Shown piece after piece: positions 1-64,000 of a stretch of 64,000 bases of DNA (positions are counted from its first letter, which is position 1; every line of letters begins with the position of its first letter). The translations under genes were made by a program, and so were the position numbers. Source of the DNA: Streptacidiphilus pinicola (lineage in GTDB: Bacteria > Actinomycetota > Actinomycetes > Streptomycetales > Streptomycetaceae); assembly GCF_003258295.1 (NCBI RefSeq), contig NZ_QKYN01000065.1, positions 1 to 64,000 on the forward strand. The letters run 5' to 3'. The notes below the pieces were generated by a model that made no database searches, was not told the origin of the DNA, and was given only the letters and a program-made list of their open reading frames with translations.

Positions 1-861
1 GCGGAGCTGGAGGCCGCCGGGCTGGCCGCGGTGTCGGCCTCGCTCGCCGACCACTACGTGGCCGCGCCGCCCGGCGTCGCGCTCGCGCCCGCGCTGTCGC
101 AGCGGCGGCAGGAACTGCACGAGGCCGAGCGGGTCGTCGAGCTGCTCGCGGACGAGTACCGCCGCACCGGAGCGGCCACGGCGGGCGCGGCCGACCTGGT
201 CGAGGTGGTCTCCGGCGTCTCCGCGCTGCGGCACCGGTTCGAGCAGATCCAGCTCGGCACCGAGAACGAGCTGCTGGCCCTGGTCACCGAGACGCCCGTC
301 GCGGTGTCGCCCGAGGAGAACGGCGCCGAGGACGTGATCGTCGCCCGCGGCGTCACCCACCGGACGGTGCTCTCCCGCGACCGGCTCGCCGACGCGCCCG
401 TCATGGACGCGCTCGCGCTCGCGCTGGAGCGCGGGCAGCAGGTCCGCGTCGCGGAGCGGGTGCCGACCAAGCTGATGGTCTCCGACCGCCGGCTCGCCAT
501 GGTCCCGCTGCTCGCCCTCGGTACGCCCGGCGAGCCGGCGGCGCTGCTGGTGCGCGCGCCAGGGCTGCTGGAGGCGCTGGTCGGGCTCTTCGAGCAGTGC
601 TGGCAGTCGGCCTCCCCGGTGCGGTTCAGCTCCGAGCTCCCGGGCACGGTCGAGGTGGACGCGGACCAGCCGGACCCCGTCGATCTGCAGATCGTCTCGC
701 TGCTGCTGACCGGCCTCACCGACGCCAGCGTCGCCAAGCAGCTGGATCTGGGCCTGCGCACGGTCCAGCGACGCGTCCAGCGCCTGATGACGCTGACGGG
801 AGTCAGCACGCGTCTGCAGCTGGGCTGGCACGCGTACGAGCGCGGCTGGGTCGCCCGTTAG
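1..861 (+). CDS. LuxR-type HTH transcriptional regulator (5' end outside window)
   Basis: The reading frame is open from the first base, so the gene starts upstream; a GTG at 31 is the first internal candidate start but probably not the true one. The visible part has a helical N-terminal region rich in Ala/Leu/Glu, resembling the TrmB-like half of many actinobacterial regulators, then a central ligand-like region, and at the C-terminus a LuxR-type helix-turn-helix around LTDASVAKQLDLGLRTV followed by QRRVQRLM. This is a DNA-binding protein of unknown target. It is followed nine bases later by a MarR gene on the same strand, so the two may be co-transcribed. No receiver domain is visible in the part present. 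Confidence 0.85.
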   Translation, partial: AELEAAGLAAVSASLADHYVAAPPGVALAPALSQRRQELHEAERVVELLADEYRRTGAATAGAADLVEVVSGVSALRHRFEQIQLGTENELLALVTETPVAVSPEENGAEDVIVARGVTHRTVLSRDRLADAPVMDALALALERGQQVRVAERVPTKLMVSDRRLAMVPLLALGTPGEPAALLVRAPGLLEALVGLFEQCWQSASPVRFSSELPGTVEVDADQPDPVDLQIVSLLLTGLTDASVAKQLDLGLRTVQRRVQRLMTLTGVSTRLQLGWHAYERGWVAR

Positions 862-870
862 GCTTCGCCC

Positions 871-1389
871 ATGCCAGAACCTGTCGATCATGCCGCCCCG
901 GCGTCCCCGGCGTCCTCGCCGTCGGGTCAGCCCGTGGAGACGGCCCAGGTCCAGCGCCTCACCGACGCGGTGACCCGGCTGCGCCGCGCCCTGCGCAGCA
1001 GCATCCGCACGGACTACCCGTGGGAGGCCCTGCCGATGGCGCAGGTGGAGCTCCTGCAGACGCTCGCCCAGACGGGCCCGCTCCGCGTCGGGGAGCTCGC
1101 CGCGCGGCAGCGCCTCGCCCCCAACACCGTCAGCGGCCTGGTCGGCCGTCTGCTCGACGCGGGTTTCGTCGACCGCCAGAACGACCCCGGCGACCGCCGG
1201 ACGGCCCGCATCGGCCTCACCGACGCGGGCCACCGGCAGCTCGGCGACTGGCAGCGCGCCCACGAGCGCCGACTCGCCGCGGCGCTGGCGACGCTGGCCC
1301 CCGAGGACAGCGCGGCCGTCCTCAACGCCCTGACGGGCCTGGAGAACCTGGCCGCCGCCCTGGGCGAGGACAACCCGCCGGCCGCGTAG
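871..1389 (+). CDS. MarR family winged-helix regulator
   Basis: 172 residues. A disordered Pro/Ser/Ala-rich N-terminus of about 25 residues precedes a typical MarR fold: a dimerisation helix, then the winged helix near residues 60-115 with GPLRVGELAARQRLAPNTVS as recognition region and the wing DPGDRRTARIGLTDAG, which carries the family's D-x-R-R-x-x-x-x-x-L-T signature. The gene is close behind the LuxR-type regulator. Ligand and targets cannot be read from sequence; MarR proteins usually control efflux, redox or catabolic genes. It converges on ogt with only 15 bases between the stop codons. Confidence 0.9.
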   Translation: MPEPVDHAAPASPASSPSGQPVETAQVQRLTDAVTRLRRALRSSIRTDYPWEALPMAQVELLQTLAQTGPLRVGELAARQRLAPNTVSGLVGRLLDAGFVDRQNDPGDRRTARIGLTDAGHRQLGDWQRAHERRLAAALATLAPEDSAAVLNALTGLENLAAALGEDNPPAA

Positions 1390-1404
1390 GCGCGCGGGGC
1401 TCCG

Positions 1405-1884
1405 TCAGTCGCTCTCGATCCCGAGCAGCGTCTGCTTCGCCTCCAGGCCGGCGGCGAAGCCCGTCAGGGAGCCGTCGCTGCCGACGACCCGGTGGCAGGG
1501 CCGGAGGATCAGCAGCGGGTTGGCGCCCACCGCGCCGGCAACCGCCCGGACGGAGGTGGGCGGCAGGCCCGCCGACTGCGTCAGCTCCTTGTAGGTGACC
1601 GTCGCCCCGAAGGGGATGTCGTCCAGGGCGTGCCAGACGCGCTGCCGGAACTCCGTGCCGGCGGGGGCGAGCGCGAGGTCGAACTCCTTGCGCTCGCCCG
1701 AGAAGTACTCGCCGAGTTGGGCGACCGCGTCCGCGAGGAGGTCCGGGTCGCGGGTCCAGGAGGGATCGGGCTCCACCGCGCGGCCCTTCTGCACCGGCGC
1801 GTAGACGGAGGTGAGCCGGCCGTCCTCGTCCGCCGTGAGCTGCAGGCGGCCCAGCGGGGAGTCCATGGTGGTGTAACGGGTCAT
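1405..1884 (-). CDS. ogt: Methylated-DNA--protein-cysteine methyltransferase
   Basis: 159 residues, suicide repair protein that removes alkyl groups from O6-alkylguanine. The active-site PCHRVVG motif is present with the acceptor cysteine at residue 130, preceded by the DNA-binding helix-turn-helix that carries the arginine finger (SVRAVAGAVGANP). A short N-terminal alpha/beta domain precedes it. The ATG at 1884-1882 overlaps the TGA of the upstream ada-alkA gene by one base (TGATG), so the two are translationally coupled. The pair covers O6-alkylguanine and N-alkylpurine repair under the methyl-sensing Ada domain of its neighbour. Confidence 0.95.
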   Translation of the reverse strand: MTRYTTMDSPLGRLQLTADEDGRLTSVYAPVQKGRAVEPDPSWTRDPDLLADAVAQLGEYFSGERKEFDLALAPAGTEFRQRVWHALDDIPFGATVTYKELTQSAGLPPTSVRAVAGAVGANPLLILRPCHRVVGSDGSLTGFAAGLEAKQTLLGIESD

Positions 1885-3392
1885 CACTTGCTCGCTTTCG
1901 CTGAGGTCTTGGCGGGCCTGAGGGCGCGTTCCGCGGCCGCGGCCTCGCCCGCGGCGACCCAGAGGTGGTGCACCGCGTAGGAGCGCCAGGGCCGCCACCC
2001 GTCGCTGCTGGGTTCGGCCGTCGAGCCCGCGGCGCGCAGGCCGTGGCGCACGCCGATGTCGGTGGGGAGGTAGGCGTCGGGGTCGGCGAGCGCCCGCATC
2101 CGGACGTAGCTGACGGTCCACGGGCCGATGCCCGGCAGCGCCAGCAGTGCCGCGGAGGCCTCGTCGCGGTCGACGCCCGGGTCGAGTCGGACGGTGCCGT
2201 CGGCCAGCGCCGCGCACAGGCCGCGCAGGGCGCGCTGCCGCGCGAGCGGCATGGCCAGATCGGCGGGGTCGGCCTCGGCAAGGCTCGCCGTCGAGGGGAA
2301 CAGATGGGTGAGCCCGCCGCCGGCCTCGGGCAGCGGCACGCCGTAGCGGGCGGCGAGACGTCCGGCCAGCGTGCGGGCCGCCGCGACGGTGACCTGCTGC
2401 CCGAGGACCGCGCGGACGGCGAGCTCGTGGGCGTCGACGTGGCCGGGCGAGCGCAGTCCGGGGCGCTTGGCGACGAGCGGACCGAGGTGCGGGTCCGCGC
2501 CGAGCACCTCGGCGACGGCCTCCGGGTCGGCGTCGAGGTCGAAGAGCGCGCGCAGGCGCTGCGCCGCGGCCGTCAGGTCGCGGACGTTGCCCAGCCGCAC
2601 CCGTGCGTCCAGCCAGCCCTGGGGCTTGGCCGGCTCGTCGACCTCGGCCACGCCGGAGCCGCCGGGCAGGGCGAGGGTGCGCCGGTAGGTGCGGGCGCCG
2701 CCACCGCCCTCGCGCACGACCACCTCCTCGACGCCGGGCACCGCACGCAGCGCCAGGAAGTCGAAGACGGCGGCCGCGTCGAAGGGTTGACGGTGCGCCA
2801 GCCGCAGCGGGATCACGCCGTGCACGACGTTGCGTCGGCCCTGGTGGGCGCGCAGCTCGGTCGGGGTCATCGCGTAGACCTCGCGGATCGTGTCGTTGAA
2901 CTGCCGCACGCTGGAGAAGCCGGCGGCGAACGCGGCCTCCGTCGCGCCGAGGTCGGTGGTCTGCAACAGCAGGCGCGCGGTCTGCGCGCGTTGGGTGCGG
3001 GCGAGGGCGAGCGGTCCGGCACCGAGCTCGGCGTGGAGCTCGCGGGTCAGGTGGCGTTCGCTGTAGCCGAGCCGGGCGGCAAGGCCCGCGACGCCCTCGC
3101 GGTCGACGACTCCGTCGGCGATCAGGCGCATGGCGCGGCCGACCAGGTCGGCGCGCAGGTTCCATTCCGGCGAGCCGGGTGCCACGTCGGGGCGGCAGCG
3201 CCGGCAGGCGCGGAAGCCGGCGGCCTGGGCGGCCGCGGCGGTCGGGTAGAAGTCGATGTTCTCGCGCTTGGGGGTTCTGGCGGGACAGCTGGGCCGGCAG
3301 TAGATGCCGGTGGTCCGCACGGCCGAGTAGAACACGCCGTCGAGTCGTGCGTCCTTGCTGCTCACCGCCCGGTAACAGGCGTCCTCGTGCAT
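1884..3392 (-). CDS. Ada/AraC regulatory domain fused to AlkA DNA-3-methyladenine glycosylase
   Basis: 502 residues from the ATG at 3392; the open frame runs further upstream but that part is Arg-rich shadow sequence. The N-terminus has the Ada zinc domain with Cys32, Cys36, Cys63 and Cys66; Cys32 is the expected methylphosphotriester acceptor. An AraC-type HTH follows (about residues 85-180), then an AlkA N-terminal domain and the helix-hairpin-helix glycosylase domain with LPGIGPWT and the catalytic Asp in LPTDIG. Ada/AlkA fusions of this kind are common in actinomycetes: methyl transfer to the zinc domain turns the protein into an activator, and the C-terminal part excises alkylated bases. 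Probably autoregulated and co-expressed with ogt. Confidence 0.93.
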   Translation of the reverse strand: MHEDACYRAVSSKDARLDGVFYSAVRTTGIYCRPSCPARTPKRENIDFYPTAAAAQAAGFRACRRCRPDVAPGSPEWNLRADLVGRAMRLIADGVVDREGVAGLAARLGYSERHLTRELHAELGAGPLALARTQRAQTARLLLQTTDLGATEAAFAAGFSSVRQFNDTIREVYAMTPTELRAHQGRRNVVHGVIPLRLAHRQPFDAAAVFDFLALRAVPGVEEVVVREGGGGARTYRRTLALPGGSGVAEVDEPAKPQGWLDARVRLGNVRDLTAAAQRLRALFDLDADPEAVAEVLGADPHLGPLVAKRPGLRSPGHVDAHELAVRAVLGQQVTVAAARTLAGRLAARYGVPLPEAGGGLTHLFPSTASLAEADPADLAMPLARQRALRGLCAALADGTVRLDPGVDRDEASAALLALPGIGPWTVSYVRMRALADPDAYLPTDIGVRHGLRAAGSTAEPSSDGWRPWRSYAVHHLWVAAGEAAAAERALRPAKTSAKASK

Positions 3393-3577
3393 CCTCACGC
3401 CCTCCAGTCTGCGGCATCGGCGGCCGACGCACTGGCGGGAATCGGACACGACAGTGACAGGGTGGGCGCTGGCGGGATCTTGATGGTCAGGGGCGTTCAC
3501 GCCACTCGTGGCGGCGTCGGGCGCCTCGCGAGAATGAAGGCACCGCAGCAGACGACCCATCGAGAGGGACCCCAGCC

Positions 3578-4054
3578 ATGACGACGACCGCCACCGCAAG
3601 CGCCGTGCTCTCCGTGCCCGCCGCCGACCCGACCGTCGCCGCCGCCCACTACGCCGCCCGGCTCGCCTTCGAGGCCGACGTCTCCGACGTGCACGCCGAC
3701 CTGGCCGCCGGCGTCGGGGGCGTGGTGGTGGTCGACTCGCGCAGTGACGCCGCCTGGGCACAGGGCCACATTCCGGGCGCGATCCACATCCCGACCGCCC
3801 GGATCGCGGAGCTCGCGCCGACCCTGGTGGACCCGTCCACGACGGTGGTCACCTACTGCTGGGGCCCCGGGTGCAACGGCGCCACCCGCGCCGCCCTCGC
3901 CTTCGCCCGCCTCGGTTACCCGGTCAAGGAGATGATCGGCGGCTTCGAGTACTGGGTCCGTGAGGGTTTCGCCTTCGAGTCCGCGCGGGGCGAGGAGCAG
4001 CGGCCGATCGACGACCTCACCGCTCCCCGCTCCGGCATCTCCTGCGCCTGCTGA
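3578..4054 (+). CDS. Rhodanese-like domain protein
   Basis: 158 residues with one rhodanese domain. The substrate region reads VVVDSRSDAAWAQGHIPGAIHIP and the active-site loop is VTYCWGPGCNGAT, giving a catalytic cysteine for sulfane-sulfur transfer. The tail ends in SGISCAC, with two extra cysteines close to the end. There is no signal peptide, so it is cytoplasmic. A ribosome-binding sequence (GAGAGGGA) precedes the ATG. The sulfur donor is unknown; the large sulfur locus lies 3 kb away but is not obviously linked. It converges with rsgA across a hairpin. Confidence 0.9.
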   Translation: MTTTATASAVLSVPAADPTVAAAHYAARLAFEADVSDVHADLAAGVGGVVVVDSRSDAAWAQGHIPGAIHIPTARIAELAPTLVDPSTTVVTYCWGPGCNGATRAALAFARLGYPVKEMIGGFEYWVREGFAFESARGEEQRPIDDLTAPRSGISCAC

Positions 4055-4063
4055 TCCGGCCGG

Positions 4064-4088
4064 AACCGGCGTCTCAGAGACGCCGGTT
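4064..4088. terminator. Bidirectional hairpin between rhodanese gene and rsgA
   Basis: Perfect 11-bp stem (AACCGGCGTCT / AGACGCCGGTT) with a 3-base CAG loop. It sits 10 bases after the rhodanese stop and overlaps the last codons and stop of rsgA, so the rsgA 3' coding end forms part of the terminator. Confidence 0.7.
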
Positions 4089-5138
4089 GGCGCGGGCGGT
4101 ACGGCCGCGCTGCTTCCAGACGCGGGTCAGCTCCGCGCGCAGGCGCGCGTCGCTGCGGGCCGCCATGCGGAGGTTCTCCCGCTGCAGCTTGCGGTAGCTG
4201 TCCAGTCGGCGGAAGGACAACTCGCCCTCGTCGAGGGCACGCTGGACCGCGCAACCGGGTTCGCCGTCGTGGCCGCAGTCGGCGAAGCGGCACTCCGCGG
4301 CCAGCCGCTCGACGTCGGCGAAGACCTGCTGCAGCCCGGCCTCCGCGTCCATGACGCCGACCCCGCGCAGGCCGGGGGTGTCGATAAGGACGCCCTTGCC
4401 GTCCGGCAGGGTCAGCAGCTCGCGGGTGGTCGTGGTGTGCCGGCCCTTGCCGTCGACGCCGATGGCCCGGACGTCCATCGCCTCGACGCCGGTGAGCGCG
4501 TTGGCGAGGGTGGACTTGCCGACGCCGGACTGGCCGACCAGCACCGTGCTCGCGCCGAGGGCGGCCCGCAGCGCGGACACGCCCGCGCCGTCGGTCGCGC
4601 TGACCACGTGGACGGGGACGCCGGGCGCGGCCCCCTCGACGTCCGCGCGGATCAGGTCCGCGTCGGGCGCGAGGTCGGCCTTGGTCAGCACGACGAGCGG
4701 GTCCGCGCCGCTCTCCCAGGCGAGCGCGAGGAAGCGCTCGACGCGGCCGAGGTCCGGCTCGACGGCGAGGGAGACCGCGATGACGACGGTGTCGACGTTG
4801 GCGGCGAGCACCTGGCCCTCCGAGCGCTTGGAGGCGCCGGTGCGGATCACCGCGGTACGGCGCGGCAGCAGGGTGCGGACCTGGTAGCCGATCTCGGCCG
4901 CGCCCTCGGCGACGGCCGCCCAGTCGCCGGTGCAGATGATGCGCACCGGGTCGCGCGGCGTGACCAGCGCGGTGTCGGCGCGCAGCGTGCCGCGCGGGGT
5001 CACGACGTCGCACAGGCCGCGGTCGACCCGGGCGACCCGGCCGGGGATCAGGCCCTGCGCCGCGTACGGCGCGAAGGCGGCCCGCCAGTCCTCGTCCCAG
5101 CCGTAGCGGGAGAGGTCAAGGGGAGTGGTGGAAGACAA
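4074..5138 (-). CDS. rsgA: Small ribosomal subunit biogenesis GTPase RsgA
   Basis: 354 residues. Circularly permuted GTPase: N-terminal OB-like domain, G4 motif VVLTKADL near residue 155, P-loop GQSGVGKST near 205, G3 DTPGLRG near 250, and a C-terminal zinc module (C-x5-C-x-H-x5-C: ECRFADCGHDGEPGC). RsgA acts in late 30S maturation. The only start that fits is a TTG at 5138-5136 with AAGGG upstream; there is no in-frame ATG near it. This TTG lies inside a 27-codon micro-ORF with a far better ribosome-binding site, which suggests coupled translation. The gene continues to within 20 bases of the rhodanese stop on the other strand. Confidence 0.93.
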   Translation of the reverse strand: MSSTTPLDLSRYGWDEDWRAAFAPYAAQGLIPGRVARVDRGLCDVVTPRGTLRADTALVTPRDPVRIICTGDWAAVAEGAAEIGYQVRTLLPRRTAVIRTGASKRSEGQVLAANVDTVVIAVSLAVEPDLGRVERFLALAWESGADPLVVLTKADLAPDADLIRADVEGAAPGVPVHVVSATDGAGVSALRAALGASTVLVGQSGVGKSTLANALTGVEAMDVRAIGVDGKGRHTTTTRELLTLPDGKGVLIDTPGLRGVGVMDAEAGLQQVFADVERLAAECRFADCGHDGEPGCAVQRALDEGELSFRRLDSYRKLQRENLRMAARSDARLRAELTRVWKQRGRTARANRRL

Positions 5139-5199
5139 AGGAAGCCCTTCGAGGCGTGAAGTGGATGATCGACTGCTCGGTGGTCAGTTCGGTGTTCAT
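5116..5199 (-). CDS. Micro-ORF (27 aa) overlapping the rsgA start
   Basis: ATG at 5199-5197 preceded by an excellent Shine-Dalgarno (GAGGAGGTGAGG, about 8 bases upstream). It encodes 27 residues beginning MNTELTTEQSIIHF and ends with TGA at 5118-5116, 20 bases inside rsgA in a different frame. I do not recognise the peptide. Because rsgA itself starts with a TTG and a modest SD, ribosomes terminating here could feed rsgA initiation. It could be a regulatory leader or a chance ORF; the SD quality is the main argument. Confidence 0.4.
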   Translation of the reverse strand: MNTELTTEQSIIHFTPRRASFVFHHSP

Positions 5200-5227
5200 C
5201 GCTTCCTCACCTCCTCGGCTTCCGCGG

Positions 5228-5245
5228 CCACGGCCTTCCGTGGCT
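5228..5245. terminator. Hairpin between brkB-like gene and rsgA leader
   Basis: 7-bp perfect stem GCCACGG/CCGTGGC with a CCTT loop, in the gap between the stop of the BrkB-like gene and the rsgA leader ORF. It could reduce readthrough from the upstream gene. No clear T-tract follows. Confidence 0.35.
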
Positions 5246-5292
5246 CCTGCTCAGACGCTACCGCCGGGCCGGGGACGAGGGCCAAGGGATTT

Positions 5293-6492
5293 CTACTTCT
5301 GCTCCCCCTCCTCGTCCTGCTGCTCCCCCTCGAAGGGCGACGGGTAGCGGCGGCGCCGGTCGCCCTTGGACTGGATGCGCCCGCGCAGGTCCTTGTGCGG
5401 CAGGAAGTCCGCCCAGCGCTCGGGGTACTCCGCCGGGATGTCGGACTCGCCCTCGCCCTCGGTCGGCGGCGGGTTCGCGGCACGGTTGCGGGTGGCCGCG
5501 CGGCGGGCCTCGGCGCGCCGCATGACCTCCATGGCCTCCTCCTCGCGCGCCTTCTCGTTCTCCGCGCGGGCCTGCGCGGTCTCGCGGGTCGGCCACATCC
5601 GGTCGATGGCGGCGTTCATGGCGGCGCCGATCAGCACCGCGAGCGCGATGACCCCGATCCACAGCAGCACCGCGACGGGCGCGGCCAGCGAGCCGTAGAC
5701 GGTCGGGCCCTCGACCGAGTGCACGAGGTAGAGGCGCAGGAAGATGCTGCAGACGAAGAAGACCAGCAGCGCGACTATCGCGCCGGGCAGGTCCTCCTTC
5801 CAGGCGGTCCGCACCGGCACGGCCACGTGGTAGAGCGTGGTCATGAAGACCACCGAGAGCAGGATCGCGCCCGGCCAGTACAGGACGTGGACGATGTCCG
5901 CGGTGGCGGGGAACCAGGCGACGATCTGGTCCGGTCCGGCGATCACCAGCGGCCCGATCACCGTGCCGACGATCAGGGCGACGATGTAGAGACCGAGCGA
6001 GAGCAGCCGGGTGTGCACGATGCCGCGCTGGTCCTCCAGCCCGTACATGATCGTGACGGTGTCGACGAAGACGTACAGCGCACGCGAGCCGGACCAGAGG
6101 GCCAGCAGGAAGCCGATGGAGATCAGGTCGGGGCGGCCGCTGCTGAAGACGCTGTTCAGCAGCGGCTGCACGGTCTGGTGCACCGAGCTCGCCGACAGGA
6201 AGGTGCTCGCGGCGCGCAGGATGTCGGCCTCGAGCTTGGCGATGACGCCCTGGCTGAGGTAGCCGAGCGTGCCGGCGACGCAGAGCAGCAGCGGCGGGAC
6301 GGACATCAGCGTGAAGAAGGCGACCTCGGCGGCGAGCCCGGTGACGCGATACTCGACACAGACGTTGGTGGTGTCCTTGATCAGCTTCCAGGCGATCGGC
6401 CCGTAGGTGCCCCCGACCCGTCGGCGGTTGGCGCGCCGACCGCCGTGGGCGCGATGCCGGGCTTTGGGTGAGGGTTCGCCTGCAGGTTGCAC
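5293..6492 (-). CDS. YihY/BrkB-family inner-membrane protein
   Basis: 399 residues. A basic N-terminus (about 35 residues) leads into a YihY/BrkB domain with about six membrane segments, including the family start AEVAFFTLMSVPPLLL and the mid-protein YGLEDQRG region. The cytoplasmic C-terminal tail (about 90 residues) is charged and rich in Glu/Arg/Pro. The family was once annotated as ribonuclease BN by mistake; its transport role remains unclear. The start is a GTG at 6492 with no SD but a TAGGTT sequence six bases upstream, so translation may be leaderless. The start codon lies in a TTGCAC-G-GTGCAA palindrome. Confidence 0.88.
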   Translation of the reverse strand: MQPAGEPSPKARHRAHGGRRANRRRVGGTYGPIAWKLIKDTTNVCVEYRVTGLAAEVAFFTLMSVPPLLLCVAGTLGYLSQGVIAKLEADILRAASTFLSASSVHQTVQPLLNSVFSSGRPDLISIGFLLALWSGSRALYVFVDTVTIMYGLEDQRGIVHTRLLSLGLYIVALIVGTVIGPLVIAGPDQIVAWFPATADIVHVLYWPGAILLSVVFMTTLYHVAVPVRTAWKEDLPGAIVALLVFFVCSIFLRLYLVHSVEGPTVYGSLAAPVAVLLWIGVIALAVLIGAAMNAAIDRMWPTRETAQARAENEKAREEEAMEVMRRAEARRAATRNRAANPPPTEGEGESDIPAEYPERWADFLPHKDLRGRIQSKGDRRRRYPSPFEGEQQDEEGEQK

Positions 6493-6504
6493 GGTGCAAA
6501 CCTA
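6487..6504 (-). promoter_or_regulatory. Candidate leaderless promoter and palindrome at the brkB-like start
   Basis: On the minus strand TAGGTT (plus-strand 6499-6504) is followed by six bases and the GTG start, the spacing of a leaderless actinomycete transcript. The 13-bp palindrome TTGCAC-G-GTGCAA (6487-6499) covers the presumed transcription start, where a repressor would block initiation. No good -35 is visible. Confidence 0.4.
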
Positions 6505-6762
6505 TCGGCCCACGGGGGTCTCGCCGATCTCTCCGGGCGCGTCGGAGGTCCGGGGCGCCGCCGGATCGGCCGACTCCGCATCCGGGTGATCTTCCGAATA
6601 GTGGACGCCCTCGTCTTGCAGATCGGAACACGAGGGCCAATATGGGCGTTCGGGCCCTCCGGCCGCATCGGCACTCCCGTGAAATCCCAGTCTTCGGGAC
6701 ACTTTTGTCCACATGTCGGAAGGCGCTGGACTGCGAAAAGTTCGGCGTGCGACGCTTCTGCC

Positions 6763-6846
6763 ATGTCTGGTGCCGGAACTGCCCTGGTCGGTCGACTCCA
6801 CGTCGACCTCGGCCGCATGTCCAGCGCCATCTGTCCGGTGACCTGA
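6763..6846 (+). CDS. Sulfur-locus leader peptide (27 aa)
   Basis: Short ORF with ATG at 6763 and TGA at 6844-6846. The peptide contains RLHVDLGRMSSAIC, matching the R-x-H-[VI]-D-L-x-R-x-S-S-A-x-C signature of the putative leader peptides found before sulfur-assimilation and sulfonate-transport genes in many Streptomyces. It lies 183 bases upstream of the sulfite reductase start. There is no SD; GACGCT six bases before the ATG resembles a leaderless -10. The conserved Cys near the end fits a ribosome-mediated sensor of cysteine supply, but that mechanism is inference. Confidence 0.75.
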   Translation: MSGAGTALVGRLHVDLGRMSSAICPVT

Positions 6847-7029
6847 TACCCCTGCCGCCCCACCGACAGCAAGCCCGACGCCCGCGCGCCGACGCGCGGA
6901 ACACGTCGCCCAGGCCGGGTCGCCGTCGCGCCGCACGCACCCTCGTGCAGGTCAGCGCCGTAGCGCCGGTCCGGGAACCACTGCTGAGACTACCGCTCAG
7001 GCCCCGAACCAACTGCCGAAGGACGCTCC

Positions 7030-8718
7030 ATGGCCGCCACCCCCGCCTCCTCCACGCCGAAGCGCAAGGTGACCCGCCACCGCGGCGAGGGCCAGTGGGC
7101 TGCCGGTCACTTCACGCCGCTGAATGGCAACGAGCAGTTCAAGAGGGACGACGACGGTCTCAATGTGCGGACGCGGATCGAGACGATCTACGCGCACACC
7201 GGCTTCGACGGCATCGACCCGAACGACCTGCGTGGACGTATGCGCTGGTGGGGGCTGTACACCCAGCGCCGCCCCGGGATCGACGGCGGCAAGACCGCGA
7301 TCCTGGAGCCGCACGAGCTCGAGGACGAGTACTTCATGCTGCGCGTCCGCATCGACGGCGGCCGGCTGACCGTGGCCCAGCTGCGGACCATCGGCGAGAT
7401 CTCGCAGACCTACGCGCGCGGCACCGCGGACCTGACCGACCGGCAGAACATCCAGTACCACTGGATTCGGATCGAGGACATGCCGGCCATCTGGCAGAAG
7501 CTGGAGGCCGTGGGCCTGTCCACGACGGAGGCCTGCGGCGACGTTCCCCGCGTCATCCTCGGCTCGCCGGTCGCCGGCATCGCCGCCGACGAGATCATCG
7601 ACGGCACCCCGGCGCTGGAGGAGATCCACCGCCGCGTGATCGGCAACCCCGAGTTCTCCAACCTGCCGCGCAAGTTCAAGACGGCGATCTCGGGCTCCCC
7701 GCTGCTGGACGTCGCCCACGAGATCAACGACGTCGCCTTCGTCGGCGTCGAGCACCCCGAGCACGGTCCCGGCTTCGACCTCTGGGTCGGCGGCGGCCTC
7801 TCCACCAACCCGCGCCTCGGCGAGCGCCTGGGCGCCTGGGTCCCGTTGGACGAGGTCGCGGACGTCCACGTCGGCGTGATCTCGATCTTCCGCGACTACG
7901 GCTACCGCCGGCTGCGCAACCGCGCCCGCCTCAAGTTCCTCATGGCGGACTGGGGCCCGGCCAAGTTCCGCCAGGTGCTGGAGGACGAGTACCTGCACCG
8001 CAAGCTCGTCGACGGGCCCGCCCCGGCCGAGCCGGTCGAGCGCTGGCGCGACCACGTCGGCGTGCACCGGCAGCAGGACGGCAACTTCTACGTCGGCTTC
8101 GCGCCGCGCGTCGGCCGCGTCGACGGCTCGCTGCTGACCAAGGTCGCCGACCTGGCCGCCGAGCACGGCTCGGACCGCCTGCGCACCACCGCCGAGCAGA
8201 AGATGATCGTGCTGGACGTGACCGAGGACCGGGTCGAGTCCCTCGTCTCCGGCCTGGAGGCGCTGGACCTGCGGGTCACCCCGTCCCCGTTCCGCCGCGG
8301 CACCATGGCCTGCACCGGCATCGAGTTCTGCAAGCTCGCCATCGTCGAGACCAAGGAGCGCGGCAGCTCCCTGATCGACGAACTGGAGGCGCGCCTGCCG
8401 GAGTTCGACGAGCCGCTGACGATCAACATCAACGGCTGCCCGAACGCCTGCGCCCGCATCCAGGTCGCCGACATCGGCCTCAAGGGCCAGCTCGTCACCG
8501 ACGAGAACGGCCAGCAGGTCGAGGGCTTCCAGGTGCACCTGGGCGGCGCGCTGGGCCTGGAGGCCGGGTTCGGCCGCAAGGTCCGCGGCCTGAAGGTGAC
8601 CAAGGACGGTCTGCCCGACTACGTCGAGCGCGTGCTGCGCCGCTACCTGGCGGACCGCCAGGAGGGCGAGCGCTTCGCGCAGTGGACCACCCGGGCCAGC
8701 GAGGAGCAGCTGTCATGA
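7030..8718 (+). CDS. sir: Ferredoxin-type assimilatory sulfite reductase (nitrite/sulfite reductase family)
   Basis: 562 residues. It reduces sulfite to sulfide with six electrons, using sirohaem and a 4Fe-4S cluster. Two repeats of the ferredoxin-like and catalytic domains are present, and the cluster ligands are CTGIEFC (C-x5-C) and CPNAC (C-x3-C) at about residues 427-471 in MACTGIEFCKL and NINGCPNACAR. Length and motifs fit the SirA/NirA group of actinobacteria; the position before cysH argues for sulfite rather than nitrite. The start has GAAGGA upstream. The stop overlaps the next ATG (ATGA), beginning a tightly coupled operon. Confidence 0.95.
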   Translation: MAATPASSTPKRKVTRHRGEGQWAAGHFTPLNGNEQFKRDDDGLNVRTRIETIYAHTGFDGIDPNDLRGRMRWWGLYTQRRPGIDGGKTAILEPHELEDEYFMLRVRIDGGRLTVAQLRTIGEISQTYARGTADLTDRQNIQYHWIRIEDMPAIWQKLEAVGLSTTEACGDVPRVILGSPVAGIAADEIIDGTPALEEIHRRVIGNPEFSNLPRKFKTAISGSPLLDVAHEINDVAFVGVEHPEHGPGFDLWVGGGLSTNPRLGERLGAWVPLDEVADVHVGVISIFRDYGYRRLRNRARLKFLMADWGPAKFRQVLEDEYLHRKLVDGPAPAEPVERWRDHVGVHRQQDGNFYVGFAPRVGRVDGSLLTKVADLAAEHGSDRLRTTAEQKMIVLDVTEDRVESLVSGLEALDLRVTPSPFRRGTMACTGIEFCKLAIVETKERGSSLIDELEARLPEFDEPLTININGCPNACARIQVADIGLKGQLVTDENGQQVEGFQVHLGGALGLEAGFGRKVRGLKVTKDGLPDYVERVLRRYLADRQEGERFAQWTTRASEEQLS

Positions 8719-8912
8719 GCGAGCGTGCCGCGCCCTTCTACTGCCCCTACTGCGGCGACGAGGACCTGCGCCCGAGCGAGACCGGCGGGCACGGGGCCTG
8801 GGAGTGCGCGTCCTGCCGCCGCGCGTTCGCGGTGAAGTTCCTGGGCCTGCTGTCGGCCTCGTCCTCAGCCTCTACCGCGACCGGGGGAGACACCGATGAC
8901 CACCGAGACTGA
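8715..8912 (+). CDS. Small zinc-ribbon protein of the sulfur operon
   Basis: 65 residues. It has two CxxC knuckles, CPYC near residue 10 and CASC near residue 33, forming a rubredoxin-like zinc ribbon, followed by a Ser/Ala/Thr-rich tail. The ATG overlaps the stop of sulfite reductase (ATGA), and the end overlaps the cysH start by 17 bases, so it is translated within the operon. Small proteins of this type are conserved between sir and cysH in actinomycetes and often carry vague names. A role in metal or electron delivery to the reductase is possible but unproven; function unknown. Confidence 0.85.
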   Translation: MSERAAPFYCPYCGDEDLRPSETGGHGAWECASCRRAFAVKFLGLLSASSSASTATGGDTDDHRD

Positions 8913-9615
8913 ACCCGCCTACACCGCCGAGCAGCTGGAGGCCCTGGCCACCCGTGCCGCGGTGGAGCTCGAGGAGGCCTCCGCGCAGGAGATCATGCGC
9001 TGGGCCGCCGAGACCTTCGGGCGGCGGCTCGCGGTGACCTCCTCCATGGAGGACGCCGTCGTCGCGCACCTGGCCTCGACCGCGCTGCCCGGCATCGACG
9101 TGATCTTCCTGGACACCGGCTACCACTTCGTGGAGACCATCGGGACCCGCGACGCGGTGGCGGCGACCATGCCGGTCAACGTGATCACGCTGACCCCGCG
9201 TCAGTCCGTGGCCGAGCAGGACGCCGAGTACGGTCCGCGGCTCCACGACCGCGACCCGGACCTGTGCTGCAAGCTTCGCAAGGTCGAGCCGCTGAACCGG
9301 GGCCTGGCCGGCTACGACGCGTGGGCGACCGGCCTGCGCCGCGACGAGTCCCCCACCCGGGCGAACACCCCGGTCGTGGCGTACGACCCGAAGCGGCAGA
9401 AGGTCAAGATCGCCCCGATCGCCCGGTGGACGCAGGAGGACGTGGACGCCTACGTCGCGGCCAACGGCATCCTGCTCAACCCGCTGCTCTTCGACGGCTA
9501 CGCGTCGATCGGCTGCTCGCCGGAGTCCTGCACCCGCCGGGTGCTGGAGGGCGAGGACGCCCGTTCCGGCCGCTGGGCCGGCGCCGGCAAGACCGAGTGC
9601 GGCATCCACCTCTGA
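8896..9615 (+). CDS. cysH: Phosphoadenylyl/adenylyl-sulfate reductase
   Basis: 239 residues. It reduces APS or PAPS to sulfite with thioredoxin. Visible motifs: the nucleotide loop VTSSMEDAVVAHL, the cysteine pair LCCKLRKVEPL near residue 118, the RRDESPTR region and the C-terminal catalytic KTECGIH with the nucleophilic Cys. The CC pair indicates the 4Fe-4S class that uses APS. Unusually, the second cysteine pair reads GCSPESCT, a C-x4-C, where homologues such as those of Mycobacterium and Pseudomonas have C-x2-C (GC-x-PC-T). The bases at 9511-9534 support this reading. A Shine-Dalgarno (GGGGGAGA) precedes the start. Confidence 0.93.
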   Translation: MTTETEPAYTAEQLEALATRAAVELEEASAQEIMRWAAETFGRRLAVTSSMEDAVVAHLASTALPGIDVIFLDTGYHFVETIGTRDAVAATMPVNVITLTPRQSVAEQDAEYGPRLHDRDPDLCCKLRKVEPLNRGLAGYDAWATGLRRDESPTRANTPVVAYDPKRQKVKIAPIARWTQEDVDAYVAANGILLNPLLFDGYASIGCSPESCTRRVLEGEDARSGRWAGAGKTECGIHL

Positions 9616-9661
9616 CTTCCTGTCCCTTCTCCCACTGATCCCCTGTCTGGAGCAGACCTTC

Positions 9662-10246
9662 ATGACCACCACAGCTGACGCACCGGCGAGCCCCACGGCA
9701 GCCGCCGTGCAGGCCTGCGGCGCCACCGTGTGGCTGACCGGCCTGCCCAGCGCCGGGAAGACAACGATCGCCACAGCGTTGGCCGAGCGGCTGCGCGCCG
9801 AGGGCCACCGTGTCGAGATCCTCGACGGCGACGAGATCCGCGAGTTCCTCTCGCGCGGTCTCGGCTTCACCCGCGCGGACCGGGACACCAACATCCAGCG
9901 GATCGGCTTCGTCGCCGAGCTGCTGGCCTCCAACGGCGTCAAGGTCCTCGCCCCGGTGATCGCGCCCTACGGGGAGTCCCGCGCCGCGGTCGCCGCCCGG
10001 CACGCGGCCAAGCACACCAACTACCTGGAGGTGCACGTCGCCACGCCGGTCGAGGTCTGCTCGGAGCGCGACGTGAAGGGCCTGTACGCGAAGCAGGCGG
10101 CCGGGGAGATCTCCGGGCTGACCGGCGTGGACGACCCGTACGAGGCTCCGGCCTCTCCCGATCTGCGCATCGAGGCGCACACCCAGACGGTGGCCGAGTC
10201 CGCCGCCGCCCTGCACGCCCTGCTGACCGAGAGGGGACTGGCGTGA
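9662..10246 (+). CDS. cysC: Adenylyl-sulfate (APS) kinase
   Basis: 194 residues. It phosphorylates APS to PAPS. The P-loop is GLPSAGKTTIA (about residue 28), followed by LDGDEIREFLSRGLGF and the FVAELLASNG and VCSERDVKGLY segments typical of CysC. With a cluster-type CysH the kinase is not strictly needed for sulfate reduction, so it may supply PAPS for sulfotransferases or for phosphorylated flux. A GGAG sequence lies upstream of the ATG. The end overlaps cysD in GTGA. Confidence 0.95.
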   Translation: MTTTADAPASPTAAAVQACGATVWLTGLPSAGKTTIATALAERLRAEGHRVEILDGDEIREFLSRGLGFTRADRDTNIQRIGFVAELLASNGVKVLAPVIAPYGESRAAVAARHAAKHTNYLEVHVATPVEVCSERDVKGLYAKQAAGEISGLTGVDDPYEAPASPDLRIEAHTQTVAESAAALHALLTERGLA

Positions 10247-11184
10247 CCACCGCAATCTCCCTGCCCACCACCGCCGCGCAGGACAATCCCTACGCGCTCT
10301 CGCACCTGGACGTGCTGGAGGCCGAGGCCGTCCACATCTTCCGTGAGGTGGCGGGCGAGTTCGAGAACCCGGTGATCCTCTTCTCGGGTGGCAAGGACTC
10401 CATCGTCATGCTGCACCTGGCGCTGAAGGCGTTCGCGCCGGCGTCGGTGCCGTTCGCGCTGCTGCACGTGGACACCGGGCACAACTTCCCCGAGGTGCTG
10501 GCCTACCGCGACCGCACGGTCGCCGAGCACGGCCTGCGCCTGCACGTCGCCTCGGTGCAGGAGTTCATCGACAACGGCCGGCTGCGCGAGCGCCCGGACG
10601 GCACCCGCAACCCGCTGCAGACGGTGCCGCTGCTGGACGCGATCGAGACGGGCCGCTTCGACGCCGTCTTCGGCGGCGGCCGCCGCGACGAGGAGAAGGC
10701 CCGCGCCAAGGAGCGCGTCTTCTCGCTGCGCGACGAGTTCGGCGCCTGGGACCCGCGCCGTCAGCGCCCCGAGCTGTGGTCGCTCTACAACGGCCGCCAC
10801 GCGGTCGGCGAGCACGTGCGCGTCTTCCCGCTGTCCAACTGGACCGAGCTGGACGTGTGGCAGTACATCGAGCGGGAGAAGATCGAGCTCCCCGAGATCT
10901 ACTACGCCCACGAGCGCGACGTCTTCGCCCGCAACGGCATGTGGCTCACCGCCGGTGACTGGGGCGGCCCCAAGGAGGGCGAGACGGTCGAGCGGCGCCT
11001 GGTGCGCTACCGCACGGTCGGCGACATGTCCTGCACCGGCGCCGTCGACTCCGACGCCGACACCATCGACGCCGTGATCGCCGAGATCGCCGCCAGCCGC
11101 CTGACCGAGCGTGGCGCCACCCGCGCGGACGACAAGATGTCCGAGGCCGCCATGGAAGACCGCAAGCGCGAGGGGTACTTCTAA
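10243..11184 (+). CDS. cysD: Sulfate adenylyltransferase subunit 2
   Basis: 313 residues from a GTG at 10243 that overlaps the cysC stop (GTGA). It is the catalytic subunit of ATP sulfurylase and forms APS from sulfate and ATP. The PP-loop FSGGKDSIVMLHL is near residue 50; GGGRRDEEKARAKERVFS and the C-terminal MEDRKREGYF are characteristic of the family. It works as a complex with the CysN GTPase, whose start overlaps the TAA stop by one base. Confidence 0.97.
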   Translation: MTTAISLPTTAAQDNPYALSHLDVLEAEAVHIFREVAGEFENPVILFSGGKDSIVMLHLALKAFAPASVPFALLHVDTGHNFPEVLAYRDRTVAEHGLRLHVASVQEFIDNGRLRERPDGTRNPLQTVPLLDAIETGRFDAVFGGGRRDEEKARAKERVFSLRDEFGAWDPRRQRPELWSLYNGRHAVGEHVRVFPLSNWTELDVWQYIEREKIELPEIYYAHERDVFARNGMWLTAGDWGGPKEGETVERRLVRYRTVGDMSCTGAVDSDADTIDAVIAEIAASRLTERGATRADDKMSEAAMEDRKREGYF

Positions 11185-12482
11185 TGACCAGCACCACCCA
11201 CCCCGACGCCGCGGCCGCCGCGGAGCTGGCCGCGACCTCGCTGCTGCGCTTCGCCACCGCCGGCTCCGTCGACGACGGCAAGTCCACCCTGGTCGGCCGG
11301 CTGCTGCACGACTCCAAGTCGGTGCTGGCCGACCAGCTGGAGGCCGTCGAGCACGCCTCGCGCAAGCGCGGCCAGGAGGCCCCCGACCTGGCGCTGCTCA
11401 CCGACGGCCTGCGGGCCGAGCGCGAGCAGGGCATCACCATCGACGTCGCCTACCGCTACTTCGCCACCCCGCGGCGCCGGTTCATCCTGGCCGACACCCC
11501 CGGGCACGTGCAGTACACCCGCAACATGGTGACCGGCGCGTCCACCGCCGAGCTCGCCGTGGTGCTGGTCGACGCCCGCAACGGCGTCGTCGAGCAGACC
11601 CGCCGGCACGCGGCCGTCGCCGCGCTGCTGCGGGTGCCGCACGTGGTGCTGGCGGTCAACAAGATGGACCTGGTCGACTACGCCGAGCCCGTCTTCGCCG
11701 CGATCGCCGAGGAGTTCGGCGCCTACGCCGCCTCGCTGGGCGTCAAGGACGTCACCGCGATCCCGATCAGCGCGCTGGCCGGGGACAACGTCGTCGAGCC
11801 GTCCGCGAACATGGACTGGTACGGCGGCCCGACGCTGCTGGAGCACCTGGAGACCGTCCCGGTCGGCTCCGACCCGAGCGAGGAGCCGGCCCGGTTCCCG
11901 GTGCAGTTCGTGATCCGCCCGCAGTCGGCCGAGCACCGCGACTACCGCGGCTACGCCGGCCAGCTCGCCTCCGGCGTGCTGCGCACCGGTGACCAGGTGA
12001 CCGTGCTCCCGGCCGGGATCACCACCACGGTGGCCGGGCTCGACGTGCTCGGCGAGGAGCGCGACACCGCTTGGGCGCCGCAGTCGGTGACGGTCCGTCT
12101 GGCCGAGGACATCGACATCTCCCGTGGCGACCTGATCGCGGCCGGGCCTGCTCCCGAGCCGACCCAGGACGTCGTGGCGACGGTGGCGCACCTCAACGAG
12201 CGCCCGCTGCGCGTCGGCGACAAGGTGCTGCTCAAGCACACCACCCGCACCGTGCGGGCGATCGTCAAGGACATCCCCTACGCGATCTCCGTCGACACGC
12301 TCGAGCAGGTGCCCAGCCCGGGCAGCCTGAACGTCAACGACCTGGGCCGTGTGGTGCTGCGCACCGCCGAGCCCCTGGCCCTGGACGACTACCGCAGCAA
12401 CCGCCGCACCGGCTCGTTCCTGCTGATCGACCAGGCCGACGGCACCACCCTCACCGCCGGCATGGCGGGCGAGGCGTTCTGA
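11184..12482 (+). CDS. cysN: Sulfate adenylyltransferase subunit 1 (GTPase)
   Basis: 432 residues, EF-Tu-like GTPase that drives APS synthesis by CysD. G1 is GSVDDGKSTL (about residue 29), the switch region follows with EREQGITIDVAYRYF, G3 is DTPGHVQYTRN and G4 is NKMDLVDY. Domains 2 and 3 (beta barrels) fill the C-terminal half. No CysC fusion is present, consistent with the separate cysC. The gene ends the sulfate-activation part of the operon; a 237-base gap separates it from the sulfonate transporter. Confidence 0.97.
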   Translation: MTSTTHPDAAAAAELAATSLLRFATAGSVDDGKSTLVGRLLHDSKSVLADQLEAVEHASRKRGQEAPDLALLTDGLRAEREQGITIDVAYRYFATPRRRFILADTPGHVQYTRNMVTGASTAELAVVLVDARNGVVEQTRRHAAVAALLRVPHVVLAVNKMDLVDYAEPVFAAIAEEFGAYAASLGVKDVTAIPISALAGDNVVEPSANMDWYGGPTLLEHLETVPVGSDPSEEPARFPVQFVIRPQSAEHRDYRGYAGQLASGVLRTGDQVTVLPAGITTTVAGLDVLGEERDTAWAPQSVTVRLAEDIDISRGDLIAAGPAPEPTQDVVATVAHLNERPLRVGDKVLLKHTTRTVRAIVKDIPYAISVDTLEQVPSPGSLNVNDLGRVVLRTAEPLALDDYRSNRRTGSFLLIDQADGTTLTAGMAGEAF

Positions 12483-12525
12483 GCTTCGACGGTCGACGTC
12501 GGCTCCGATGAAGGGTAGTCACACG

Positions 12526-12636
12526 ATGAGTGGCGAGGCTTACTCGCTCTTCGCGAAGGAAGGCGGGCGCGTCGGCAGCGGCGCGCTCGGGGCCGGCCGC
12601 GGCGCCATCGGCGCGTGTCGTCTCATGTGCCGCTGA
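12526..12636 (+). CDS. Possible 36-aa Cys-containing leader ORF before ssuA
   Basis: ATG at 12526 opens a 36-codon frame that ends ...GACRLMCR, stop at 12634-12636, in the gap between cysN and ssuA. It lacks the H-[VI]-D-L signature of the leader before sulfite reductase and has no clear SD. The two late cysteines before a sulfonate-uptake gene are the only reason to list it; it may be a chance ORF. Confidence 0.2.
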   Translation: MSGEAYSLFAKEGGRVGSGALGAGRGAIGACRLMCR

Positions 12637-12719
12637 CGCGAGGGCCCACCCCGCGTTGGCACGCAGCCGCACCGCCTGTCCGAAGAATTCGCCACTCGTC
12701 ACCGTGAGGAACTTCTCCC

Positions 12720-13859
12720 ATGTCGCACCGCACCCGTTCGCCCCGCTCGACCAGGATCAGACGCGCTGCCCTGGCCGGGGCCGTCGCCGTGACCGCCGCC
12801 GGGCTGCTCAGCGCCTGCGGCTACGGCTCCCAGGCCGCGTCGACCTCCTCTGACAACTCGACCGGCTCCACCTCCAGCGCCTCCGGCCCGGCCCTGTCCG
12901 CCGGCACCGTGCACATCGGCTACTTCGCGAACTTGACCCACGCGACGCCGCTGATCGGCATCCAGGACGGCCGGTTCCAGCAGGCCGTGGGCGGCACGAA
13001 GATCGCCACGCAGATCTTCAACGCCGGCCCGAGCGAGATCGAGGCGCTCAACTCCGGCGCCATCGACATCGCCTGGATCGGCCCCTCCCCCGCGATCAAC
13101 GGATATGTGAAGTCGCAGGGCAGCGCCCTGAAGATCATCTCCGGCGCCACCTCCGGCGGCGCGGAGCTGGTCGTCAACCCGGCCACGATCAAGAGCGTTG
13201 CGGACCTCAAGGGCAAGAAGATCGCCACCCCGCAGGCGGGCAACACCCAGGACGTCGCCCTGCTCAACTTCCTGGCGGGCAAGGGCTACAAGGAGGACCC
13301 GAAGACCGGCGCCGGTGACGTCTCCGTCATCCGCACCGACAACTCCCTCACGCCCGCCGCCTACGCCGCCGGCCAGATCGACGGCGCGTGGGTGCCCGAG
13401 CCCACCGCCTCCAAGCTGGTCTCGGAGGGCGCGAAGGTGCTGGTGGACGAGAAGTCCCTGTGGCCGGGCGGCAAGTTCGTCTCCACCAACGTCATCGTGT
13501 CGCAGACCTTCCTCAAGGCCCACCCGGACGTGGTCAAGGCCGTGCTGAAGGCCTCCGTCGACACCAACGCGTGGATCACCGCCAACCCCGCCCAGGCCAA
13601 GCAGGACGCCAACGCCGCCCTCAAGACCCTGACCGGCAAGGCGCTCCCCGCCAAGGTGCTCGACGCCGCCTGGAGCGAGCTGACCGTCACCGACGACCCG
13701 CTCGCGTCCTCCCTGCAGGCCGAGGCCCAGCACGCCGTGACGGCCGGGTTCATCAAGCAGCCCAGCCTCACCGGCATCTACGACCTGAGCCTGCTCAACC
13801 AGGTCCTCGCCGCCGAGGGCAAGCCCGCCGTCTCGGCAGCAGGCCTCGGCGCGCAGTAG
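12720..13859 (+). CDS. ssuA: Sulfonate/taurine-type ABC transporter substrate-binding lipoprotein
   Basis: 379 residues. A basic N-terminus and hydrophobic stretch lead to the lipobox LLSAC with the lipidated Cys33, followed by a Ser/Thr-rich linker. The mature part is an SsuA/TauA/NrtA-like periplasmic-binding fold, with TVHIGYFANLTHATPL and the IDIAWIGPSPAI segment typical of the family. Genes for ATPase and permease follow at once, and the surroundings point to sulfonates as substrate. CDS start is ATG 12720 with GAGGAA upstream. The preceding gap carries a possible Cys-containing leader ORF. Confidence 0.9.
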   Translation: MSHRTRSPRSTRIRRAALAGAVAVTAAGLLSACGYGSQAASTSSDNSTGSTSSASGPALSAGTVHIGYFANLTHATPLIGIQDGRFQQAVGGTKIATQIFNAGPSEIEALNSGAIDIAWIGPSPAINGYVKSQGSALKIISGATSGGAELVVNPATIKSVADLKGKKIATPQAGNTQDVALLNFLAGKGYKEDPKTGAGDVSVIRTDNSLTPAAYAAGQIDGAWVPEPTASKLVSEGAKVLVDEKSLWPGGKFVSTNVIVSQTFLKAHPDVVKAVLKASVDTNAWITANPAQAKQDANAALKTLTGKALPAKVLDAAWSELTVTDDPLASSLQAEAQHAVTAGFIKQPSLTGIYDLSLLNQVLAAEGKPAVSAAGLGAQ

Positions 13860-13994
13860 CCCCACCGACTCCGGGAGCCGCTCCGCTCTGCGTCGATGCC
13901 CAGTCAGGCGGCGCGGGGCGGCCCCCGGCCACAGCCCTCCCCGTTTCTTACCGCAGCCCCTTCCCATCCGCAGCCAGTACCAGGAGGTGACCGC

Positions 13995-14777
13995 ATGACC
14001 GCCCTGCTGACCGAGGCCACCCCCGTGGTCGACACCGCCGTCCGGCTCGACCACGTCACCAAGTCCTTCGGCCGCAACGCCGCGGCCCATGTCGTCCTGG
14101 ACGACATCAGCCTGAACGTCGCCCCGGGCGAGTTCGTCTGCCTGCTCGGCGCCTCCGGCTGCGGCAAGTCCACCCTGCTCAACCTCGTCGCCGGGCTGGA
14201 CCAGCCCACCGCCGGAAGCATCGACGTGCCCGGCGGGCGCGCCGCGCTGATGTTCCAGGAGCACGCGCTCTTCCCGTGGCTGACCGCCGGACAGAACATC
14301 GAGCTCGCGCTGCGCCTGCGCGGCGTCCCGCGCGGCGAGCGCCGCGCGGAGGCCCAGCGCCTGCTGGAGCTGGTCCGCCTCGGTGGCGCCCACGGCAAGC
14401 GCGTCCACGAGCTCTCCGGCGGCATGCGCCAGCGCGTCGCCATGGCCAGGGCCCTGGCCCAGGACGCCAAGGTGCTGCTGATGGACGAGCCCTTCGCCGC
14501 GCTCGACGCGATCACCCGCGACGTGCTGCACGAGGAGCTCATTCAGATCTGGGAAGAGACGAATCTGTCCGTCCTGTTCGTCACCCACAACGTGCGCGAG
14601 GCCGTCCGCCTCGCCCAGCGCGTGGTGCTGCTCTCCTCCCGCCCCGGGCGCATCGCCCAGGAGTGGGCCATCGACCTGCCGCAGCCGCGGCGTATCGAGT
14701 CGGCCGGGGTGGCCGACCTCGCGGTGGAGATCACCGACAAGCTCCGAGGGGAGATCCGCCGCCATGTCCAGCACTGA
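13995..14777 (+). CDS. ssuB: Sulfonate-type ABC transporter ATP-binding protein
   Basis: 260 residues from the ATG at 13995, chosen because AGGAGGTGA stands just before it. Walker A is GASGCGKST (about residue 55), the Q-loop region is MFQEHALFPWL, the signature is LSGGMRQRV and Walker B is VLLMDEPFAALD. This NrtD/SsuB-type ATPase powers uptake by SsuC. It begins 135 bases after ssuA and overlaps the next gene by 14 bases. Confidence 0.92.
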   Translation: MTALLTEATPVVDTAVRLDHVTKSFGRNAAAHVVLDDISLNVAPGEFVCLLGASGCGKSTLLNLVAGLDQPTAGSIDVPGGRAALMFQEHALFPWLTAGQNIELALRLRGVPRGERRAEAQRLLELVRLGGAHGKRVHELSGGMRQRVAMARALAQDAKVLLMDEPFAALDAITRDVLHEELIQIWEETNLSVLFVTHNVREAVRLAQRVVLLSSRPGRIAQEWAIDLPQPRRIESAGVADLAVEITDKLRGEIRRHVQH

Positions 14778-15669
14778 CCTCAAGCCCGCGGACGCGGCGC
14801 CCGGCACCGCCTCGGACGTCTCCGACATCAGCGCCGGCCTGGACGCGCTCGAGACCCAGACCGTCGAACGCACCCCGCTGATCCGGGTGTTCACCGGCAA
14901 GGTGCTGCCGCCGCTGATCGCCATCGCGCTCGTGCTGGTGGTCTGGCAGCTCGCATACTCCGCCCACCTCAAGCGCCCGGACCTGCTGCCCAGCCCGCTG
15001 GACGTCTGGGACAGCCTGCGCCAGCAGTGGCTCCAGGGCACCATCCTCTCGGTCATCTGGACCTCCCTCTCCAGGGGTGTGCTCGGGTTCCTGATCTCCG
15101 TCCTCATCGGCACGCCGATCGGCCTGCTCGTCGCCCGGGTCAAGCCCGTCCGGGCCGCGATCGGACCGATCCTCTCGGGCCTGCAGTCGATCCCCTCGGT
15201 GGCCTGGGTGCCCGCCGCCGTCATCTGGTTCGGCCTGTCCAACGCCACCATCTACGCCGTCGTGCTGCTCGGCGCGGTGCCCTCGATCGCCAACGGCCTG
15301 GTCGCCGGCGTCGACCAGGTGCAGCCGATCTACCTGCGCGCCGGCCGCACCCTCGGCGCCACCGGCCTGCGCGGCATCCGCCACGTCCTGCTGCCCGCCG
15401 CCCTGCCCGGCTACGTCGCCGGACTCAAGCAGGGCTGGGCCTTCTCCTGGCGCTCCCTCATGGCCGCCGAACTCATCGCCAGCTCCCCCGCGCTCGGCCT
15501 CGGCCTGGGCGCGCAGCTGGAGTTCTCCCGGCAGAACCTCGACATGCCCGGGGTCCTGGCCACCATCATCCTGATCCTGCTCGTCGGCATCGGCATCGAA
15601 CTGCTCATCTTCAACCCGATCGAGCGACGCGTGCTGCGCTCGCGCGGCCTGCTGGCCGCCAAGCGGTGA
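14764..15669 (+). CDS. ssuC: Sulfonate-type ABC transporter permease
   Basis: 301 residues. After a hydrophilic N-terminus of about 45 residues it has about six membrane helices and the BPD_transp_1 EAA loop (RAGRTLGATGLRGIRHVLLPAALPG). It belongs to the SsuC/TauC group. The start overlaps ssuB, so the two are coupled. With SsuA and SsuB it completes an importer that feeds organosulfur into the assimilation pathway encoded upstream. Confidence 0.92.
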   Translation: MSSTDLKPADAAPGTASDVSDISAGLDALETQTVERTPLIRVFTGKVLPPLIAIALVLVVWQLAYSAHLKRPDLLPSPLDVWDSLRQQWLQGTILSVIWTSLSRGVLGFLISVLIGTPIGLLVARVKPVRAAIGPILSGLQSIPSVAWVPAAVIWFGLSNATIYAVVLLGAVPSIANGLVAGVDQVQPIYLRAGRTLGATGLRGIRHVLLPAALPGYVAGLKQGWAFSWRSLMAAELIASSPALGLGLGAQLEFSRQNLDMPGVLATIILILLVGIGIELLIFNPIERRVLRSRGLLAAKR

Positions 15670-15673
15670 GCTG

Positions 15674-16426
15674 ATGACCGCCCGCCTGCTCCTCCTGGCC
15701 CACGGCAGCCGCGACCCGCGGCACGCCGCGACCATGGACGCCCTCGTCCTCCAGGCCCGCGCGCTGCGCCCGGGCCTGGATGTGCGCGTCGGCTACCTCG
15801 ACCACTGCGCCCCGCGCATCCCGCGCACCCTGGAGCAGCTGGCCGAGGAGGGGGACGGGCCGGTCGTCGCCGTGCCGATGCTGCTGGCCCGCGCCTTCCA
15901 CGCCAAGACCGACATCCCCGGTGTGCTGCGCGAGGCCGCGGCCCGGCTGCCGAGGCTCGAGGTGCACCTGGCCGAGGTGCTCGGCCCCTCCCCACTGCTG
16001 TGGCGCGCGCTGGAGCGCCGCCTGGCCGAGGTGGGCGTGCGGCCCGCCGCCGACACCGGCATCGTCCTCGCCTCCGCCGGCTCCTCCGATCCGACGGCGA
16101 ACGCCGCGACGCGGGCGACCGCCGCCGCGTGGGCCCGCGCGGCGGGCTGGGGAGGCGTGGCCGTGGCGCACGCCTCCGCCGCGCCCCCGTCGGTGGCCGA
16201 CGCGGCGGCCACCCTGCGCGCCCAGGGGCTGCGGCGCCTTGCCGTCGCCCTCTACCTGCTGGCCCCCGGCCTGCTCCCGGACCGCATCGCGGACCAGGCC
16301 GCGACGGCGGGCATCCCCGCCGTCGCCTCGCCCATCGGCGCGTCCCCCGACCTCGCCGAGTTGCTGCTGCAACGCTATGCGGAGGCACTGACAATCCGGC
16401 CCGCGGAGCTCTCCGCCAGCGCCTGA
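15674..16426 (+). CDS. Sirohydrochlorin chelatase, CbiX/SirB family
   Basis: 250 residues. The family start LLLAHGSRDPRHA contains the catalytic metal-site histidine near residue 10; a second half repeats the fold, with HAKTDIPGVL in the first domain. The enzyme inserts metal into sirohydrochlorin. In this operon iron insertion to give sirohaem for the sulfite reductase is the natural role, though a cobalt role in B12 synthesis cannot be excluded from sequence. It starts four bases after ssuC, so it belongs to the same transcript. Confidence 0.9.
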   Translation: MTARLLLLAHGSRDPRHAATMDALVLQARALRPGLDVRVGYLDHCAPRIPRTLEQLAEEGDGPVVAVPMLLARAFHAKTDIPGVLREAAARLPRLEVHLAEVLGPSPLLWRALERRLAEVGVRPAADTGIVLASAGSSDPTANAATRATAAAWARAAGWGGVAVAHASAAPPSVADAAATLRAQGLRRLAVALYLLAPGLLPDRIADQAATAGIPAVASPIGASPDLAELLLQRYAEALTIRPAELSASA

Positions 16427-16463
16427 TCCTCGCCTCCGTGTGGCGCGCGTCACGTTCAACCCA

Positions 16464-16491
16464 TGTCACGTCTCGGCCGCCTGCTCCCATC
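16464..16491 (+). promoter_or_regulatory. Candidate ECF41-dependent promoter
   Basis: TGTCACG at 16464-16470 and CATC at 16488-16491, spaced 17 bases, resemble the published ECF41 promoter form TGTCACA-N16-CGTC. It lies about 37 bases before the TTG start of the oxidoreductase that is coupled to an ECF41 sigma factor, so autoregulation is likely. A second GTCACG lies at 16449-16454. Confidence 0.4.
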
Positions 16492-16527
16492 TGGTGGGTG
16501 TCAGCAAGCGAGCGAGAGGACAGAACG

Positions 16528-17724
16528 TTGAACGCCAAGCAGACTGATACCCGGCACCGCGTCGTGATCCTGGGATCCGGCTACGCCGGACTGGCCGCGG
16601 CCGTCCAGCTCGCCGGGCGGGTCAAGGGACGCCAGGACGTGCAGGTCACCCTGGTCAACGCGCAGGAGCGGTTCACCGAACGGCTGCGGCTGCACATGAC
16701 GGCGACGGGCCAGGAGGTCGCCGCGCTCGACATCCCGGAGCTGCTGACGGGCACCGGCGTGCGCTTCGTCCGCGGCTGGGTCACCGCGATCGACGCGGAG
16801 ACGAAGGCGGTCCGGATCGACGACGACCGCGAACTCCCCTACGACACACTGGTCTACGGCCTCGGCGGGGTCGCCGACACCACCGCCGTCCCGGGCGCCG
16901 AGGACCATGCGTACACGCTGAGCGGCGTCCAGGACGCGCAGCTGCTGGCCGAGAGGCTGGCCCGCCTGACCACGGGCACCGTCGTGGTCGCCGGCAGCGG
17001 CCTGACCGGCGTCGAGTCGGCCGCCGAGATCGCGGAACGGTACCCGGAGTTGCGGGTCGTGCTGCTGGGCCGGCAGGAGCCGGGCGCGAACATGAACCCG
17101 AGGGCGCGCGCCTACCTGCGCGGCGCGCTCGACCGGCTGGGCGTACGGGTGCGCGCCGGCGTCGAGGTGGTCAAGGTGCTGCCGGACGCGGTCGAGCTGG
17201 CGGACGGGGAGACCCTCGACGCCGACGCGGTGCTGTGGACCAGCGGCACCCGGGTCTCGCCGCTGCCGGCCGCCGCCGGGCTGGAGGTCGACGCCCACGG
17301 ACGCATCGTCACCGACCAGGCGCTGCGCTCGGTCTCGCACCCGAACGTCTACGCGATCGGCGACGCGGCGGCGATCCGCCAGGGCTACGGCGTCATGCAC
17401 GGCACCTGCCAGGGCGGCATGCCGACCGGCGTGCACGCCGCGCTGTCGATCGACCGGACGCTGCGCGGCAAGCAGCCCAAGCCGTTCCGCTTCGGCTACT
17501 ACCACACGCCGGTGAGCCTGGGCCGGGGCGACGCGGTGGTGCAGTTCACCAGGCCCGACGACAGCCCTCGGCGGATCTGCCTGACCGGGGGGCTGGCCGT
17601 CCGGTACAAGGAGACGGTGACCGCCTCGCCCTGGCCGACCTACAGCCGCATGAAGAAGATGCCCGCCTCGGGCGCGTTCTGGCCGCACGGCGGTCGCTTC
17701 ACCCGCATCCGGAGCGCCAAGTGA
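16528..17724 (+). CDS. FAD-dependent NAD(P) oxidoreductase (NDH-2-like)
   Basis: 398 residues from a TTG at 16528 that has GAGAGGA upstream; the longer open frame upstream overlaps the chelatase and is not coding. The FAD Rossmann motif VILGSGYAGLAAAVQLAG stands near residue 12, the NAD(P) motif VVAGSGLTGVESAAEIAE is near 153, and the FAD ribose-binding VYAIGDAA near 275. Sequence fits the NDH-2/pyridine nucleotide-disulfide oxidoreductase group with no redox-cysteine pair. It overlaps the ECF41 sigma gene by GTGA. ECF41 sigma factors are commonly encoded with oxidoreductases of this sort, so it is probably the sigma factor's cognate partner. Confidence 0.9.
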   Translation: MNAKQTDTRHRVVILGSGYAGLAAAVQLAGRVKGRQDVQVTLVNAQERFTERLRLHMTATGQEVAALDIPELLTGTGVRFVRGWVTAIDAETKAVRIDDDRELPYDTLVYGLGGVADTTAVPGAEDHAYTLSGVQDAQLLAERLARLTTGTVVVAGSGLTGVESAAEIAERYPELRVVLLGRQEPGANMNPRARAYLRGALDRLGVRVRAGVEVVKVLPDAVELADGETLDADAVLWTSGTRVSPLPAAAGLEVDAHGRIVTDQALRSVSHPNVYAIGDAAAIRQGYGVMHGTCQGGMPTGVHAALSIDRTLRGKQPKPFRFGYYHTPVSLGRGDAVVQFTRPDDSPRRICLTGGLAVRYKETVTASPWPTYSRMKKMPASGAFWPHGGRFTRIRSAK

Positions 17725-18644
17725 CCGACCTGTCCTCCGCCCACCCCGACCAGCAGGTCTTCGACCGGCACCGGCGGCTGCTCTTCTCCGTCGCCTACCG
17801 CCTGCTCGGCTCGGCCGCCGACGCCGAGGACGCGGTCCAGGACGCCTGGCTCAAGTGGTCCGCCGCGGACCGCTCCCAGGTGGCGGACCCCAAGGCCTAT
17901 CTGACCCGCATCGTCTCCAACGAGGCGCTGGAGCGCCTGCGTTCGGCCCGCCACAAGCGGGAGACCTATGTGGGCCCGTGGCTGCCGGAACCGATCCTGA
18001 CCGGCCCGGACACCACCGAGGCGGTCACCGACGCCGAGTCGGTGTCGATGGCCCTGCTGGTGGTGCTGGAGACGCTCAGCCCGCTGGAGCGCGCGGTGTT
18101 CGTGCTGAAGGAGGTCTTCGCCTTCAGCTACGGCGAGATCGCGGAGATGGTGGAACGTTCGGAGGCCGCGGTGCGGCAGGCCGGCCACCGGGCCCGCGAG
18201 CACGTGCAGGCCCGCCGGCCCCGCTTCGCCGCGGACCGCTCGCAGCAACGCGCCGCCACCGAGCGGTTCTTCGCCGCCGCGACCGGCGGGGACATGAACG
18301 CGCTGATGGAACTGCTCTCCCCCGACGTCACGCTGTGGACCGACGGCGGCGGCAAGGTCCGCCAGGCGCTGCGCCCGGTCGTCGGCGCGACGACGGTGGC
18401 CTCCTGGTTCGCGGCCATCGGCACGGTCACCTACCAGGGCGTCGAGCCGGCCGACATGAAGGCCGAACTGGTGGAGCTCAACGGCGGTCCTGGCATCGTC
18501 TTCCGCGGGCCCGACCGCGTGATCGCGACCGTCACCCTCGACTTCGACGCCGACGGCCGGATCACCACGATCCACAACGTCGCCAACCCGGACAAGCTCC
18601 AGGCCGTGGCCGACGGCTCCACCCACGACATGGGCACGCACTGA
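17721..18644 (+). CDS. sigJ: ECF41-type RNA polymerase sigma factor (SigJ-like) with SnoaL-like C-terminus
   Basis: 307 residues from the GTG at 17721. Region 2 (RHRRLLFSVAYRLLGSAADAEDAVQDAW) and region 4 (LSPLERAVFVLKEVFAFSYG) are followed by a SnoaL-like domain. The three ECF41 hallmarks are visible: WLPEP between the sigma domains, DGGGK in the C-terminal domain and NPDKL near the end. In this group the C-terminal extension replaces an anti-sigma factor and modulates activity. The gene is translationally coupled to the oxidoreductase, and the operon has a plausible ECF41 promoter. Confidence 0.93.
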   Translation: MTDLSSAHPDQQVFDRHRRLLFSVAYRLLGSAADAEDAVQDAWLKWSAADRSQVADPKAYLTRIVSNEALERLRSARHKRETYVGPWLPEPILTGPDTTEAVTDAESVSMALLVVLETLSPLERAVFVLKEVFAFSYGEIAEMVERSEAAVRQAGHRAREHVQARRPRFAADRSQQRAATERFFAAATGGDMNALMELLSPDVTLWTDGGGKVRQALRPVVGATTVASWFAAIGTVTYQGVEPADMKAELVELNGGPGIVFRGPDRVIATVTLDFDADGRITTIHNVANPDKLQAVADGSTHDMGTH

Positions 18645-18672
18645 GCTGAGTGGCGAACAACGGAAGACAGCG

Positions 18673-18703
18673 GAGGGCCGCAGCCGGATCGGCTGCGGCC
18701 CTC
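18673..18703. terminator. Strong bidirectional hairpin after sigJ
   Basis: 13-bp perfect stem (GAGGGCCGCAGCC / GGCTGCGGCCCTC) with loop GGATC, located between the convergent sigJ and MMPL genes. It can end both transcripts. Confidence 0.85.
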
Positions 18704-18728
18704 GCGGGTCCTGCGGTGTGACGCGGAC

Positions 18729-20894
18729 TCAGCGGCGGCTGGCGTCCAGTTCGTCGTCCTCGGAGCGGCTGCCCGCCGAGGAGGCGACGACGCGGCTGCC
18801 CTCCGCCTTGCGGCGGTCGGCGTGGCCCGGCCACCAGGCGGCGTGCCCGACGAGCGCGGTCAGCGACGGGGTGAAGAACATCGCCATCACGAAGGCGGCG
18901 ATCACGATGCCGATGCTGATGGAGAAGCCCATCTCCGCGAAGAGCGAGTTCCCGGCCAGCATCATCGAGGCGAAGGTGCCGGCGAGGATCGCCCCCGCCG
19001 CCGCGACCGTCGGACCGGCGTGACGCAGTGCCTGAGCCGCGGCGTCGCGCGGCTCGCGGCCCTCACGGGCCTCCTCGCGCAGTCGGGAGATCATCAGGAT
19101 GTTGTAGTCCGTCCCGATGGCGACGACGAAGAGGTAGATGAAGACCGGCAGCATGAACATCAGGCCCGCCTGGTGCGCCAGGTGCTGGAAGACCAGCACC
19201 GTCGCGCCGAGCGTCGCGGCGAAGCCCAGCCCGACCGAGGCCATCAGGTACCACGGCGCGACGACGCTGCGCAGCATCAGGCCGAGGATCAGCATGATCA
19301 GGATCGCGGCGACCGGGAAGACCACCGAGTAGTCGCGGTTGATCGCCTTCTGGATGTCCGCGTAGATCGCGCTCATCCCGCCGACGAGCACCTTGGTGTC
19401 GTTGGGCGCGTTGGCGTGGGCGACGTCGCGCAGCTTGGCCACCGTGTCGAGAGCCTGGCTGCTCGACGGGTCGTTGCTGAAGACGACGCTGATGTCCGCC
19501 GTGGTGCCCTGCGCGTTGTACTTGGCCGGGGCGACGCTGGCCACACCGGAGATGTCGAGCTTCGAGCCCAGGGCGTCGACCGCGCTCTTGTCGAGCGGGC
19601 TGGAGCTGGTCACGAAGACGTCGGTCGGGGTGGCGGCGCCGGCACTGTAGGCCTTGGTGATGGTGTCCTGGACGACCATCGACTCCACGGTCTTCGGCAT
19701 CGAGCCGGAGGCGAAGTCGAAGCTCGCCTTGTAGGTGGTGGCGACCAGGGCGATCGCGACCATCAGCACACCGGAGACGACGGCGACCAGAGCCGGGCGG
19801 CGCTTGACGGTGTTGCCCATCGCGGCGAAGCGCGAGCCCTCGGGCTCGATCTGCCACTTCTTCGACGGCCAGAACAGCACCCGCGGCGGGATCCAGGAGA
19901 AGATCGCGGGCACCAGCGTCAGACCGGCGAGCAGGGTGACGCCGACGGAGATGGCCAGCGAGGGGCCCATCTGCTTGAGGAAGGAGATGGACGACAGGCA
20001 CAGCGCGAGGAAGGCGATGATCACGGTGCCGGCGGCGGAGGCGATCGCCTCGCCGACGCGACCGACCGCGTTGATCATGGCCTCCTTGTGGTCCTCACCG
20101 GCACGCAGTCGTTCTCGGTAACGGAACATCAGGAAGAGGATGTAGTCCGTCCCGACGCCGAAGAGCACCACGATCAGGATGCCGGAGACCGACGCGTTGT
20201 AGGACAGGTTGAGCGCCTTGGTGACGTCGGCGATCAAGCCGTTCGCGGCCATCAGCACCACGCCGATCAGCACGATCGGCAGGATCGCCATCAGCGGCGA
20301 CCGGAAGATCAACAGCATCGCCAGGATGATGATGACGAAGGTGCCCATCCCGATGATGGCCTGGCCGGTCTTGTTGGAGTCGGCCTGGTCCAGGACCTGC
20401 GCGGCCGAACCGCCGACCTTGGCGGTCAGGTCGGTGCCCTTGGTCAGGTCGGCCACGTCCGCGCGGATCGCCTTGGCGGCGTCGGACATCTTGGTCTGGT
20501 CCGAGCTGTTCTGGCCGAGGTTCACCATCCCCAGGCCGTACAGTCCGTCCTTGGAGAACGGCGCGGGGTAGACGCCCTTGTTGAGCGGGATGTCCGTCTT
20601 GGCGGAGAGCTCCTTGTTGATGGACATGACCTGGGCCTTGTCCGTCGCGGTCAGGGGCTTCCCGTCCGCGCGCTGGAAGAGGATCTCCGCGCCCGGGGTG
20701 AACTTCTGCGGGAAGGCCGACTGCTGGAGCTCCATCGCCTGGATGGACTCGTAGCTCTTCGGCAGGAAGCTGCTCTCGTCACTGTTCGACTGCAGCGTCG
20801 GCGCCGAGACCGCGATGGCCACCGCCGCCACGATCCATGCGATCAGTGTCCAGAACGGGTGTCGGACGACGACCCGCCCGATCCGGTGAAACAT
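18729..20894 (-). CDS. MMPL family RND-type transporter
   Basis: 721 residues. It has two similar halves, each with one extracytoplasmic domain and about six membrane helices, starting MFHRIGRVVVRHPFWTLIAW. The family motif GTDYILFLMFRYRE and its second-half copy GTDYNILMISRLREE are both present, so proton coupling appears intact. A GGAGGGG Shine-Dalgarno precedes the ATG. A TetR gene lies upstream on the same strand and an operator-like palindrome stands between, so this exporter is probably TetR-controlled. Substrate is unknown; lipids or antibiotics are usual for the family. Confidence 0.93.
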   Translation of the reverse strand: MFHRIGRVVVRHPFWTLIAWIVAAVAIAVSAPTLQSNSDESSFLPKSYESIQAMELQQSAFPQKFTPGAEILFQRADGKPLTATDKAQVMSINKELSAKTDIPLNKGVYPAPFSKDGLYGLGMVNLGQNSSDQTKMSDAAKAIRADVADLTKGTDLTAKVGGSAAQVLDQADSNKTGQAIIGMGTFVIIILAMLLIFRSPLMAILPIVLIGVVLMAANGLIADVTKALNLSYNASVSGILIVVLFGVGTDYILFLMFRYRERLRAGEDHKEAMINAVGRVGEAIASAAGTVIIAFLALCLSSISFLKQMGPSLAISVGVTLLAGLTLVPAIFSWIPPRVLFWPSKKWQIEPEGSRFAAMGNTVKRRPALVAVVSGVLMVAIALVATTYKASFDFASGSMPKTVESMVVQDTITKAYSAGAATPTDVFVTSSSPLDKSAVDALGSKLDISGVASVAPAKYNAQGTTADISVVFSNDPSSSQALDTVAKLRDVAHANAPNDTKVLVGGMSAIYADIQKAINRDYSVVFPVAAILIMLILGLMLRSVVAPWYLMASVGLGFAATLGATVLVFQHLAHQAGLMFMLPVFIYLFVVAIGTDYNILMISRLREEAREGREPRDAAAQALRHAGPTVAAAGAILAGTFASMMLAGNSLFAEMGFSISIGIVIAAFVMAMFFTPSLTALVGHAAWWPGHADRRKAEGSRVVASSAGSRSEDDELDASRR

Positions 20895-21014
20895 GTCGAT
20901 TGCCCCTCCACGGCATGGATCACCGCCACCCCGGGTGAGGTCGTGGGCAGGGCGATCTGGCCACCCGACAGGTCGGACGGCGAATACGTTCCAATGTGGG
21001 CATCCTAAGAACTT

Positions 21015-21032
21015 ACTTGCCGACCGGCAAGT
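21015..21032. promoter_or_regulatory. TetR-type operator palindrome before the MMPL gene
   Basis: ACTTGCCG-AC-CGGCAAGT, an 8-bp perfect inverted repeat with a 2-base centre, 121 bases upstream of the MMPL start and about 170 bases past the tetR stop. Length and symmetry fit a TetR dimer site. The rest of this 305-base gap shows only a short hairpin-rich stretch near 21120-21185. Confidence 0.65.
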
Positions 21033-21199
21033 CAGATCCGCGCACGTGGGCCCGGCCGCTGATCTCCCCGTTCGGCAGCTCCAGGTCTGCCTCCATCATC
21101 CTGCCCGCCCGGTCCACCCCCGGTCCTCGTCCCCCGGGTGGATCCGTCTCCTGCTCAGGGTGGAGATTCACCCCCGGGTCCCCTCCGGGTCGGAGGGGC

Positions 21200-21799
21200 T
21201 CACTCCGCGAGCAGCCGGCGCAGCGAGCGCCGGGCGCGGCCCGGAGCGACGGAGTCCCCTTCGAGCTGCAGGAAGTGGTTCAGCGCGAGCATGACCCCGA
21301 CCAGGTCGTAGACCAGCTGCCCGACGTCGGTGTCCGCGGGCAGCTCGCCCGCGTGCACGGCCATCCGCGCCTGGATGCGCAGATCCCGCTGCCACACGGC
21401 ACTCATCCCGCGGATCGCGTCGCGCACCGGCCCACCGCGGTCGTCGAACTCCGTGGCGGCGGCCGTGAAGAAGCAGCCGCCCGGAAGCACGTGCCGCTCC
21501 AGGTAGGCAACCCACGCCTCGCACATCTCCCGCAGCCGGACCAGCCCGACCGGCACGTCGGGCACCCGCTCCTGCACCTCGCGGACGAACACGTCGGCCG
21601 CCTCGTCCACCACGGCCAGCTGCAGGGTCTCCTTGCTGCCGAAGTGACCGATCACTCCCGCCTTGCTCATCCCGAGATCGGCGGCCAGACGGCCGATGGT
21701 CAGGCCCTCCAGCCCCTCCATGGAGGCGATCTCCAAGCCGCGGTCCACGATGCGCCGCCGGGTCAGGCGGGTCTCGGCGACGGACTTCCTGGGACTCAT
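21200..21799 (-). CDS. TetR family transcriptional regulator
   Basis: 199 residues. The N-terminal HTH includes TRRRIVDRGLEIASMEGLEGLTIGRLAADLGMSKAGVIGHFGSK (residues about 12-57, quoted in outline only: TIGRLAADLGMSKAGVIGHF is the core). The C-terminal domain is helical, of the TetR_C type seen in AcrR/YcdC-like regulators. It is transcribed towards the MMPL gene and divergently from the KAS III gene, so either or both could be targets. Upstream SD is weak. The ligand is unknown. Confidence 0.92.
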   Translation of the reverse strand: MSPRKSVAETRLTRRRIVDRGLEIASMEGLEGLTIGRLAADLGMSKAGVIGHFGSKETLQLAVVDEAADVFVREVQERVPDVPVGLVRLREMCEAWVAYLERHVLPGGCFFTAAATEFDDRGGPVRDAIRGMSAVWQRDLRIQARMAVHAGELPADTDVGQLVYDLVGVMLALNHFLQLEGDSVAPGRARRSLRRLLAE

Positions 21800-21846
21800 G
21801 AGTGTTCATGCTACTCACCCGCCGAGCGCCCGCCCCGCCCTTAGCT

Positions 21847-21869
21847 TCCGAACGATCGGTTGCTATATT
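21847..21869 (+). promoter_or_regulatory. Promoter region between tetR and KAS III gene
   Basis: The imperfect palindrome CCGAACGATCGGTT (21848-21861) is followed by TATATT (21864-21869), a good -10. This is an AT-rich spot between divergent genes; the palindrome would lie in the spacer, where a TetR-type repressor could act. No convincing -35 is seen. Confidence 0.4.
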
Positions 21870-21907
21870 CCGGCGAGTCACGATCCCGATGAGTGGAGAG
21901 AAGACCT

Positions 21908-22855
21908 GTGCCCGGTTCCCGCATCACCTCGCTCGGCCACTACCAGCCCGCCCGTGTGCTGACCAACCACGACCTCGAGCAGCTCGTCGAGACGAACGAC
22001 GAGTGGATCAAGCAGCGGACCGGCATCGCCAACCGGCGCATCGCCGCCGAGGAGGAGACCGTCGCCGACATGGCCGCCGAGGCGGCGGCCAAGGCACTCG
22101 CGAGCTCCGGCCTGGAACCGTCCGACATCGGCCTGATCACCGTCGCCACCTGCAGCAACCGGGACCGTTGCCCCTCGACGGCGGCTCAGGTCGCCGCGCG
22201 GCTGGGGATCCCGAACGCGGTCTGCTTCGACCTCAACAACGGCTGCGCCGGCTTCTGCACCGCGCTCTCCACCGCCGACCACACCCTGCGTGCGGGCGCG
22301 GCGAAGCACGCGCTCGTGATCGGCGCGGAGAAGATGTCCGACCTGTTGGACTGGACCGACCGCAGCACGTGCATCCTGCTCGGCGACGGCGCGGGCGCGG
22401 CCGTCCTGAGCGCGACGGACGACGAGGCCGGCATCGGTCCCGTCGTCTGGGGCTCCGACCCGAGCCGCGGCGACGCGGTCCGCCTGATGGGCGACTGGCA
22501 GCCGCGCTTCGCCCAGGAGGGCCAGTCCGTCTTCCGCTGGGCCACCAGCGAGCTCCCCGCGATGGCCCGCGAGGCCTGCGCCCGGGCGGGCCTGACGCCC
22601 GCCGATCTCGGGGGTGTCGTCACCCACCAGGCGAACCTGCGCATCATCGAGTCGCTCACCCGTCACCTGGGCCTTCCGGACGACGTCGTGATCGCCCGCG
22701 ACGTCGTGGACGCCGGCAACACCTCGGCCGCGTCCGTCCCGCTGGCCCTCTCCAAGCTCGTCGAGTCCCGGGAACTCCCCTCCGGCTCCCCGGTCCTCCT
22801 CTTCGCCTTCGGCGGCGGCCTGTCCTGGGCCGGACAGGTCATCACCGCACCGTGA
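21908..22855 (+). CDS. 3-oxoacyl-ACP synthase III family protein (KAS III, FabH-like)
   Basis: 315 residues from the GTG at 21908, which has GGAGAGAAG before it; a GTG at 21893 is in frame but lacks an SD. It carries the KAS III triad: Cys in NNGCAGFC near residue 113, His in HQANLRI and Asn in AGNTSAAS. It starts with GSRITSLGHYQPARVLTN, the usual FabH opening. It probably condenses an acyl-CoA with malonyl-ACP, but no acyl carrier protein or other fatty-acid genes are adjacent, so it is likely a stand-alone paralogue. Pairing with TetR and MMPL suggests control of lipid or acyl metabolism. Confidence 0.9.
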   Translation: MPGSRITSLGHYQPARVLTNHDLEQLVETNDEWIKQRTGIANRRIAAEEETVADMAAEAAAKALASSGLEPSDIGLITVATCSNRDRCPSTAAQVAARLGIPNAVCFDLNNGCAGFCTALSTADHTLRAGAAKHALVIGAEKMSDLLDWTDRSTCILLGDGAGAAVLSATDDEAGIGPVVWGSDPSRGDAVRLMGDWQPRFAQEGQSVFRWATSELPAMAREACARAGLTPADLGGVVTHQANLRIIESLTRHLGLPDDVVIARDVVDAGNTSAASVPLALSKLVESRELPSGSPVLLFAFGGGLSWAGQVITAP

Positions 22856-22916
22856 TCTCGGGCAAGCGAGGAGCTTGCACTTCGGGTCATGACACCTAGG
22901 GGCGCGGGGCTCTGCC

Positions 22917-22959
22917 CATGCCGCTCTCCCCCGGCCGCAGGCCGGGGGAGAGCGGCATG
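22917..22959. terminator. 20-bp hairpin after the KAS III gene
   Basis: Perfect 20-bp inverted repeat (CATGCCGCTCTCCCCCGGCC and its complement) with loop GCA, between convergent KAS III and exonuclease genes. It is preceded by GGGGCGCGGGG (22900-22910), the opening of a repeat family common between Streptomyces genes. Confidence 0.85.
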
Positions 22960-22984
22960 GCACGCAGCGCCTCGCGCTTCGGGG

Positions 22985-23698
22985 CTACCGCACCGGCCAG
23001 GAGCCGTCCACGACCGCCTCCGGGTCCTTCTTCTTCCGGAGCCACTCCTGGAGGCCGGAGGCCCACGCCGCGTGCCAGCCCACCTGGCGATCGTGCAACG
23101 CCTGCGGCGTCGGCTCGCCGACCTCGCTGGGGTACTTCGCGCCGAGGGCCAGGGCGACGCGGACCGCGGCCAGCGCGTCCGCGCCGGCCTCGTGGGCGTC
23201 GTCGAGGCGGACGCCGTAGACCGCGCAGGCGTTCTCCAGCGAGCGTGAGCCCTTGCGGTACTTGTCCACCGCGCGGTCGACCACCAACGGGTCCACCACC
23301 GGGCCCACGACAGCCGCGGCGCCACCGCCCAACTGCCGCTCCAGCGAGGGCAGATCGTGCCGCCGCAGCTCCGCGGCGAGCAGGCTGAGGTCGAACGGCG
23401 CGTTGTAGACGACCACGGGTATCCCGGCCCGCCAGTAGGCGACCAGCGCCGCCGCGACCTCCGCGACCACGTCCGCGGCCAGGCGGCCCTCGGCGACCGC
23501 GTGCGCGGTCGTGATGCCGTGCACGGCCGTCGCCTCCGCCGGGATGGGGACGCCGGGATCGGCCAGCCACTCGCGGCGGCGGACCGGCTCGCCCTCCTTG
23601 ACCTCCACCAGCGCGGCCGTGACGATGCGTGACTCGGCCGGCTCGGTACCGGTGGTCTCCAGGTCGAAACCGACCAGCATGTCGTGCAACCAGCTCAT
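22985..23698 (-). CDS. 3'-5' exonuclease, DEDDh (DnaQ-like)
   Basis: 237 residues from the ATG at 23698 (a TTG one codon earlier is also possible). Exo I is LVGFDLETTGTEP with the Asp/Glu pair, Exo II is VVVYNAPFDLSLLAAEL, Exo III has H-x4-D in AHEAGADALAAVRVA, so the DEDDh set is complete. It is a single-domain exonuclease without BRCT or helicase extension. Such proteins proofread or trim DNA or RNA; it is not the replicative epsilon subunit by context. AGAGG lies upstream of the start. Confidence 0.9.
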   Translation of the reverse strand: MSWLHDMLVGFDLETTGTEPAESRIVTAALVEVKEGEPVRRREWLADPGVPIPAEATAVHGITTAHAVAEGRLAADVVAEVAAALVAYWRAGIPVVVYNAPFDLSLLAAELRRHDLPSLERQLGGGAAAVVGPVVDPLVVDRAVDKYRKGSRSLENACAVYGVRLDDAHEAGADALAAVRVALALGAKYPSEVGEPTPQALHDRQVGWHAAWASGLQEWLRKKKDPEAVVDGSWPVR

Positions 23699-23774
23699 CA
23701 AGCGCGTCCTCTCGTCCCGTGGACACCATCATCGCGTGCCGCACTGACAGGCCGACGGGCAGGTTCCACTTTCC

Positions 23775-25031
23775 TCAGGACACCGGCCTGGAGTCGGACC
23801 AGACGCCCTCGAACTCCTCCTGGTAGACCTGGAACAGGCCCGGCTCGGGCGGGCGGCCGGGGGTCAGCGGCGCGGCGGAGCCGCGGCGCAGGACCATTAC
23901 CGGGGACTCCATGCCGCGCGAGCGGCGCAGGTAGGGCTGGACCACCGCGAGGCCGTCCGGGCCGTCGCCGTCCACGAGATAGGCCGAGACGCGCGGCAGT
24001 TCGTCGTAGACGCGGATCTCGAAGCCGCCGCCGTCGCGCAGCCGGGAGCGGACCCGGCGCACGTGCATGATGTTCGTCTCCACCTGCTTGCCCAACTCAC
24101 CGCGTCCGAGCCCGAGTTCGCGCTCTCTACGGCGCAGCGCGCTGCTCGCGGGGTTGAGGAAGAGCAGGCGGACCCGGCAGCCCGCGTCGGCGAGCTGCAC
24201 CAGCCGGCGTCCGGTGAAGTTCTGGCAGAGCAGGTTGAGCCCGATGCCGACGGCGTCGAGCCGGCGCGCGCCGGCGAGCAGGTCCTCGACGGGCAGCGAG
24301 CGCTGGAGCCGGACCCGGTCCGGGTGCACGCCGATCACGTCGGCGTAGCGGTCGCCGATCAGCTCCTCGACGGCGTCGACGGGAGCGCGCAGCGCGTGCT
24401 GACCCGCCGCCAGCGCGGCCTCGCGCCCGGCCCCGTCGAGCAGCAGCAACAGCCGTGCGGAGGCGCGCTCGGCCTGGGCGAGGACGTTCTCGGTCAGGGT
24501 GCGGTTGCGGGAGACGACGTGCCGGGCCACCTCCAGCTCGTCCAGCGCCAGCTCCGTCTCCCGCCGGTCGCCCAGGAAGGGTTCGAAGCACGGCCAGTGC
24601 TGCACCATCAGCTCGCGCAGCTGCGGCAGTGTGAGGAAGACCACGAGTGCGTCGTCGTCCGGGTCGAGCAGATAGCCCTTGCGGCGGCTCACCTCGCGCA
24701 CCGCGCCCGCCCGCTGCACCCACTCCTCGCCGGCGGGGCCGGCGGCGGCGATGACCCAGTCGTCGCCGTGGGCGGGCTCGTAGACAGGACGCAGCACCTC
24801 GGCCACGACGGAGCGCAGCCGCTGCTCGACCAGGTTCAGCCAGACGTAGGCGCGGCCGGCGCGGCCCACCCGCAGCCTGGCTTCCTCCCAGGCTGTGGCG
24901 GGCCAGGCGAGCGAGGGTTCCAGCGGGCCGGACTGACTCGGAACGGTCCGGCTGGGGCCGGTGCGGACCACCACGGTGGGGGCGTCGCCCCGCGCCGCGC
25001 TCCCCGGGGCACCCCCGTCGGGTACCACCAT
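23775..25031 (-). CDS. SAV2148-type HEPN domain protein (function unknown)
   Basis: 418 residues. After a disordered N-terminal stretch of about 40 residues comes RAYVWLNLVEQRLRSVVAEV, which fits the start of a HEPN-like helical domain. The C-terminal half is mixed alpha/beta with LVQLADAGCRVRLLFLNPASS, resembling phospholipase D-like or DUF5919-type sensor domains. I recall this arrangement as the Streptomyces SAV2148 family; the assignment rests on memory of the family. HEPN proteins are often RNases or toxins, but the usual R-x4-6-H motif is not obvious here. Divergent from glgX. GAAGGA precedes the ATG. Confidence 0.6.
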   Translation of the reverse strand: MVVPDGGAPGSAARGDAPTVVVRTGPSRTVPSQSGPLEPSLAWPATAWEEARLRVGRAGRAYVWLNLVEQRLRSVVAEVLRPVYEPAHGDDWVIAAAGPAGEEWVQRAGAVREVSRRKGYLLDPDDDALVVFLTLPQLRELMVQHWPCFEPFLGDRRETELALDELEVARHVVSRNRTLTENVLAQAERASARLLLLLDGAGREAALAAGQHALRAPVDAVEELIGDRYADVIGVHPDRVRLQRSLPVEDLLAGARRLDAVGIGLNLLCQNFTGRRLVQLADAGCRVRLLFLNPASSALRRRERELGLGRGELGKQVETNIMHVRRVRSRLRDGGGFEIRVYDELPRVSAYLVDGDGPDGLAVVQPYLRRSRGMESPVMVLRRGSAAPLTPGRPPEPGLFQVYQEEFEGVWSDSRPVS

Positions 25032-25393
25032 TCCTTCAGTTCACCGTCCCTCAACCGCAACACCCGGCAGCCGCCCCGCACGACGCATCGGCCCACACGC
25101 TACCGCGCCGAAGAGCCGGATGCGGGCCGTCCGGGACCTCCGGGACGATCAAGACTAACGTCAATTCCTGATCCAGCGCAGTAGTTCGAGCCCCGGCGGC
25201 CGTGAGGTCGGCCCGCGCGCGGGGTACAGGTAACGAACAGACACTCGTTCGGGCGAAGAACCGGCAAGTCTTTCATGGGAACCGGTGTGCTAGGTCACGA
25301 TGCACTCGGACATGACGCACCGTCGGTCCGGGCAACACCCCGTCAGGGCCCCGTCGAACGGGCCGGGCGGACGAGCAGGATTGGTTGAGGACC
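25032..25393. other. Intergenic region between HEPN gene and glgX
   Basis: 362 bases holding both divergent promoters. A 5-bp inverted repeat CGAAC-N8-GTTCG (25234-25251) and a TAGGTC (25291-25296), a possible glgX -10, are the only features seen. No ORF or RNA structure stands out. Confidence 0.4.
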
Positions 25394-27520
<2,127 letters not shown>

Positions 27521-27611
27521 GTGTCCGTCCGAGCGTTCGTCCGGGCACGCGGCCGCAACCTCCCGGCCGTTCCGGTCGTGGGGCGCGGCCGGGTGGGGTA
27601 GGCGTGTACCT

Positions 27612-29957
27612 ATGACAAACGCAGAGCGACGGGCCCCCACGGCCAGTTACCGACTGCAGCTCCAGCCCGGCTTCGGGTTCGCGGAGGCCGCCGCGGCCGT
27701 CCCCTATCTGGCCGGGCTGGGCGTATCGCATCTGCACCTCTCGCCGGTGCTGCAGGCCGTGCCGGGGTCGCGGCACGGCTACGACGTGGTGGACCACGAG
27801 CGGATCAGCGCCGAGCTCGGCGGCGAGGCGGGCCTACGGGCCCTCGCCGAACGGGCCCGGGCCCACGATCTCGGGCTGCTCGCCGACATCGTGCCCAACC
27901 ACATGGCCGCCCCCACCCCGCTGCACCTGAACCGGACCCTGTGGCGGGCCCTGCGCGAGGGCCCGGAGTCACCTGCGGCGGCCTGGTTCGACATCGACTG
28001 GGCGGCACAGGACGGCCGCGTGCTGCTGCCCGTCCTGGGCGAGCGGATCGGCGCGGTGCTCGCCGACGGCGGCTTCCGGCTGGCCGCGAACGAGGGCCCG
28101 GACGGGGACGAGACGGTGCTGCGGTACGGCCCGCACGCCTTCCCGCTGCGCCCGGGCACGGAGACCCTGCCGCTGCCGGAGCTGCTGCGCCGCCAGTTCT
28201 ACCGTCCGGCCTGGTGGCGCCTGGGCGGCACCGAGCTGAACTACCGCCGCTTCTTCACCGTCAACGAGCTGATCGCGGTCCGGGTGGAGCGCCCCGAGGT
28301 CTTCGAGGCCACCCACGCGCTGCTGCTGCGCCTGTACGCCGAGGGCGTGCTGGACGGCTTCCGGGTGGACCACCCGGACGGTCTCGCCGACCCGCGCGGC
28401 TATCTGCGCCGGCTGCGCGAGGCCACCGGCGGCGCCCACGTCGTCGTCGAGAAGATCCTCACCGGCCAGGAGACCCTGCCCGACGACTGGCCCTGCGCCG
28501 GCACCACCGGCTACGACGCGCTGCGGCAGATCGACGGTGTGCTCACCGACGGCGACGGCGTGGTCCGCGGGCTGCGCCCGGCCGCGGCCACCGCCGTGGC
28601 CGCGGCGCTGCGCGGCCGCAGCGAGCTGGTCCGCCCCCAGGGCGAGCTGGACGCCGAGGTCGCCCGGCTCGTCCGGGAGGTCCAGGCGGCCTGCGGCGAC
28701 GACCTCGCCCGCACCGACCACCCCGCCTGGGCGATCCGGGCCGCCGTGGCGGGCCTGCTGGCCCGCTTCCCCCGCTACCGGCCCTACCCCGTGCCCGGTG
28801 AGCCGCTGCCGGACGCCGACGTGGCCGCGCTGCGGGCCGAGCCCGACGAGGGGCTGCTGCCCGCTCCCCACGCGGGGACCGCCGCGCTGCTCAAGCAGCT
28901 GCTGCTGGCCGCCGACTCCCCCGCCTCGCTGCGCGCCCGCTTCTCCCAGACCTGCGCGGCCGTGGCCGCCAAGGGCGTCGAGGACACCGCCTTCTACCGC
29001 AACCATCCGCTGCTCTCGCTCAACGAGGTCGGCGGCGACCCGGCCCACCCGGGCGTCAGCCCGCAGGAGTTCCACGCCTACTGTGCCCGGATCGCCCGCG
29101 ACTGGCCCACCACCATGACGGCGCTCTCCACCCACGACACCAAGCGCAGCGCGGACGCGCGCGCCCGGCTCGCCGTCCTGGCCGAGCTGCCGCAGGAGTG
29201 GCTCGCCGAGCGCGACGCCTGGTCCGCGCTGGCACCCGGCGGCGGCCTGCCGCAGGACCGGGCCGCCGAGGACCTGGTCTTCCAGACGGCGCTGGCCGCC
29301 TGGCCGATCGACGGGGAACGGCTGGCCGCCGTCGCCCTCAAGTCCGTCCGCGAGGCCAAACTCCACACCTCCTGGACCGACCCCGATCCGGCGTACGAGG
29401 ACGCGGTCCGCGCCCTGGCGCTCTCCATACCCGCCGACCCGGCCCTGGCCGCGCGGATCACCGCCTTCGCTGACCGCATCGCCCCCCACGCCCGCGTCAA
29501 CACCCTCGGCGCGGCACTGCTCCAACTGACCATGCCGGGCGCGCCCGACCTCTACCAGGGCAGCGAGTTTCCGCTCTACACGCTCGTCGACCCGGACAAC
29601 CGCGGCGTCGTCGCCTTCCCCGAGGAGAGCGGCCCCACCGGGCTCGCCGCCGAGAAGGCCTCGCTCACCCGAACGGCCCTGCGCCTGCGCGCCGACCTCG
29701 ACCCGAAGGCCGGCTACGCCCCCTGGCCGACGCCCGGCCCGCACGCCCTGGCCTTCCTGCGCGGCGACGCCGCGCTCACCGTCGTCACCCGGCTCCCCCA
29801 CGGTCTCGCCCGCTCCGGCGGCTGGCGCGACGCCACGCTCACCCTCCCCGAGGGCAGCTGGACCGAGACGCTCAGCGGCCGCACGGGTTTCACCGGCACG
29901 GTGGCCCTGGCCGAGCTGCTGGACCCGCTGCCCGTCGCCCTGCTCGCGCGGGAGTGA
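27612..29957 (+). CDS. treY: Maltooligosyl trehalose synthase
   Basis: 781 residues, GH13 enzyme converting the reducing end of maltodextrins into an alpha-1,1 link. Opening TASYRLQLQPGFGFAEAAAAVPYLAGLG is typical (residues about 9-37). Nucleophile Asp is in LDGFRVDHPDGLADP; acid Glu in VVVEKIL. The C-terminal part carries the MPGAPDLYQGSEFP motif and STHDTKRSADAR. The enzyme supplies maltooligosyl trehalose to TreZ. Start ATG is 91 bases after glgX, with TAGGCG upstream as possible -10 of a leaderless start. Confidence 0.95.
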   Translation: MTNAERRAPTASYRLQLQPGFGFAEAAAAVPYLAGLGVSHLHLSPVLQAVPGSRHGYDVVDHERISAELGGEAGLRALAERARAHDLGLLADIVPNHMAAPTPLHLNRTLWRALREGPESPAAAWFDIDWAAQDGRVLLPVLGERIGAVLADGGFRLAANEGPDGDETVLRYGPHAFPLRPGTETLPLPELLRRQFYRPAWWRLGGTELNYRRFFTVNELIAVRVERPEVFEATHALLLRLYAEGVLDGFRVDHPDGLADPRGYLRRLREATGGAHVVVEKILTGQETLPDDWPCAGTTGYDALRQIDGVLTDGDGVVRGLRPAAATAVAAALRGRSELVRPQGELDAEVARLVREVQAACGDDLARTDHPAWAIRAAVAGLLARFPRYRPYPVPGEPLPDADVAALRAEPDEGLLPAPHAGTAALLKQLLLAADSPASLRARFSQTCAAVAAKGVEDTAFYRNHPLLSLNEVGGDPAHPGVSPQEFHAYCARIARDWPTTMTALSTHDTKRSADARARLAVLAELPQEWLAERDAWSALAPGGGLPQDRAAEDLVFQTALAAWPIDGERLAAVALKSVREAKLHTSWTDPDPAYEDAVRALALSIPADPALAARITAFADRIAPHARVNTLGAALLQLTMPGAPDLYQGSEFPLYTLVDPDNRGVVAFPEESGPTGLAAEKASLTRTALRLRADLDPKAGYAPWPTPGPHALAFLRGDAALTVVTRLPHGLARSGGWRDATLTLPEGSWTETLSGRTGFTGTVALAELLDPLPVALLARE

Positions 29958-29967
29958 GGCCGGCGAG

Positions 29968-30013
29968 GGCCCCGGCCGGTCGGGCCCCAGCCGGACGGGG
30001 ACCCAGCCGGCCG
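29968..30013 (+). repeat. Three tandem 15-16-bp repeats between treY and treZ
   Basis: Three imperfect copies of GGCCCCRGCCGGNCG: 29968-29982, 29983-29997 and 29998-30013. They are GC-palindromic and can fold into alternative hairpins. This could moderate readthrough from treY into treZ. Confidence 0.6.
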
Positions 30014-30108
30014 GGACCTGACGAAGTCCGGCCCGGCACACCGCCGGGAGGCGGAAGGAGGGTCCGGCCGCGCATGCGGACGCGGCCGGGCCGGGTAGGA
30101 GGGCGGGT

Positions 30109-31857
<1,749 letters not shown>

Positions 31858-32464
31858 GCCTGCAGCTTTCCCCAGACCTCCCGCACCTGCGGCGCGAGCC
31901 GCTCCAGCGGCCCGTCGTTGTCGATCACCAGATCCGCGACGGCGAGCCGCGCCTCCCGCGTCGCCTGCGCGGCCATCCGCGCCCGGGCGTCCGCCTCGGC
32001 CATGCCGCGCAGCGCGACGAGCCGCCGCAGGCGCGTCTCGTCCGCCGCGTCCACGACGACGACCACGTCGTAGAGCGGCGCGAGCCCGTTCTCGGCGAGC
32101 AGCGGTACGTCGTGCACGACGACAGAGTCGGGCCCGGCGGCCGCCTCTAGCTCCGCGGAACGCCGCCCGACCAGCGGGTGCACGATCGCGTTCAGCGCGG
32201 CGAGCCTGGTCGCGTCCGCGAACACGATGGCACCGAGCTTGGGACGATCCAGCGAGCCGTCGGCGGCGAGCACGACCTCCCCGAACTCCGCGACGACGGC
32301 CGCCAGCCCCTCCGTCCCGGGCGCGACGACCTCCCGCGCGATCAGATCCGCGTCCACGACCACGGCCCCGAGCTCCGCGAACAGCGCCGAGACGGCGCTC
32401 TTGCCTGCGCCGATGCCGCCGGTAAGTCCAACTTTGACCATGGTCAGAACGCTAGCGGGTTTCC

Positions 32465-32568
32465 GGGGGCGCGAGGAACTGCGCGACAAGCCACCCACCC
32501 ACGCACATCACCGAACGGGCAGGGCCATCCGCTCATCAGTGGTTTCTCGCGCAGTTCCCCGCGCCCCT
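32465..32568. repeat. Long imperfect inverted repeat (Streptomyces intergenic element)
   Basis: Arms 32465-32494 and 32539-32568 match in about 26 of 30 positions; each contains GCGCRRGGAACTGCGCGA on one strand. This GGGGCGCGGGGAACTGCGCGA-type element is widely scattered between Streptomyces genes. Here the MMPL stop lies between the arms, so the right arm codes for the protein's last residues. It can act as terminator for the MMPL gene. Confidence 0.75.
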
Positions 32569-34712
32569 GATGGTGCAGCCTCCGCCCGCTGCACCGGGAC
32601 AGCAGCCGCGACCGGCAACGGCGGCAGGACCGCGTGTTCCTTGAAGCCGTAGCGGGCGTGGAGGCGGCGGAGGAAGGGCGGAGCCCACCAGTTGATGCGG
32701 GCCAGCATCGACATCGTCGCCGGGACGAGCAGCATCCGGACCAGGGTCGCGTCCACCAGGACGGCGACCGCCAGGGCGAGGCCGATCTCCTTGATGTCCA
32801 GCATCCGGCCCGTCGAGAAGCCCAGGAAGACGATCACCATCAGGGCCGCCGCCGAGGTGATGATCCGGCCGCTGCGCTGTACGCCCAGTTCCACGGAGCG
32901 CGCACACGAGTAGCCCTCGTCGTGCAGCTCCTTGATCCGGGAGAGCAGGAAGACCTCGTAGTCCATGGAGAGACCGAAGGAGAAGACGAAGACAAGGACC
33001 GGGGTCCACGCCTCCAGCCCGCCGGTGGGCGTGAAGCCGAGGAAGCCGCTGAACCAGCCGCCCTGGAAGACCAGGGTCATCACACCCAGGGCCGCGCCCA
33101 GCGACAGCAGGTTCATCACCAGGGCCTTGATCGGCACCACGACCGAGCCCGTCATCAGGAAGAGCAGCGCGAAGGTCGCGGCGACGATCAGCCCGAGCGC
33201 CCAGGGGCCCCGCGTGGTGATCTCGTGCTGGAAGTCGACGACGCTCGCCGCGTCGCCGGTGACCCAGGTGGTGAGCCCGTCCCGGTCGGCCCGCAGCTCG
33301 TTCACGACGTGCTGGGCGGTCGCGCCCTGAGGGGAGCCGGTCACGTGGACGCCGACGGCGGCCCACGCGGTGCCGCCGCTGCCGCCGGCCTCCGTCACGG
33401 CGGCGGTCCTGACGTCCGGCAGCGCCTCGATGTGCTTGGCGTAGTTGTCGGCCGTGGCCGCGTCGCCCTTGACCAGCACGGTGACGTCGGGGTTCTGCAG
33501 GGTCGGGTAGTCGGCGGCGATGGCGTCGGCGACGGTCCGGGCGCCGAAGCTGGTGGGCAGCGTCTGGGTGCCGAGGCTCTGCGCGTGGGCGCCGAAGAAC
33601 GGCGCGGCGGCGGCGATCAGCAGGGCGACGGTGGCCAGTGCGACGGGCAGTGCGCGGCGGCGGACCTTGCGCACCACCCAGGCGAAGCGGCCCTTGTCCC
33701 GGACGCCCTGCTTGGGCGGCTTGATCTTCTTGCCGGCGAAGCCGAGCAGCGCGGGGACGAGGGTCAACCCGGACAGCACCGTGATGACGACGACGCTGAC
33801 GCCGGCGGCCGCGACCGCGTGGAAGATCGGGCTGGTGAGCACGAACAGTCCGGAGAGGGCGACGGCGACGGTCAGCGCGGAGAAGGCGATGGTGCGGCCC
33901 GCCGTGGCACTGGTGCGCTCCACGGCCTGTTCGATGGTCGCACCCTTGCTCCGCTCCTCCCGGAACCGGTTGACCACCAGCAGCGCGTAGTCGATGGAGA
34001 GGCCGAGGCCGAGCACGGTGGTGATCGGCAGCACGCTGGTGTCCATCGGCATGATCTGGGTGAAGCCCAGGAGCGCCAGCAGGGCGCCCGCGACCGAGCC
34101 GATCGCGCCGATCAGCGGGAGCCCGGCCGCGACGAAGCCGCCGAAGATCAGCACCATCACCACCAGGGTGATCGGCAGGGCGACGAGCTCGCCGGTCTCG
34201 GTGTCGGACTTGGTCTGCTGCTGCACCTGCTGCGCCAGCACCTGGTCCCCGCCGAGCTTGACGCTCGCGCCGCTGTCCGTGGCGATCCGGTCCAGCCGCT
34301 GGCTCGCGGCGTTCAGCGCCTTGGCGTCGCTCAGCTGGACGCTCACGATCTGCGAGGAGCCGTTCTGGGCGCGGGTGTCGCTGATCGAGCCGACGCCCGG
34401 CATGGTGCGCAGGTCGCTCTCGGCGGAGCTGACGGCGGCCTTCACAGCCGGGTCGTCGGCGGACTTGCCGCTGACGAGCGCCTGCAGCGCGTCGCCGCTG
34501 GTGCCGTACTGGGAGAGGAGCGCCGAGCCGGTGGCCGACTCGGAGCCGGCGGCCTTGGCCGAGGGGGCGGCGGCGTTGAAGACCTTGGTGCCGAAGACCA
34601 GACCGATCGCGATCAGCACGGCCCAGGCGAGTGCCACCCACTTGCGGTGACGGAAGCTGAACCGGCCGAGCGCCGCGAAGGGGCCGCGGAGCCGCGAGGG
34701 GGTCTGGTGCAT
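32508..34712 (-). CDS. MMPL family RND-type transporter (second copy)
   Basis: 734 residues from the ATG at 34712 (AAGG upstream); an in-frame ATG at 34769 would give 753 but begins at the edge of an operator palindrome and has no SD. Two 6-TM halves, with LSIDYALLVVNRFREE in the first and LSMDYEVFLLSRIKE in the second as the conserved RND motifs. Substrate unknown. The C-terminal 19 residues (GARGTARETTDERMALPVR) are encoded by the intergenic inverted repeat. Unlike the first MMPL gene, no TetR gene adjoins, although a clear palindrome precedes it. Confidence 0.92.
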   Translation of the reverse strand: MHQTPSRLRGPFAALGRFSFRHRKWVALAWAVLIAIGLVFGTKVFNAAAPSAKAAGSESATGSALLSQYGTSGDALQALVSGKSADDPAVKAAVSSAESDLRTMPGVGSISDTRAQNGSSQIVSVQLSDAKALNAASQRLDRIATDSGASVKLGGDQVLAQQVQQQTKSDTETGELVALPITLVVMVLIFGGFVAAGLPLIGAIGSVAGALLALLGFTQIMPMDTSVLPITTVLGLGLSIDYALLVVNRFREERSKGATIEQAVERTSATAGRTIAFSALTVAVALSGLFVLTSPIFHAVAAAGVSVVVITVLSGLTLVPALLGFAGKKIKPPKQGVRDKGRFAWVVRKVRRRALPVALATVALLIAAAAPFFGAHAQSLGTQTLPTSFGARTVADAIAADYPTLQNPDVTVLVKGDAATADNYAKHIEALPDVRTAAVTEAGGSGGTAWAAVGVHVTGSPQGATAQHVVNELRADRDGLTTWVTGDAASVVDFQHEITTRGPWALGLIVAATFALLFLMTGSVVVPIKALVMNLLSLGAALGVMTLVFQGGWFSGFLGFTPTGGLEAWTPVLVFVFSFGLSMDYEVFLLSRIKELHDEGYSCARSVELGVQRSGRIITSAAALMVIVFLGFSTGRMLDIKEIGLALAVAVLVDATLVRMLLVPATMSMLARINWWAPPFLRRLHARYGFKEHAVLPPLPVAAAVPVQRAEAAPSGARGTARETTDERMALPVR

Positions 34713-34770
34713 AAGGAGGCCTTGCTTCCGTTCAGGGCAACTCAGTCCACGGTGACCGAGTTGCCCCATG

Positions 34771-34789
34771 ATCGGTAGAGGCTACCGAT
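34771..34789. promoter_or_regulatory. Operator palindrome before the second MMPL gene
   Basis: ATCGGTAG-AGG-CTACCGAT, an 8-bp perfect inverted repeat with a 3-base centre. It ends one base before the upstream candidate ATG (34769) and 59 bases before the preferred ATG. The form is typical of TetR-family operators; the regulator must be encoded elsewhere. Confidence 0.7.
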
Positions 34790-34884
34790 ATGGGCTGCGC
34801 CATAGTCGTCAGGCGCGCATAAGCCAGAAGTCAAGAACGCCCGAATGAACGCACAGCGACCGACAGAAACGCGACAGAAACGAA

Positions 34885-34918
34885 CGAACCCCCGCCCGGT
34901 TCCCCGGGCGGGGGTTCG
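34885..34918 (-). terminator. rpsA terminator
   Basis: 15-bp perfect stem (CGAACCCCCGCCCGG and its complement) with loop of 4, 36 bases beyond the rpsA stop. On the minus strand it is followed by TTCGTTTCTGTCG, a T-rich tail, so it looks intrinsic. Confidence 0.9.
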
Positions 34919-34953
34919 TCAGACGCTGTGCGTCAGCTCAGGAGAGCAGAGCC

Positions 34954-36453
34954 TCAGCTCTGGCCACCCGCGAGCTTCTCGCGGAGCGCGGCCAGGGCCT
35001 CGTCGGTCGCCAGGGCGCCCGAGGTCTCCTCGCTGCTGGAGGAGTACGAGCCACCGGACACGGCGCTGCCGCCGGTCTCGGCAGCGGCACCCTCGCCCGC
35101 GGCAGCGGCCTCGGCGTCGGCCTCGCGGCTCTTGACGACCTGGGCCTGGTGCTGCTCGAAGCGGGTCTGCGCCTCGGCGTACTGGCGCTCCCACTCCTCA
35201 CGCTGCTTCTCGTAGCCGGGCAGCCAGTCGTTCGCCTCGGGGTCGAAGCCCTCCGGGTAGATGTAGTTGCCCTGGTCGTCGTAGGACGCGGCCATGCCGT
35301 AGAGGGTCGGGTCGAACTCGACCGCCATCGGGTCGGCACCGAAGGACTCGTTGGCCTGCTTCAGCGAGAGGCTGATGCGACGACGCTCGAGGTCGATGTC
35401 GATGACCTTGACGAAGATCTCGTCGCCGACCTGGACGACCTGCTCCGGGATCTCCACGTGGCGCTCGGCCAGCTCGGAGATGTGGACCAGACCCTCGATG
35501 CCCTCGTCCACGCGGACGAACGCACCGAACGGAACCAGCTTGGTGACCTTACCCGGGACGACCTGACCGATCTGGTGGGTCCGGGCGAACTGCTGCCACG
35601 GGTCCTCCTGGGTCGCCTTCAGCGACAGGGAGACGCGCTCGCGGTCCATGTCCACGTCGAGAACCTCGACGGTGACCTCCTGGCCGACCTCGACAACCTC
35701 GGACGGGTGGTCGATGTGCTTCCAGGACAGCTCGGAGACGTGCACCAGGCCGTCGACGCCACCCAGGTCCACGAAGGCACCGAAGTTGACGATCGAGGAG
35801 ACGACGCCGGAGCGCACCTGGCCCTTCTGCAGGGTGGTGAGGAAGGTCTGACGGACCTCGCTCTGGGTCTGCTCCAGCCAGGCACGGCGGGACAGGACCA
35901 CGTTGTTGCGGTTCTTGTCCAGCTCGATGATCTTGGCCTCGAGCTCCTTGCCGACGTACGGCTGGAGGTCGCGGACACGGCGCATCTCGACCAGGGAGGC
36001 CGGGAGGAAGCCACGGAGGCCGATGTCGAGGATGAGACCACCCTTGACGACCTCGATGACGGTACCGGTGACGATGCCGTCCTCGTCCTTGATCTTCTCG
36101 ATCGTGCCCCAGGCGCGCTCGTACTGGGCGCGCTTCTTGGACAGGATCAGACGACCCTCCTTGTCCTCCTTCTGGAGGACCAGGGCCTCGATGCTGTCGC
36201 CCACGGCGACGACCTCGTGCGGGTCGACATCGTGCTTGATGGACAGCTCGCGGGACGGGATGACGCCCTCGGTCTTGTAACCGATGTCGAGGAGCACCTC
36301 GTCACGGTCAACCTTCACGATGGTGCCTTCGACGATGTCACCATCGTTGAAGTACTTGATGGTCTCGTCGATCGCGGCGAGGAAGGCCTCGGCGTCGCCG
36401 ATGTCGTTGACCGCAACCTGGGGAGTGGTGGGGGCCTCGGTGCTGCTCGTCAT
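34954..36453 (-). CDS. rpsA: 30S ribosomal protein S1
   Basis: 499 residues with four S1 domains (about residues 33-105, 120-190, 205-275 and 290-360), seen from repeats such as VRSGVVSSIVNFGAFVDLGGVDGLVHVSEL. The C-terminal 120 residues are the acidic, low-complexity actinobacterial tail with coiled-coil EKQREEWERQYAEAQ. It binds mRNA at the 30S platform; actinobacterial S1 has four instead of six domains. It has a strong promoter and a 190-base leader, and its own terminator. Confidence 0.97.
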   Translation of the reverse strand: MTSSTEAPTTPQVAVNDIGDAEAFLAAIDETIKYFNDGDIVEGTIVKVDRDEVLLDIGYKTEGVIPSRELSIKHDVDPHEVVAVGDSIEALVLQKEDKEGRLILSKKRAQYERAWGTIEKIKDEDGIVTGTVIEVVKGGLILDIGLRGFLPASLVEMRRVRDLQPYVGKELEAKIIELDKNRNNVVLSRRAWLEQTQSEVRQTFLTTLQKGQVRSGVVSSIVNFGAFVDLGGVDGLVHVSELSWKHIDHPSEVVEVGQEVTVEVLDVDMDRERVSLSLKATQEDPWQQFARTHQIGQVVPGKVTKLVPFGAFVRVDEGIEGLVHISELAERHVEIPEQVVQVGDEIFVKVIDIDLERRRISLSLKQANESFGADPMAVEFDPTLYGMAASYDDQGNYIYPEGFDPEANDWLPGYEKQREEWERQYAEAQTRFEQHQAQVVKSREADAEAAAAGEGAAAETGGSAVSGGSYSSSSEETSGALATDEALAALREKLAGGQS

Positions 36454-36651
36454 TAGGAAAGGGGCTCCGGTACGGACATGAAGTCGTAGGTACTACCACG
36501 CCGGGGACCCGTGATCGCTCCACCAAGGACGCCACAGATCAGCCGGATGCCGCACAGAGGACAAGCAAACAAGCAGCGAAACGTGGAGTCTTCAACAGAT
36601 GCGAGCGCGACCTGCTCCGTCCGAGGCGCGCAGGCCCGCAGCGCAACTTGT

Positions 36652-36680
36652 AGCATACGGGGACAGCCATGCACGGTCAA
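36652..36680 (-). promoter_or_regulatory. rpsA promoter
   Basis: On the minus strand TTGACC (36680-36675), a 17-base spacer and TATGCT (36657-36652): close to vegetative consensus. Transcription would start near 36645, leaving a leader of about 190 bases before the rpsA ATG. The rest of the 348-base gap to the methyltransferase has no other strong signal. Confidence 0.75.
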
Positions 36681-36801
36681 TGCGGAAGCCGCACCGCGGG
36701 GTAGGCCCGGACGGATGGATGTCTATCGCCCGAACGGGACTTTCCGCAAGACCCTGAGGTGTCCTCGCTTGCTACGGCGCCAAGGTTACGCTATCGGCGA
36801 C

Positions 36802-37653
36802 ATGATCAATGACACTCCCCCCGAGATGACCGAGCCCGGTATCGACGACGACGCCGAGGCGGTCCGCCGCGAGGCCGGCGCAGGCGAGAGCAGCCGCGCC
36901 AGCCGCGGCTGGTGGGACCGCAACGCCGACGAGTACCTGCTGGAGCACGGCGCCTTCCTCGGCGACGCCCGGTTCACCTGGTGCCCCGAGGGCCTCGACG
37001 AGGCCGAGGCCCGACTGCTCGGCGACCACGCCGCGCTGCGCGGGGCCCGCGTGCTGGAGATCGGCGCGGGCGCGGCCCAGTGCTCGCGCTGGCTGGCGGA
37101 CCAGGGCGCCCTCCCGGTCGCGCTCGACCTCTCCCACCGGATGCTGCAGCACGCCCGCCGCATCGACGAGCAGTCGGCGCGCACGCCGGTGCCGCTGGTC
37201 GAGGCGGACGCCACCGTGCTGCCCTTCGCGGACGCGAGCTTCGACCTGGCCTGCTCCGCCTACGGCGCGGTGCCCTTCGCCGCCGACACCGCGCGGCTGA
37301 TGCGCGAGGTGCACCGGGTGCTGAAGCCCGGCGCGCGCTGGGTCTTCTCGGTCACTCACCCGATCCGCTGGGCCTTCCCCGACGAGCCGGGCGTCGAGGG
37401 CCTGACGGCCACCACCTCCTACTTCGACCGCACCCCTTATGTCGAGCAGGACGAGAGCGGCGCCGCCGTCTACGTCGAGCACCACCGGACCCTCGGCGAC
37501 CGGGTGCGCGAGCTGGCGCTGGCCGGCTTCCGCCTGATCGACCTGGTCGAGCCGGAGTGGCCCGAGGGCCTCACCTCAGAGTGGGGCGGCTGGAGCCCCC
37601 TTCGCGGTCGCCGTCTCCCCGGCACCGCCGTGTTCGTCTGCGTCCGCGACTGA
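36802..37653 (+). CDS. Class I SAM-dependent methyltransferase
   Basis: 283 residues from the ATG at 36802; the open frame extends upstream through the rpsA promoter and is not coding there. Motif I is VLEIGAGAAQCSRWLADQG near residue 92, motif II contains LVEADATVLPFADASFD, and the Methyltransf_11 fold continues to the end. Substrate unknown; such proteins modify small molecules in many pathways. No SD is visible; a TACGCT nine bases upstream may be a leaderless -10. Its 3' end overlaps the convergent DUF3068 gene by 78 bases. Confidence 0.9.
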   Translation: MINDTPPEMTEPGIDDDAEAVRREAGAGESSRASRGWWDRNADEYLLEHGAFLGDARFTWCPEGLDEAEARLLGDHAALRGARVLEIGAGAAQCSRWLADQGALPVALDLSHRMLQHARRIDEQSARTPVPLVEADATVLPFADASFDLACSAYGAVPFAADTARLMREVHRVLKPGARWVFSVTHPIRWAFPDEPGVEGLTATTSYFDRTPYVEQDESGAAVYVEHHRTLGDRVRELALAGFRLIDLVEPEWPEGLTSEWGGWSPLRGRRLPGTAVFVCVRD

Positions 37654-38622
37654 GGCGACCGGCAGCGTCGGTGGGGCGGTCCGACGCCGGGCCCGCCCCT
37701 CGACGACGAAGGCCAGTGCCAGCGCGGCGACGCCCAACAGCGGTAGCCCGGTGGGCAGATCGTCGCGCAGCAGGAGCAGCAGGGTCCGCTCCTTCTTCAC
37801 CAGCGCGACGGTGGCGGCCTGGTAGTCGGGGCGGATCTTCACGTCCCCGGAGAAGATGGTCACCGGCGCCATGCCGGAGCTCGGCGGCATCCGCAGCTGT
37901 TCGTTGTGCACTTCCTCGCCGTTGATCGGCGCCCCGGTGACCGGGTCGACCCAGAACTTGCGCACGGTGGTGTACCAACGCTGGTAGCCGAGGCTGTCGA
38001 TCTGCTGCGGCGTGATCGCGACGCCGTCCGGCATCGCCTTCGGGAACGGCACCCGGGTCCAGGGGATCGTCTGCTCGAAGTAGTAGACGGTCAGCCCGTC
38101 GAGCTGCGTGGTGCCCTTGTAGTGGATGGGCGCCGAGGTGCGGGTCTGCGGGTCGAAGTACTGGTAGTCGTGGGGCTGGGTGTCGAAGGGGAACTTGTAC
38201 TCGATGCCGACGCGGCTGAGCGCCTGCCCGTCGACGTTCTCGCCGCAGCAGTGCACCGGCTCCTGGGTGTGCGCGTCGAAGGGGTAGACCTCCGGGATGG
38301 CGGAGAGCCGCTTGCCGTCGTTGCCCAGCACGTAGGAGAGCGCGTCCCAGACGACGACGGACCGGCCGGTGCGCCTCTGGTAGGCCTCGGCCGCACCGGC
38401 GTCGCCCTTGAGGGTCTCGACGATGGTGACGTGCTGGTGCGGGACGCCGGCCATCTTGCTGTAGTCGATCAGTGTGGCGTCCTTCGCCTCCAGCACGACG
38501 GCCTGGTACTGGTTGTCCGGCACCGCGACCACGTGCGGGTAGACCCACACCCGCAGCATCACGCCGAGCACGGCGAGGAAGGCCGCGAGGGCCACCAGGA
38601 CGAGGGAGAGCCGCTGCCGCAT
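37576..38622 (-). CDS. DUF3068 (PorA-like) membrane protein
   Basis: 348 residues. An N-terminal TM helix (LVLVALAAFLAVLGVMLRVWV), a large extracytoplasmic domain (about 35-300) with two neighbouring cysteines in EPVHCCGENVD, and a second TM helix near 305-325 (LPLLGVAALALAFVVEG), then an Ala/Thr-rich cytoplasmic tail. This topology fits the actinobacterial DUF3068 family, annotated as PorA-like without proven function. GGGGAGAGG precedes the ATG. A 44-residue membrane peptide is encoded 13 bases upstream. The 3' end overlaps the methyltransferase. Confidence 0.85.
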   Translation of the reverse strand: MRQRLSLVLVALAAFLAVLGVMLRVWVYPHVVAVPDNQYQAVVLEAKDATLIDYSKMAGVPHQHVTIVETLKGDAGAAEAYQRRTGRSVVVWDALSYVLGNDGKRLSAIPEVYPFDAHTQEPVHCCGENVDGQALSRVGIEYKFPFDTQPHDYQYFDPQTRTSAPIHYKGTTQLDGLTVYYFEQTIPWTRVPFPKAMPDGVAITPQQIDSLGYQRWYTTVRKFWVDPVTGAPINGEEVHNEQLRMPPSSGMAPVTIFSGDVKIRPDYQAATVALVKKERTLLLLLRDDLPTGLPLLGVAALALAFVVEGRARRRTAPPTLPVASVADADEHGGAGETATAKGAPAAPL

Positions 38623-38635
38623 CCGCCTCTCCCCG

Positions 38636-38770
38636 CTACGGGTGCGCCGGAGCGCTGGTGAGCAGGGGTTTGGCCGTCGTCGGCCCGTTCTGGTCGGCGA
38701 GCGGCACGGCCACGAAGGCCATCAGTACCGCCACCACGGCTCCCACGGCCGCCGCGATCAGCGCGCGCAC
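38636..38770 (-). CDS. SPW_0924-type membrane micropeptide (44 aa)
   Basis: 44 residues starting MCALIAAAVGAVVAVLMAFV, one TM helix, then a short outside part PLADQNGPTTAKPLLTSAPA. It matches my memory of the SPW_0924 family of Streptomyces, ending in KPLLTxxPAHP. GGAAGGGGCGG stands immediately before the ATG. The DUF3068 gene follows after 13 bases, so the two form an operon. Function unknown; it might assist the DUF3068 protein in the membrane. Confidence 0.8.
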   Translation of the reverse strand: MRALIAAAVGAVVAVLMAFVAVPLADQNGPTTAKPLLTSAPAHP

Positions 38771-38831
38771 ATCCGCCCCTTCCCGTCGATGCCCGGGCAG
38801 ATGCGCACCGTAGCGTCGACCATCACAAATG

Positions 38832-38843
38832 AGAACGGGTTCT
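38832..38843. promoter_or_regulatory. Palindrome before the polyamine-type ABC operon
   Basis: AGAAC-GG-GTTCT, flanked as TGAGAACGGGTTCTACC, between the divergent micropeptide and ABC genes. It resembles both KstR/TetR-type AAC-N2-GTT sites and a degenerate Zur box; neither can be chosen from sequence. It is 54 bases before the ABC start. Confidence 0.45.
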
Positions 38844-38896
38844 ACCTTGTTTCCGGGGTCAGTTCGGCGCGCCGGATGTTGGGCATCTATGTGGTC

Positions 38897-39922
38897 ATGA
38901 CGGTGACCCTGAGCGGCGTGAGCAAGAAGTTCGGCGCGGTGCGCGCCGTCGACGGGGTGGATCTGGAGATCCGGTCCGGCGAGTTCTTCTCCATGCTCGG
39001 CCCCTCCGGTTCCGGCAAGACCACCGTGCTACGGCTGATCGCCGGCTTCGAGGAACCCACCACGGGCACGGTGCAGCTCGCCGGGCGCGACGTGACCCGG
39101 CTGCCGCCGTTCGACCGGGACGTGAACACCGTCTTCCAGGACTACGCACTCTTCCCGCACCTGTCGGTCCGTCAGAACGTGGAGTACGGCCTGCGGGTGA
39201 AGCGGGTCGCCAAGGCGGAGCGGATCTCCCGGGCCGAACAGGCACTGGCCACCGTCCACCTGGAGGGCTTCGCGAACCGCAGCCCCGCGGCGCTCTCCGG
39301 TGGCCAGCGACAGCGCGTCGCGCTGGCCCGCGCGCTGGTCAACCGGCCCTCGGTGCTGCTGCTGGACGAGCCGCTCGGCGCGCTCGACCTCAAGCTGCGG
39401 CTGGAGATGCAGTCGGAGCTGAAGCAGATCCAGCGCGAGGCCCGGATCACCTTCGTCTTCGTCACCCACGACCAGGACGAGGCGCTGACCATGAGCGACC
39501 GCGTCGCCGTCTTCAACGCCGGCCGGATCGAGCAGGTCGGCACGCCCGCCGAGGTCTACGAGCGTCCGGCCACGCCGTTCGTCGCCGGCTTCGTCGGCAC
39601 CTCGAACCTGGTGGAGGGCGAGACCGCGGCCAAGATCCTCGGCTCGCACGGCAGTTACTCCGTCAGGCCGGAGAAGATCCGGATCCTGCCGCCGGGCACG
39701 GCCGCGCGCGGCGACGAGGTGGCCGCACCCGGCCGGATCGCCGACGTCGTGTACGCGGGCGCGCAGACCCGCTTCCTGGTGGACCTGGAGGCCGGTGGCC
39801 GCCTCACCGCGCTGCGGCAGAACCGCGACGAGGACGGCGACGAGGCGCTGCGCCACCGCGGCGCGGGCGTGGTCCTGGCCTGGCGACGCACCCACACGGT
39901 CGAGCTCACCCAAGCGAACTGA
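38897..39922 (+). CDS. Polyamine-type ABC transporter ATP-binding protein
   Basis: 341 residues from the ATG at 38897; the longer frame overlaps the micropeptide on the other strand. Walker A GPSGSGKTT (residue 36), Q-loop VFQDYALFPHL, signature LSGGQRQRV, Walker B LLLDEPLGALD, H-loop THDQDEA. The C-terminal TOBE-like domain runs from about 250 (SVRPEKIRILP). It resembles PotA. The start has no SD; the ATG follows TATGTGGTC, perhaps leaderless. It energises the two permeases encoded downstream. Confidence 0.9.
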   Translation: MTVTLSGVSKKFGAVRAVDGVDLEIRSGEFFSMLGPSGSGKTTVLRLIAGFEEPTTGTVQLAGRDVTRLPPFDRDVNTVFQDYALFPHLSVRQNVEYGLRVKRVAKAERISRAEQALATVHLEGFANRSPAALSGGQRQRVALARALVNRPSVLLLDEPLGALDLKLRLEMQSELKQIQREARITFVFVTHDQDEALTMSDRVAVFNAGRIEQVGTPAEVYERPATPFVAGFVGTSNLVEGETAAKILGSHGSYSVRPEKIRILPPGTAARGDEVAAPGRIADVVYAGAQTRFLVDLEAGGRLTALRQNRDEDGDEALRHRGAGVVLAWRRTHTVELTQAN

Positions 39923-39955
39923 CCGGCACCGGAACCGATTGGAGAGCACACCCTC

Positions 39956-41161
39956 ATGCGTACCCTCCGTCCCCTGGCGGCCCTCGCCGCCACCGCAGCG
40001 CTGCTGCTCACGGGCGCCTGCTCGGCCTCGAAGAGCCCCGGCGGCCAGACGCCGTCCGGGTTCACCCCGCCCAGGGTCCCGATGCGGCAGAGCCTCGGCG
40101 CGGGCGAGGGATCGGTCGACGTCGTGGCCTGGGCCGGGTACGTGGAGTACGGCCAGGACAGCAAGACGGTCGACTGGGTCACCCCGTTCACGAAGGCGAC
40201 CGGCTGCAAGGTGAACCTCAAGGTGGCCGGCACCTCCGACGAGATGGTCGCGCTGATGAAGACCGGCCAGTACGACACGGTCTCCGCCTCGGGCGACGCC
40301 ACGCTGCGGCTGATCGCGGGCGGCGACGTCGCCCCGGTCAACACCAAGCTGGTGCCGAACTACGCCACCGTCTACCCGGGTCTGAAGAACCAACCGTGGA
40401 ACTCGGTCGGCGGCGTCCCCTACGGCATCCCGCACGGCCGCGGCGCCAACCTGCTGATGTACAACACCGCCAAGGTCACCCCGGCGCCGACCAGCTGGGG
40501 GGCGGTCTTCGACCCGAACTCCCCCTACAAGGGCCACCTGACCGCGTACGACGACCCGATCTACATCGCCGACGCGGCGCTGTACCTGATGAAGACCAAG
40601 CCCTCACTTGGCATCAGGAACCCCTACGCGCTGACCGCCGACCAGTTGAACGCCGCCGTCACGCTGCTCAAGGACCAGAAGCCGAACGTCAACGCCTACT
40701 GGAGCGACTACACCAAGGAGCAGGCCTCCTTCGACTCCGGCGACTTCTGGCTGGGCACCACCTGGGAGGTGATCCAGCAGGCCGTGGCCGCCGACGGCAA
40801 GGTGAAGACGGCCGCGATCCTGCCCAGCGAGGGCTCGACCGGCTGGTCCGACACCTGGATGGTCTCCGCGCACGCGCAGCACCCCAACTGCGCCTACGAG
40901 TGGATGAACTACATCGTCTCGCCGTCCGTCAACGCCCAGGTGGCCGAGTACTTCGGTGAGGCCCCGGCCAACTCGCAGGCCTGCGGCTACATCAAGGACA
41001 ACCCGAACTTCTGCGCCGACTACCACGCGAACGACGAGTCGTGGTGGAGGAACGTCTACTACTGGAACACCCCGACCAGGAACTGCGTGGACGGCAGCGG
41101 CAGGAACGACTGCACCGACTACGCGCAGTGGGTCACCGCCTGGAACGAGATCAAGAGCTGA
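39956..41161 (+). CDS. Polyamine-type ABC transporter substrate-binding lipoprotein
   Basis: 401 residues. Signal peptide and lipobox LTGAC with Cys22, then a PotD-like type II binding fold with VDVVAWAGYVEYGQD and the C-terminal WNEIKS. Spermidine/putrescine-type proteins are about 350-400 residues, so length fits. GGAGAG precedes the start. The stop overlaps the first permease (TGATG). Substrate specificity is inferred by family. Confidence 0.88.
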   Translation: MRTLRPLAALAATAALLLTGACSASKSPGGQTPSGFTPPRVPMRQSLGAGEGSVDVVAWAGYVEYGQDSKTVDWVTPFTKATGCKVNLKVAGTSDEMVALMKTGQYDTVSASGDATLRLIAGGDVAPVNTKLVPNYATVYPGLKNQPWNSVGGVPYGIPHGRGANLLMYNTAKVTPAPTSWGAVFDPNSPYKGHLTAYDDPIYIADAALYLMKTKPSLGIRNPYALTADQLNAAVTLLKDQKPNVNAYWSDYTKEQASFDSGDFWLGTTWEVIQQAVAADGKVKTAAILPSEGSTGWSDTWMVSAHAQHPNCAYEWMNYIVSPSVNAQVAEYFGEAPANSQACGYIKDNPNFCADYHANDESWWRNVYYWNTPTRNCVDGSGRNDCTDYAQWVTAWNEIKS

Positions 41162-42015
41162 TGCACCGCTCCCCCGTCCGCAGACTGGCCGGGGCGCTGC
41201 ACCGGCGCCCCGGCCTGCGGCTGACCGCGCTGCTCTCCGCGCCGATGGCCTGGCTGGTGCTGGCCTATCTCGGCTCGCTGGGCGTGCTGCTGCTGTCGGC
41301 GTTCTGGACCACCAACGACTTCACCTCGCAGGTGGAGTACGTCTGGAACACCGACAACTTCGCCAACATCCTCAGCGACCCGGTCTACCGGACGGTCGCG
41401 CTGCGCACGCTCGGGATCGCCGTCGGCGTGACCGTCGTGGACGGCGCGCTGGCGCTGCCGATGGCGTTCTACATGGCCCGGGTCGCCCGGCCGCGCAGCC
41501 GCCGGCTGCTGCTGGTGGCCGTGACGGCGCCGCTGTGGGCGGGGTACCTGGTCAAGGCGTACGCGTGGTGGGTGATGCTCAGCCACGGCGGGGTGCTGGA
41601 CTGGGCGGTGGGCACGCCGGGCTTCGGCGTGCCCGCGGTGGTGATCACGCTGTCCTACCTGTGGCTGCCCTACATGGTGCTGCCGCTCTACGCCGCGTTC
41701 GCGCAACTGCCCGACAGCGTGCTGGACGCCTCCGCCGACCTGGGCGCGCGGCCCTGGCGCACCTTCCGGTCCGTCGTGCTGCCGCTGGTCAAGCCGGCGC
41801 TGATCGCGGGCTCGATCTTCACCTTCTCGCTGAGCCTCGGCGACTACCTCACCGTGCAGATCGTGGGCGGGACGACGCAGATGCTGGGCAACGTGATCGC
41901 GTCCGACGTGACGCTGAACCTGCCGATGGCGGCCGCGGTCTCGTGCGTCCCGGTGCTGCTGATCGTCGGCTACCTGCTGGCCGTGCGCCGCACGGGCGCG
42001 TGGGAGAACCTCTGA
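41161..42015 (+). CDS. Polyamine-type ABC transporter permease 1
   Basis: 284 residues, six or so membrane helices, PotB-like. EAA loop is DASADLGARPWRTFRSVVLPL near residue 195. The ATG overlaps the stop of the binding protein and the stop overlaps the second permease (TGATG), so all are coupled. Confidence 0.9.
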   Translation: MHRSPVRRLAGALHRRPGLRLTALLSAPMAWLVLAYLGSLGVLLLSAFWTTNDFTSQVEYVWNTDNFANILSDPVYRTVALRTLGIAVGVTVVDGALALPMAFYMARVARPRSRRLLLVAVTAPLWAGYLVKAYAWWVMLSHGGVLDWAVGTPGFGVPAVVITLSYLWLPYMVLPLYAAFAQLPDSVLDASADLGARPWRTFRSVVLPLVKPALIAGSIFTFSLSLGDYLTVQIVGGTTQMLGNVIASDVTLNLPMAAAVSCVPVLLIVGYLLAVRRTGAWENL

Positions 42016-42809
42016 TGCATCTGAACCGCCGCTCCCGGATCGCGCTGCGGCTCGCCATGGCGCTGGGCCTCGCCGTGCTCTACGTGCCGTTGCTGGTGGT
42101 GCTGCTCAACTCCTTCAACGCCTCGCGCTCGTTCGCGTGGCCGCCGACCGGCTTCAGTCTCCGGTGGTGGCAGGCGGCGTGGCAGGAGCCGGGGCTGCGG
42201 ACGGCGCTGTGGACCTCCGTACGGGCCGGGCTGGGCGCGACGGCGGTGGCGCTCGTCCTCGGCACCATGGCCGCGTTCGCGGCGACGCGCTACCGGTTCT
42301 TCGGGCGGCAGGCGGTGTCGTTCCTGCTGATCCTGCCGATCGCGCTGCCCGGCATCGTCACCGGCATCGCGCTGAACGCGGCGTTCCGGACGGTGCTGAC
42401 GCCGCTGGGCATCGGATTCGGGCTCTTCACCGTCATCGTCGGGCATGCGACGTTCTGCATCGTCGTGGTCTTCAACAACGTGTCGGCACGGCTGCGCCGG
42501 CTGCCCGGCAGCGGCGAGGACGCCTCGGCCGACCTCGGCGCGCACACCTTCCAGACGTTCTGGTACATCACCCTGCCCGCGGTGCGCGGCGCGCTGTTCG
42601 CGGGCGCGCTGCTAGCGTTCGCGCTCTCCTTCGACGAGATCGTGGTGACGACCTTCACCGCGGGGCCGGGCACCCAGACGCTGCCGCTGTGGATCTTCGA
42701 CAACCTGGCCCGGCCCAACCAGGGCCCGGTCGTCGACGTCGTCGCCTCCGCTCTCATCGTGCTGTCGGCGCTGCCGGTCTGGCTGGCGCACCGGATGAGC
42801 GCCCCGTAG
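42015..42809 (+). CDS. Polyamine-type ABC transporter permease 2
   Basis: 264 residues, PotC-like. Six helices and EAA loop DASADLGAHTFQTFWYITLP. The start is coupled to permease 1. This is the last gene of the operon; it converges with polA after 14 bases, with no clear hairpin between. Confidence 0.9.
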   Translation: MHLNRRSRIALRLAMALGLAVLYVPLLVVLLNSFNASRSFAWPPTGFSLRWWQAAWQEPGLRTALWTSVRAGLGATAVALVLGTMAAFAATRYRFFGRQAVSFLLILPIALPGIVTGIALNAAFRTVLTPLGIGFGLFTVIVGHATFCIVVVFNNVSARLRRLPGSGEDASADLGAHTFQTFWYITLPAVRGALFAGALLAFALSFDEIVVTTFTAGPGTQTLPLWIFDNLARPNQGPVVDVVASALIVLSALPVWLAHRMSAP

Positions 42810-42823
42810 GGGCGCTACGCGCC

Positions 42824-45568
42824 TCAGTGACCTGCGTCCTCCCAGTTGCGCCCCGCGCCGACGGAGACGTCGAGGGGCGCGCGCAGCGGGTAGGCGCCGG
42901 CCATCTCGCGGCGGACCAGCTCCTCGACGGCGGTGCGCTCACCGGGGGCGATCTCCAGCACGATTTCGTCGTGGACCTGGAGCAGCATCCGCGAGGCCAG
43001 CTGTGCCTCGCGCAGGGCCGTGTCGACCTTCAGCATCGCGATCTTGACGATGTCGGCGGCCGAACCCTGGATCGGGGCGTTGAGGGCCATCCGCTCGGCC
43101 ATCTCGCGGCGCTGGCGGTTGTCGCTGTTGAGGTCCGGCAGGTAGCGGCGGCGGCCCAGCAGGGTCTCGGTGTAGCCGGTGCCGCGGGCCTCCTCGACGA
43201 CGCGCTGCAGGTAGTCGCGCACGCCGCCGAAGCGCTCGAAGTAGGTGTCCATCAGGCGGCGCGCCTCGGCCGTCTCGATGCCGAGCTGCTGGGAGAGGCC
43301 GAAGGCGGACAGCCCGTAGGCCAGTCCGTAGGACATGGCCTTGACCTTGCGGCGCATCTCCGCGTCCACCGCGCCCGGCGCCACGTCGAAGACGTAGGAG
43401 CCGACGGTGGTGTGCAGGTCCTCGCCGGAGGCGAAGGCGGCCAGCAGGCCCTCGTCCTCGGAGAGGTGGGCCATGACGCGCAGCTCGATCTGGCTGTAGT
43501 CGGCCGTCAGCAGCGTCTCGTAGCCCTCGCCGACCACGAAGGCGCGGCGGATCATCCGGCCCTCCTCGGTGCGGACCGGGATGTTCTGCAGGTTCGGGTC
43601 GGTGGAGGAGAGGCGGCCGGTGGCGGCGACCATCTGGTTGAAGGTGGTGTGGATGCGGCCGTCGGCGGCGATCGTCTTGATCAGGCCCTCGACGGTGGTG
43701 CGCAGCCTGGTCTGGTCGCGGTGGCGCAGCAGGATGACGGGCAGCTCGTGCTCGGTCTGACCGGCCAGCCAGGTGAGCGCGTCGGCGTCGGTGGTGTACC
43801 CCGTCTTGATCTTCTTGGTCTTGGGCAGGCCCAGCTCGTTGAAGAGGATCTCCTGCAGCTGCTTGGGCGAGCCGAGGTTGAACTCGTGGCCGACCGCGTG
43901 GTGGGCCTCCTTGACGGCCTGCTGCACGGCGGAGCCGAACTGGATCTCCAGCTGGGCGAGCCACTCCCGGTCGGCGGCGATGCCGGTGCGCTCCATCCGG
44001 GCCAGCAGGGCGGCGATGGGGAGCTCCAGCTCGCGCATCAGGGCCGGCCCGCTGTCCTTGGCGAGGCGCTCCTCGAGCGCCTGGGCCAGGTCGAGCACCG
44101 TGCGGGCCTCGACCATGAGCAGCTCGGCGGCCGCGGCCGCCGCGTCGTCCTCGGAGGCCTCGTCGCCGAAGGCGAGCTGGCCGGAGTCGGCCGCGGCCGC
44201 TGAGCCGAGGGTCCGGCCCAGGTACTCCTCCGCCAGCACGTCGAGGCCGAAGGTGCGGCGGCCGGGCTTCTCCAGATAGGCGGCCAGGGCGCTGTCGGCC
44301 TCGATGCCCTCGATCTCCCAGCCGTGCTCGGCGAAGGCACGCTGGACCTGCTTGGCGATGTGCAGCGCCTTGGGCCGCGCCGGGTCGGCGAGCCAGCCGG
44401 CGAAGGCCCGCTCGTCCTCCTCGGCCAGCGCGGTCGGGTCGAACCAGGCGGCGGGGCCCGACTCGACGGCCAGCCCCACGGCCTTGACGTGACCCTCGCC
44501 CAGGGCCCAGGCGTAGTCCGCCTCCAGCCCGACGCGGGCCTCGGCGGCGTGCTCGGCGAGCCAGGCGGCGAGCGCGCCCGGCTCGGTCAGCAGCACGCCG
44601 TGGATGTCGACGCCGGGGCCGGCCTGCACGTCGACCTCGGCGCCGGCCTCGCCCGCGCCCGGGTCGACCGCGAAGAGGCGGTCGCGCAACTGCTGGTTGC
44701 GGAACTCCAGGGTGTCGAGCAGCAGCGTGGTGGCGGGCACGTCGTACGGCTGCCGGGCGAGCTCGCCGACGCCGAGCGGCAGCTCGACGTCGCGGATCAG
44801 CTCGGTCAGCTCGCGGTTGAGCTTGACGTCCTGCAGGCCGCCGCGGAGCTTCTCGCCGATCTTGCCCTTGACCTCGTCGGCGTGGGCGACCAGCTCGGCG
44901 AAGCTGCCGTACTGGTTGATCCACTTGGCGGCGGTCTTCTCACCGACGCCCGGAATGCCGGGCAGGTTGTCCGACGGGTCGCCGCGCAGCGCGGCCAGGT
45001 CCGGGTACTGGGCGGGGGTGACGCCGTACTTCTCGAACACCTTGTCGGGGGTGTAGCGGGTGAACTCGGAGACGCCCTTGGTCGGGTAGAGCACGGTGAC
45101 GTTCTCGGTGACCAGCTGCAGCGAGTCCCGGTCGCCGGTGAGGATCAGCACCTCGTAGCCCTCGGCCGCGGCGGCGGTGGCCAGGGTGGCGATGATGTCG
45201 TCGGCCTCGTACTCGGGCGAGCGCAGGTGCGGCACGCGCATCGCGTCGAGCAGCTCGGAGACCAGCTCGACCTGGCCGCGGAAGCCCTCGGGCGAGGCGG
45301 AGCGGGTGGCCTTGTACTCGGGGTAGATGCCGGCCCGGAAGGTCTTGCGGGAGACGTCGAAGGCGACGGCGAAGTGCGTGGGCTGCTCGTCGCGCAGGAT
45401 GTTGGCCAGCATCGAGGTGAAGCCGTAGACGGCGTTGGTCGACTGGCCCGTGACAGTGGAGAAGTTCTCCTCGGGCAGGGCGTAGAAGGCGCGGTAGGCC
45501 ATGGAGTGGCCGTCCATGAGCAGCAGCCGCCCCTGGGAGCCGCCGGTCGAACCCTTACTGCCTGCCAT
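42824..45568 (-). CDS. polA: DNA polymerase I
   Basis: 914 residues from the ATG at 45568; upstream extension of the frame is not coding. The N-terminal 5' nuclease domain starts LLLMDGHSMAYRAFYAL and includes PDLAALRGDPSDNLPGIPGV. The middle 3'-5' exonuclease-like domain (about 320-500) lacks a recognisable D-x-E active site, as in other actinobacterial PolA. Polymerase motif A is TADYSQIELRVMAHLS, motif B RKVKAMSYGLAYGLS and motif C QVHDEIVLE. Role in Okazaki fragment maturation and repair. Confidence 0.97.
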   Translation of the reverse strand: MAGSKGSTGGSQGRLLLMDGHSMAYRAFYALPEENFSTVTGQSTNAVYGFTSMLANILRDEQPTHFAVAFDVSRKTFRAGIYPEYKATRSASPEGFRGQVELVSELLDAMRVPHLRSPEYEADDIIATLATAAAAEGYEVLILTGDRDSLQLVTENVTVLYPTKGVSEFTRYTPDKVFEKYGVTPAQYPDLAALRGDPSDNLPGIPGVGEKTAAKWINQYGSFAELVAHADEVKGKIGEKLRGGLQDVKLNRELTELIRDVELPLGVGELARQPYDVPATTLLLDTLEFRNQQLRDRLFAVDPGAGEAGAEVDVQAGPGVDIHGVLLTEPGALAAWLAEHAAEARVGLEADYAWALGEGHVKAVGLAVESGPAAWFDPTALAEEDERAFAGWLADPARPKALHIAKQVQRAFAEHGWEIEGIEADSALAAYLEKPGRRTFGLDVLAEEYLGRTLGSAAAADSGQLAFGDEASEDDAAAAAAELLMVEARTVLDLAQALEERLAKDSGPALMRELELPIAALLARMERTGIAADREWLAQLEIQFGSAVQQAVKEAHHAVGHEFNLGSPKQLQEILFNELGLPKTKKIKTGYTTDADALTWLAGQTEHELPVILLRHRDQTRLRTTVEGLIKTIAADGRIHTTFNQMVAATGRLSSTDPNLQNIPVRTEEGRMIRRAFVVGEGYETLLTADYSQIELRVMAHLSEDEGLLAAFASGEDLHTTVGSYVFDVAPGAVDAEMRRKVKAMSYGLAYGLSAFGLSQQLGIETAEARRLMDTYFERFGGVRDYLQRVVEEARGTGYTETLLGRRRYLPDLNSDNRQRREMAERMALNAPIQGSAADIVKIAMLKVDTALREAQLASRMLLQVHDEIVLEIAPGERTAVEELVRREMAGAYPLRAPLDVSVGAGRNWEDAGH

Positions 45569-45753
45569 GCCTCGCCACCCGCCGCTCTGCCGAATACCTG
45601 TCCCCGAAATCCTATGACCCGGCGCTGACACTTCCGCCCGTGCCACAGCGCGCGGAGCGATCCGCGTCACATGGGCCGGAGACCTCCCGCGTCGTACCAT
45701 CGCACCGATCTCGCACGACGGAGATCCCGAACGACAACGGCGTCAGGAGCAAC

Positions 45754-46239
45754 ATGGCCGACCAGCCCAGCACCGAGCAGCCCGCCCCCGAGCAGCCAGG
45801 CGTCCAGCTGAACGTCCCGCAGGACGTGCTGGACCACTTCGCGAAGCTGGGGGTGACGGCCGAGACCTTCTCCGGCGGCCACCTCGGCGAGAAGCTCGGC
45901 ATCCGGATCGTGGAGGCCTCCCCGGAGCGCGTGGTGGGCACCATGCCGGTCGAGGGCAACCAGCAGCCCTACGGCCTGCTGCACGGCGGCGCCTCCGCGG
46001 CCCTGGCCGAGACCCTCGGCTCGATCGGCTCGATGCTCCACGCCGGCCCCGGCCGCTACGCGGTGGGCGTCGACCTGAACGCCACCCACCACCGCAGCGC
46101 CACCTCCGGCCTGGTCACCGGCGTCGCCACCGCCGTCTTCCGCGGCCGCACCGCGGCGACCTTCGAGATCGCGATCACGGACGACCAGGGCCGCCGCATC
46201 ACCAGCTGCCGCCTGACCTGCATGCTCCGCGACCTGTAG
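45754..46239 (+). CDS. PaaI-type hotdog-fold thioesterase
   Basis: 161 residues from the ATG at 45754 with CAGGAGC upstream. An unstructured N-terminus (PSTEQPAPEQPG) precedes a hotdog domain with NQQPYGLLHGGASAALAETLGS, containing the HGG motif and catalytic acid of PaaI/4-HBT thioesterases, and VDLNATHHRSATSG. It hydrolyses acyl- or aryl-CoA; substrate unknown. Divergent from polA, an arrangement seen in other Streptomyces. Confidence 0.9.
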   Translation: MADQPSTEQPAPEQPGVQLNVPQDVLDHFAKLGVTAETFSGGHLGEKLGIRIVEASPERVVGTMPVEGNQQPYGLLHGGASAALAETLGSIGSMLHAGPGRYAVGVDLNATHHRSATSGLVTGVATAVFRGRTAATFEIAITDDQGRRITSCRLTCMLRDL

Positions 46240-46299
46240 TCGCCGCGCGCGCCGGGGCGGCCGGGTTTCGCCGCCCCCGCGCGCGGGAAGCAAGGGCGC

Positions 46300-46926
46300 A
46301 TGGCAGGACGCCGTCGTGGATTCGGGGCGGACGACGACGCGCGCCCGAGCGCCATCAGCGAGACCGAGTTGATCGTCAGTCAGGACGCCTCCCCGGCACG
46401 GGTCGAGGTCCTGGAGTCGCGGTCGACGACGATCCGGCACAAGCGGGTCTACGCTGCCGGAACCTTCACCCTCCTCCTTGTCGCCGCCCTGGTGCTGTAC
46501 TTGACGCGCCCTCAGCCGCAGCCGCCGGTCCCGACCGCCTGGCCGGCCGAGAACGCCTCCGTCGGGTACGGGGGAACGCTGCCCGTCCACGACGACCCGA
46601 CAGGGCGCACCGCCGACTTCGTCGTCTCCGTGCGCAACCAGGACCGGGTGTCAATGACGGTGATTCAGATCACCTTCGCCTACCGGGGGTTGACACTGCG
46701 CACCGAGCCCCGGCTGCCACTGCCCGTGCAACCCGGGCAAACCGTGCGCATCCAGCTCATCGTGACCGCGGCGGACTGCTCGGGCATCCCCGAGAACGAC
46801 GCCCTTCCTTTCGTCGACATTACGTTCCGTAACATCCGCGCAATAGGACAGGAAAGCGAAATACTCGGTGACAGATACACCCTCGACCTGCACCGAGCCA
46901 TGACCGCCGCCTGCCGTCGAGGGTGA
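46300..46926 (+). CDS. Unknown single-pass membrane protein
   Basis: 208 residues. A hydrophilic, acidic N-terminal cytoplasmic part (about 48 residues), one TM helix around AAGTFTLLLVAALVLYL, and an extracytoplasmic beta-like domain with RTADFVVSVRNQDRVSMTV and two cysteines (CSGIPEN and the C-terminal AACRRG). I do not recognise the family; a beta-sandwich resembling small secreted or sensor domains is possible. It starts 60 bases after the thioesterase gene on the same strand, so it may be co-transcribed. Confidence 0.75.
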   Translation: MAGRRRGFGADDDARPSAISETELIVSQDASPARVEVLESRSTTIRHKRVYAAGTFTLLLVAALVLYLTRPQPQPPVPTAWPAENASVGYGGTLPVHDDPTGRTADFVVSVRNQDRVSMTVIQITFAYRGLTLRTEPRLPLPVQPGQTVRIQLIVTAADCSGIPENDALPFVDITFRNIRAIGQESEILGDRYTLDLHRAMTAACRRG

Positions 46927-46929
46927 AGT

Positions 46930-46946
46930 CTCAAATCTTCCTCAGC
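46930..46946 (+). repeat. 17-base sequence shared with the APC permease promoter (copy 1)
   Basis: CTCAAATCTTCCTCAGC, four bases after the stop of the unknown membrane protein and 150 bases before the liv operon start. An identical copy lies at 53799-53815. It contains the pentamers CTCAA and CTCAG spaced 11 bases apart. Confidence 0.85.
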
Positions 46947-47095
46947 TGATAACAACCCCATCACATAGACATCCAACCGCTCCCGGCCGAGCACAGGGGA
47001 GCCTTAAAGTCACGGCCAGTCACCGCGCCATGGGTAGACAGGTCGGGGCCTGCGCGCGGGTCGATCCCCTCAGGCCAGAGGAAGAAGGACTTCTC

Positions 47096-48328
47096 GTGCG
47101 AAACCGATCCCTGCTCGTGCTGACCGCCATCGCGGCCACCGGCACGCTCACCCTCACCGCCTGTGGCTCCCGCGCGTCGAACAGCGGCAGCAGTGGCGGC
47201 TCCGGATCCACCACGGTCACCATCGGCGTCGACGCCCCGCTCACCGGTTCGCTCTCGGCCCTCGGCATCGGCATCCAGAACTCCGTCGACCTCGCCGTCA
47301 AGACGGCGAACAAGACCAACGAGGTCCCCGGGGTCACCTTCAAGATCGAGGCCATGGACGACAAGGCCGCGCCGCAGCAGGGCAGCCTCAACGCCACCCA
47401 GCTCGTCGGCGACAGCAGCGTCCTCGGCGTGGTCGGCCCGCTGAACTCCGGCGTCGCGCTGACCATGCAGAAGACGTTCAACAACGCCAACCTGGTCGAG
47501 GTCTCCCCGGCCAACACCAACCCGGCGCTGACCCAGGGCCCGAACTGGCAGACCGGCACCAAGGCGCGCCCCTTCGCCTCGTACTTCCGCACCGCCACCA
47601 CGGACGCCATCCAGGGCCCGTTCGCGGCGCAGTTCGCGTACAGCACGCTGGGCAAGAAGAAGGTCTTCCTGGTCGACAACAAGGACGCCTACGGCGTCGG
47701 CCTGGTCGGCACCTTCAAGGACGAGTTCACCAAGCTCGGCGGCTCGGTCGCCGGCCAGGACCACGTCACCAGCGGCGCCAGCGACTTCTCCTCCACCGTC
47801 AACGCCATCAAGTCCTCGGGCGCCGACTTCGTCTACTTCGGTGGTGAGTACCCGGACGCCGCCCCGCTGACCAAGCAGCTCAAGGCGGGCGGCGACAACA
47901 TCCCGATGATCGGTGGCGACGGCAACTACGACCCGACCTACGTCAAGCTGGCCGGCACCGCCGCCAACGGCGACTACGCCACCTCCGTGGGCGCGCCGGT
48001 GGAGTCCCTGCCGTCCGCGCAGACCTTCGTGGCCAACTACAAGGCCGGCGGCTACTCCCAGGCCTACGGCGCCTACGGCGGCTACTCCTACGACAGCGCC
48101 TGGGCCATCATCGAGGCCGTCAAGGCGGTCGTCAGCGCCAACAGCGGCAAGCTGCCCAGCAACCCGCGCGCGGCCGTGGAGAAGGCCATGGGCAGCGTGA
48201 GCTTCTCCGGCGTGACCGGCACGGTCGCCTTCGACCAGTACGGCGACGCCACCAACAAGCAGCTGACCGTCTACGGCGTCAAGAACGGCCTCTGGGCCAC
48301 CATCAAGACCGGCACGTTCTCCGGCTGA
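47096..48328 (+). CDS. livK: Branched-chain amino-acid-type ABC transporter substrate-binding lipoprotein
   Basis: 410 residues from a GTG at 47096 with GAAGAAGGA upstream; the open frame starts earlier. Lipobox LTLTAC with Cys23, then a Gly/Ser-rich linker and a type I periplasmic-binding fold (TVTIGVDAPLTGSLSALGIG, DGNYDPTYVKLAG). It delivers a ligand to LivHM; the family covers branched-chain amino acids, other amino acids, amides and urea. A hairpin after the gene probably lets the binding protein be made in excess. Confidence 0.92.
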   Translation: MRNRSLLVLTAIAATGTLTLTACGSRASNSGSSGGSGSTTVTIGVDAPLTGSLSALGIGIQNSVDLAVKTANKTNEVPGVTFKIEAMDDKAAPQQGSLNATQLVGDSSVLGVVGPLNSGVALTMQKTFNNANLVEVSPANTNPALTQGPNWQTGTKARPFASYFRTATTDAIQGPFAAQFAYSTLGKKKVFLVDNKDAYGVGLVGTFKDEFTKLGGSVAGQDHVTSGASDFSSTVNAIKSSGADFVYFGGEYPDAAPLTKQLKAGGDNIPMIGGDGNYDPTYVKLAGTAANGDYATSVGAPVESLPSAQTFVANYKAGGYSQAYGAYGGYSYDSAWAIIEAVKAVVSANSGKLPSNPRAAVEKAMGSVSFSGVTGTVAFDQYGDATNKQLTVYGVKNGLWATIKTGTFSG

Positions 48329-48374
48329 CGCTGCCGACCGGCACGCATCCGCCGAAGCACCTTCACCACCTCAA

Positions 48375-48409
48375 CCGCGCGGGGGCACCACACTCAGGCC
48401 CCCGCGCGG
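48375..48409 (+). terminator. Hairpin between livK and livH
   Basis: 12-bp perfect stem CCGCGCGGGGGC / GCCCCCGCGCGG with an 11-base loop, followed by TTCC. It may partly terminate or protect the livK mRNA, giving more binding protein than permease. Confidence 0.75.
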
Positions 48410-48465
48410 TTCCACGTCCGGTCCGCGGACAGATTCCGACACCGGCTCGAACACGGAGGACCGCG

Positions 48466-49395
<930 letters not shown>

Positions 49396-49400
49396 CCACC

Positions 49401-51155
49401 ATGACCGACACACTCCAGCTCCAGAGCGAAGCGGCCGCACGACCCAAGCCGGCCATCCCGCTCCCGACCTCCGTCGCCCGTGCGGCCACCGCCGCGGGCG
49501 CGGTGATCACCGCGGCCTCCGCCTTCCTGTCCTGGACCTACAGCTCCCAGTTCCCCGGCGACCTCACCGTCTCCGGCTACCCGGGCGGGCTGCAGTGGAT
49601 CACCTTCGCCGGTGGCCTGTTGACCCTGCTCTACACCCTGGTCGGCTACCGCGTCCCGGTCCTGCGCCTGCTGGCCCCCGGCGGGCCCGAGGGAACCACG
49701 GTGCTGCTCGCCGTCGGCTCCGCGGTCACCACCTGGTTCACCCTGATCGCCATCAGCGTCGAGCTCGGCGGCCTGGCCAACCTGACCGGCGGCGGCTGGG
49801 TCGCGGGCGTCGGCTCGCTGGTCGCCGTGGTCGGCGCGCTCGCACTGCCCCGCGACGGCGAGCAGACGCAGGACGCCAAGCTCCGCGTGCTGCTCTACGC
49901 CGGCAAGCGCCCCGAACTGCCGCCCACCCAGCCGGAGAGCCCCTGGGTGGAGGTGCCCGTCGTCCTCGTCACGCTCGCCGTCGCCCTCGGGATCTTCTCC
50001 TACGGCATCGACACCGCCTACGCCGAGCTCTTCGGCGGGTTCCTGATCCTCACCGGGTTCACGGCCTGGGCGCTCAACCGCTCCGGCGACTTCACCCGGC
50101 TCGCCGCGCTGATGCAGCGCAACCGCACCACGGCCGCCGTCGGCGCGTTCGTCGCGGCCGGGCTCTTCCCCTTCACCCAGCAGGGCGGCAACGCCGAGGC
50201 CAACGCCAACCTCGGCGTCAGCATCCTGATCTTCGCGGCCACCGCGCTCGGCCTGAACATCGTCGTCGGCCTGGCCGGTCTGCTCGACCTCGGTTACGTC
50301 GCGTTCCTCGGCGTCGGCGCCTACACCGCCGCGCTGGTCTCCGGCGCCGCCGGCGCCGCCTTCCACGTGCAGTTCCCGTTCTGGGCGGCGGCCCTGCTCG
50401 GCGCGGCCGTCTCGGGCGTCTTCGGTGTCCTGCTGGGCGCGCCGACGCTGCGCGTCCGCGGCGACTACCTGGCCATCGTCACCCTGGGCTTCGGTGAGAT
50501 CTTCCGCATCGTCGTGCAGAACCTCGACGGCACCTCCGGTCCCAACGTCACCAACGGCGCCATCGGCATCAGCAACGTGCCGGACCTGAACATCTTCGGG
50601 TTCGACTTCGGCTCGCCGCACAGCCTCGGCTGGTTCACCATCGGGCGGTTCGCCAACTACTTCGAGCTGATGCTCCTGTTCACGGCGATCATCGTGCTGG
50701 TCTTCGCCCGGTCCACCAACTCCCGGATCGGACGCGCCTGGATCGCCATCCGCGAGGACGAGACCGCGGCGACGGCCATGGGCATCAACGGCTTCCGCTT
50801 CAAGCTGCTCGCCTTCGCCCTCGGCGCCACCCTGGCCGGTCTGGCCGGCACCGTCTTCGTGCACGTCAACTACAGCGTCGTGCCCGACACCTTCCAGTTC
50901 GCCGGACCCACCCCGCCCAACTCGGCCTTCCTGCTGGCCGCCGTCGTCATCGGCGGCATGGGCACCGTGACCGGACCGCTCGTCGGCGCCTCGCTGTTCT
51001 TCCTGCTGCAGGCCAAGCTGTCGTTCCTGCACGACTACCAGCTGCTGCTCTTCGGCCTGACGCTGATCCTCTTCATGCGCTTCCGCCCCGAGGGCATCAT
51101 CCCGAACCGGCGCCGCCAGCTGGAGTTCCACGAAGCCGAAACCGCAGAGGCGTGA
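49401..51155 (+). CDS. livM: Liv-type ABC transporter permease LivM with N-terminal extension
   Basis: 584 residues. The LivM core begins near residue 265 (ALGLNIVVGLAGLLDLGYVAFLG) and the coupling loop ETAATAMGINGFRFK is near 455. The first 260 residues add about seven hydrophobic segments not found in the 420-residue E. coli LivM. The stop overlaps the following gene's frame (GTGA with the GTG at 51152). Confidence 0.93.
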   Translation: MTDTLQLQSEAAARPKPAIPLPTSVARAATAAGAVITAASAFLSWTYSSQFPGDLTVSGYPGGLQWITFAGGLLTLLYTLVGYRVPVLRLLAPGGPEGTTVLLAVGSAVTTWFTLIAISVELGGLANLTGGGWVAGVGSLVAVVGALALPRDGEQTQDAKLRVLLYAGKRPELPPTQPESPWVEVPVVLVTLAVALGIFSYGIDTAYAELFGGFLILTGFTAWALNRSGDFTRLAALMQRNRTTAAVGAFVAAGLFPFTQQGGNAEANANLGVSILIFAATALGLNIVVGLAGLLDLGYVAFLGVGAYTAALVSGAAGAAFHVQFPFWAAALLGAAVSGVFGVLLGAPTLRVRGDYLAIVTLGFGEIFRIVVQNLDGTSGPNVTNGAIGISNVPDLNIFGFDFGSPHSLGWFTIGRFANYFELMLLFTAIIVLVFARSTNSRIGRAWIAIREDETAATAMGINGFRFKLLAFALGATLAGLAGTVFVHVNYSVVPDTFQFAGPTPPNSAFLLAAVVIGGMGTVTGPLVGASLFFLLQAKLSFLHDYQLLLFGLTLILFMRFRPEGIIPNRRRQLEFHEAETAEA

Positions 51156-51160
51156 ACGCG

Positions 51161-52006
51161 ATGACCGAGACCACCACCGCCACCACCGCCGAAGCACCGA
51201 CGCCGGGCACCCCGCTGCTGCAGGCCAGCAACGTCGTCATGCGCTTCGGCGGCCTCACCGCCGTCAACGACGTCTCACTGACCGTCAACACCGGCGAGAT
51301 CATCGGCCTGATCGGCCCCAACGGCGCCGGCAAGACCACCTTCTTCAACTGCCTCACCGGCCTGTACGTGCCGACCGAGGGCACGGTGACCTACCAGGGC
51401 CAGGCGCTGCCGCCCAAGCCCCACAAGGTCACCCAGGCCGGGATGGCGCGCACCTTCCAGAACATCCGGCTCTTCCACAACATGACGGTCCTGGAGAACG
51501 TCCTCGTCGGCCGGCACACCCGCACCAAGGAGGGCCTCATCTCGGCCATCCTGCGCGGCCCCGGCTACCGCCGCGAGGAGGCCGAGTCCCGTGCGAAGGC
51601 GATGGAGTACCTCGACTTCGTCGGACTCGCGAAGAAGGCCGAGACGCTCGCCCGCAACCTGCCCTACGGCGAGCAGCGCAAGCTCGAGATCGCCCGCGCC
51701 ATGGCCAGCGAGCCCGGCCTGCTGCTGCTCGACGAGCCGACGGCCGGCATGAACCCGCAGGAGACCCGCGCCACCGAGGAGCTGGTCTTCGCGATCCGCG
51801 ACCGCGGCATCGCCGTGCTCGTCATCGAGCACGACATGCGCTTCATCTTCAACCTGTGCGACCGCGTGGCCGTCCTGGTCCAGGGCAGCAAGCTCGTCGA
51901 GGGCGACGCCGCGACCGTCCAGGGCGACGAGCGCGTCGTCGCCGCCTACCTCGGCACGCCCGTCGAGGGCGGCGCCGACAGCACCACCCCGGAGGAGAAC
52001 CAGTGA
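51161..52006 (+). CDS. livG: Liv-type ABC transporter ATP-binding protein LivG
   Basis: 281 residues from the ATG at 51161, ten bases after an AGAGG; the GTG at 51152 overlaps the livM stop but is only one base from the AGAGG. Walker A GPNGAGKTT near residue 50, signature LPYGEQRKLEIARA, Walker B LLLDEPTAGMN, and the LivG C-terminal AAYLGTPV. GTGA overlap with livF. Confidence 0.94.
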   Translation: MTETTTATTAEAPTPGTPLLQASNVVMRFGGLTAVNDVSLTVNTGEIIGLIGPNGAGKTTFFNCLTGLYVPTEGTVTYQGQALPPKPHKVTQAGMARTFQNIRLFHNMTVLENVLVGRHTRTKEGLISAILRGPGYRREEAESRAKAMEYLDFVGLAKKAETLARNLPYGEQRKLEIARAMASEPGLLLLDEPTAGMNPQETRATEELVFAIRDRGIAVLVIEHDMRFIFNLCDRVAVLVQGSKLVEGDAATVQGDERVVAAYLGTPVEGGADSTTPEENQ

Positions 52007-52719
52007 CCGCGCTGCTCGAGGTCGAGGACCTCCGCGTCGCCTACGGCAAGATCGAGGCCGTCAAGGGCATCTCCTTCAGCATCGAGGAAGGGCAGGTGGT
52101 CACCCTCATCGGCACCAACGGCGCCGGTAAGACCACCACCCTGCGCACGCTCTCCGGGCTGCTCAAGCCGACGTCCGGCAGCGTCACCTTCAAGGGCGAG
52201 CGCATCGACGGCAAGCAGGCCCACGAGATCGTCCAGATGGGTCTGGCCCACTCCCCGGAGGGGCGCCGGATCTTCGCCCGGATGACGATCGAGGAGAACC
52301 TGCTCCTCGGCGCCTTCCTGCGCCGGGACCAGGCCGGGATCCAGGCCGACATCCGACACGCCTACGACCTCTTCCCGATCCTGGGCGAGCGGCGCAAGCA
52401 GGCCGCGGGCACGCTGTCCGGCGGTGAGCAGCAGATGCTGGCGATGGGCCGCGCGCTCATGTCCCAGCCGAAGCTGCTGATGCTGGACGAGCCCAGCATG
52501 GGTCTGTCGCCGATCATGATGCAGAAGATCATGTCCACCATCACCGAGCTGCGCCAGGGCGGCATGACCATCCTGCTGGTCGAACAGAACGCCCAGGCGG
52601 CGCTCTCGCTGGCGGACCAGGGTCACGTGATGGAGGTCGGCCGGATCTCGCTCTCGGGCACCGGCGCGGACCTGCTCCACGACGAATCCGTACGCAAGGC
52701 CTACCTCGGCGAGGACTAG
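52003..52719 (+). CDS. livF: Liv-type ABC transporter ATP-binding protein LivF
   Basis: 238 residues from GTG 52003 with GGAGGAG upstream. Walker A GTNGAGKTT, signature LSGGEQQMLAMGRALM, Walker B LLMLDEPSMGLSP. It works with LivG as the ATPase pair. Last gene of the operon, followed by a strong hairpin. Confidence 0.94.
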   Translation: MTALLEVEDLRVAYGKIEAVKGISFSIEEGQVVTLIGTNGAGKTTTLRTLSGLLKPTSGSVTFKGERIDGKQAHEIVQMGLAHSPEGRRIFARMTIEENLLLGAFLRRDQAGIQADIRHAYDLFPILGERRKQAAGTLSGGEQQMLAMGRALMSQPKLLMLDEPSMGLSPIMMQKIMSTITELRQGGMTILLVEQNAQAALSLADQGHVMEVGRISLSGTGADLLHDESVRKAYLGED

Positions 52720-52727
52720 CGGACCAC

Positions 52728-52770
52728 AAGAGGAGGGGTGCGGGGGCTTCGCCCCCGCACCCCTCCTCTT
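52728..52770. terminator. Bidirectional terminator between livF and the ANTAR gene
   Basis: 20-bp perfect stem (starts AAGAGGAGGGGTGCG) with a 3-base loop, nine bases after the livF stop and a few bases past the end of the ANTAR gene on the other strand. An ACTTGTTACTT tail follows on the plus strand. Confidence 0.88.
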
Positions 52771-52775
52771 ACTTG

Positions 52776-53390
52776 TTACTTGCTGGCGCCCTCTTCGATG
52801 ACGGCCTCGGCGACGGCCTTCATGGTCATCCGGCGGTCCATCGAGGTCTTCTGGATCCAGCGGAACGCGGCAGGCTCGGACAGCCCGAACTTGGTCTGCA
52901 GCACGCTCTTGGCGCGGTCGACCAGCTTGCGGGTCTCCAGGCGCAGATTGAGGTCCTCGATCTCCAGCTCCAGCGCCCGCATCTCGCTGTAGCGGGAGAC
53001 GGCCATCTCGATCGCCGGGACCAAGTCGCCCTTGTTGAACGGCTTCACGATGTAGGCCATGGCCCCGGCGTCGCGCGCCCGCTCGACCAGCTCGCGCTGG
53101 GAGAAGGCGGTCAGCATCAGCGTCGGAGCGATGTGCTCCTGGTGGATCTGCTCGGCCGCCGAGAGCCCGTCCAGGACGGGCATCTTCACGTCCAGGATCA
53201 CCAGGTCGGGCTTGAGCTCCTGCGCCAGCTTGACGGCGGTCTCGCCGTCCCCGGCCTCGCCGACGACGGTGTAGCCCTCCTCCTCAAGCATCTCCTTGAG
53301 GTCGAGGCGGATCAGGGCCTCGTCCTCGGCGATGACGACGCGAGTGGTCGTCGGCGGGACGTGCGGATCCTGCTCGTCGGCGGCGGTCAC
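52776..53390 (-). CDS. pdtaR: ANTAR-domain response regulator (PdtaR-like)
   Basis: 204 residues. Receiver domain with RVVIAEDEALIR, phospho-acceptor Asp in LVILDVKMP (about residue 72), Thr in MLTAFSQ and Lys in VKPF. The C-terminal ANTAR RNA-binding domain runs from about 140, with RKLVDRAKSVLQTKFG, AAFRWIQKTSMDRR and KAVAEAVIEEG. Such proteins bind tandem stem-loops in nascent RNA and prevent termination; in mycobacteria PdtaR pairs with the kinase PdtaS, which is not in the window. GTG start with GAGGAG upstream. Confidence 0.92.
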   Translation of the reverse strand: MTAADEQDPHVPPTTTRVVIAEDEALIRLDLKEMLEEEGYTVVGEAGDGETAVKLAQELKPDLVILDVKMPVLDGLSAAEQIHQEHIAPTLMLTAFSQRELVERARDAGAMAYIVKPFNKGDLVPAIEMAVSRYSEMRALELEIEDLNLRLETRKLVDRAKSVLQTKFGLSEPAAFRWIQKTSMDRRMTMKAVAEAVIEEGASK

Positions 53391-53481
53391 GATGCTCCTC
53401 GTAGCTCCGGGGCGTACGGCGCAAGCCTACCCAGCTGCGTCGAAGTGGGCGTACACGGTATGGTGCTGCTGCACACCAGCG

Positions 53482-53565
53482 GCCGGGTTGGTGGAACGGC
53501 ATACACGGATGTCTCAAACACATCTGCCGAAAGGCTTGCGGGTTCGAATCCCGCACCCGGCACCA
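53482..53565 (+). tRNA. tRNA-Leu (anticodon CAA)
   Basis: 84 bases including encoded CCA. Acceptor GCCGGGT/ACCCGGC, anticodon stem GATGT/ACATC with loop CTCAAAC (anticodon CAA, reads TTG), a long variable arm (TGCCGAAAGGCT) as in class II tRNAs, T arm GCGGGTTCGAATCCCGC, discriminator A. Followed by a terminator. Confidence 0.95.
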
Positions 53566-53570
53566 CCCTC

Positions 53571-53590
53571 GGGCCCGCTTCGGCGGGCCC
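53571..53590 (+). terminator. tRNA-Leu terminator
   Basis: GGGCCCGC-TTCG-GCGGGCCC stem with TTTCT behind it, six bases after the tRNA: intrinsic terminator. Confidence 0.92.
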
Positions 53591-53943
53591 TTTCTCATAT
53601 GCTGAGACAGTACCGCTGAGCGGACGTCCAGACGTGAAAGCGACGGCGCCCCAGAGCGCCCCTTACCCCCTGCCACCAGGTCGTCTGCATGCCGCCATTC
53701 ACGCGGTCGAAGAATCCCATGCAGCAGGGTCGAAGACCTTGAGATTCTTAGGTCAACTCGCGTAGATCTCTGAATATTCTGTACCAGCCTGAGCCATGCT
53801 CAAATCTTCCTCAGCCACTTGAGCATTCTCTGAGCTGCTCTTACAGGCATCTATTCAGTAACGGTGTCTATGCATGGGATAAATATCGCCCTTACGGTTG
53901 GGCAACTCTCAAGCAACAGCTCCCCACCCTCGAGAGGCCTTGC
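53591..53943 (+). promoter_or_regulatory. Low-GC control region before the APC permease
   Basis: About 350 bases with clearly lower GC than the surroundings. It holds the second copy of the shared 17-mer (53799-53815) and pentamers of type CTCAR/YTGAG starting at 53789, 53799, 53810, 53819 and 53830, thus spaced 9-11 bases. ATGCTCAA (53796-53803) and TTGAGCAT (53819-53826) form an inverted repeat around the 17-mer. AT-rich GGATAAATATC lies near 53877. GAGAGG stands 8 bases before the ATG. No ORF is credible. Confidence 0.7.
53799..53815 (+). repeat. 17-base sequence shared with the liv promoter region (copy 2)
   Basis: CTCAAATCTTCCTCAGC, identical to 46930-46946. It is 128 bases upstream of the permease start and lies inside an array of similar pentamers. 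Confidence 0.85.
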
Positions 53944-55578
53944 ATGAGCACGAGCACCCAACTGCCCTCATCCCCTGTCAAGGGCAGGACCCTCCGCCGA
54001 GAGGTCGGCCTGATCGGCCTGACGTGGGCATCCGTTGGTTCGATTATCGGATCCGGATGGCTCTATGGCGCCAAGAACGCCGTCATGGTGGCCGGCCCGG
54101 CCGCCGTCATCTCCTGGGGGATCGGCGCGATCGCCATCGTCCTGCTGGCCCTGGTGCACGCCGAGCTCGGTGGCATGTTCCCGGTCGCCGGCGGCACCGC
54201 GCGCTACCCGCACTACACCTTCGGCGGGCTCGCCGGCATGTCCTTCGGCTGGTTCTCCTGGCTGCAGGCCGCCACGGTCGCCCCGATCGAGGTCGAGGCC
54301 ATGATCGGCTACGCCGGTCACTGGTCCTGGGCCGCGGGCTTCCAGAACGCCAACGGCACGCTGACCACCTCCGGCTTCCTGGTCGCCTGTGTGCTCATGG
54401 CGGTCTTCGTCGCGGTGAACTTCCTGGGCGTCAAGGTGCTCGCCCATACCAACAGCGCCGCGACCTGGTGGAAGATCTTCGTCCCGCTGGTGACGATCTT
54501 CGTGGTGGCGCTGACGCACTTCCACGGCAGCAACTTCACCTCGCACGGCTTCATGCCGTTCGGCGGCAAGGGCATCCTGGCCGCGATCAGCACCTCCGGC
54601 ATCATCTTCGCGCTGCTCGGTTTCGAGCAGGCGATCCAGCTGGCCGGTGAGAGCAAGAACCCGAAGAAGGACATCCCCCGCGCCGTCCTCGGCTCGGTCG
54701 CCATCGGCGCCGCGATCTACGTCTTCCTGCAGGTCGCCTACATCGGTGCGCTGCCGGGCGCGTCCTTCGCCAAGGGCTGGGCCAACCTGGCCTACCAGGG
54801 CATCTCCGGCCCGTGGGCCGGTCTCGCCTCGCTGGTCGGCCTGGGCTGGCTCGCCGTGGTCCTCTACATCGACGCGGTGGTCTCCCCCGCCGGCACCGGC
54901 CTGATCTACACCACCTCCACCTCGCGCATCTCCTACGGTCTGAGCCGCAACGGCTACGCGCCGAAGCTGTTCGAGAGCACCGAGCGCCAGGGCGTGCCGT
55001 GGTTCGGCCTGATCATCTCCTTCGTGGTCGGCATCATCTGCTTCCTGCCGTTCCCGAGCTGGCAGGCGCTGGTCTCCTTCATCACCTCGGCCTCGGTGCT
55101 GATGTACGCGGGCGCCCCGCTCGCCTACGGCGCGCTGCGCAAGCAGCTGCCGGCGCGTGAGCGGCCCTACCGCCTGCCCTTCGGCCAGGTCATCTCGCCG
55201 CTGTCGTTCGTCATCGCGACCCTGATCATCTACTGGTCCGGCTGGGACACCCTGTGGCGTCTCGGCATCGCGATCCTGCTCGGCTACGCGCTGATGGGCG
55301 GCTACGCCTGGTACGCGAACGTCAGCGGCAAGCCCTACGCGCCGAAGATGGACTGGAAGTCCGCTCAGTGGCTGCCGGTCTACCTGATCGGCATCGGCCT
55401 GGTCTCCTGGCAGGGTCAGTTCGGCGGCACCGGCAACATCCCGCTCTGGGTCGACATCGCCATCGTCGCGGTCTTCGCCCTCGGCGTGTACTACTGGGCC
55501 ATCGCCACCTCGCTGAAGACCGCCGAGATCGAGCGGAACATCGAGGACGTCGAGGTCGTGGACGAGGGCGGTCACTGA
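53944..55578 (+). CDS. APC family amino-acid permease
   Basis: 544 residues with about 12-13 membrane helices. The family's helix 1 motif GSIIGSGWLYG is near residue 32, and helix 6-like GIIFALLGFEQAIQLAGESKNPKKDIP near 217 includes the conserved substrate/coupling loop. The N-terminus is short and hydrophilic; the C-terminal tail is acidic (ERNIEDVEVVDEGG). An amino acid or amine is the likely substrate; aspartate or basic amino acids cannot be told apart. A strong bidirectional hairpin follows. Confidence 0.92.
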   Translation: MSTSTQLPSSPVKGRTLRREVGLIGLTWASVGSIIGSGWLYGAKNAVMVAGPAAVISWGIGAIAIVLLALVHAELGGMFPVAGGTARYPHYTFGGLAGMSFGWFSWLQAATVAPIEVEAMIGYAGHWSWAAGFQNANGTLTTSGFLVACVLMAVFVAVNFLGVKVLAHTNSAATWWKIFVPLVTIFVVALTHFHGSNFTSHGFMPFGGKGILAAISTSGIIFALLGFEQAIQLAGESKNPKKDIPRAVLGSVAIGAAIYVFLQVAYIGALPGASFAKGWANLAYQGISGPWAGLASLVGLGWLAVVLYIDAVVSPAGTGLIYTTSTSRISYGLSRNGYAPKLFESTERQGVPWFGLIISFVVGIICFLPFPSWQALVSFITSASVLMYAGAPLAYGALRKQLPARERPYRLPFGQVISPLSFVIATLIIYWSGWDTLWRLGIAILLGYALMGGYAWYANVSGKPYAPKMDWKSAQWLPVYLIGIGLVSWQGQFGGTGNIPLWVDIAIVAVFALGVYYWAIATSLKTAEIERNIEDVEVVDEGGH

Positions 55579-55596
55579 CCCCCCTTCTGAATGACC

Positions 55597-55632
55597 GAGC
55601 CCGGCCGGAGCAGTGTCGCTCCGGCCGGGCTC
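55597..55632. terminator. Bidirectional terminator between APC permease and pyk
   Basis: 15-bp perfect stem GAGCCCGGCCGGAGC / GCTCCGGCCGGGCTC with a 6-base loop and CCTTTGTCT on the plus strand. It serves both converging genes. Confidence 0.9.
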
Positions 55633-55652
55633 CTTTGTCTGTCGCGTGCGGT

Positions 55653-57098
55653 CTACCGCTTGGTCGGCAGCGGCAGGTCGTCCTGGCCGACGTGGTGGAC
55701 GCGGACCAGGTTGGTGGAGCCGGCCAGGCCGGGCGGGGAGCCGGCGGTGATGACGACGATGTCGCCGACCTTGCAGCGGCCGATGGCCAGCAACTGCGCG
55801 TCGACCTGCTCGATCATCTCGTCGGTGGTCCCCACGAAGGGACCGAGGAAGGTCTCCACGCCCCAGGTCAGCGCGAGTTGGCTGCGCACGGCCGGTTCGT
55901 AGGTGAAGGCCAGCACGGGGATCGGCGAGCGGTAGCGGGACAGCCGCCGCGCCGTGTCGCCGGACTGGGTGAACGCCACCAGGTAGCGGGCGTGCAGGAA
56001 GTCGCCGATCTCGGCGGCCGCGCGGGCCACCGCGCCGCCCTGGGTGCGCGGCTTGTTGGTGGTGGTCAGCGGCGGCAGACCCGCGGCGAGGATGTCCTCC
56101 TCCGCCGCGCAGACGATGCGGGACATCGTCTGGACCGTCTCCACCGGGAACTTGCCGACGCTGGTCTCGCCGGAAAGCATCACCGCGTCCGCGCCGTCGA
56201 GCACGGCGTTGGCGACGTCGGAGGCCTCGGCGCGGGTCGGCCGCGAGGCGCTGATCATGGAGTCGAGCATCTGCGTGGCGACGATGACCGGCTTGGCGTT
56301 GCGGCGGCAGAGCTTGATGGCGCGCTTCTGCACGAGCGGCACCTGCTCCAGCGGCATCTCGACGCCCAGGTCGCCGCGGGCGACCATGACGCCGTCGAAG
56401 GCGTCCACGATCTCTTCGAGCTTCTCGACGGCCTGCGGCTTCTCCACCTTGGCGATGACCGGGACGAAGCGCCCCTCCTCGCTCATGATGCGGTGGACGT
56501 CCTTGATGTCGTCCGCACTGCGGACGAAGGAGAGGGCGACCATGTCGGCGCCGATCCGGAGCCCCCAGCGCAGGTCGGCGACGTCCTTGTCGCTGAGCGC
56601 GGGAACGGAGACGGCCACACCGGGGAGGTTGAGGCCCTTGTGGTCGGAGACCATGCCGCCCTCGACGACGGTGCAGTGCACCTCGTGGCCGTCGACGGCG
56701 GTGACTTCGAGCGACACCCGGCCGTCGTCGACCAGGATGCGCTCACCGGGGGTGACGTCGTGGCACAGGCCCTTGTAGGTGGTGCCGCAACGGCGGCGGT
56801 CGCCCTCGACGTCCTCGGTGGTGATGGTGAAGGAGTCCCCGCGCTCGAGGAGCACGGGCCCCTCGGCGAAGGTCTCCAGACGGATCTTGGGGCCCTGCAG
56901 GTCGACCAGGATGCCGACGCTGTGGCCGGTCTCGTCGGTGGCCTTGCGGACTCGGCGGTAACGGTCCTCGTGCTCGGCGTAGGTGCCGTGGCTGAGGTTG
57001 AAGCGGGCCACGTCCATGCCGGCGTTCACGAGCGCTTTGATCTGCTCGAAGCTGTCGGAGGCGGGGCCTAGGGTACAGACGATTTTTGCTCGGCGCAT
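55653..57098 (-). CDS. pyk: Pyruvate kinase
   Basis: 481 residues, ADP + PEP to ATP + pyruvate. Opens with RRAKIVCTLGPASDS; catalytic/metal motifs include MDVARFNLSHGT, MVARGDLGVEMP and the allosteric-like C-terminal domain. The ATG at 57098 has no SD but TAGGCT six bases upstream, so the mRNA may be leaderless. A perfect 14-bp palindrome overlaps the region of the expected -35. The window has no other glycolytic gene; streptomycetes often have two pyk genes. Confidence 0.96.
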   Translation of the reverse strand: MRRAKIVCTLGPASDSFEQIKALVNAGMDVARFNLSHGTYAEHEDRYRRVRKATDETGHSVGILVDLQGPKIRLETFAEGPVLLERGDSFTITTEDVEGDRRRCGTTYKGLCHDVTPGERILVDDGRVSLEVTAVDGHEVHCTVVEGGMVSDHKGLNLPGVAVSVPALSDKDVADLRWGLRIGADMVALSFVRSADDIKDVHRIMSEEGRFVPVIAKVEKPQAVEKLEEIVDAFDGVMVARGDLGVEMPLEQVPLVQKRAIKLCRRNAKPVIVATQMLDSMISASRPTRAEASDVANAVLDGADAVMLSGETSVGKFPVETVQTMSRIVCAAEEDILAAGLPPLTTTNKPRTQGGAVARAAAEIGDFLHARYLVAFTQSGDTARRLSRYRSPIPVLAFTYEPAVRSQLALTWGVETFLGPFVGTTDEMIEQVDAQLLAIGRCKVGDIVVITAGSPPGLAGSTNLVRVHHVGQDDLPLPTKR

Positions 57099-57104
57099 GG
57101 AACG

Positions 57105-57128
57105 AGCCTAGGTCCTACCCATGGGTAG
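57105..57128 (-). promoter_or_regulatory. pyk leaderless promoter and 14-bp palindrome
   Basis: Minus-strand TAGGCT (57110-57105) then six bases and the pyk ATG. Just upstream the perfect palindrome CTACCCATGGGTAG (57115-57128) lies across the spacer/-35 region, the place for a repressor or activator. Confidence 0.6.
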
Positions 57129-57279
57129 CTTCGGGGTGCTGGCGGTCCGTCAGATGTCTTTTGTCCGACGGAGCGTTGAAGATTCCGAAACGTACGCGCA
57201 CGGTACGTGCACCTGAACTGCGGGGGAACACTTCCTTGCCGTACACGCCTCCCCCTGTCGAACGCTCGTCGCGGGTGCT

Positions 57280-57293
57280 TAGGCTTCCGCAAG
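57280..57293 (+). promoter_or_regulatory. Leaderless promoter of efeO
   Basis: TAGGCT (57280-57285) followed by seven bases and GTG at 57293. The sequence TTAGGCT (57279-57285) is also half of an actinobacterial iron-box (DmdR/IdeR) consensus, which would suit an iron operon. No -35 of quality. Confidence 0.45.
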
Positions 57294-58471
57294 TGGAACG
57301 GGGAAGACTGGAACGGGCCGGGCGCACGACGGCGCTGGCCGCGGCCGCAGCAGTCGCGCTGACCGGCGTGGCGGTATGGCAACTCTCGGGGGGCGCGCAG
57401 AGGTCGCCTGGCGCCGGCGTGGCGCAGGGCGACGGCTACGCCGCTCTCCCGCACGTCTCTGTCCAGACCTCCCCCGGCGGCTGCGGCACGGGCTGGGCCT
57501 CGGGGCACCCCGGGCTCCAGGTCTTCGACGTCACCAACAGCGGCGTCTCCCCCGCCGACGTCCAACTCGTCGAGCCGCGGAGCGGCGCGGTCCTGGGCGA
57601 GGTCGAGAGCCTGGCGCCGAACCGCTCCCGGCCGCTCCTCGTGCGCCTCGCGGCCGGCTCCTACGCCTTCCGCTGCCTGCAGCAGGACACCGACGCCGTC
57701 ACCGGCCCGACCGTCACGGTCACCGGCGACGGTCGCGGAACGCCCGCCGTCGTGCCCGTCACCCAGCAGGACCTGATCCCCGCCGCGCTGGCCTACCAGC
57801 ACTGGGTGGCCGGTCAACTGCCCGCCCTGGTCACGGACGTGGACGCGCTGCACAGCGCCGTCGCCTCCGGCGACCTGGCCGGCGCGAAGCAGCGCTGGCT
57901 CACCGCGCACCTCGCCTACGAGCGCCTCGGCGCGGCGTACGGGGCCTTCGGGGACGTGGACGGCGAGATCAACGGACCGCGCAGCCAGGCCACCGGCTTC
58001 CACGGCGTCGGGTACGGGCTGTGGCACCAGGGCTCGACCACGGGCCTGGAGCCGGTCGCGGCGAAGCTTCTCTCCGACGTGCAGGGGCTGGCCGCCGCCT
58101 GGCCGAAGGTGCAGCTGGATCCGGCCGTCCTCGGCGTGCGGGCGCACGAGATCGTCGAGAACGCCATCGAGTTCGAGCTCAGCGGCCGCACCGACTACGG
58201 CAGCGGCTCCAGCCTGGCGACGGTGGGCGCCAACCTCGACGGCACCGCCGAGGTGCTCTCCCTGCTGCGCCCGCTGCTGACCTCCCGCGTCCCGATGCCA
58301 CAGATCGACGCGGCGATGGCGGCGGCCCGCGCGCAGCTCACGGCGGACGGGAGCGTACCGCTCGGCGGCCTCACCCAACCGCAGCGGGAGAGGTTGAACG
58401 CGGTGTTCGGGGACCTGGTCGAGCAGCTCGCGCCGGTGGCGGCCGTGCTGGACATTCGGAGGACGCAGTGA
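57293..58471 (+). CDS. efeO: EfeO-type iron uptake lipoprotein-like protein (cupredoxin + M75)
   Basis: 392 residues from the GTG at 57293; 57275 is an alternative. N-terminal membrane anchor or signal (TTALAAAAAVALTGVAVWQL), a cupredoxin-like domain (about 45-150) and an M75 imelysin-like domain (about 160-385) with LAYERLGAAYGAFGD and AHEIVENAIEFELSG. The metal-binding HxxE expected in the M75 domain reads FHGVGYGLW here: His kept, Glu replaced by Gly. Together with EfeB, which follows at a GTGA overlap, it would import ferrous or haem iron, but EfeU is absent. Confidence 0.87.
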   Translation: MERGRLERAGRTTALAAAAAVALTGVAVWQLSGGAQRSPGAGVAQGDGYAALPHVSVQTSPGGCGTGWASGHPGLQVFDVTNSGVSPADVQLVEPRSGAVLGEVESLAPNRSRPLLVRLAAGSYAFRCLQQDTDAVTGPTVTVTGDGRGTPAVVPVTQQDLIPAALAYQHWVAGQLPALVTDVDALHSAVASGDLAGAKQRWLTAHLAYERLGAAYGAFGDVDGEINGPRSQATGFHGVGYGLWHQGSTTGLEPVAAKLLSDVQGLAAAWPKVQLDPAVLGVRAHEIVENAIEFELSGRTDYGSGSSLATVGANLDGTAEVLSLLRPLLTSRVPMPQIDAAMAAARAQLTADGSVPLGGLTQPQRERLNAVFGDLVEQLAPVAAVLDIRRTQ

Positions 58472-59679
58472 AGGACCTCGCACGGCGGTCCGTGCTGGCA
58501 GGCGCGCTGGCCACGGGGGCCGCGGCCGCGCTGACGGGCGCGGCCGCGTCCGCCCGGGCCTCCTCCCCCTCGGGGGAGTCCGAGCGCGGCTTCCACGGCG
58601 TGCACCAGGCGGGCATCCTGACGCCGAAGCGCAAGGTCGCCGCCTTCGTCTCCTTCGACGTCACCGCCGCCGACCGCGCCGGCCTGGCCGAGCTGTTCGC
58701 CACGCTGACCGACCGGGTGCGCGCGCTGACCTCGGGTGGCGTGCCCGAACCGCTCGGGATCAGCGCACCGCCCGCCGACTCCGGCGTGCTCGGGCCGGTC
58801 CCGCCCGGCGGCGCGCTCACCGCGCTGCTCGCCGTCGGCGCCTCCCTCTTCGACGAGCGCTTCGGGCTCGCCGGGCGGAAGCCCGCGCGGCTCGCCGCCA
58901 TGCCGGACTTCCCCGACGACGACCTCGACCCCTCCGTCTGCCACGGCGACCTGCTGCTGCAGCTGGAGGCCGACGACACCGACGTGCTCGCCTACGCGCT
59001 GCGCGACCTGGCCCGGCACACCCGCGGCGGGATGCAGGTCCGGTGGCGGATCGACGGCTTCTCCTCCCCGCCGCGCCCGGTCGGCACGCCGCGCAACCTG
59101 ATGGGGTTCCGCGACGGCACCGCCAACCCCGACACCACGGACGCCCGGCTGATGGACCGCCTGCTCTGGGTCGGCGCCGGGCAGGGCGAGCCCGCCTGGG
59201 CGGCCAACGGCTCCTACCTGGCCGTCCGGCTGATCCGGATGCTGGTGGAGTTCTGGGACCGGGTCGGCATCACCGAGCAGGAGCGGATGTTCGGCCGCCG
59301 CAAGGACTCCGGCGCTCCGCTGGACGGACGGACCGAGACCGACACACCCGACTTCGGCTCGGACCCGACCGGCGACGTCATCCCGATGGACTCGCACATC
59401 CGCCTGGCCAACCCGCGGACGCCGCAGAGCGCGGACCAGCGGCTGCTGCGCCGCGGCTTCAACTACGACCGGGGCACCGACGCCAACGGCAACCTCGACA
59501 TGGGCCTGGTCTTCTGCGCGTTCCAGCAGGATCTGGAGCGTCAGTTCGCCACCGTGCAGCGGCGGCTGGCCGGGGAGCCGCTGGTCGACTACATCCGTCC
59601 CTTCGGCGGGGGCTACTTCTTCGCGCTCCCGGGTGTTACCGACCCGAACGACCGTTTTGCCCGAGGACTGCTCACATGA
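58468..59679 (+). CDS. efeB: EfeB/DyP-type haem peroxidase (deferrochelatase)
   Basis: 403 residues from GTG 58468 with GGAGGA upstream. A Tat signal RRSVLAGALATG at residues 6-17. DyP motif GFRDGTANP (GxxDG) with distal Asp near residue 210, and proximal His in DSHIRLANPR. These proteins act outside or on the membrane, oxidising Fe(II) or extracting iron from haem. Coupled to efeO (GTGA). Confidence 0.93.
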   Translation: MKDLARRSVLAGALATGAAAALTGAAASARASSPSGESERGFHGVHQAGILTPKRKVAAFVSFDVTAADRAGLAELFATLTDRVRALTSGGVPEPLGISAPPADSGVLGPVPPGGALTALLAVGASLFDERFGLAGRKPARLAAMPDFPDDDLDPSVCHGDLLLQLEADDTDVLAYALRDLARHTRGGMQVRWRIDGFSSPPRPVGTPRNLMGFRDGTANPDTTDARLMDRLLWVGAGQGEPAWAANGSYLAVRLIRMLVEFWDRVGITEQERMFGRRKDSGAPLDGRTETDTPDFGSDPTGDVIPMDSHIRLANPRTPQSADQRLLRRGFNYDRGTDANGNLDMGLVFCAFQQDLERQFATVQRRLAGEPLVDYIRPFGGGYFFALPGVTDPNDRFARGLLT

Positions 59680-59809
59680 TCTACGCGCGCAGAGACCAGG
59701 CTTCCCCTGCCGTTTACTGACCCGTCATCTGAGAGGTTCCGGCGCGTCGGCCGCTGCGCGAAAGATGCGGACGCGAAGTTCAAGAGTGTTGGCACGGAGG
59801 GGATGCGGG

Positions 59810-61666
59810 ATGAGCGGCAACACGGATAGGACGACCGGCGCACGGCGCGGTCGGCGCTGGGCCGCGCTGGCGGGCGCGGCGGCACTGACGGTCGCCGCGG
59901 GCATCGCGCCGGCCTGGGCGGACTCGGCCGACAACGGAAACCACGGCGGGCACGGCAAGGTGCACACCACCACGCCGATCAAGCACCTGGTGGTGATCTT
60001 CCAGGAGAACGTCTCCTTCGACCACTACTTCGGCACCTACCCGAAGGCCGCCAACACCGACGGCACCCCGTTCACCGCGGCGAAGAACACGCCGAAGTCG
60101 AACAACCTGGTCAACTCCGGTCTGCTGACCAGCAACCCGAACCTCTATGCGCCGCAGCGCCTCTCCGGCAAGCAGGCCCTGACCTGCGACCAGAACCACA
60201 ACTACACGCCGGAGCAGTACGCCGCCGACGGCGGCAAGATGGACAAGTTCGTCCAGTACACCTCCAAGGACACCTGCTCCGGCGGCCTGTTCGGCGCCCC
60301 GGGCCTGGCCATGGACTACTTCGACGGCAACACCGTCACGGCCATGTGGAACTACGCCCAGCACTACACGCTGAGCGACAACTCCTTCTCGGACGTCTAC
60401 GGCCCGTCCACCCCCGGTGCCCTCAGCCTGGTCTCCGGCCAGACGCACGGCGTCGTCTCGGTCACCGGCAACGGCAGCACCACGAACCCGACGCAGACCA
60501 CCACGCCGGACTCCTACACGGTGCACTCGCCCAATGCCCAGGGCGTCGGCACCGTCGTCGGCGACCCGGACCCGGCCTACGACGACTGCGCCGACAACAA
60601 TCACGCCTCGAACAACCCGCTGGCCGAGATGCAGGGCAAGAACGTCGGCGACCTGCTCAACGCCAAGCACGTGACCTGGGGCTGGTTCCAGGGCGGTTTC
60701 CGTCCGACCACGGCGTACAACGGCACCAGCGGCTACGCGACCTGCGGCGCCACGCACACCAACGCCGGCGGCGCCACGGTCGCGGACTACAGCGCGCACC
60801 ACAACCCGTTCGAGTACTACAAGTCGACCTCGAACCCGCACCACCTGGCCCCGGCGAGCGTGTCGGAGATCGGCAACGCCGGTCGCGCCAACCACGAGTA
60901 CGACCTGACCGACTTCGACTCGGCGCTGGCCCACGGCAACCTGCCGGCCGTCAGCTTCCTGAAGGCGGGCGAGTACCAGGACGGCCACGCCGCCTACTCC
61001 GACCCGATCGACGAGCAGCACTTCCTGGTCCAGCAGATCAACGCGCTGGAGTCCTCCCCGGAGTGGTCCTCCACCGCGGTCGTCGTCGCCTACGACGACT
61101 CCGACGGCTGGTACGACCACGTCTACCACGCGCCGACCAACGGCTCGAAGGACAGCACCCAGGCCTCCGGCGGCGTCGCCACCGACTCCCCGGCCTGCCA
61201 GGCCGGTCCGGCCGCGAAGAAGGGCTACGCCGACCGCTGCGGCACCGGCCCGCGTCAGCCGCTGCTGCTGATCTCGCCCTACGCGCAGACCAACCACATC
61301 TCGCACACCTACACCTCGCAGTCCTCGATCACCCGCTTCATCGAGGACAACTGGCGGCTCGGCCGGATCGGCGACGGCTCCTTCGACGCCACGGCCGGTC
61401 ACCTGAGCTACGGCTTCGACTTCAAGCACCCGAACAACGTGCGGGTGCTGCTCAACACCGACGGTTCGGTCGCTTCGGTGAAGCCGATCAAGCACGGTGA
61501 CAACGGCGACACCCCCGAGGCGATCCAGGCCTCCCCGGCCGCGGCCTCGGCCACGTCCGACAACGGCGCGACGATGCTCTCCATCAGCCTGGGCGCGGCC
61601 GCCATCGCCGCCCTCGGCACCGGCTGGGCCGCCTCCCGCCGGGCGCGCCGCAAGGCCGCCGCGTAA
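59810..61666 (+). CDS. Secreted phosphoesterase (phospholipase C / acid phosphatase family)
   Basis: 618 residues. Signal peptide with RRGRRW and cleavage near AWA-DS (about residue 38). The PF04185-type domain starts HLVVIFQENVSFDHYFGTYP; later YDDSDGWYDHV and PLLLISPYA are further family motifs with metal-binding Asp/His. At the C-terminus a hydrophobic helix (SISLGAAAIAALGTGWAA) and SRRARRKAA tail anchor it in the membrane. It probably releases phosphate or phosphocholine outside the cell. ATG chosen by GAGGGG upstream; start 176 bases into the open frame. Confidence 0.92.
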   Translation: MSGNTDRTTGARRGRRWAALAGAAALTVAAGIAPAWADSADNGNHGGHGKVHTTTPIKHLVVIFQENVSFDHYFGTYPKAANTDGTPFTAAKNTPKSNNLVNSGLLTSNPNLYAPQRLSGKQALTCDQNHNYTPEQYAADGGKMDKFVQYTSKDTCSGGLFGAPGLAMDYFDGNTVTAMWNYAQHYTLSDNSFSDVYGPSTPGALSLVSGQTHGVVSVTGNGSTTNPTQTTTPDSYTVHSPNAQGVGTVVGDPDPAYDDCADNNHASNNPLAEMQGKNVGDLLNAKHVTWGWFQGGFRPTTAYNGTSGYATCGATHTNAGGATVADYSAHHNPFEYYKSTSNPHHLAPASVSEIGNAGRANHEYDLTDFDSALAHGNLPAVSFLKAGEYQDGHAAYSDPIDEQHFLVQQINALESSPEWSSTAVVVAYDDSDGWYDHVYHAPTNGSKDSTQASGGVATDSPACQAGPAAKKGYADRCGTGPRQPLLLISPYAQTNHISHTYTSQSSITRFIEDNWRLGRIGDGSFDATAGHLSYGFDFKHPNNVRVLLNTDGSVASVKPIKHGDNGDTPEAIQASPAAASATSDNGATMLSISLGAAAIAALGTGWAASRRARRKAAA

Positions 61667-61761
61667 CGGCGGCAGCAAGCCGTAGGGGCCGGATCCGCGT
61701 CCGCGGGTCCGGCCCTGCGGCGTTGCGGGAACCGGCACGGACCGGCGCACGTCCCAGGGAC

Positions 61762-62640
61762 ATGCGCGTCACCCGAGCACTGATCCTCACAGCCGTCCTC
61801 CTGGCCGGCGCGGCCGGCTGCGCCTCGTCGCACCAGGTCGCGGTGGAACCGCCGGCCAGCACACTGGGCACCCCCTTCCCGCAGCGCGCGGCCCAACTCG
61901 CCGCCTCCTGGGTCGGCTCCCCCACGCAGCAGACCTGGGAGGCGGGCTACGTGCCTCTCGACGGCACGACGCAGCTCCCGGCCGGCGCGTTCCACTCGGG
62001 CGCGGACAAGGCGGCGTACCTGGCCGGGCAGTTCCACTTCTCCGTGACGCTGCCGACCGGTCCGACACAGCAGACCGTGCACTTCGACAGCGGCACCCGG
62101 GCGACCCGCCCCGGACTCAGCGCCGACCAGGCGCTGCGCACCGAGGGAACCGGCCACTGCCCCGCCGCCGGGGGCTGCCCGACCTGGCTGACGGTCACCG
62201 CCGCACGGGCCACGACCGAACGGGTGCGCACCAGCCAGGGCCCGGCGACGGTGCCCGCATGGGCCTTCCGGATCCAGGGCTACCAGGGCGAGTTCGTCTT
62301 TGCGGCGGTCAAGCCGGAGACGCTTCCCAACCCGGTCGACGAACCCAGGCTGAACGGCTACCAGGGAGCGTTGCTGGAGTCCGTCTCCGCCGACGGCCGC
62401 ACGCTGACCCTCGGCGTGGCCACCGGCTGCGGTCAGCAGCCGCCGTCGGGTCTGGTCTACGAGACGAAGGACGTGGTGGTGGTCGGTGCGACCGACAAGC
62501 CCGTCTCCATGTCCCCCGGCACGGCCTGCCCAGCGGACCTGCGGCTCGCTCCCGTCGCGGTCCACCTGAACGACGTCCTGGACGGCCGCACCGTGATCAA
62601 TGTCGGCTCCGGACTGCCCGAGGCGCCGACGCGCGGATAA
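61762..62640 (+). CDS. Lipoprotein of unknown function
   Basis: 292 residues. Lipobox LAGAAGC with Cys20, then a soluble extracellular domain with two pairs of Cys (GHCPAAGGCPTW and ATGCGQ...TACPAD) that could form disulfides. No recognisable family. AGGGA precedes the ATG. It is on the same strand as the phosphoesterase with 95 bases between. It ends with a hairpin. Confidence 0.8.
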   Translation: MRVTRALILTAVLLAGAAGCASSHQVAVEPPASTLGTPFPQRAAQLAASWVGSPTQQTWEAGYVPLDGTTQLPAGAFHSGADKAAYLAGQFHFSVTLPTGPTQQTVHFDSGTRATRPGLSADQALRTEGTGHCPAAGGCPTWLTVTAARATTERVRTSQGPATVPAWAFRIQGYQGEFVFAAVKPETLPNPVDEPRLNGYQGALLESVSADGRTLTLGVATGCGQQPPSGLVYETKDVVVVGATDKPVSMSPGTACPADLRLAPVAVHLNDVLDGRTVINVGSGLPEAPTRG

Positions 62641-62648
62641 CGAACAAC

Positions 62649-62692
62649 GGCACCAGCCCCCCGAACTTGGTCGGGGACAGGGGGCGGGTGCC
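62649..62692. terminator. Hairpin after the lipoprotein gene
   Basis: Imperfect stem GGCACC-A-GCCCCC ... GGGGGC-G-GGTGCC, nine bases after the lipoprotein stop, with gltD arriving from the other side. Likely bidirectional. Confidence 0.7.
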
Positions 62693-62746
62693 GCTTCAGT
62701 TCGCCGCGTGCGATCCGGCGCCGTTGCAGGCCACGTGGCTGACCCG

Positions 62747-64000
62747 TCAGACCGTCAGCGGACGGTCCGTCGGGCGGATCGGGGCGGGCAGCGTGGAGGC
62801 GCGGCCCGAGAGGAAGGAGTCGACCGCCTTGGCCGCGGAGCGGCCTTCGGCGATGGCCCAGACGATCAGCGACTGGCCGCGGCCGGCGTCACCGGCCACG
62901 AAGACGCCATCGACGTTGGTGGCGAATCGACTGTCGCGGGCGACGTTGCCTCGCGCGTCAAGGTCCACACCGAGCTGCTCGACCAGGCCGTTCTTCACGT
63001 CGGTGCCCGTGAAGCCCATGGCCAGGGTGACCAGCTGGGCCGGGATGGCCCGCTCGGTGCCGGGGACCGGCTCGAAGCGGCCCTCGCGGAACACTACCTC
63101 AACCAGGTGGAGCTGCTGGACGTTGCCCTCCTCGTCCCCGGTGAAGTGGGTGGTGTTCACGGAGTAGATCCGCTCGCCGCCCTCCTCATGGGCCGAGGTG
63201 ACCTTGAAGACCATCGGCATGGTCGGCCAGGGCTGGCCGGCGGGCCGGTCGTCGCTGGGCTGGGGCATGATCTCCAGCTGGGTCACCGACGCGGCGCCCT
63301 GGCGGTGCGCGGTGCCGACACAGTCGGCACCGGTGTCGCCGCCGCCGATGACCACGACGTGCTTGCCGGCGGCGCTGATCGGGGAGTCGACGTAGTCGCC
63401 TTCCTGCACCTTGTTGGCCAGCGGCAGGTACTCCATGGCCTGGTGGATGCCGGCCAGCTCGCGGCCCGGGACGTTCAGGTCGCGGGCGGTGGTCGCGCCG
63501 GCCGCGATCACGACCGCGTCGAAGCGCTCGCGCAGCTGACGGCCGGTGATGTCGACGCCCACCTCGACACCGGTGCGGAACCGGGTGCCCTCCGCGCGCA
63601 TCTGCTCGACGCGGCGGTTGACGTGGCGCTTCTCCATCTTGAACTCGGGGATGCCGTAGCGCAGCAGGCCGCCGATGCGGTCGGCGCGCTCGTACACCAC
63701 CACCGTGTGCCCGGCCCGGGTGAGCTGCTGGGCGACGGCCAGGCCCGAGGGGCCGGAGCCCACGACGGCGACCGTCTTGCCGGAGAGGCGGTCCGGGACC
63801 TGCGGCGTGACGCTGCCGTTGTCCCAGGCCTTGTCGATGATGGTGACCTCGACGTTCTTGATGGTCACCGCGTCCTGGTTGATGCCCAGGACACACGCCG
63901 ACTCACACGGGGCCGGGCAGAGGCGACCGGTGAACTCCGGGAAGTTGTTGGTCGCGTGCAGGCGCTCGCTGGCGCCCTTCCAGTCGTCGCGGAAGGCCAG
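62747..64000 (-). CDS. gltD: Glutamate synthase small subunit (start outside window)
   Basis: About 418 residues visible; the 5' end is beyond the window. Cys ligands for 4Fe-4S clusters in LCPAPCESACVLG near the right edge, FAD Rossmann VAVVGSGPSGLAVAQQL, NADPH Rossmann VVIGGGDTGADCVG, and GVFVAGDAGRGQSLIVWAI. GltD transfers electrons from NADPH to GltB for glutamine-dependent glutamate synthesis. gltB is expected upstream (right of the window). Confidence 0.95.
   Translation of the reverse strand: MAFRDDWKGASERLHATNNFPEFTGRLCPAPCESACVLGINQDAVTIKNVEVTIIDKAWDNGSVTPQVPDRLSGKTVAVVGSGPSGLAVAQQLTRAGHTVVVYERADRIGGLLRYGIPEFKMEKRHVNRRVEQMRAEGTRFRTGVEVGVDITGRQLRERFDAVVIAAGATTARDLNVPGRELAGIHQAMEYLPLANKVQEGDYVDSPISAAGKHVVVIGGGDTGADCVGTAHRQGAASVTQLEIMPQPSDDRPAGQPWPTMPMVFKVTSAHEEGGERIYSVNTTHFTGDEEGNVQQLHLVEVVFREGRFEPVPGTERAIPAQLVTLAMGFTGTDVKNGLVEQLGVDLDARGNVARDSRFATNVDGVFVAGDAGRGQSLIVWAIAEGRSAAKAVDSFLSGRASTLPAPIRPTDRPLTV

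Follow-up and report, generated by a model that had tools for sequence, protein, structure and literature searches.

A conserved CTCAR direct repeat upstream of livK and an APC permease gene in Streptomycetaceae, a probable operator of the response regulator GluR

Response regulators of the OmpR/PhoB type dimerize side by side on direct repeats spaced 11 bp apart, and the PhoB/PhoP-type boxes are tandem half-sites at the same distance that are read by winged-helix regulators. The gluABCD genes are said, after work by Li in 2017, to be activated at high glutamate. In Streptomyces coelicolor, the OmpR-type regulator GluR is reported to bind a motif located upstream of gluA and to regulate gluABCD (PMC10345050); GluK senses glutamate, and the regulation of gluABCD by GluR takes place under high glutamate (PMC9739842, PMC10345050). 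The livK orthologue of Streptomyces venezuelae (Sven_1634/SCO2008) has been identified by ChIP as a target of GlnR, with the site ATAACAAGACAGTCAC (PMC3087709). Here we describe a direct repeat found in two amino acid transporter promoters of a stretch of 64,000 nucleotides from Streptacidiphilus pinicola (the window), which is part of contig 249 of an 8.43-Mb genome (G000).

The repeat in the livK and APC permease promoters

A first-pass annotation of this DNA had noted that the 17-mer CTCAAATCTTCCTCAGC is shared by the DNA upstream of livK and of an APC permease gene. Both exact copies were confirmed by a search of the window (46930-46946 and 53799-53815), and no third copy at up to two mismatches was found across the whole genome. 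With up to three mismatches allowed, 0.09 copies are expected in shuffled windows, and none of the shuffles contained two. The positions given for five pentamers on the APC side were likewise correct (CTGAG, CTCAA, CTCAG, TTGAG and CTGAG at 53789, 53799, 53810, 53819 and 53830, respectively), as was the statement that both sites lie in AT-richer surroundings, with GC contents of 51% and 60% vs. 71% for the window. With five pentamers in 46 bp, the APC site is the densest cluster of the window, and at most two are found anywhere else. Other single matches to CTCAAATCTTCCTCAGC at two to three mismatches were rejected, as they are mostly coding or not located before a common gene.

The element conserved among orthologous promoters is smaller than either the 17-mer or the array: it is a direct repeat, CTCAR-N6-CTCAR, whose period is exactly 11 bp and whose spacer varies. 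Distances between half-sites in the gluA, livK and APC promoter sets peak at 11 only, other spacings occurring at most five times each. The 11-bp box is present in 40 of 50 gluA promoters, in 41 of 65 livK promoters (a set that counts one genome twice) and in 39 of 85 promoters of APC orthologues, including those of Kitasatospora, Streptantibioticus and some Streptomyces, while 0.04, 0.13 and 0.26 occurrences, respectively, are expected from shuffled sequences. Among the APC boxes, 19 different spacers are found, the half-sites and the period being fixed. The tandem half-sites proposed initially are thus borne out, as an 11-bp direct repeat with a free spacer, but neither the whole 17-mer nor the five-pentamer array is the unit; of the four closest relatives, three lack the CTGAG at 53789, so what has been conserved is not the array of five.

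The box follows genes, rather than being scattered regardless of them. Orthologous livK and APC promoters retain it, and within 80 named APC loci of approximately 20 kb each, 45 matches fall in the 28 kb of APC upstream DNA (350 bp before the gene) vs. 6 in 1.63 Mb elsewhere, 5 of these 6 being livK promoters. Genome-wide enrichment did not appear, with 21 matches to CTCAR-N6-CTCAR in G000 vs. 21 for the reversed control. Since the loose pattern is not enriched, the significance of the box rests on its conservation. Half-sites repeated directly at a fixed period of 11 bp are the arrangement of OmpR/PhoB-family tandem operators, and the CTCAR half-sites do not match those of a GlnR box (gTnAc/GaAAc, n6).

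Table 1. Features of the two promoter regions, with positions in the window
Feature	Position	Strand	Remarks
GluR-type box at livK, CTCAA-ATCTTC-CTCAG	46930..46945	+	Conserved in livK promoters; directly past the stop codon of ORF 46300-46926
GlnR-type box, ATAAC-N6-ATCAC	46949..46964	+	3 bp downstream of the CTCAR box
Putative livK -10 element, TAAAGT	47005..47010	+	Predicted from sequence and conservation; TAGAGT in most relatives
Near-invariant leader AGTCACGGCCAGTCACCGCGCC	47008..47029	+	117/160 family genomes at up to 2 mismatches; at putative livK transcription start
livK, branched-chain amino acid ABC transporter binding protein	47096..48328	+	Peripla_BP_6; NCBIfam subfamily match below cut-off; first gene of the liv operon
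Extra CTGAG of the five-pentamer array	53789..53793	+	Present in G000 and G008, absent from G005, G007 and G010; not conserved
GluR-type box at APC, CTCAA-ATCTTC-CTCAG	53799..53814	+	Conserved upstream of APC orthologues
Second, inverted box, CTCAG-AGAATG-CTCAA (minus strand)	53819..53834	-	Yields CTCAR-11-CTCAR-9-YTGAG-11-YTGAG
APC-family amino acid permease, 544 aa	53944..55578	+	AA_permease_2, E=2.6e-47; predicted target gene

Conservation of the livK box depends on the lineage. All 10 Streptacidiphilus genomes keep it, as do 28 of 30 from a second genus of the family (g6), and it is found in just 1 of 20 Streptomyces-type genomes (g9/g14). The GlnR-type sequence ATAAC-N6-RTCAC, in contrast, is present in all 65 livK promoters examined, including the 20 of the Streptomyces type, and is a family-wide feature. 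The copy in the window is orthologous to the published S. venezuelae site. The gap that separates it from the CTCAR box is 3 bp in all 10 Streptacidiphilus genomes and 15 bp in the 28 g6 genomes, a shift of 12 bp relative to the GlnR box, or about one helical turn. Given that a sequence known in an orthologue as a GlnR ChIP site adjoins the CTCAR box, livK probably receives two inputs, from GlnR and from GluR.

At APC genes, the box is located approximately 150-300 bp upstream of the start codon, and two APC paralogues carry it as well (G003, C1:447839; G012, C4:5028804). The four-part element CTCAR-11-CTCAR-9-YTGAG-11-YTGAG was found in 5 of the 298 family genomes searched, all close Streptacidiphilus, and was discarded as a family-wide motif because it is confined to the five closest species. 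Relatives with the same locus are S. melanogenes, S. anmyonensis, S. neutrinimicus, S. jeojiense and S. carbonis. The best APC orthologue lacks the box in the gluR-bearing genomes G002, G009, G013, G015 and G017, and it is absent from all 13 APC orthologues of lineages without a detected close GluR relative (12 of f3, 1 of g7).

Several other observations were made around these promoters. The liv operon and the APC gene are separated by an ANTAR-domain response regulator gene (PdtaR-like; 52776-53390, minus strand) and a tRNA-Leu(CAA) gene (53482-53565, plus strand). At three loci (L104, L107 and L147), longer TCAAG arrays with mostly 11-bp spacing occur approximately 190-290 bp upstream of the APC gene and are perhaps degenerate or extended versions of the CTCAR operator. 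A triple tandem CTCAAATCTTGCTCAGGAAACTCTCAG with an 11-bp period precedes a secreted protein gene in one species only (L269 near 1772-1798, G010 contig 109). Finally, a conserved CTCAACTCCCSCTCAA is found in five Streptacidiphilus genomes (L250, L251, L252 and L253 near 1001; L184 near 1501) before a DUF5919-like gene (a weak match; membrane protein), which is a possible further target.

A third copy beside gluR and the candidate regulator

A search of eleven genomes brought to light a third conserved copy of the box, in the divergent promoter between gluR and gluA. Over 50 genomes, the intergenic region carries it in 40 of the 40 that have gluA beside gluR, and in none of the 10 in which an FAD monooxygenase gene replaces gluA. 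The gene next to the box codes for an OmpR-family response regulator (Response_reg and Trans_reg_C domains, as read in an orthologue) and is followed by a kinase gene with HAMP, HisKA and HATPase_c domains, while the divergent gene, gluA, codes for an ABC ATPase related to glutamine/glutamate transporters; recA is a few kilobases away. The locus matches gluR-gluK and gluA of S. coelicolor (SCO5774-5779), the regulator being the orthologue of SCO5778. In the genome of the window, the gluR orthologue is located at G000:C238:16679-17404, with the kinase gene adjoining. GluR has an almost invariant putative recognition helix (RtLEVHvxSLRxKL), and no gluR relatives outside the family were detected at E <= 1e-70 in the phylum sample. 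Second gluA-like transporter genes located elsewhere lack the box and were rejected as further targets.

The first-pass annotation had postulated a common regulator, unassigned, that binds tandem half-sites before both operons. Comparative evidence supports the common regulator, and the box in the gluR-gluA promoter makes it assignable, most probably to GluR. We consider it likely that the CTCAR box serves as operator for a dimeric response regulator of the OmpR/PhoB family, the foremost candidate being GluR of the GluK-GluR pair, because the box sits in the gluR-gluA promoter when gluA is there and GluR has been reported to bind upstream of gluA. Its conservation across related genera and its presence beside gluR indicate that GluR most likely controls the livK, APC and gluA promoters. 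Directly observed are the location of the box, its sequence and spacing, how far it is conserved and its association with the gluR-gluA locus; from these we infer binding of GluR to the livK and APC boxes. This assignment is strong in view of the 40/40 vs. 0/10 distribution, the boxless second gluA copies, the nearly invariant putative recognition helix and the 13 boxless APC orthologues.

Alternative readings and proposed mechanism

Many response regulators as well as SARPs have the OmpR-type DNA-binding fold, regulators of the OmpR type are numerous in streptomycetes, and SARPs use repeats 11 or 22 bp apart (PMC10936776), so another protein of either type might read the CTCAR repeats at livK, APC and gluA alike. 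This is rather unlikely, as the box tracks the gene beside gluR, is missing from second gluA-like copies elsewhere, and lies upstream of the gene where GluR itself was reported to bind (PMC10345050). It is very improbable that GlnR alone controls the promoters, the CTCAR box being part of a composite GlnR site. Such a site would be in line with the ATAAC-N6-RTCAC found beside the box region in every livK promoter and bound by GlnR in S. venezuelae (PMC3087709), but CTCAR is unlike gTnAc/GaAAc, the livK promoters of Streptomyces keep the GlnR-type box in 20 cases of 20 and CTCAR in one, and inspection by eye revealed no GlnR-type box adjoining those of APC and gluA.

Two further readings have a negligible probability. 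A chance repeat, or a recent duplication of a promoter fragment within the window, might be suspected from the identity of the two 17-mers and from the lack of genome-wide enrichment of the loose motif. However, identity ends at the 17-mer, and the spacers differ in the relatives, with the 11-bp period maintained through several genera, a conservation that refutes this idea. Control at the RNA level, by a hairpin or riboswitch formed from the inverted pentamers in the APC leader, is hardly more credible. CTCAG and TTGAG can pair in the four-part element, and the gene for the ANTAR-type RNA-binding regulator is close by (52776-53390), but most APC boxes are the direct repeat alone, which cannot form a hairpin, and the gluA and livK boxes lie upstream of the likely -35/-10 elements, in DNA that is probably not transcribed. 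Apart from the tRNA-Leu, Rfam gave no match, and none on the box.

If GluR is the regulator, two molecules would sit side by side on the two CTCAR half-sites, one helical turn (11 bp) apart. In Streptomyces-type gluA promoters, 5 bp separate the box from a downstream -35-like hexamer (CTGACG, ATGACG), with TANNNT approximately 18 bp further on, and the 5-bp distance would match a class II activator site in its geometry. At livK, where the box is further upstream and beside the GlnR box, GluR may act together with GlnR. At APC, GluR would act from a more distant box, or, in the closest Streptacidiphilus, from two boxes in inverted orientation. Phosphorylated GluR is thus predicted to bind the livK and APC boxes, most likely activating both, the direction being deduced, and to adjust the uptake of branched-chain and other amino acids, jointly with GlnR at livK.

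In G000, the usual LSGGQ signature has been lost from the gluA product (L290:5730-6491, contig 238), which reads LGPTQRGR, nor are gluBCD genes found behind gluA, an FAD monooxygenase gene being there instead; it resembles a transporter in decay whose operator is intact. Of 12 g6 genomes examined, 10 no longer have gluA at the gluR locus, and all 7 of those 10 that were searched have boxless gluA-like genes elsewhere, with 73-78% identity. The retention of gluR in such genomes would plausibly be explained if livK and APC were its remaining targets. As a tentative scenario, glutamate sensing might have been rewired in this lineage, with decay of the original GluR target, boxes kept at the APC permease and the Liv operon, and GluR and GlnR side by side; the APC permease may then have taken over glutamate or aspartate uptake.

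Two major amino acid uptake operons of Streptomycetaceae obtain a probable regulator and a precise operator, the reach of the glutamate two-component system would go past gluABCD and include APC transport and that of branched-chain amino acids, and livK is a probable meeting point of GluR and GlnR. The box is retained or lost along with its target gene, which makes it possible to test how a small regulon has evolved.

Relation to known regulatory systems

PhoB/PhoP-type boxes share with the CTCAR box the 11-bp-period direct repeat and the winged-helix regulator, but the half-site sequence of the Pho box is different; the closest relatives with solved structures include RegX3, MtrA and PrrA. 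GlnR boxes (gTnAc-n6-GaAAc) are also 11-bp direct repeats of 5-bp half-sites, and a GlnR-type box adjoins the livK copy, but their half-site sequence and their distribution among genomes differ from those of the CTCAR box. SARP boxes, such as the afs box of AfsR, are likewise two 11-bp direct repeats read by OmpR-type domains (PMC10936776). They overlap the -10/-35 spacer, however, whereas the CTCAR box of gluA precedes the -35-like hexamer and those of livK and APC are far upstream. In SARP boxes the 3' repeat lies approximately 8 bp from the -10 element, while at gluA CTGACG and approximately 18 bp separate the box from TANNNT.

The closest system is GluR-GluK/gluABCD of S. coelicolor, with the same orthologous gluR-gluK beside gluA, an OmpR-family regulator and a divergent promoter that carries the box. 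The kind of system is therefore known. Among the papers searched, which on GluR were reviews, none was found to print the GluR motif or a CTCAA direct repeat from Streptomyces, and relative to that literature the two operators and the proposed extended regulon are new. Two differences stand out: gluA of Streptacidiphilus has no gluBCD behind it and looks degenerate, and the box is also present at livK and the APC permease gene, which are not among the targets named in reviews (PMC9739842, PMC10345050).
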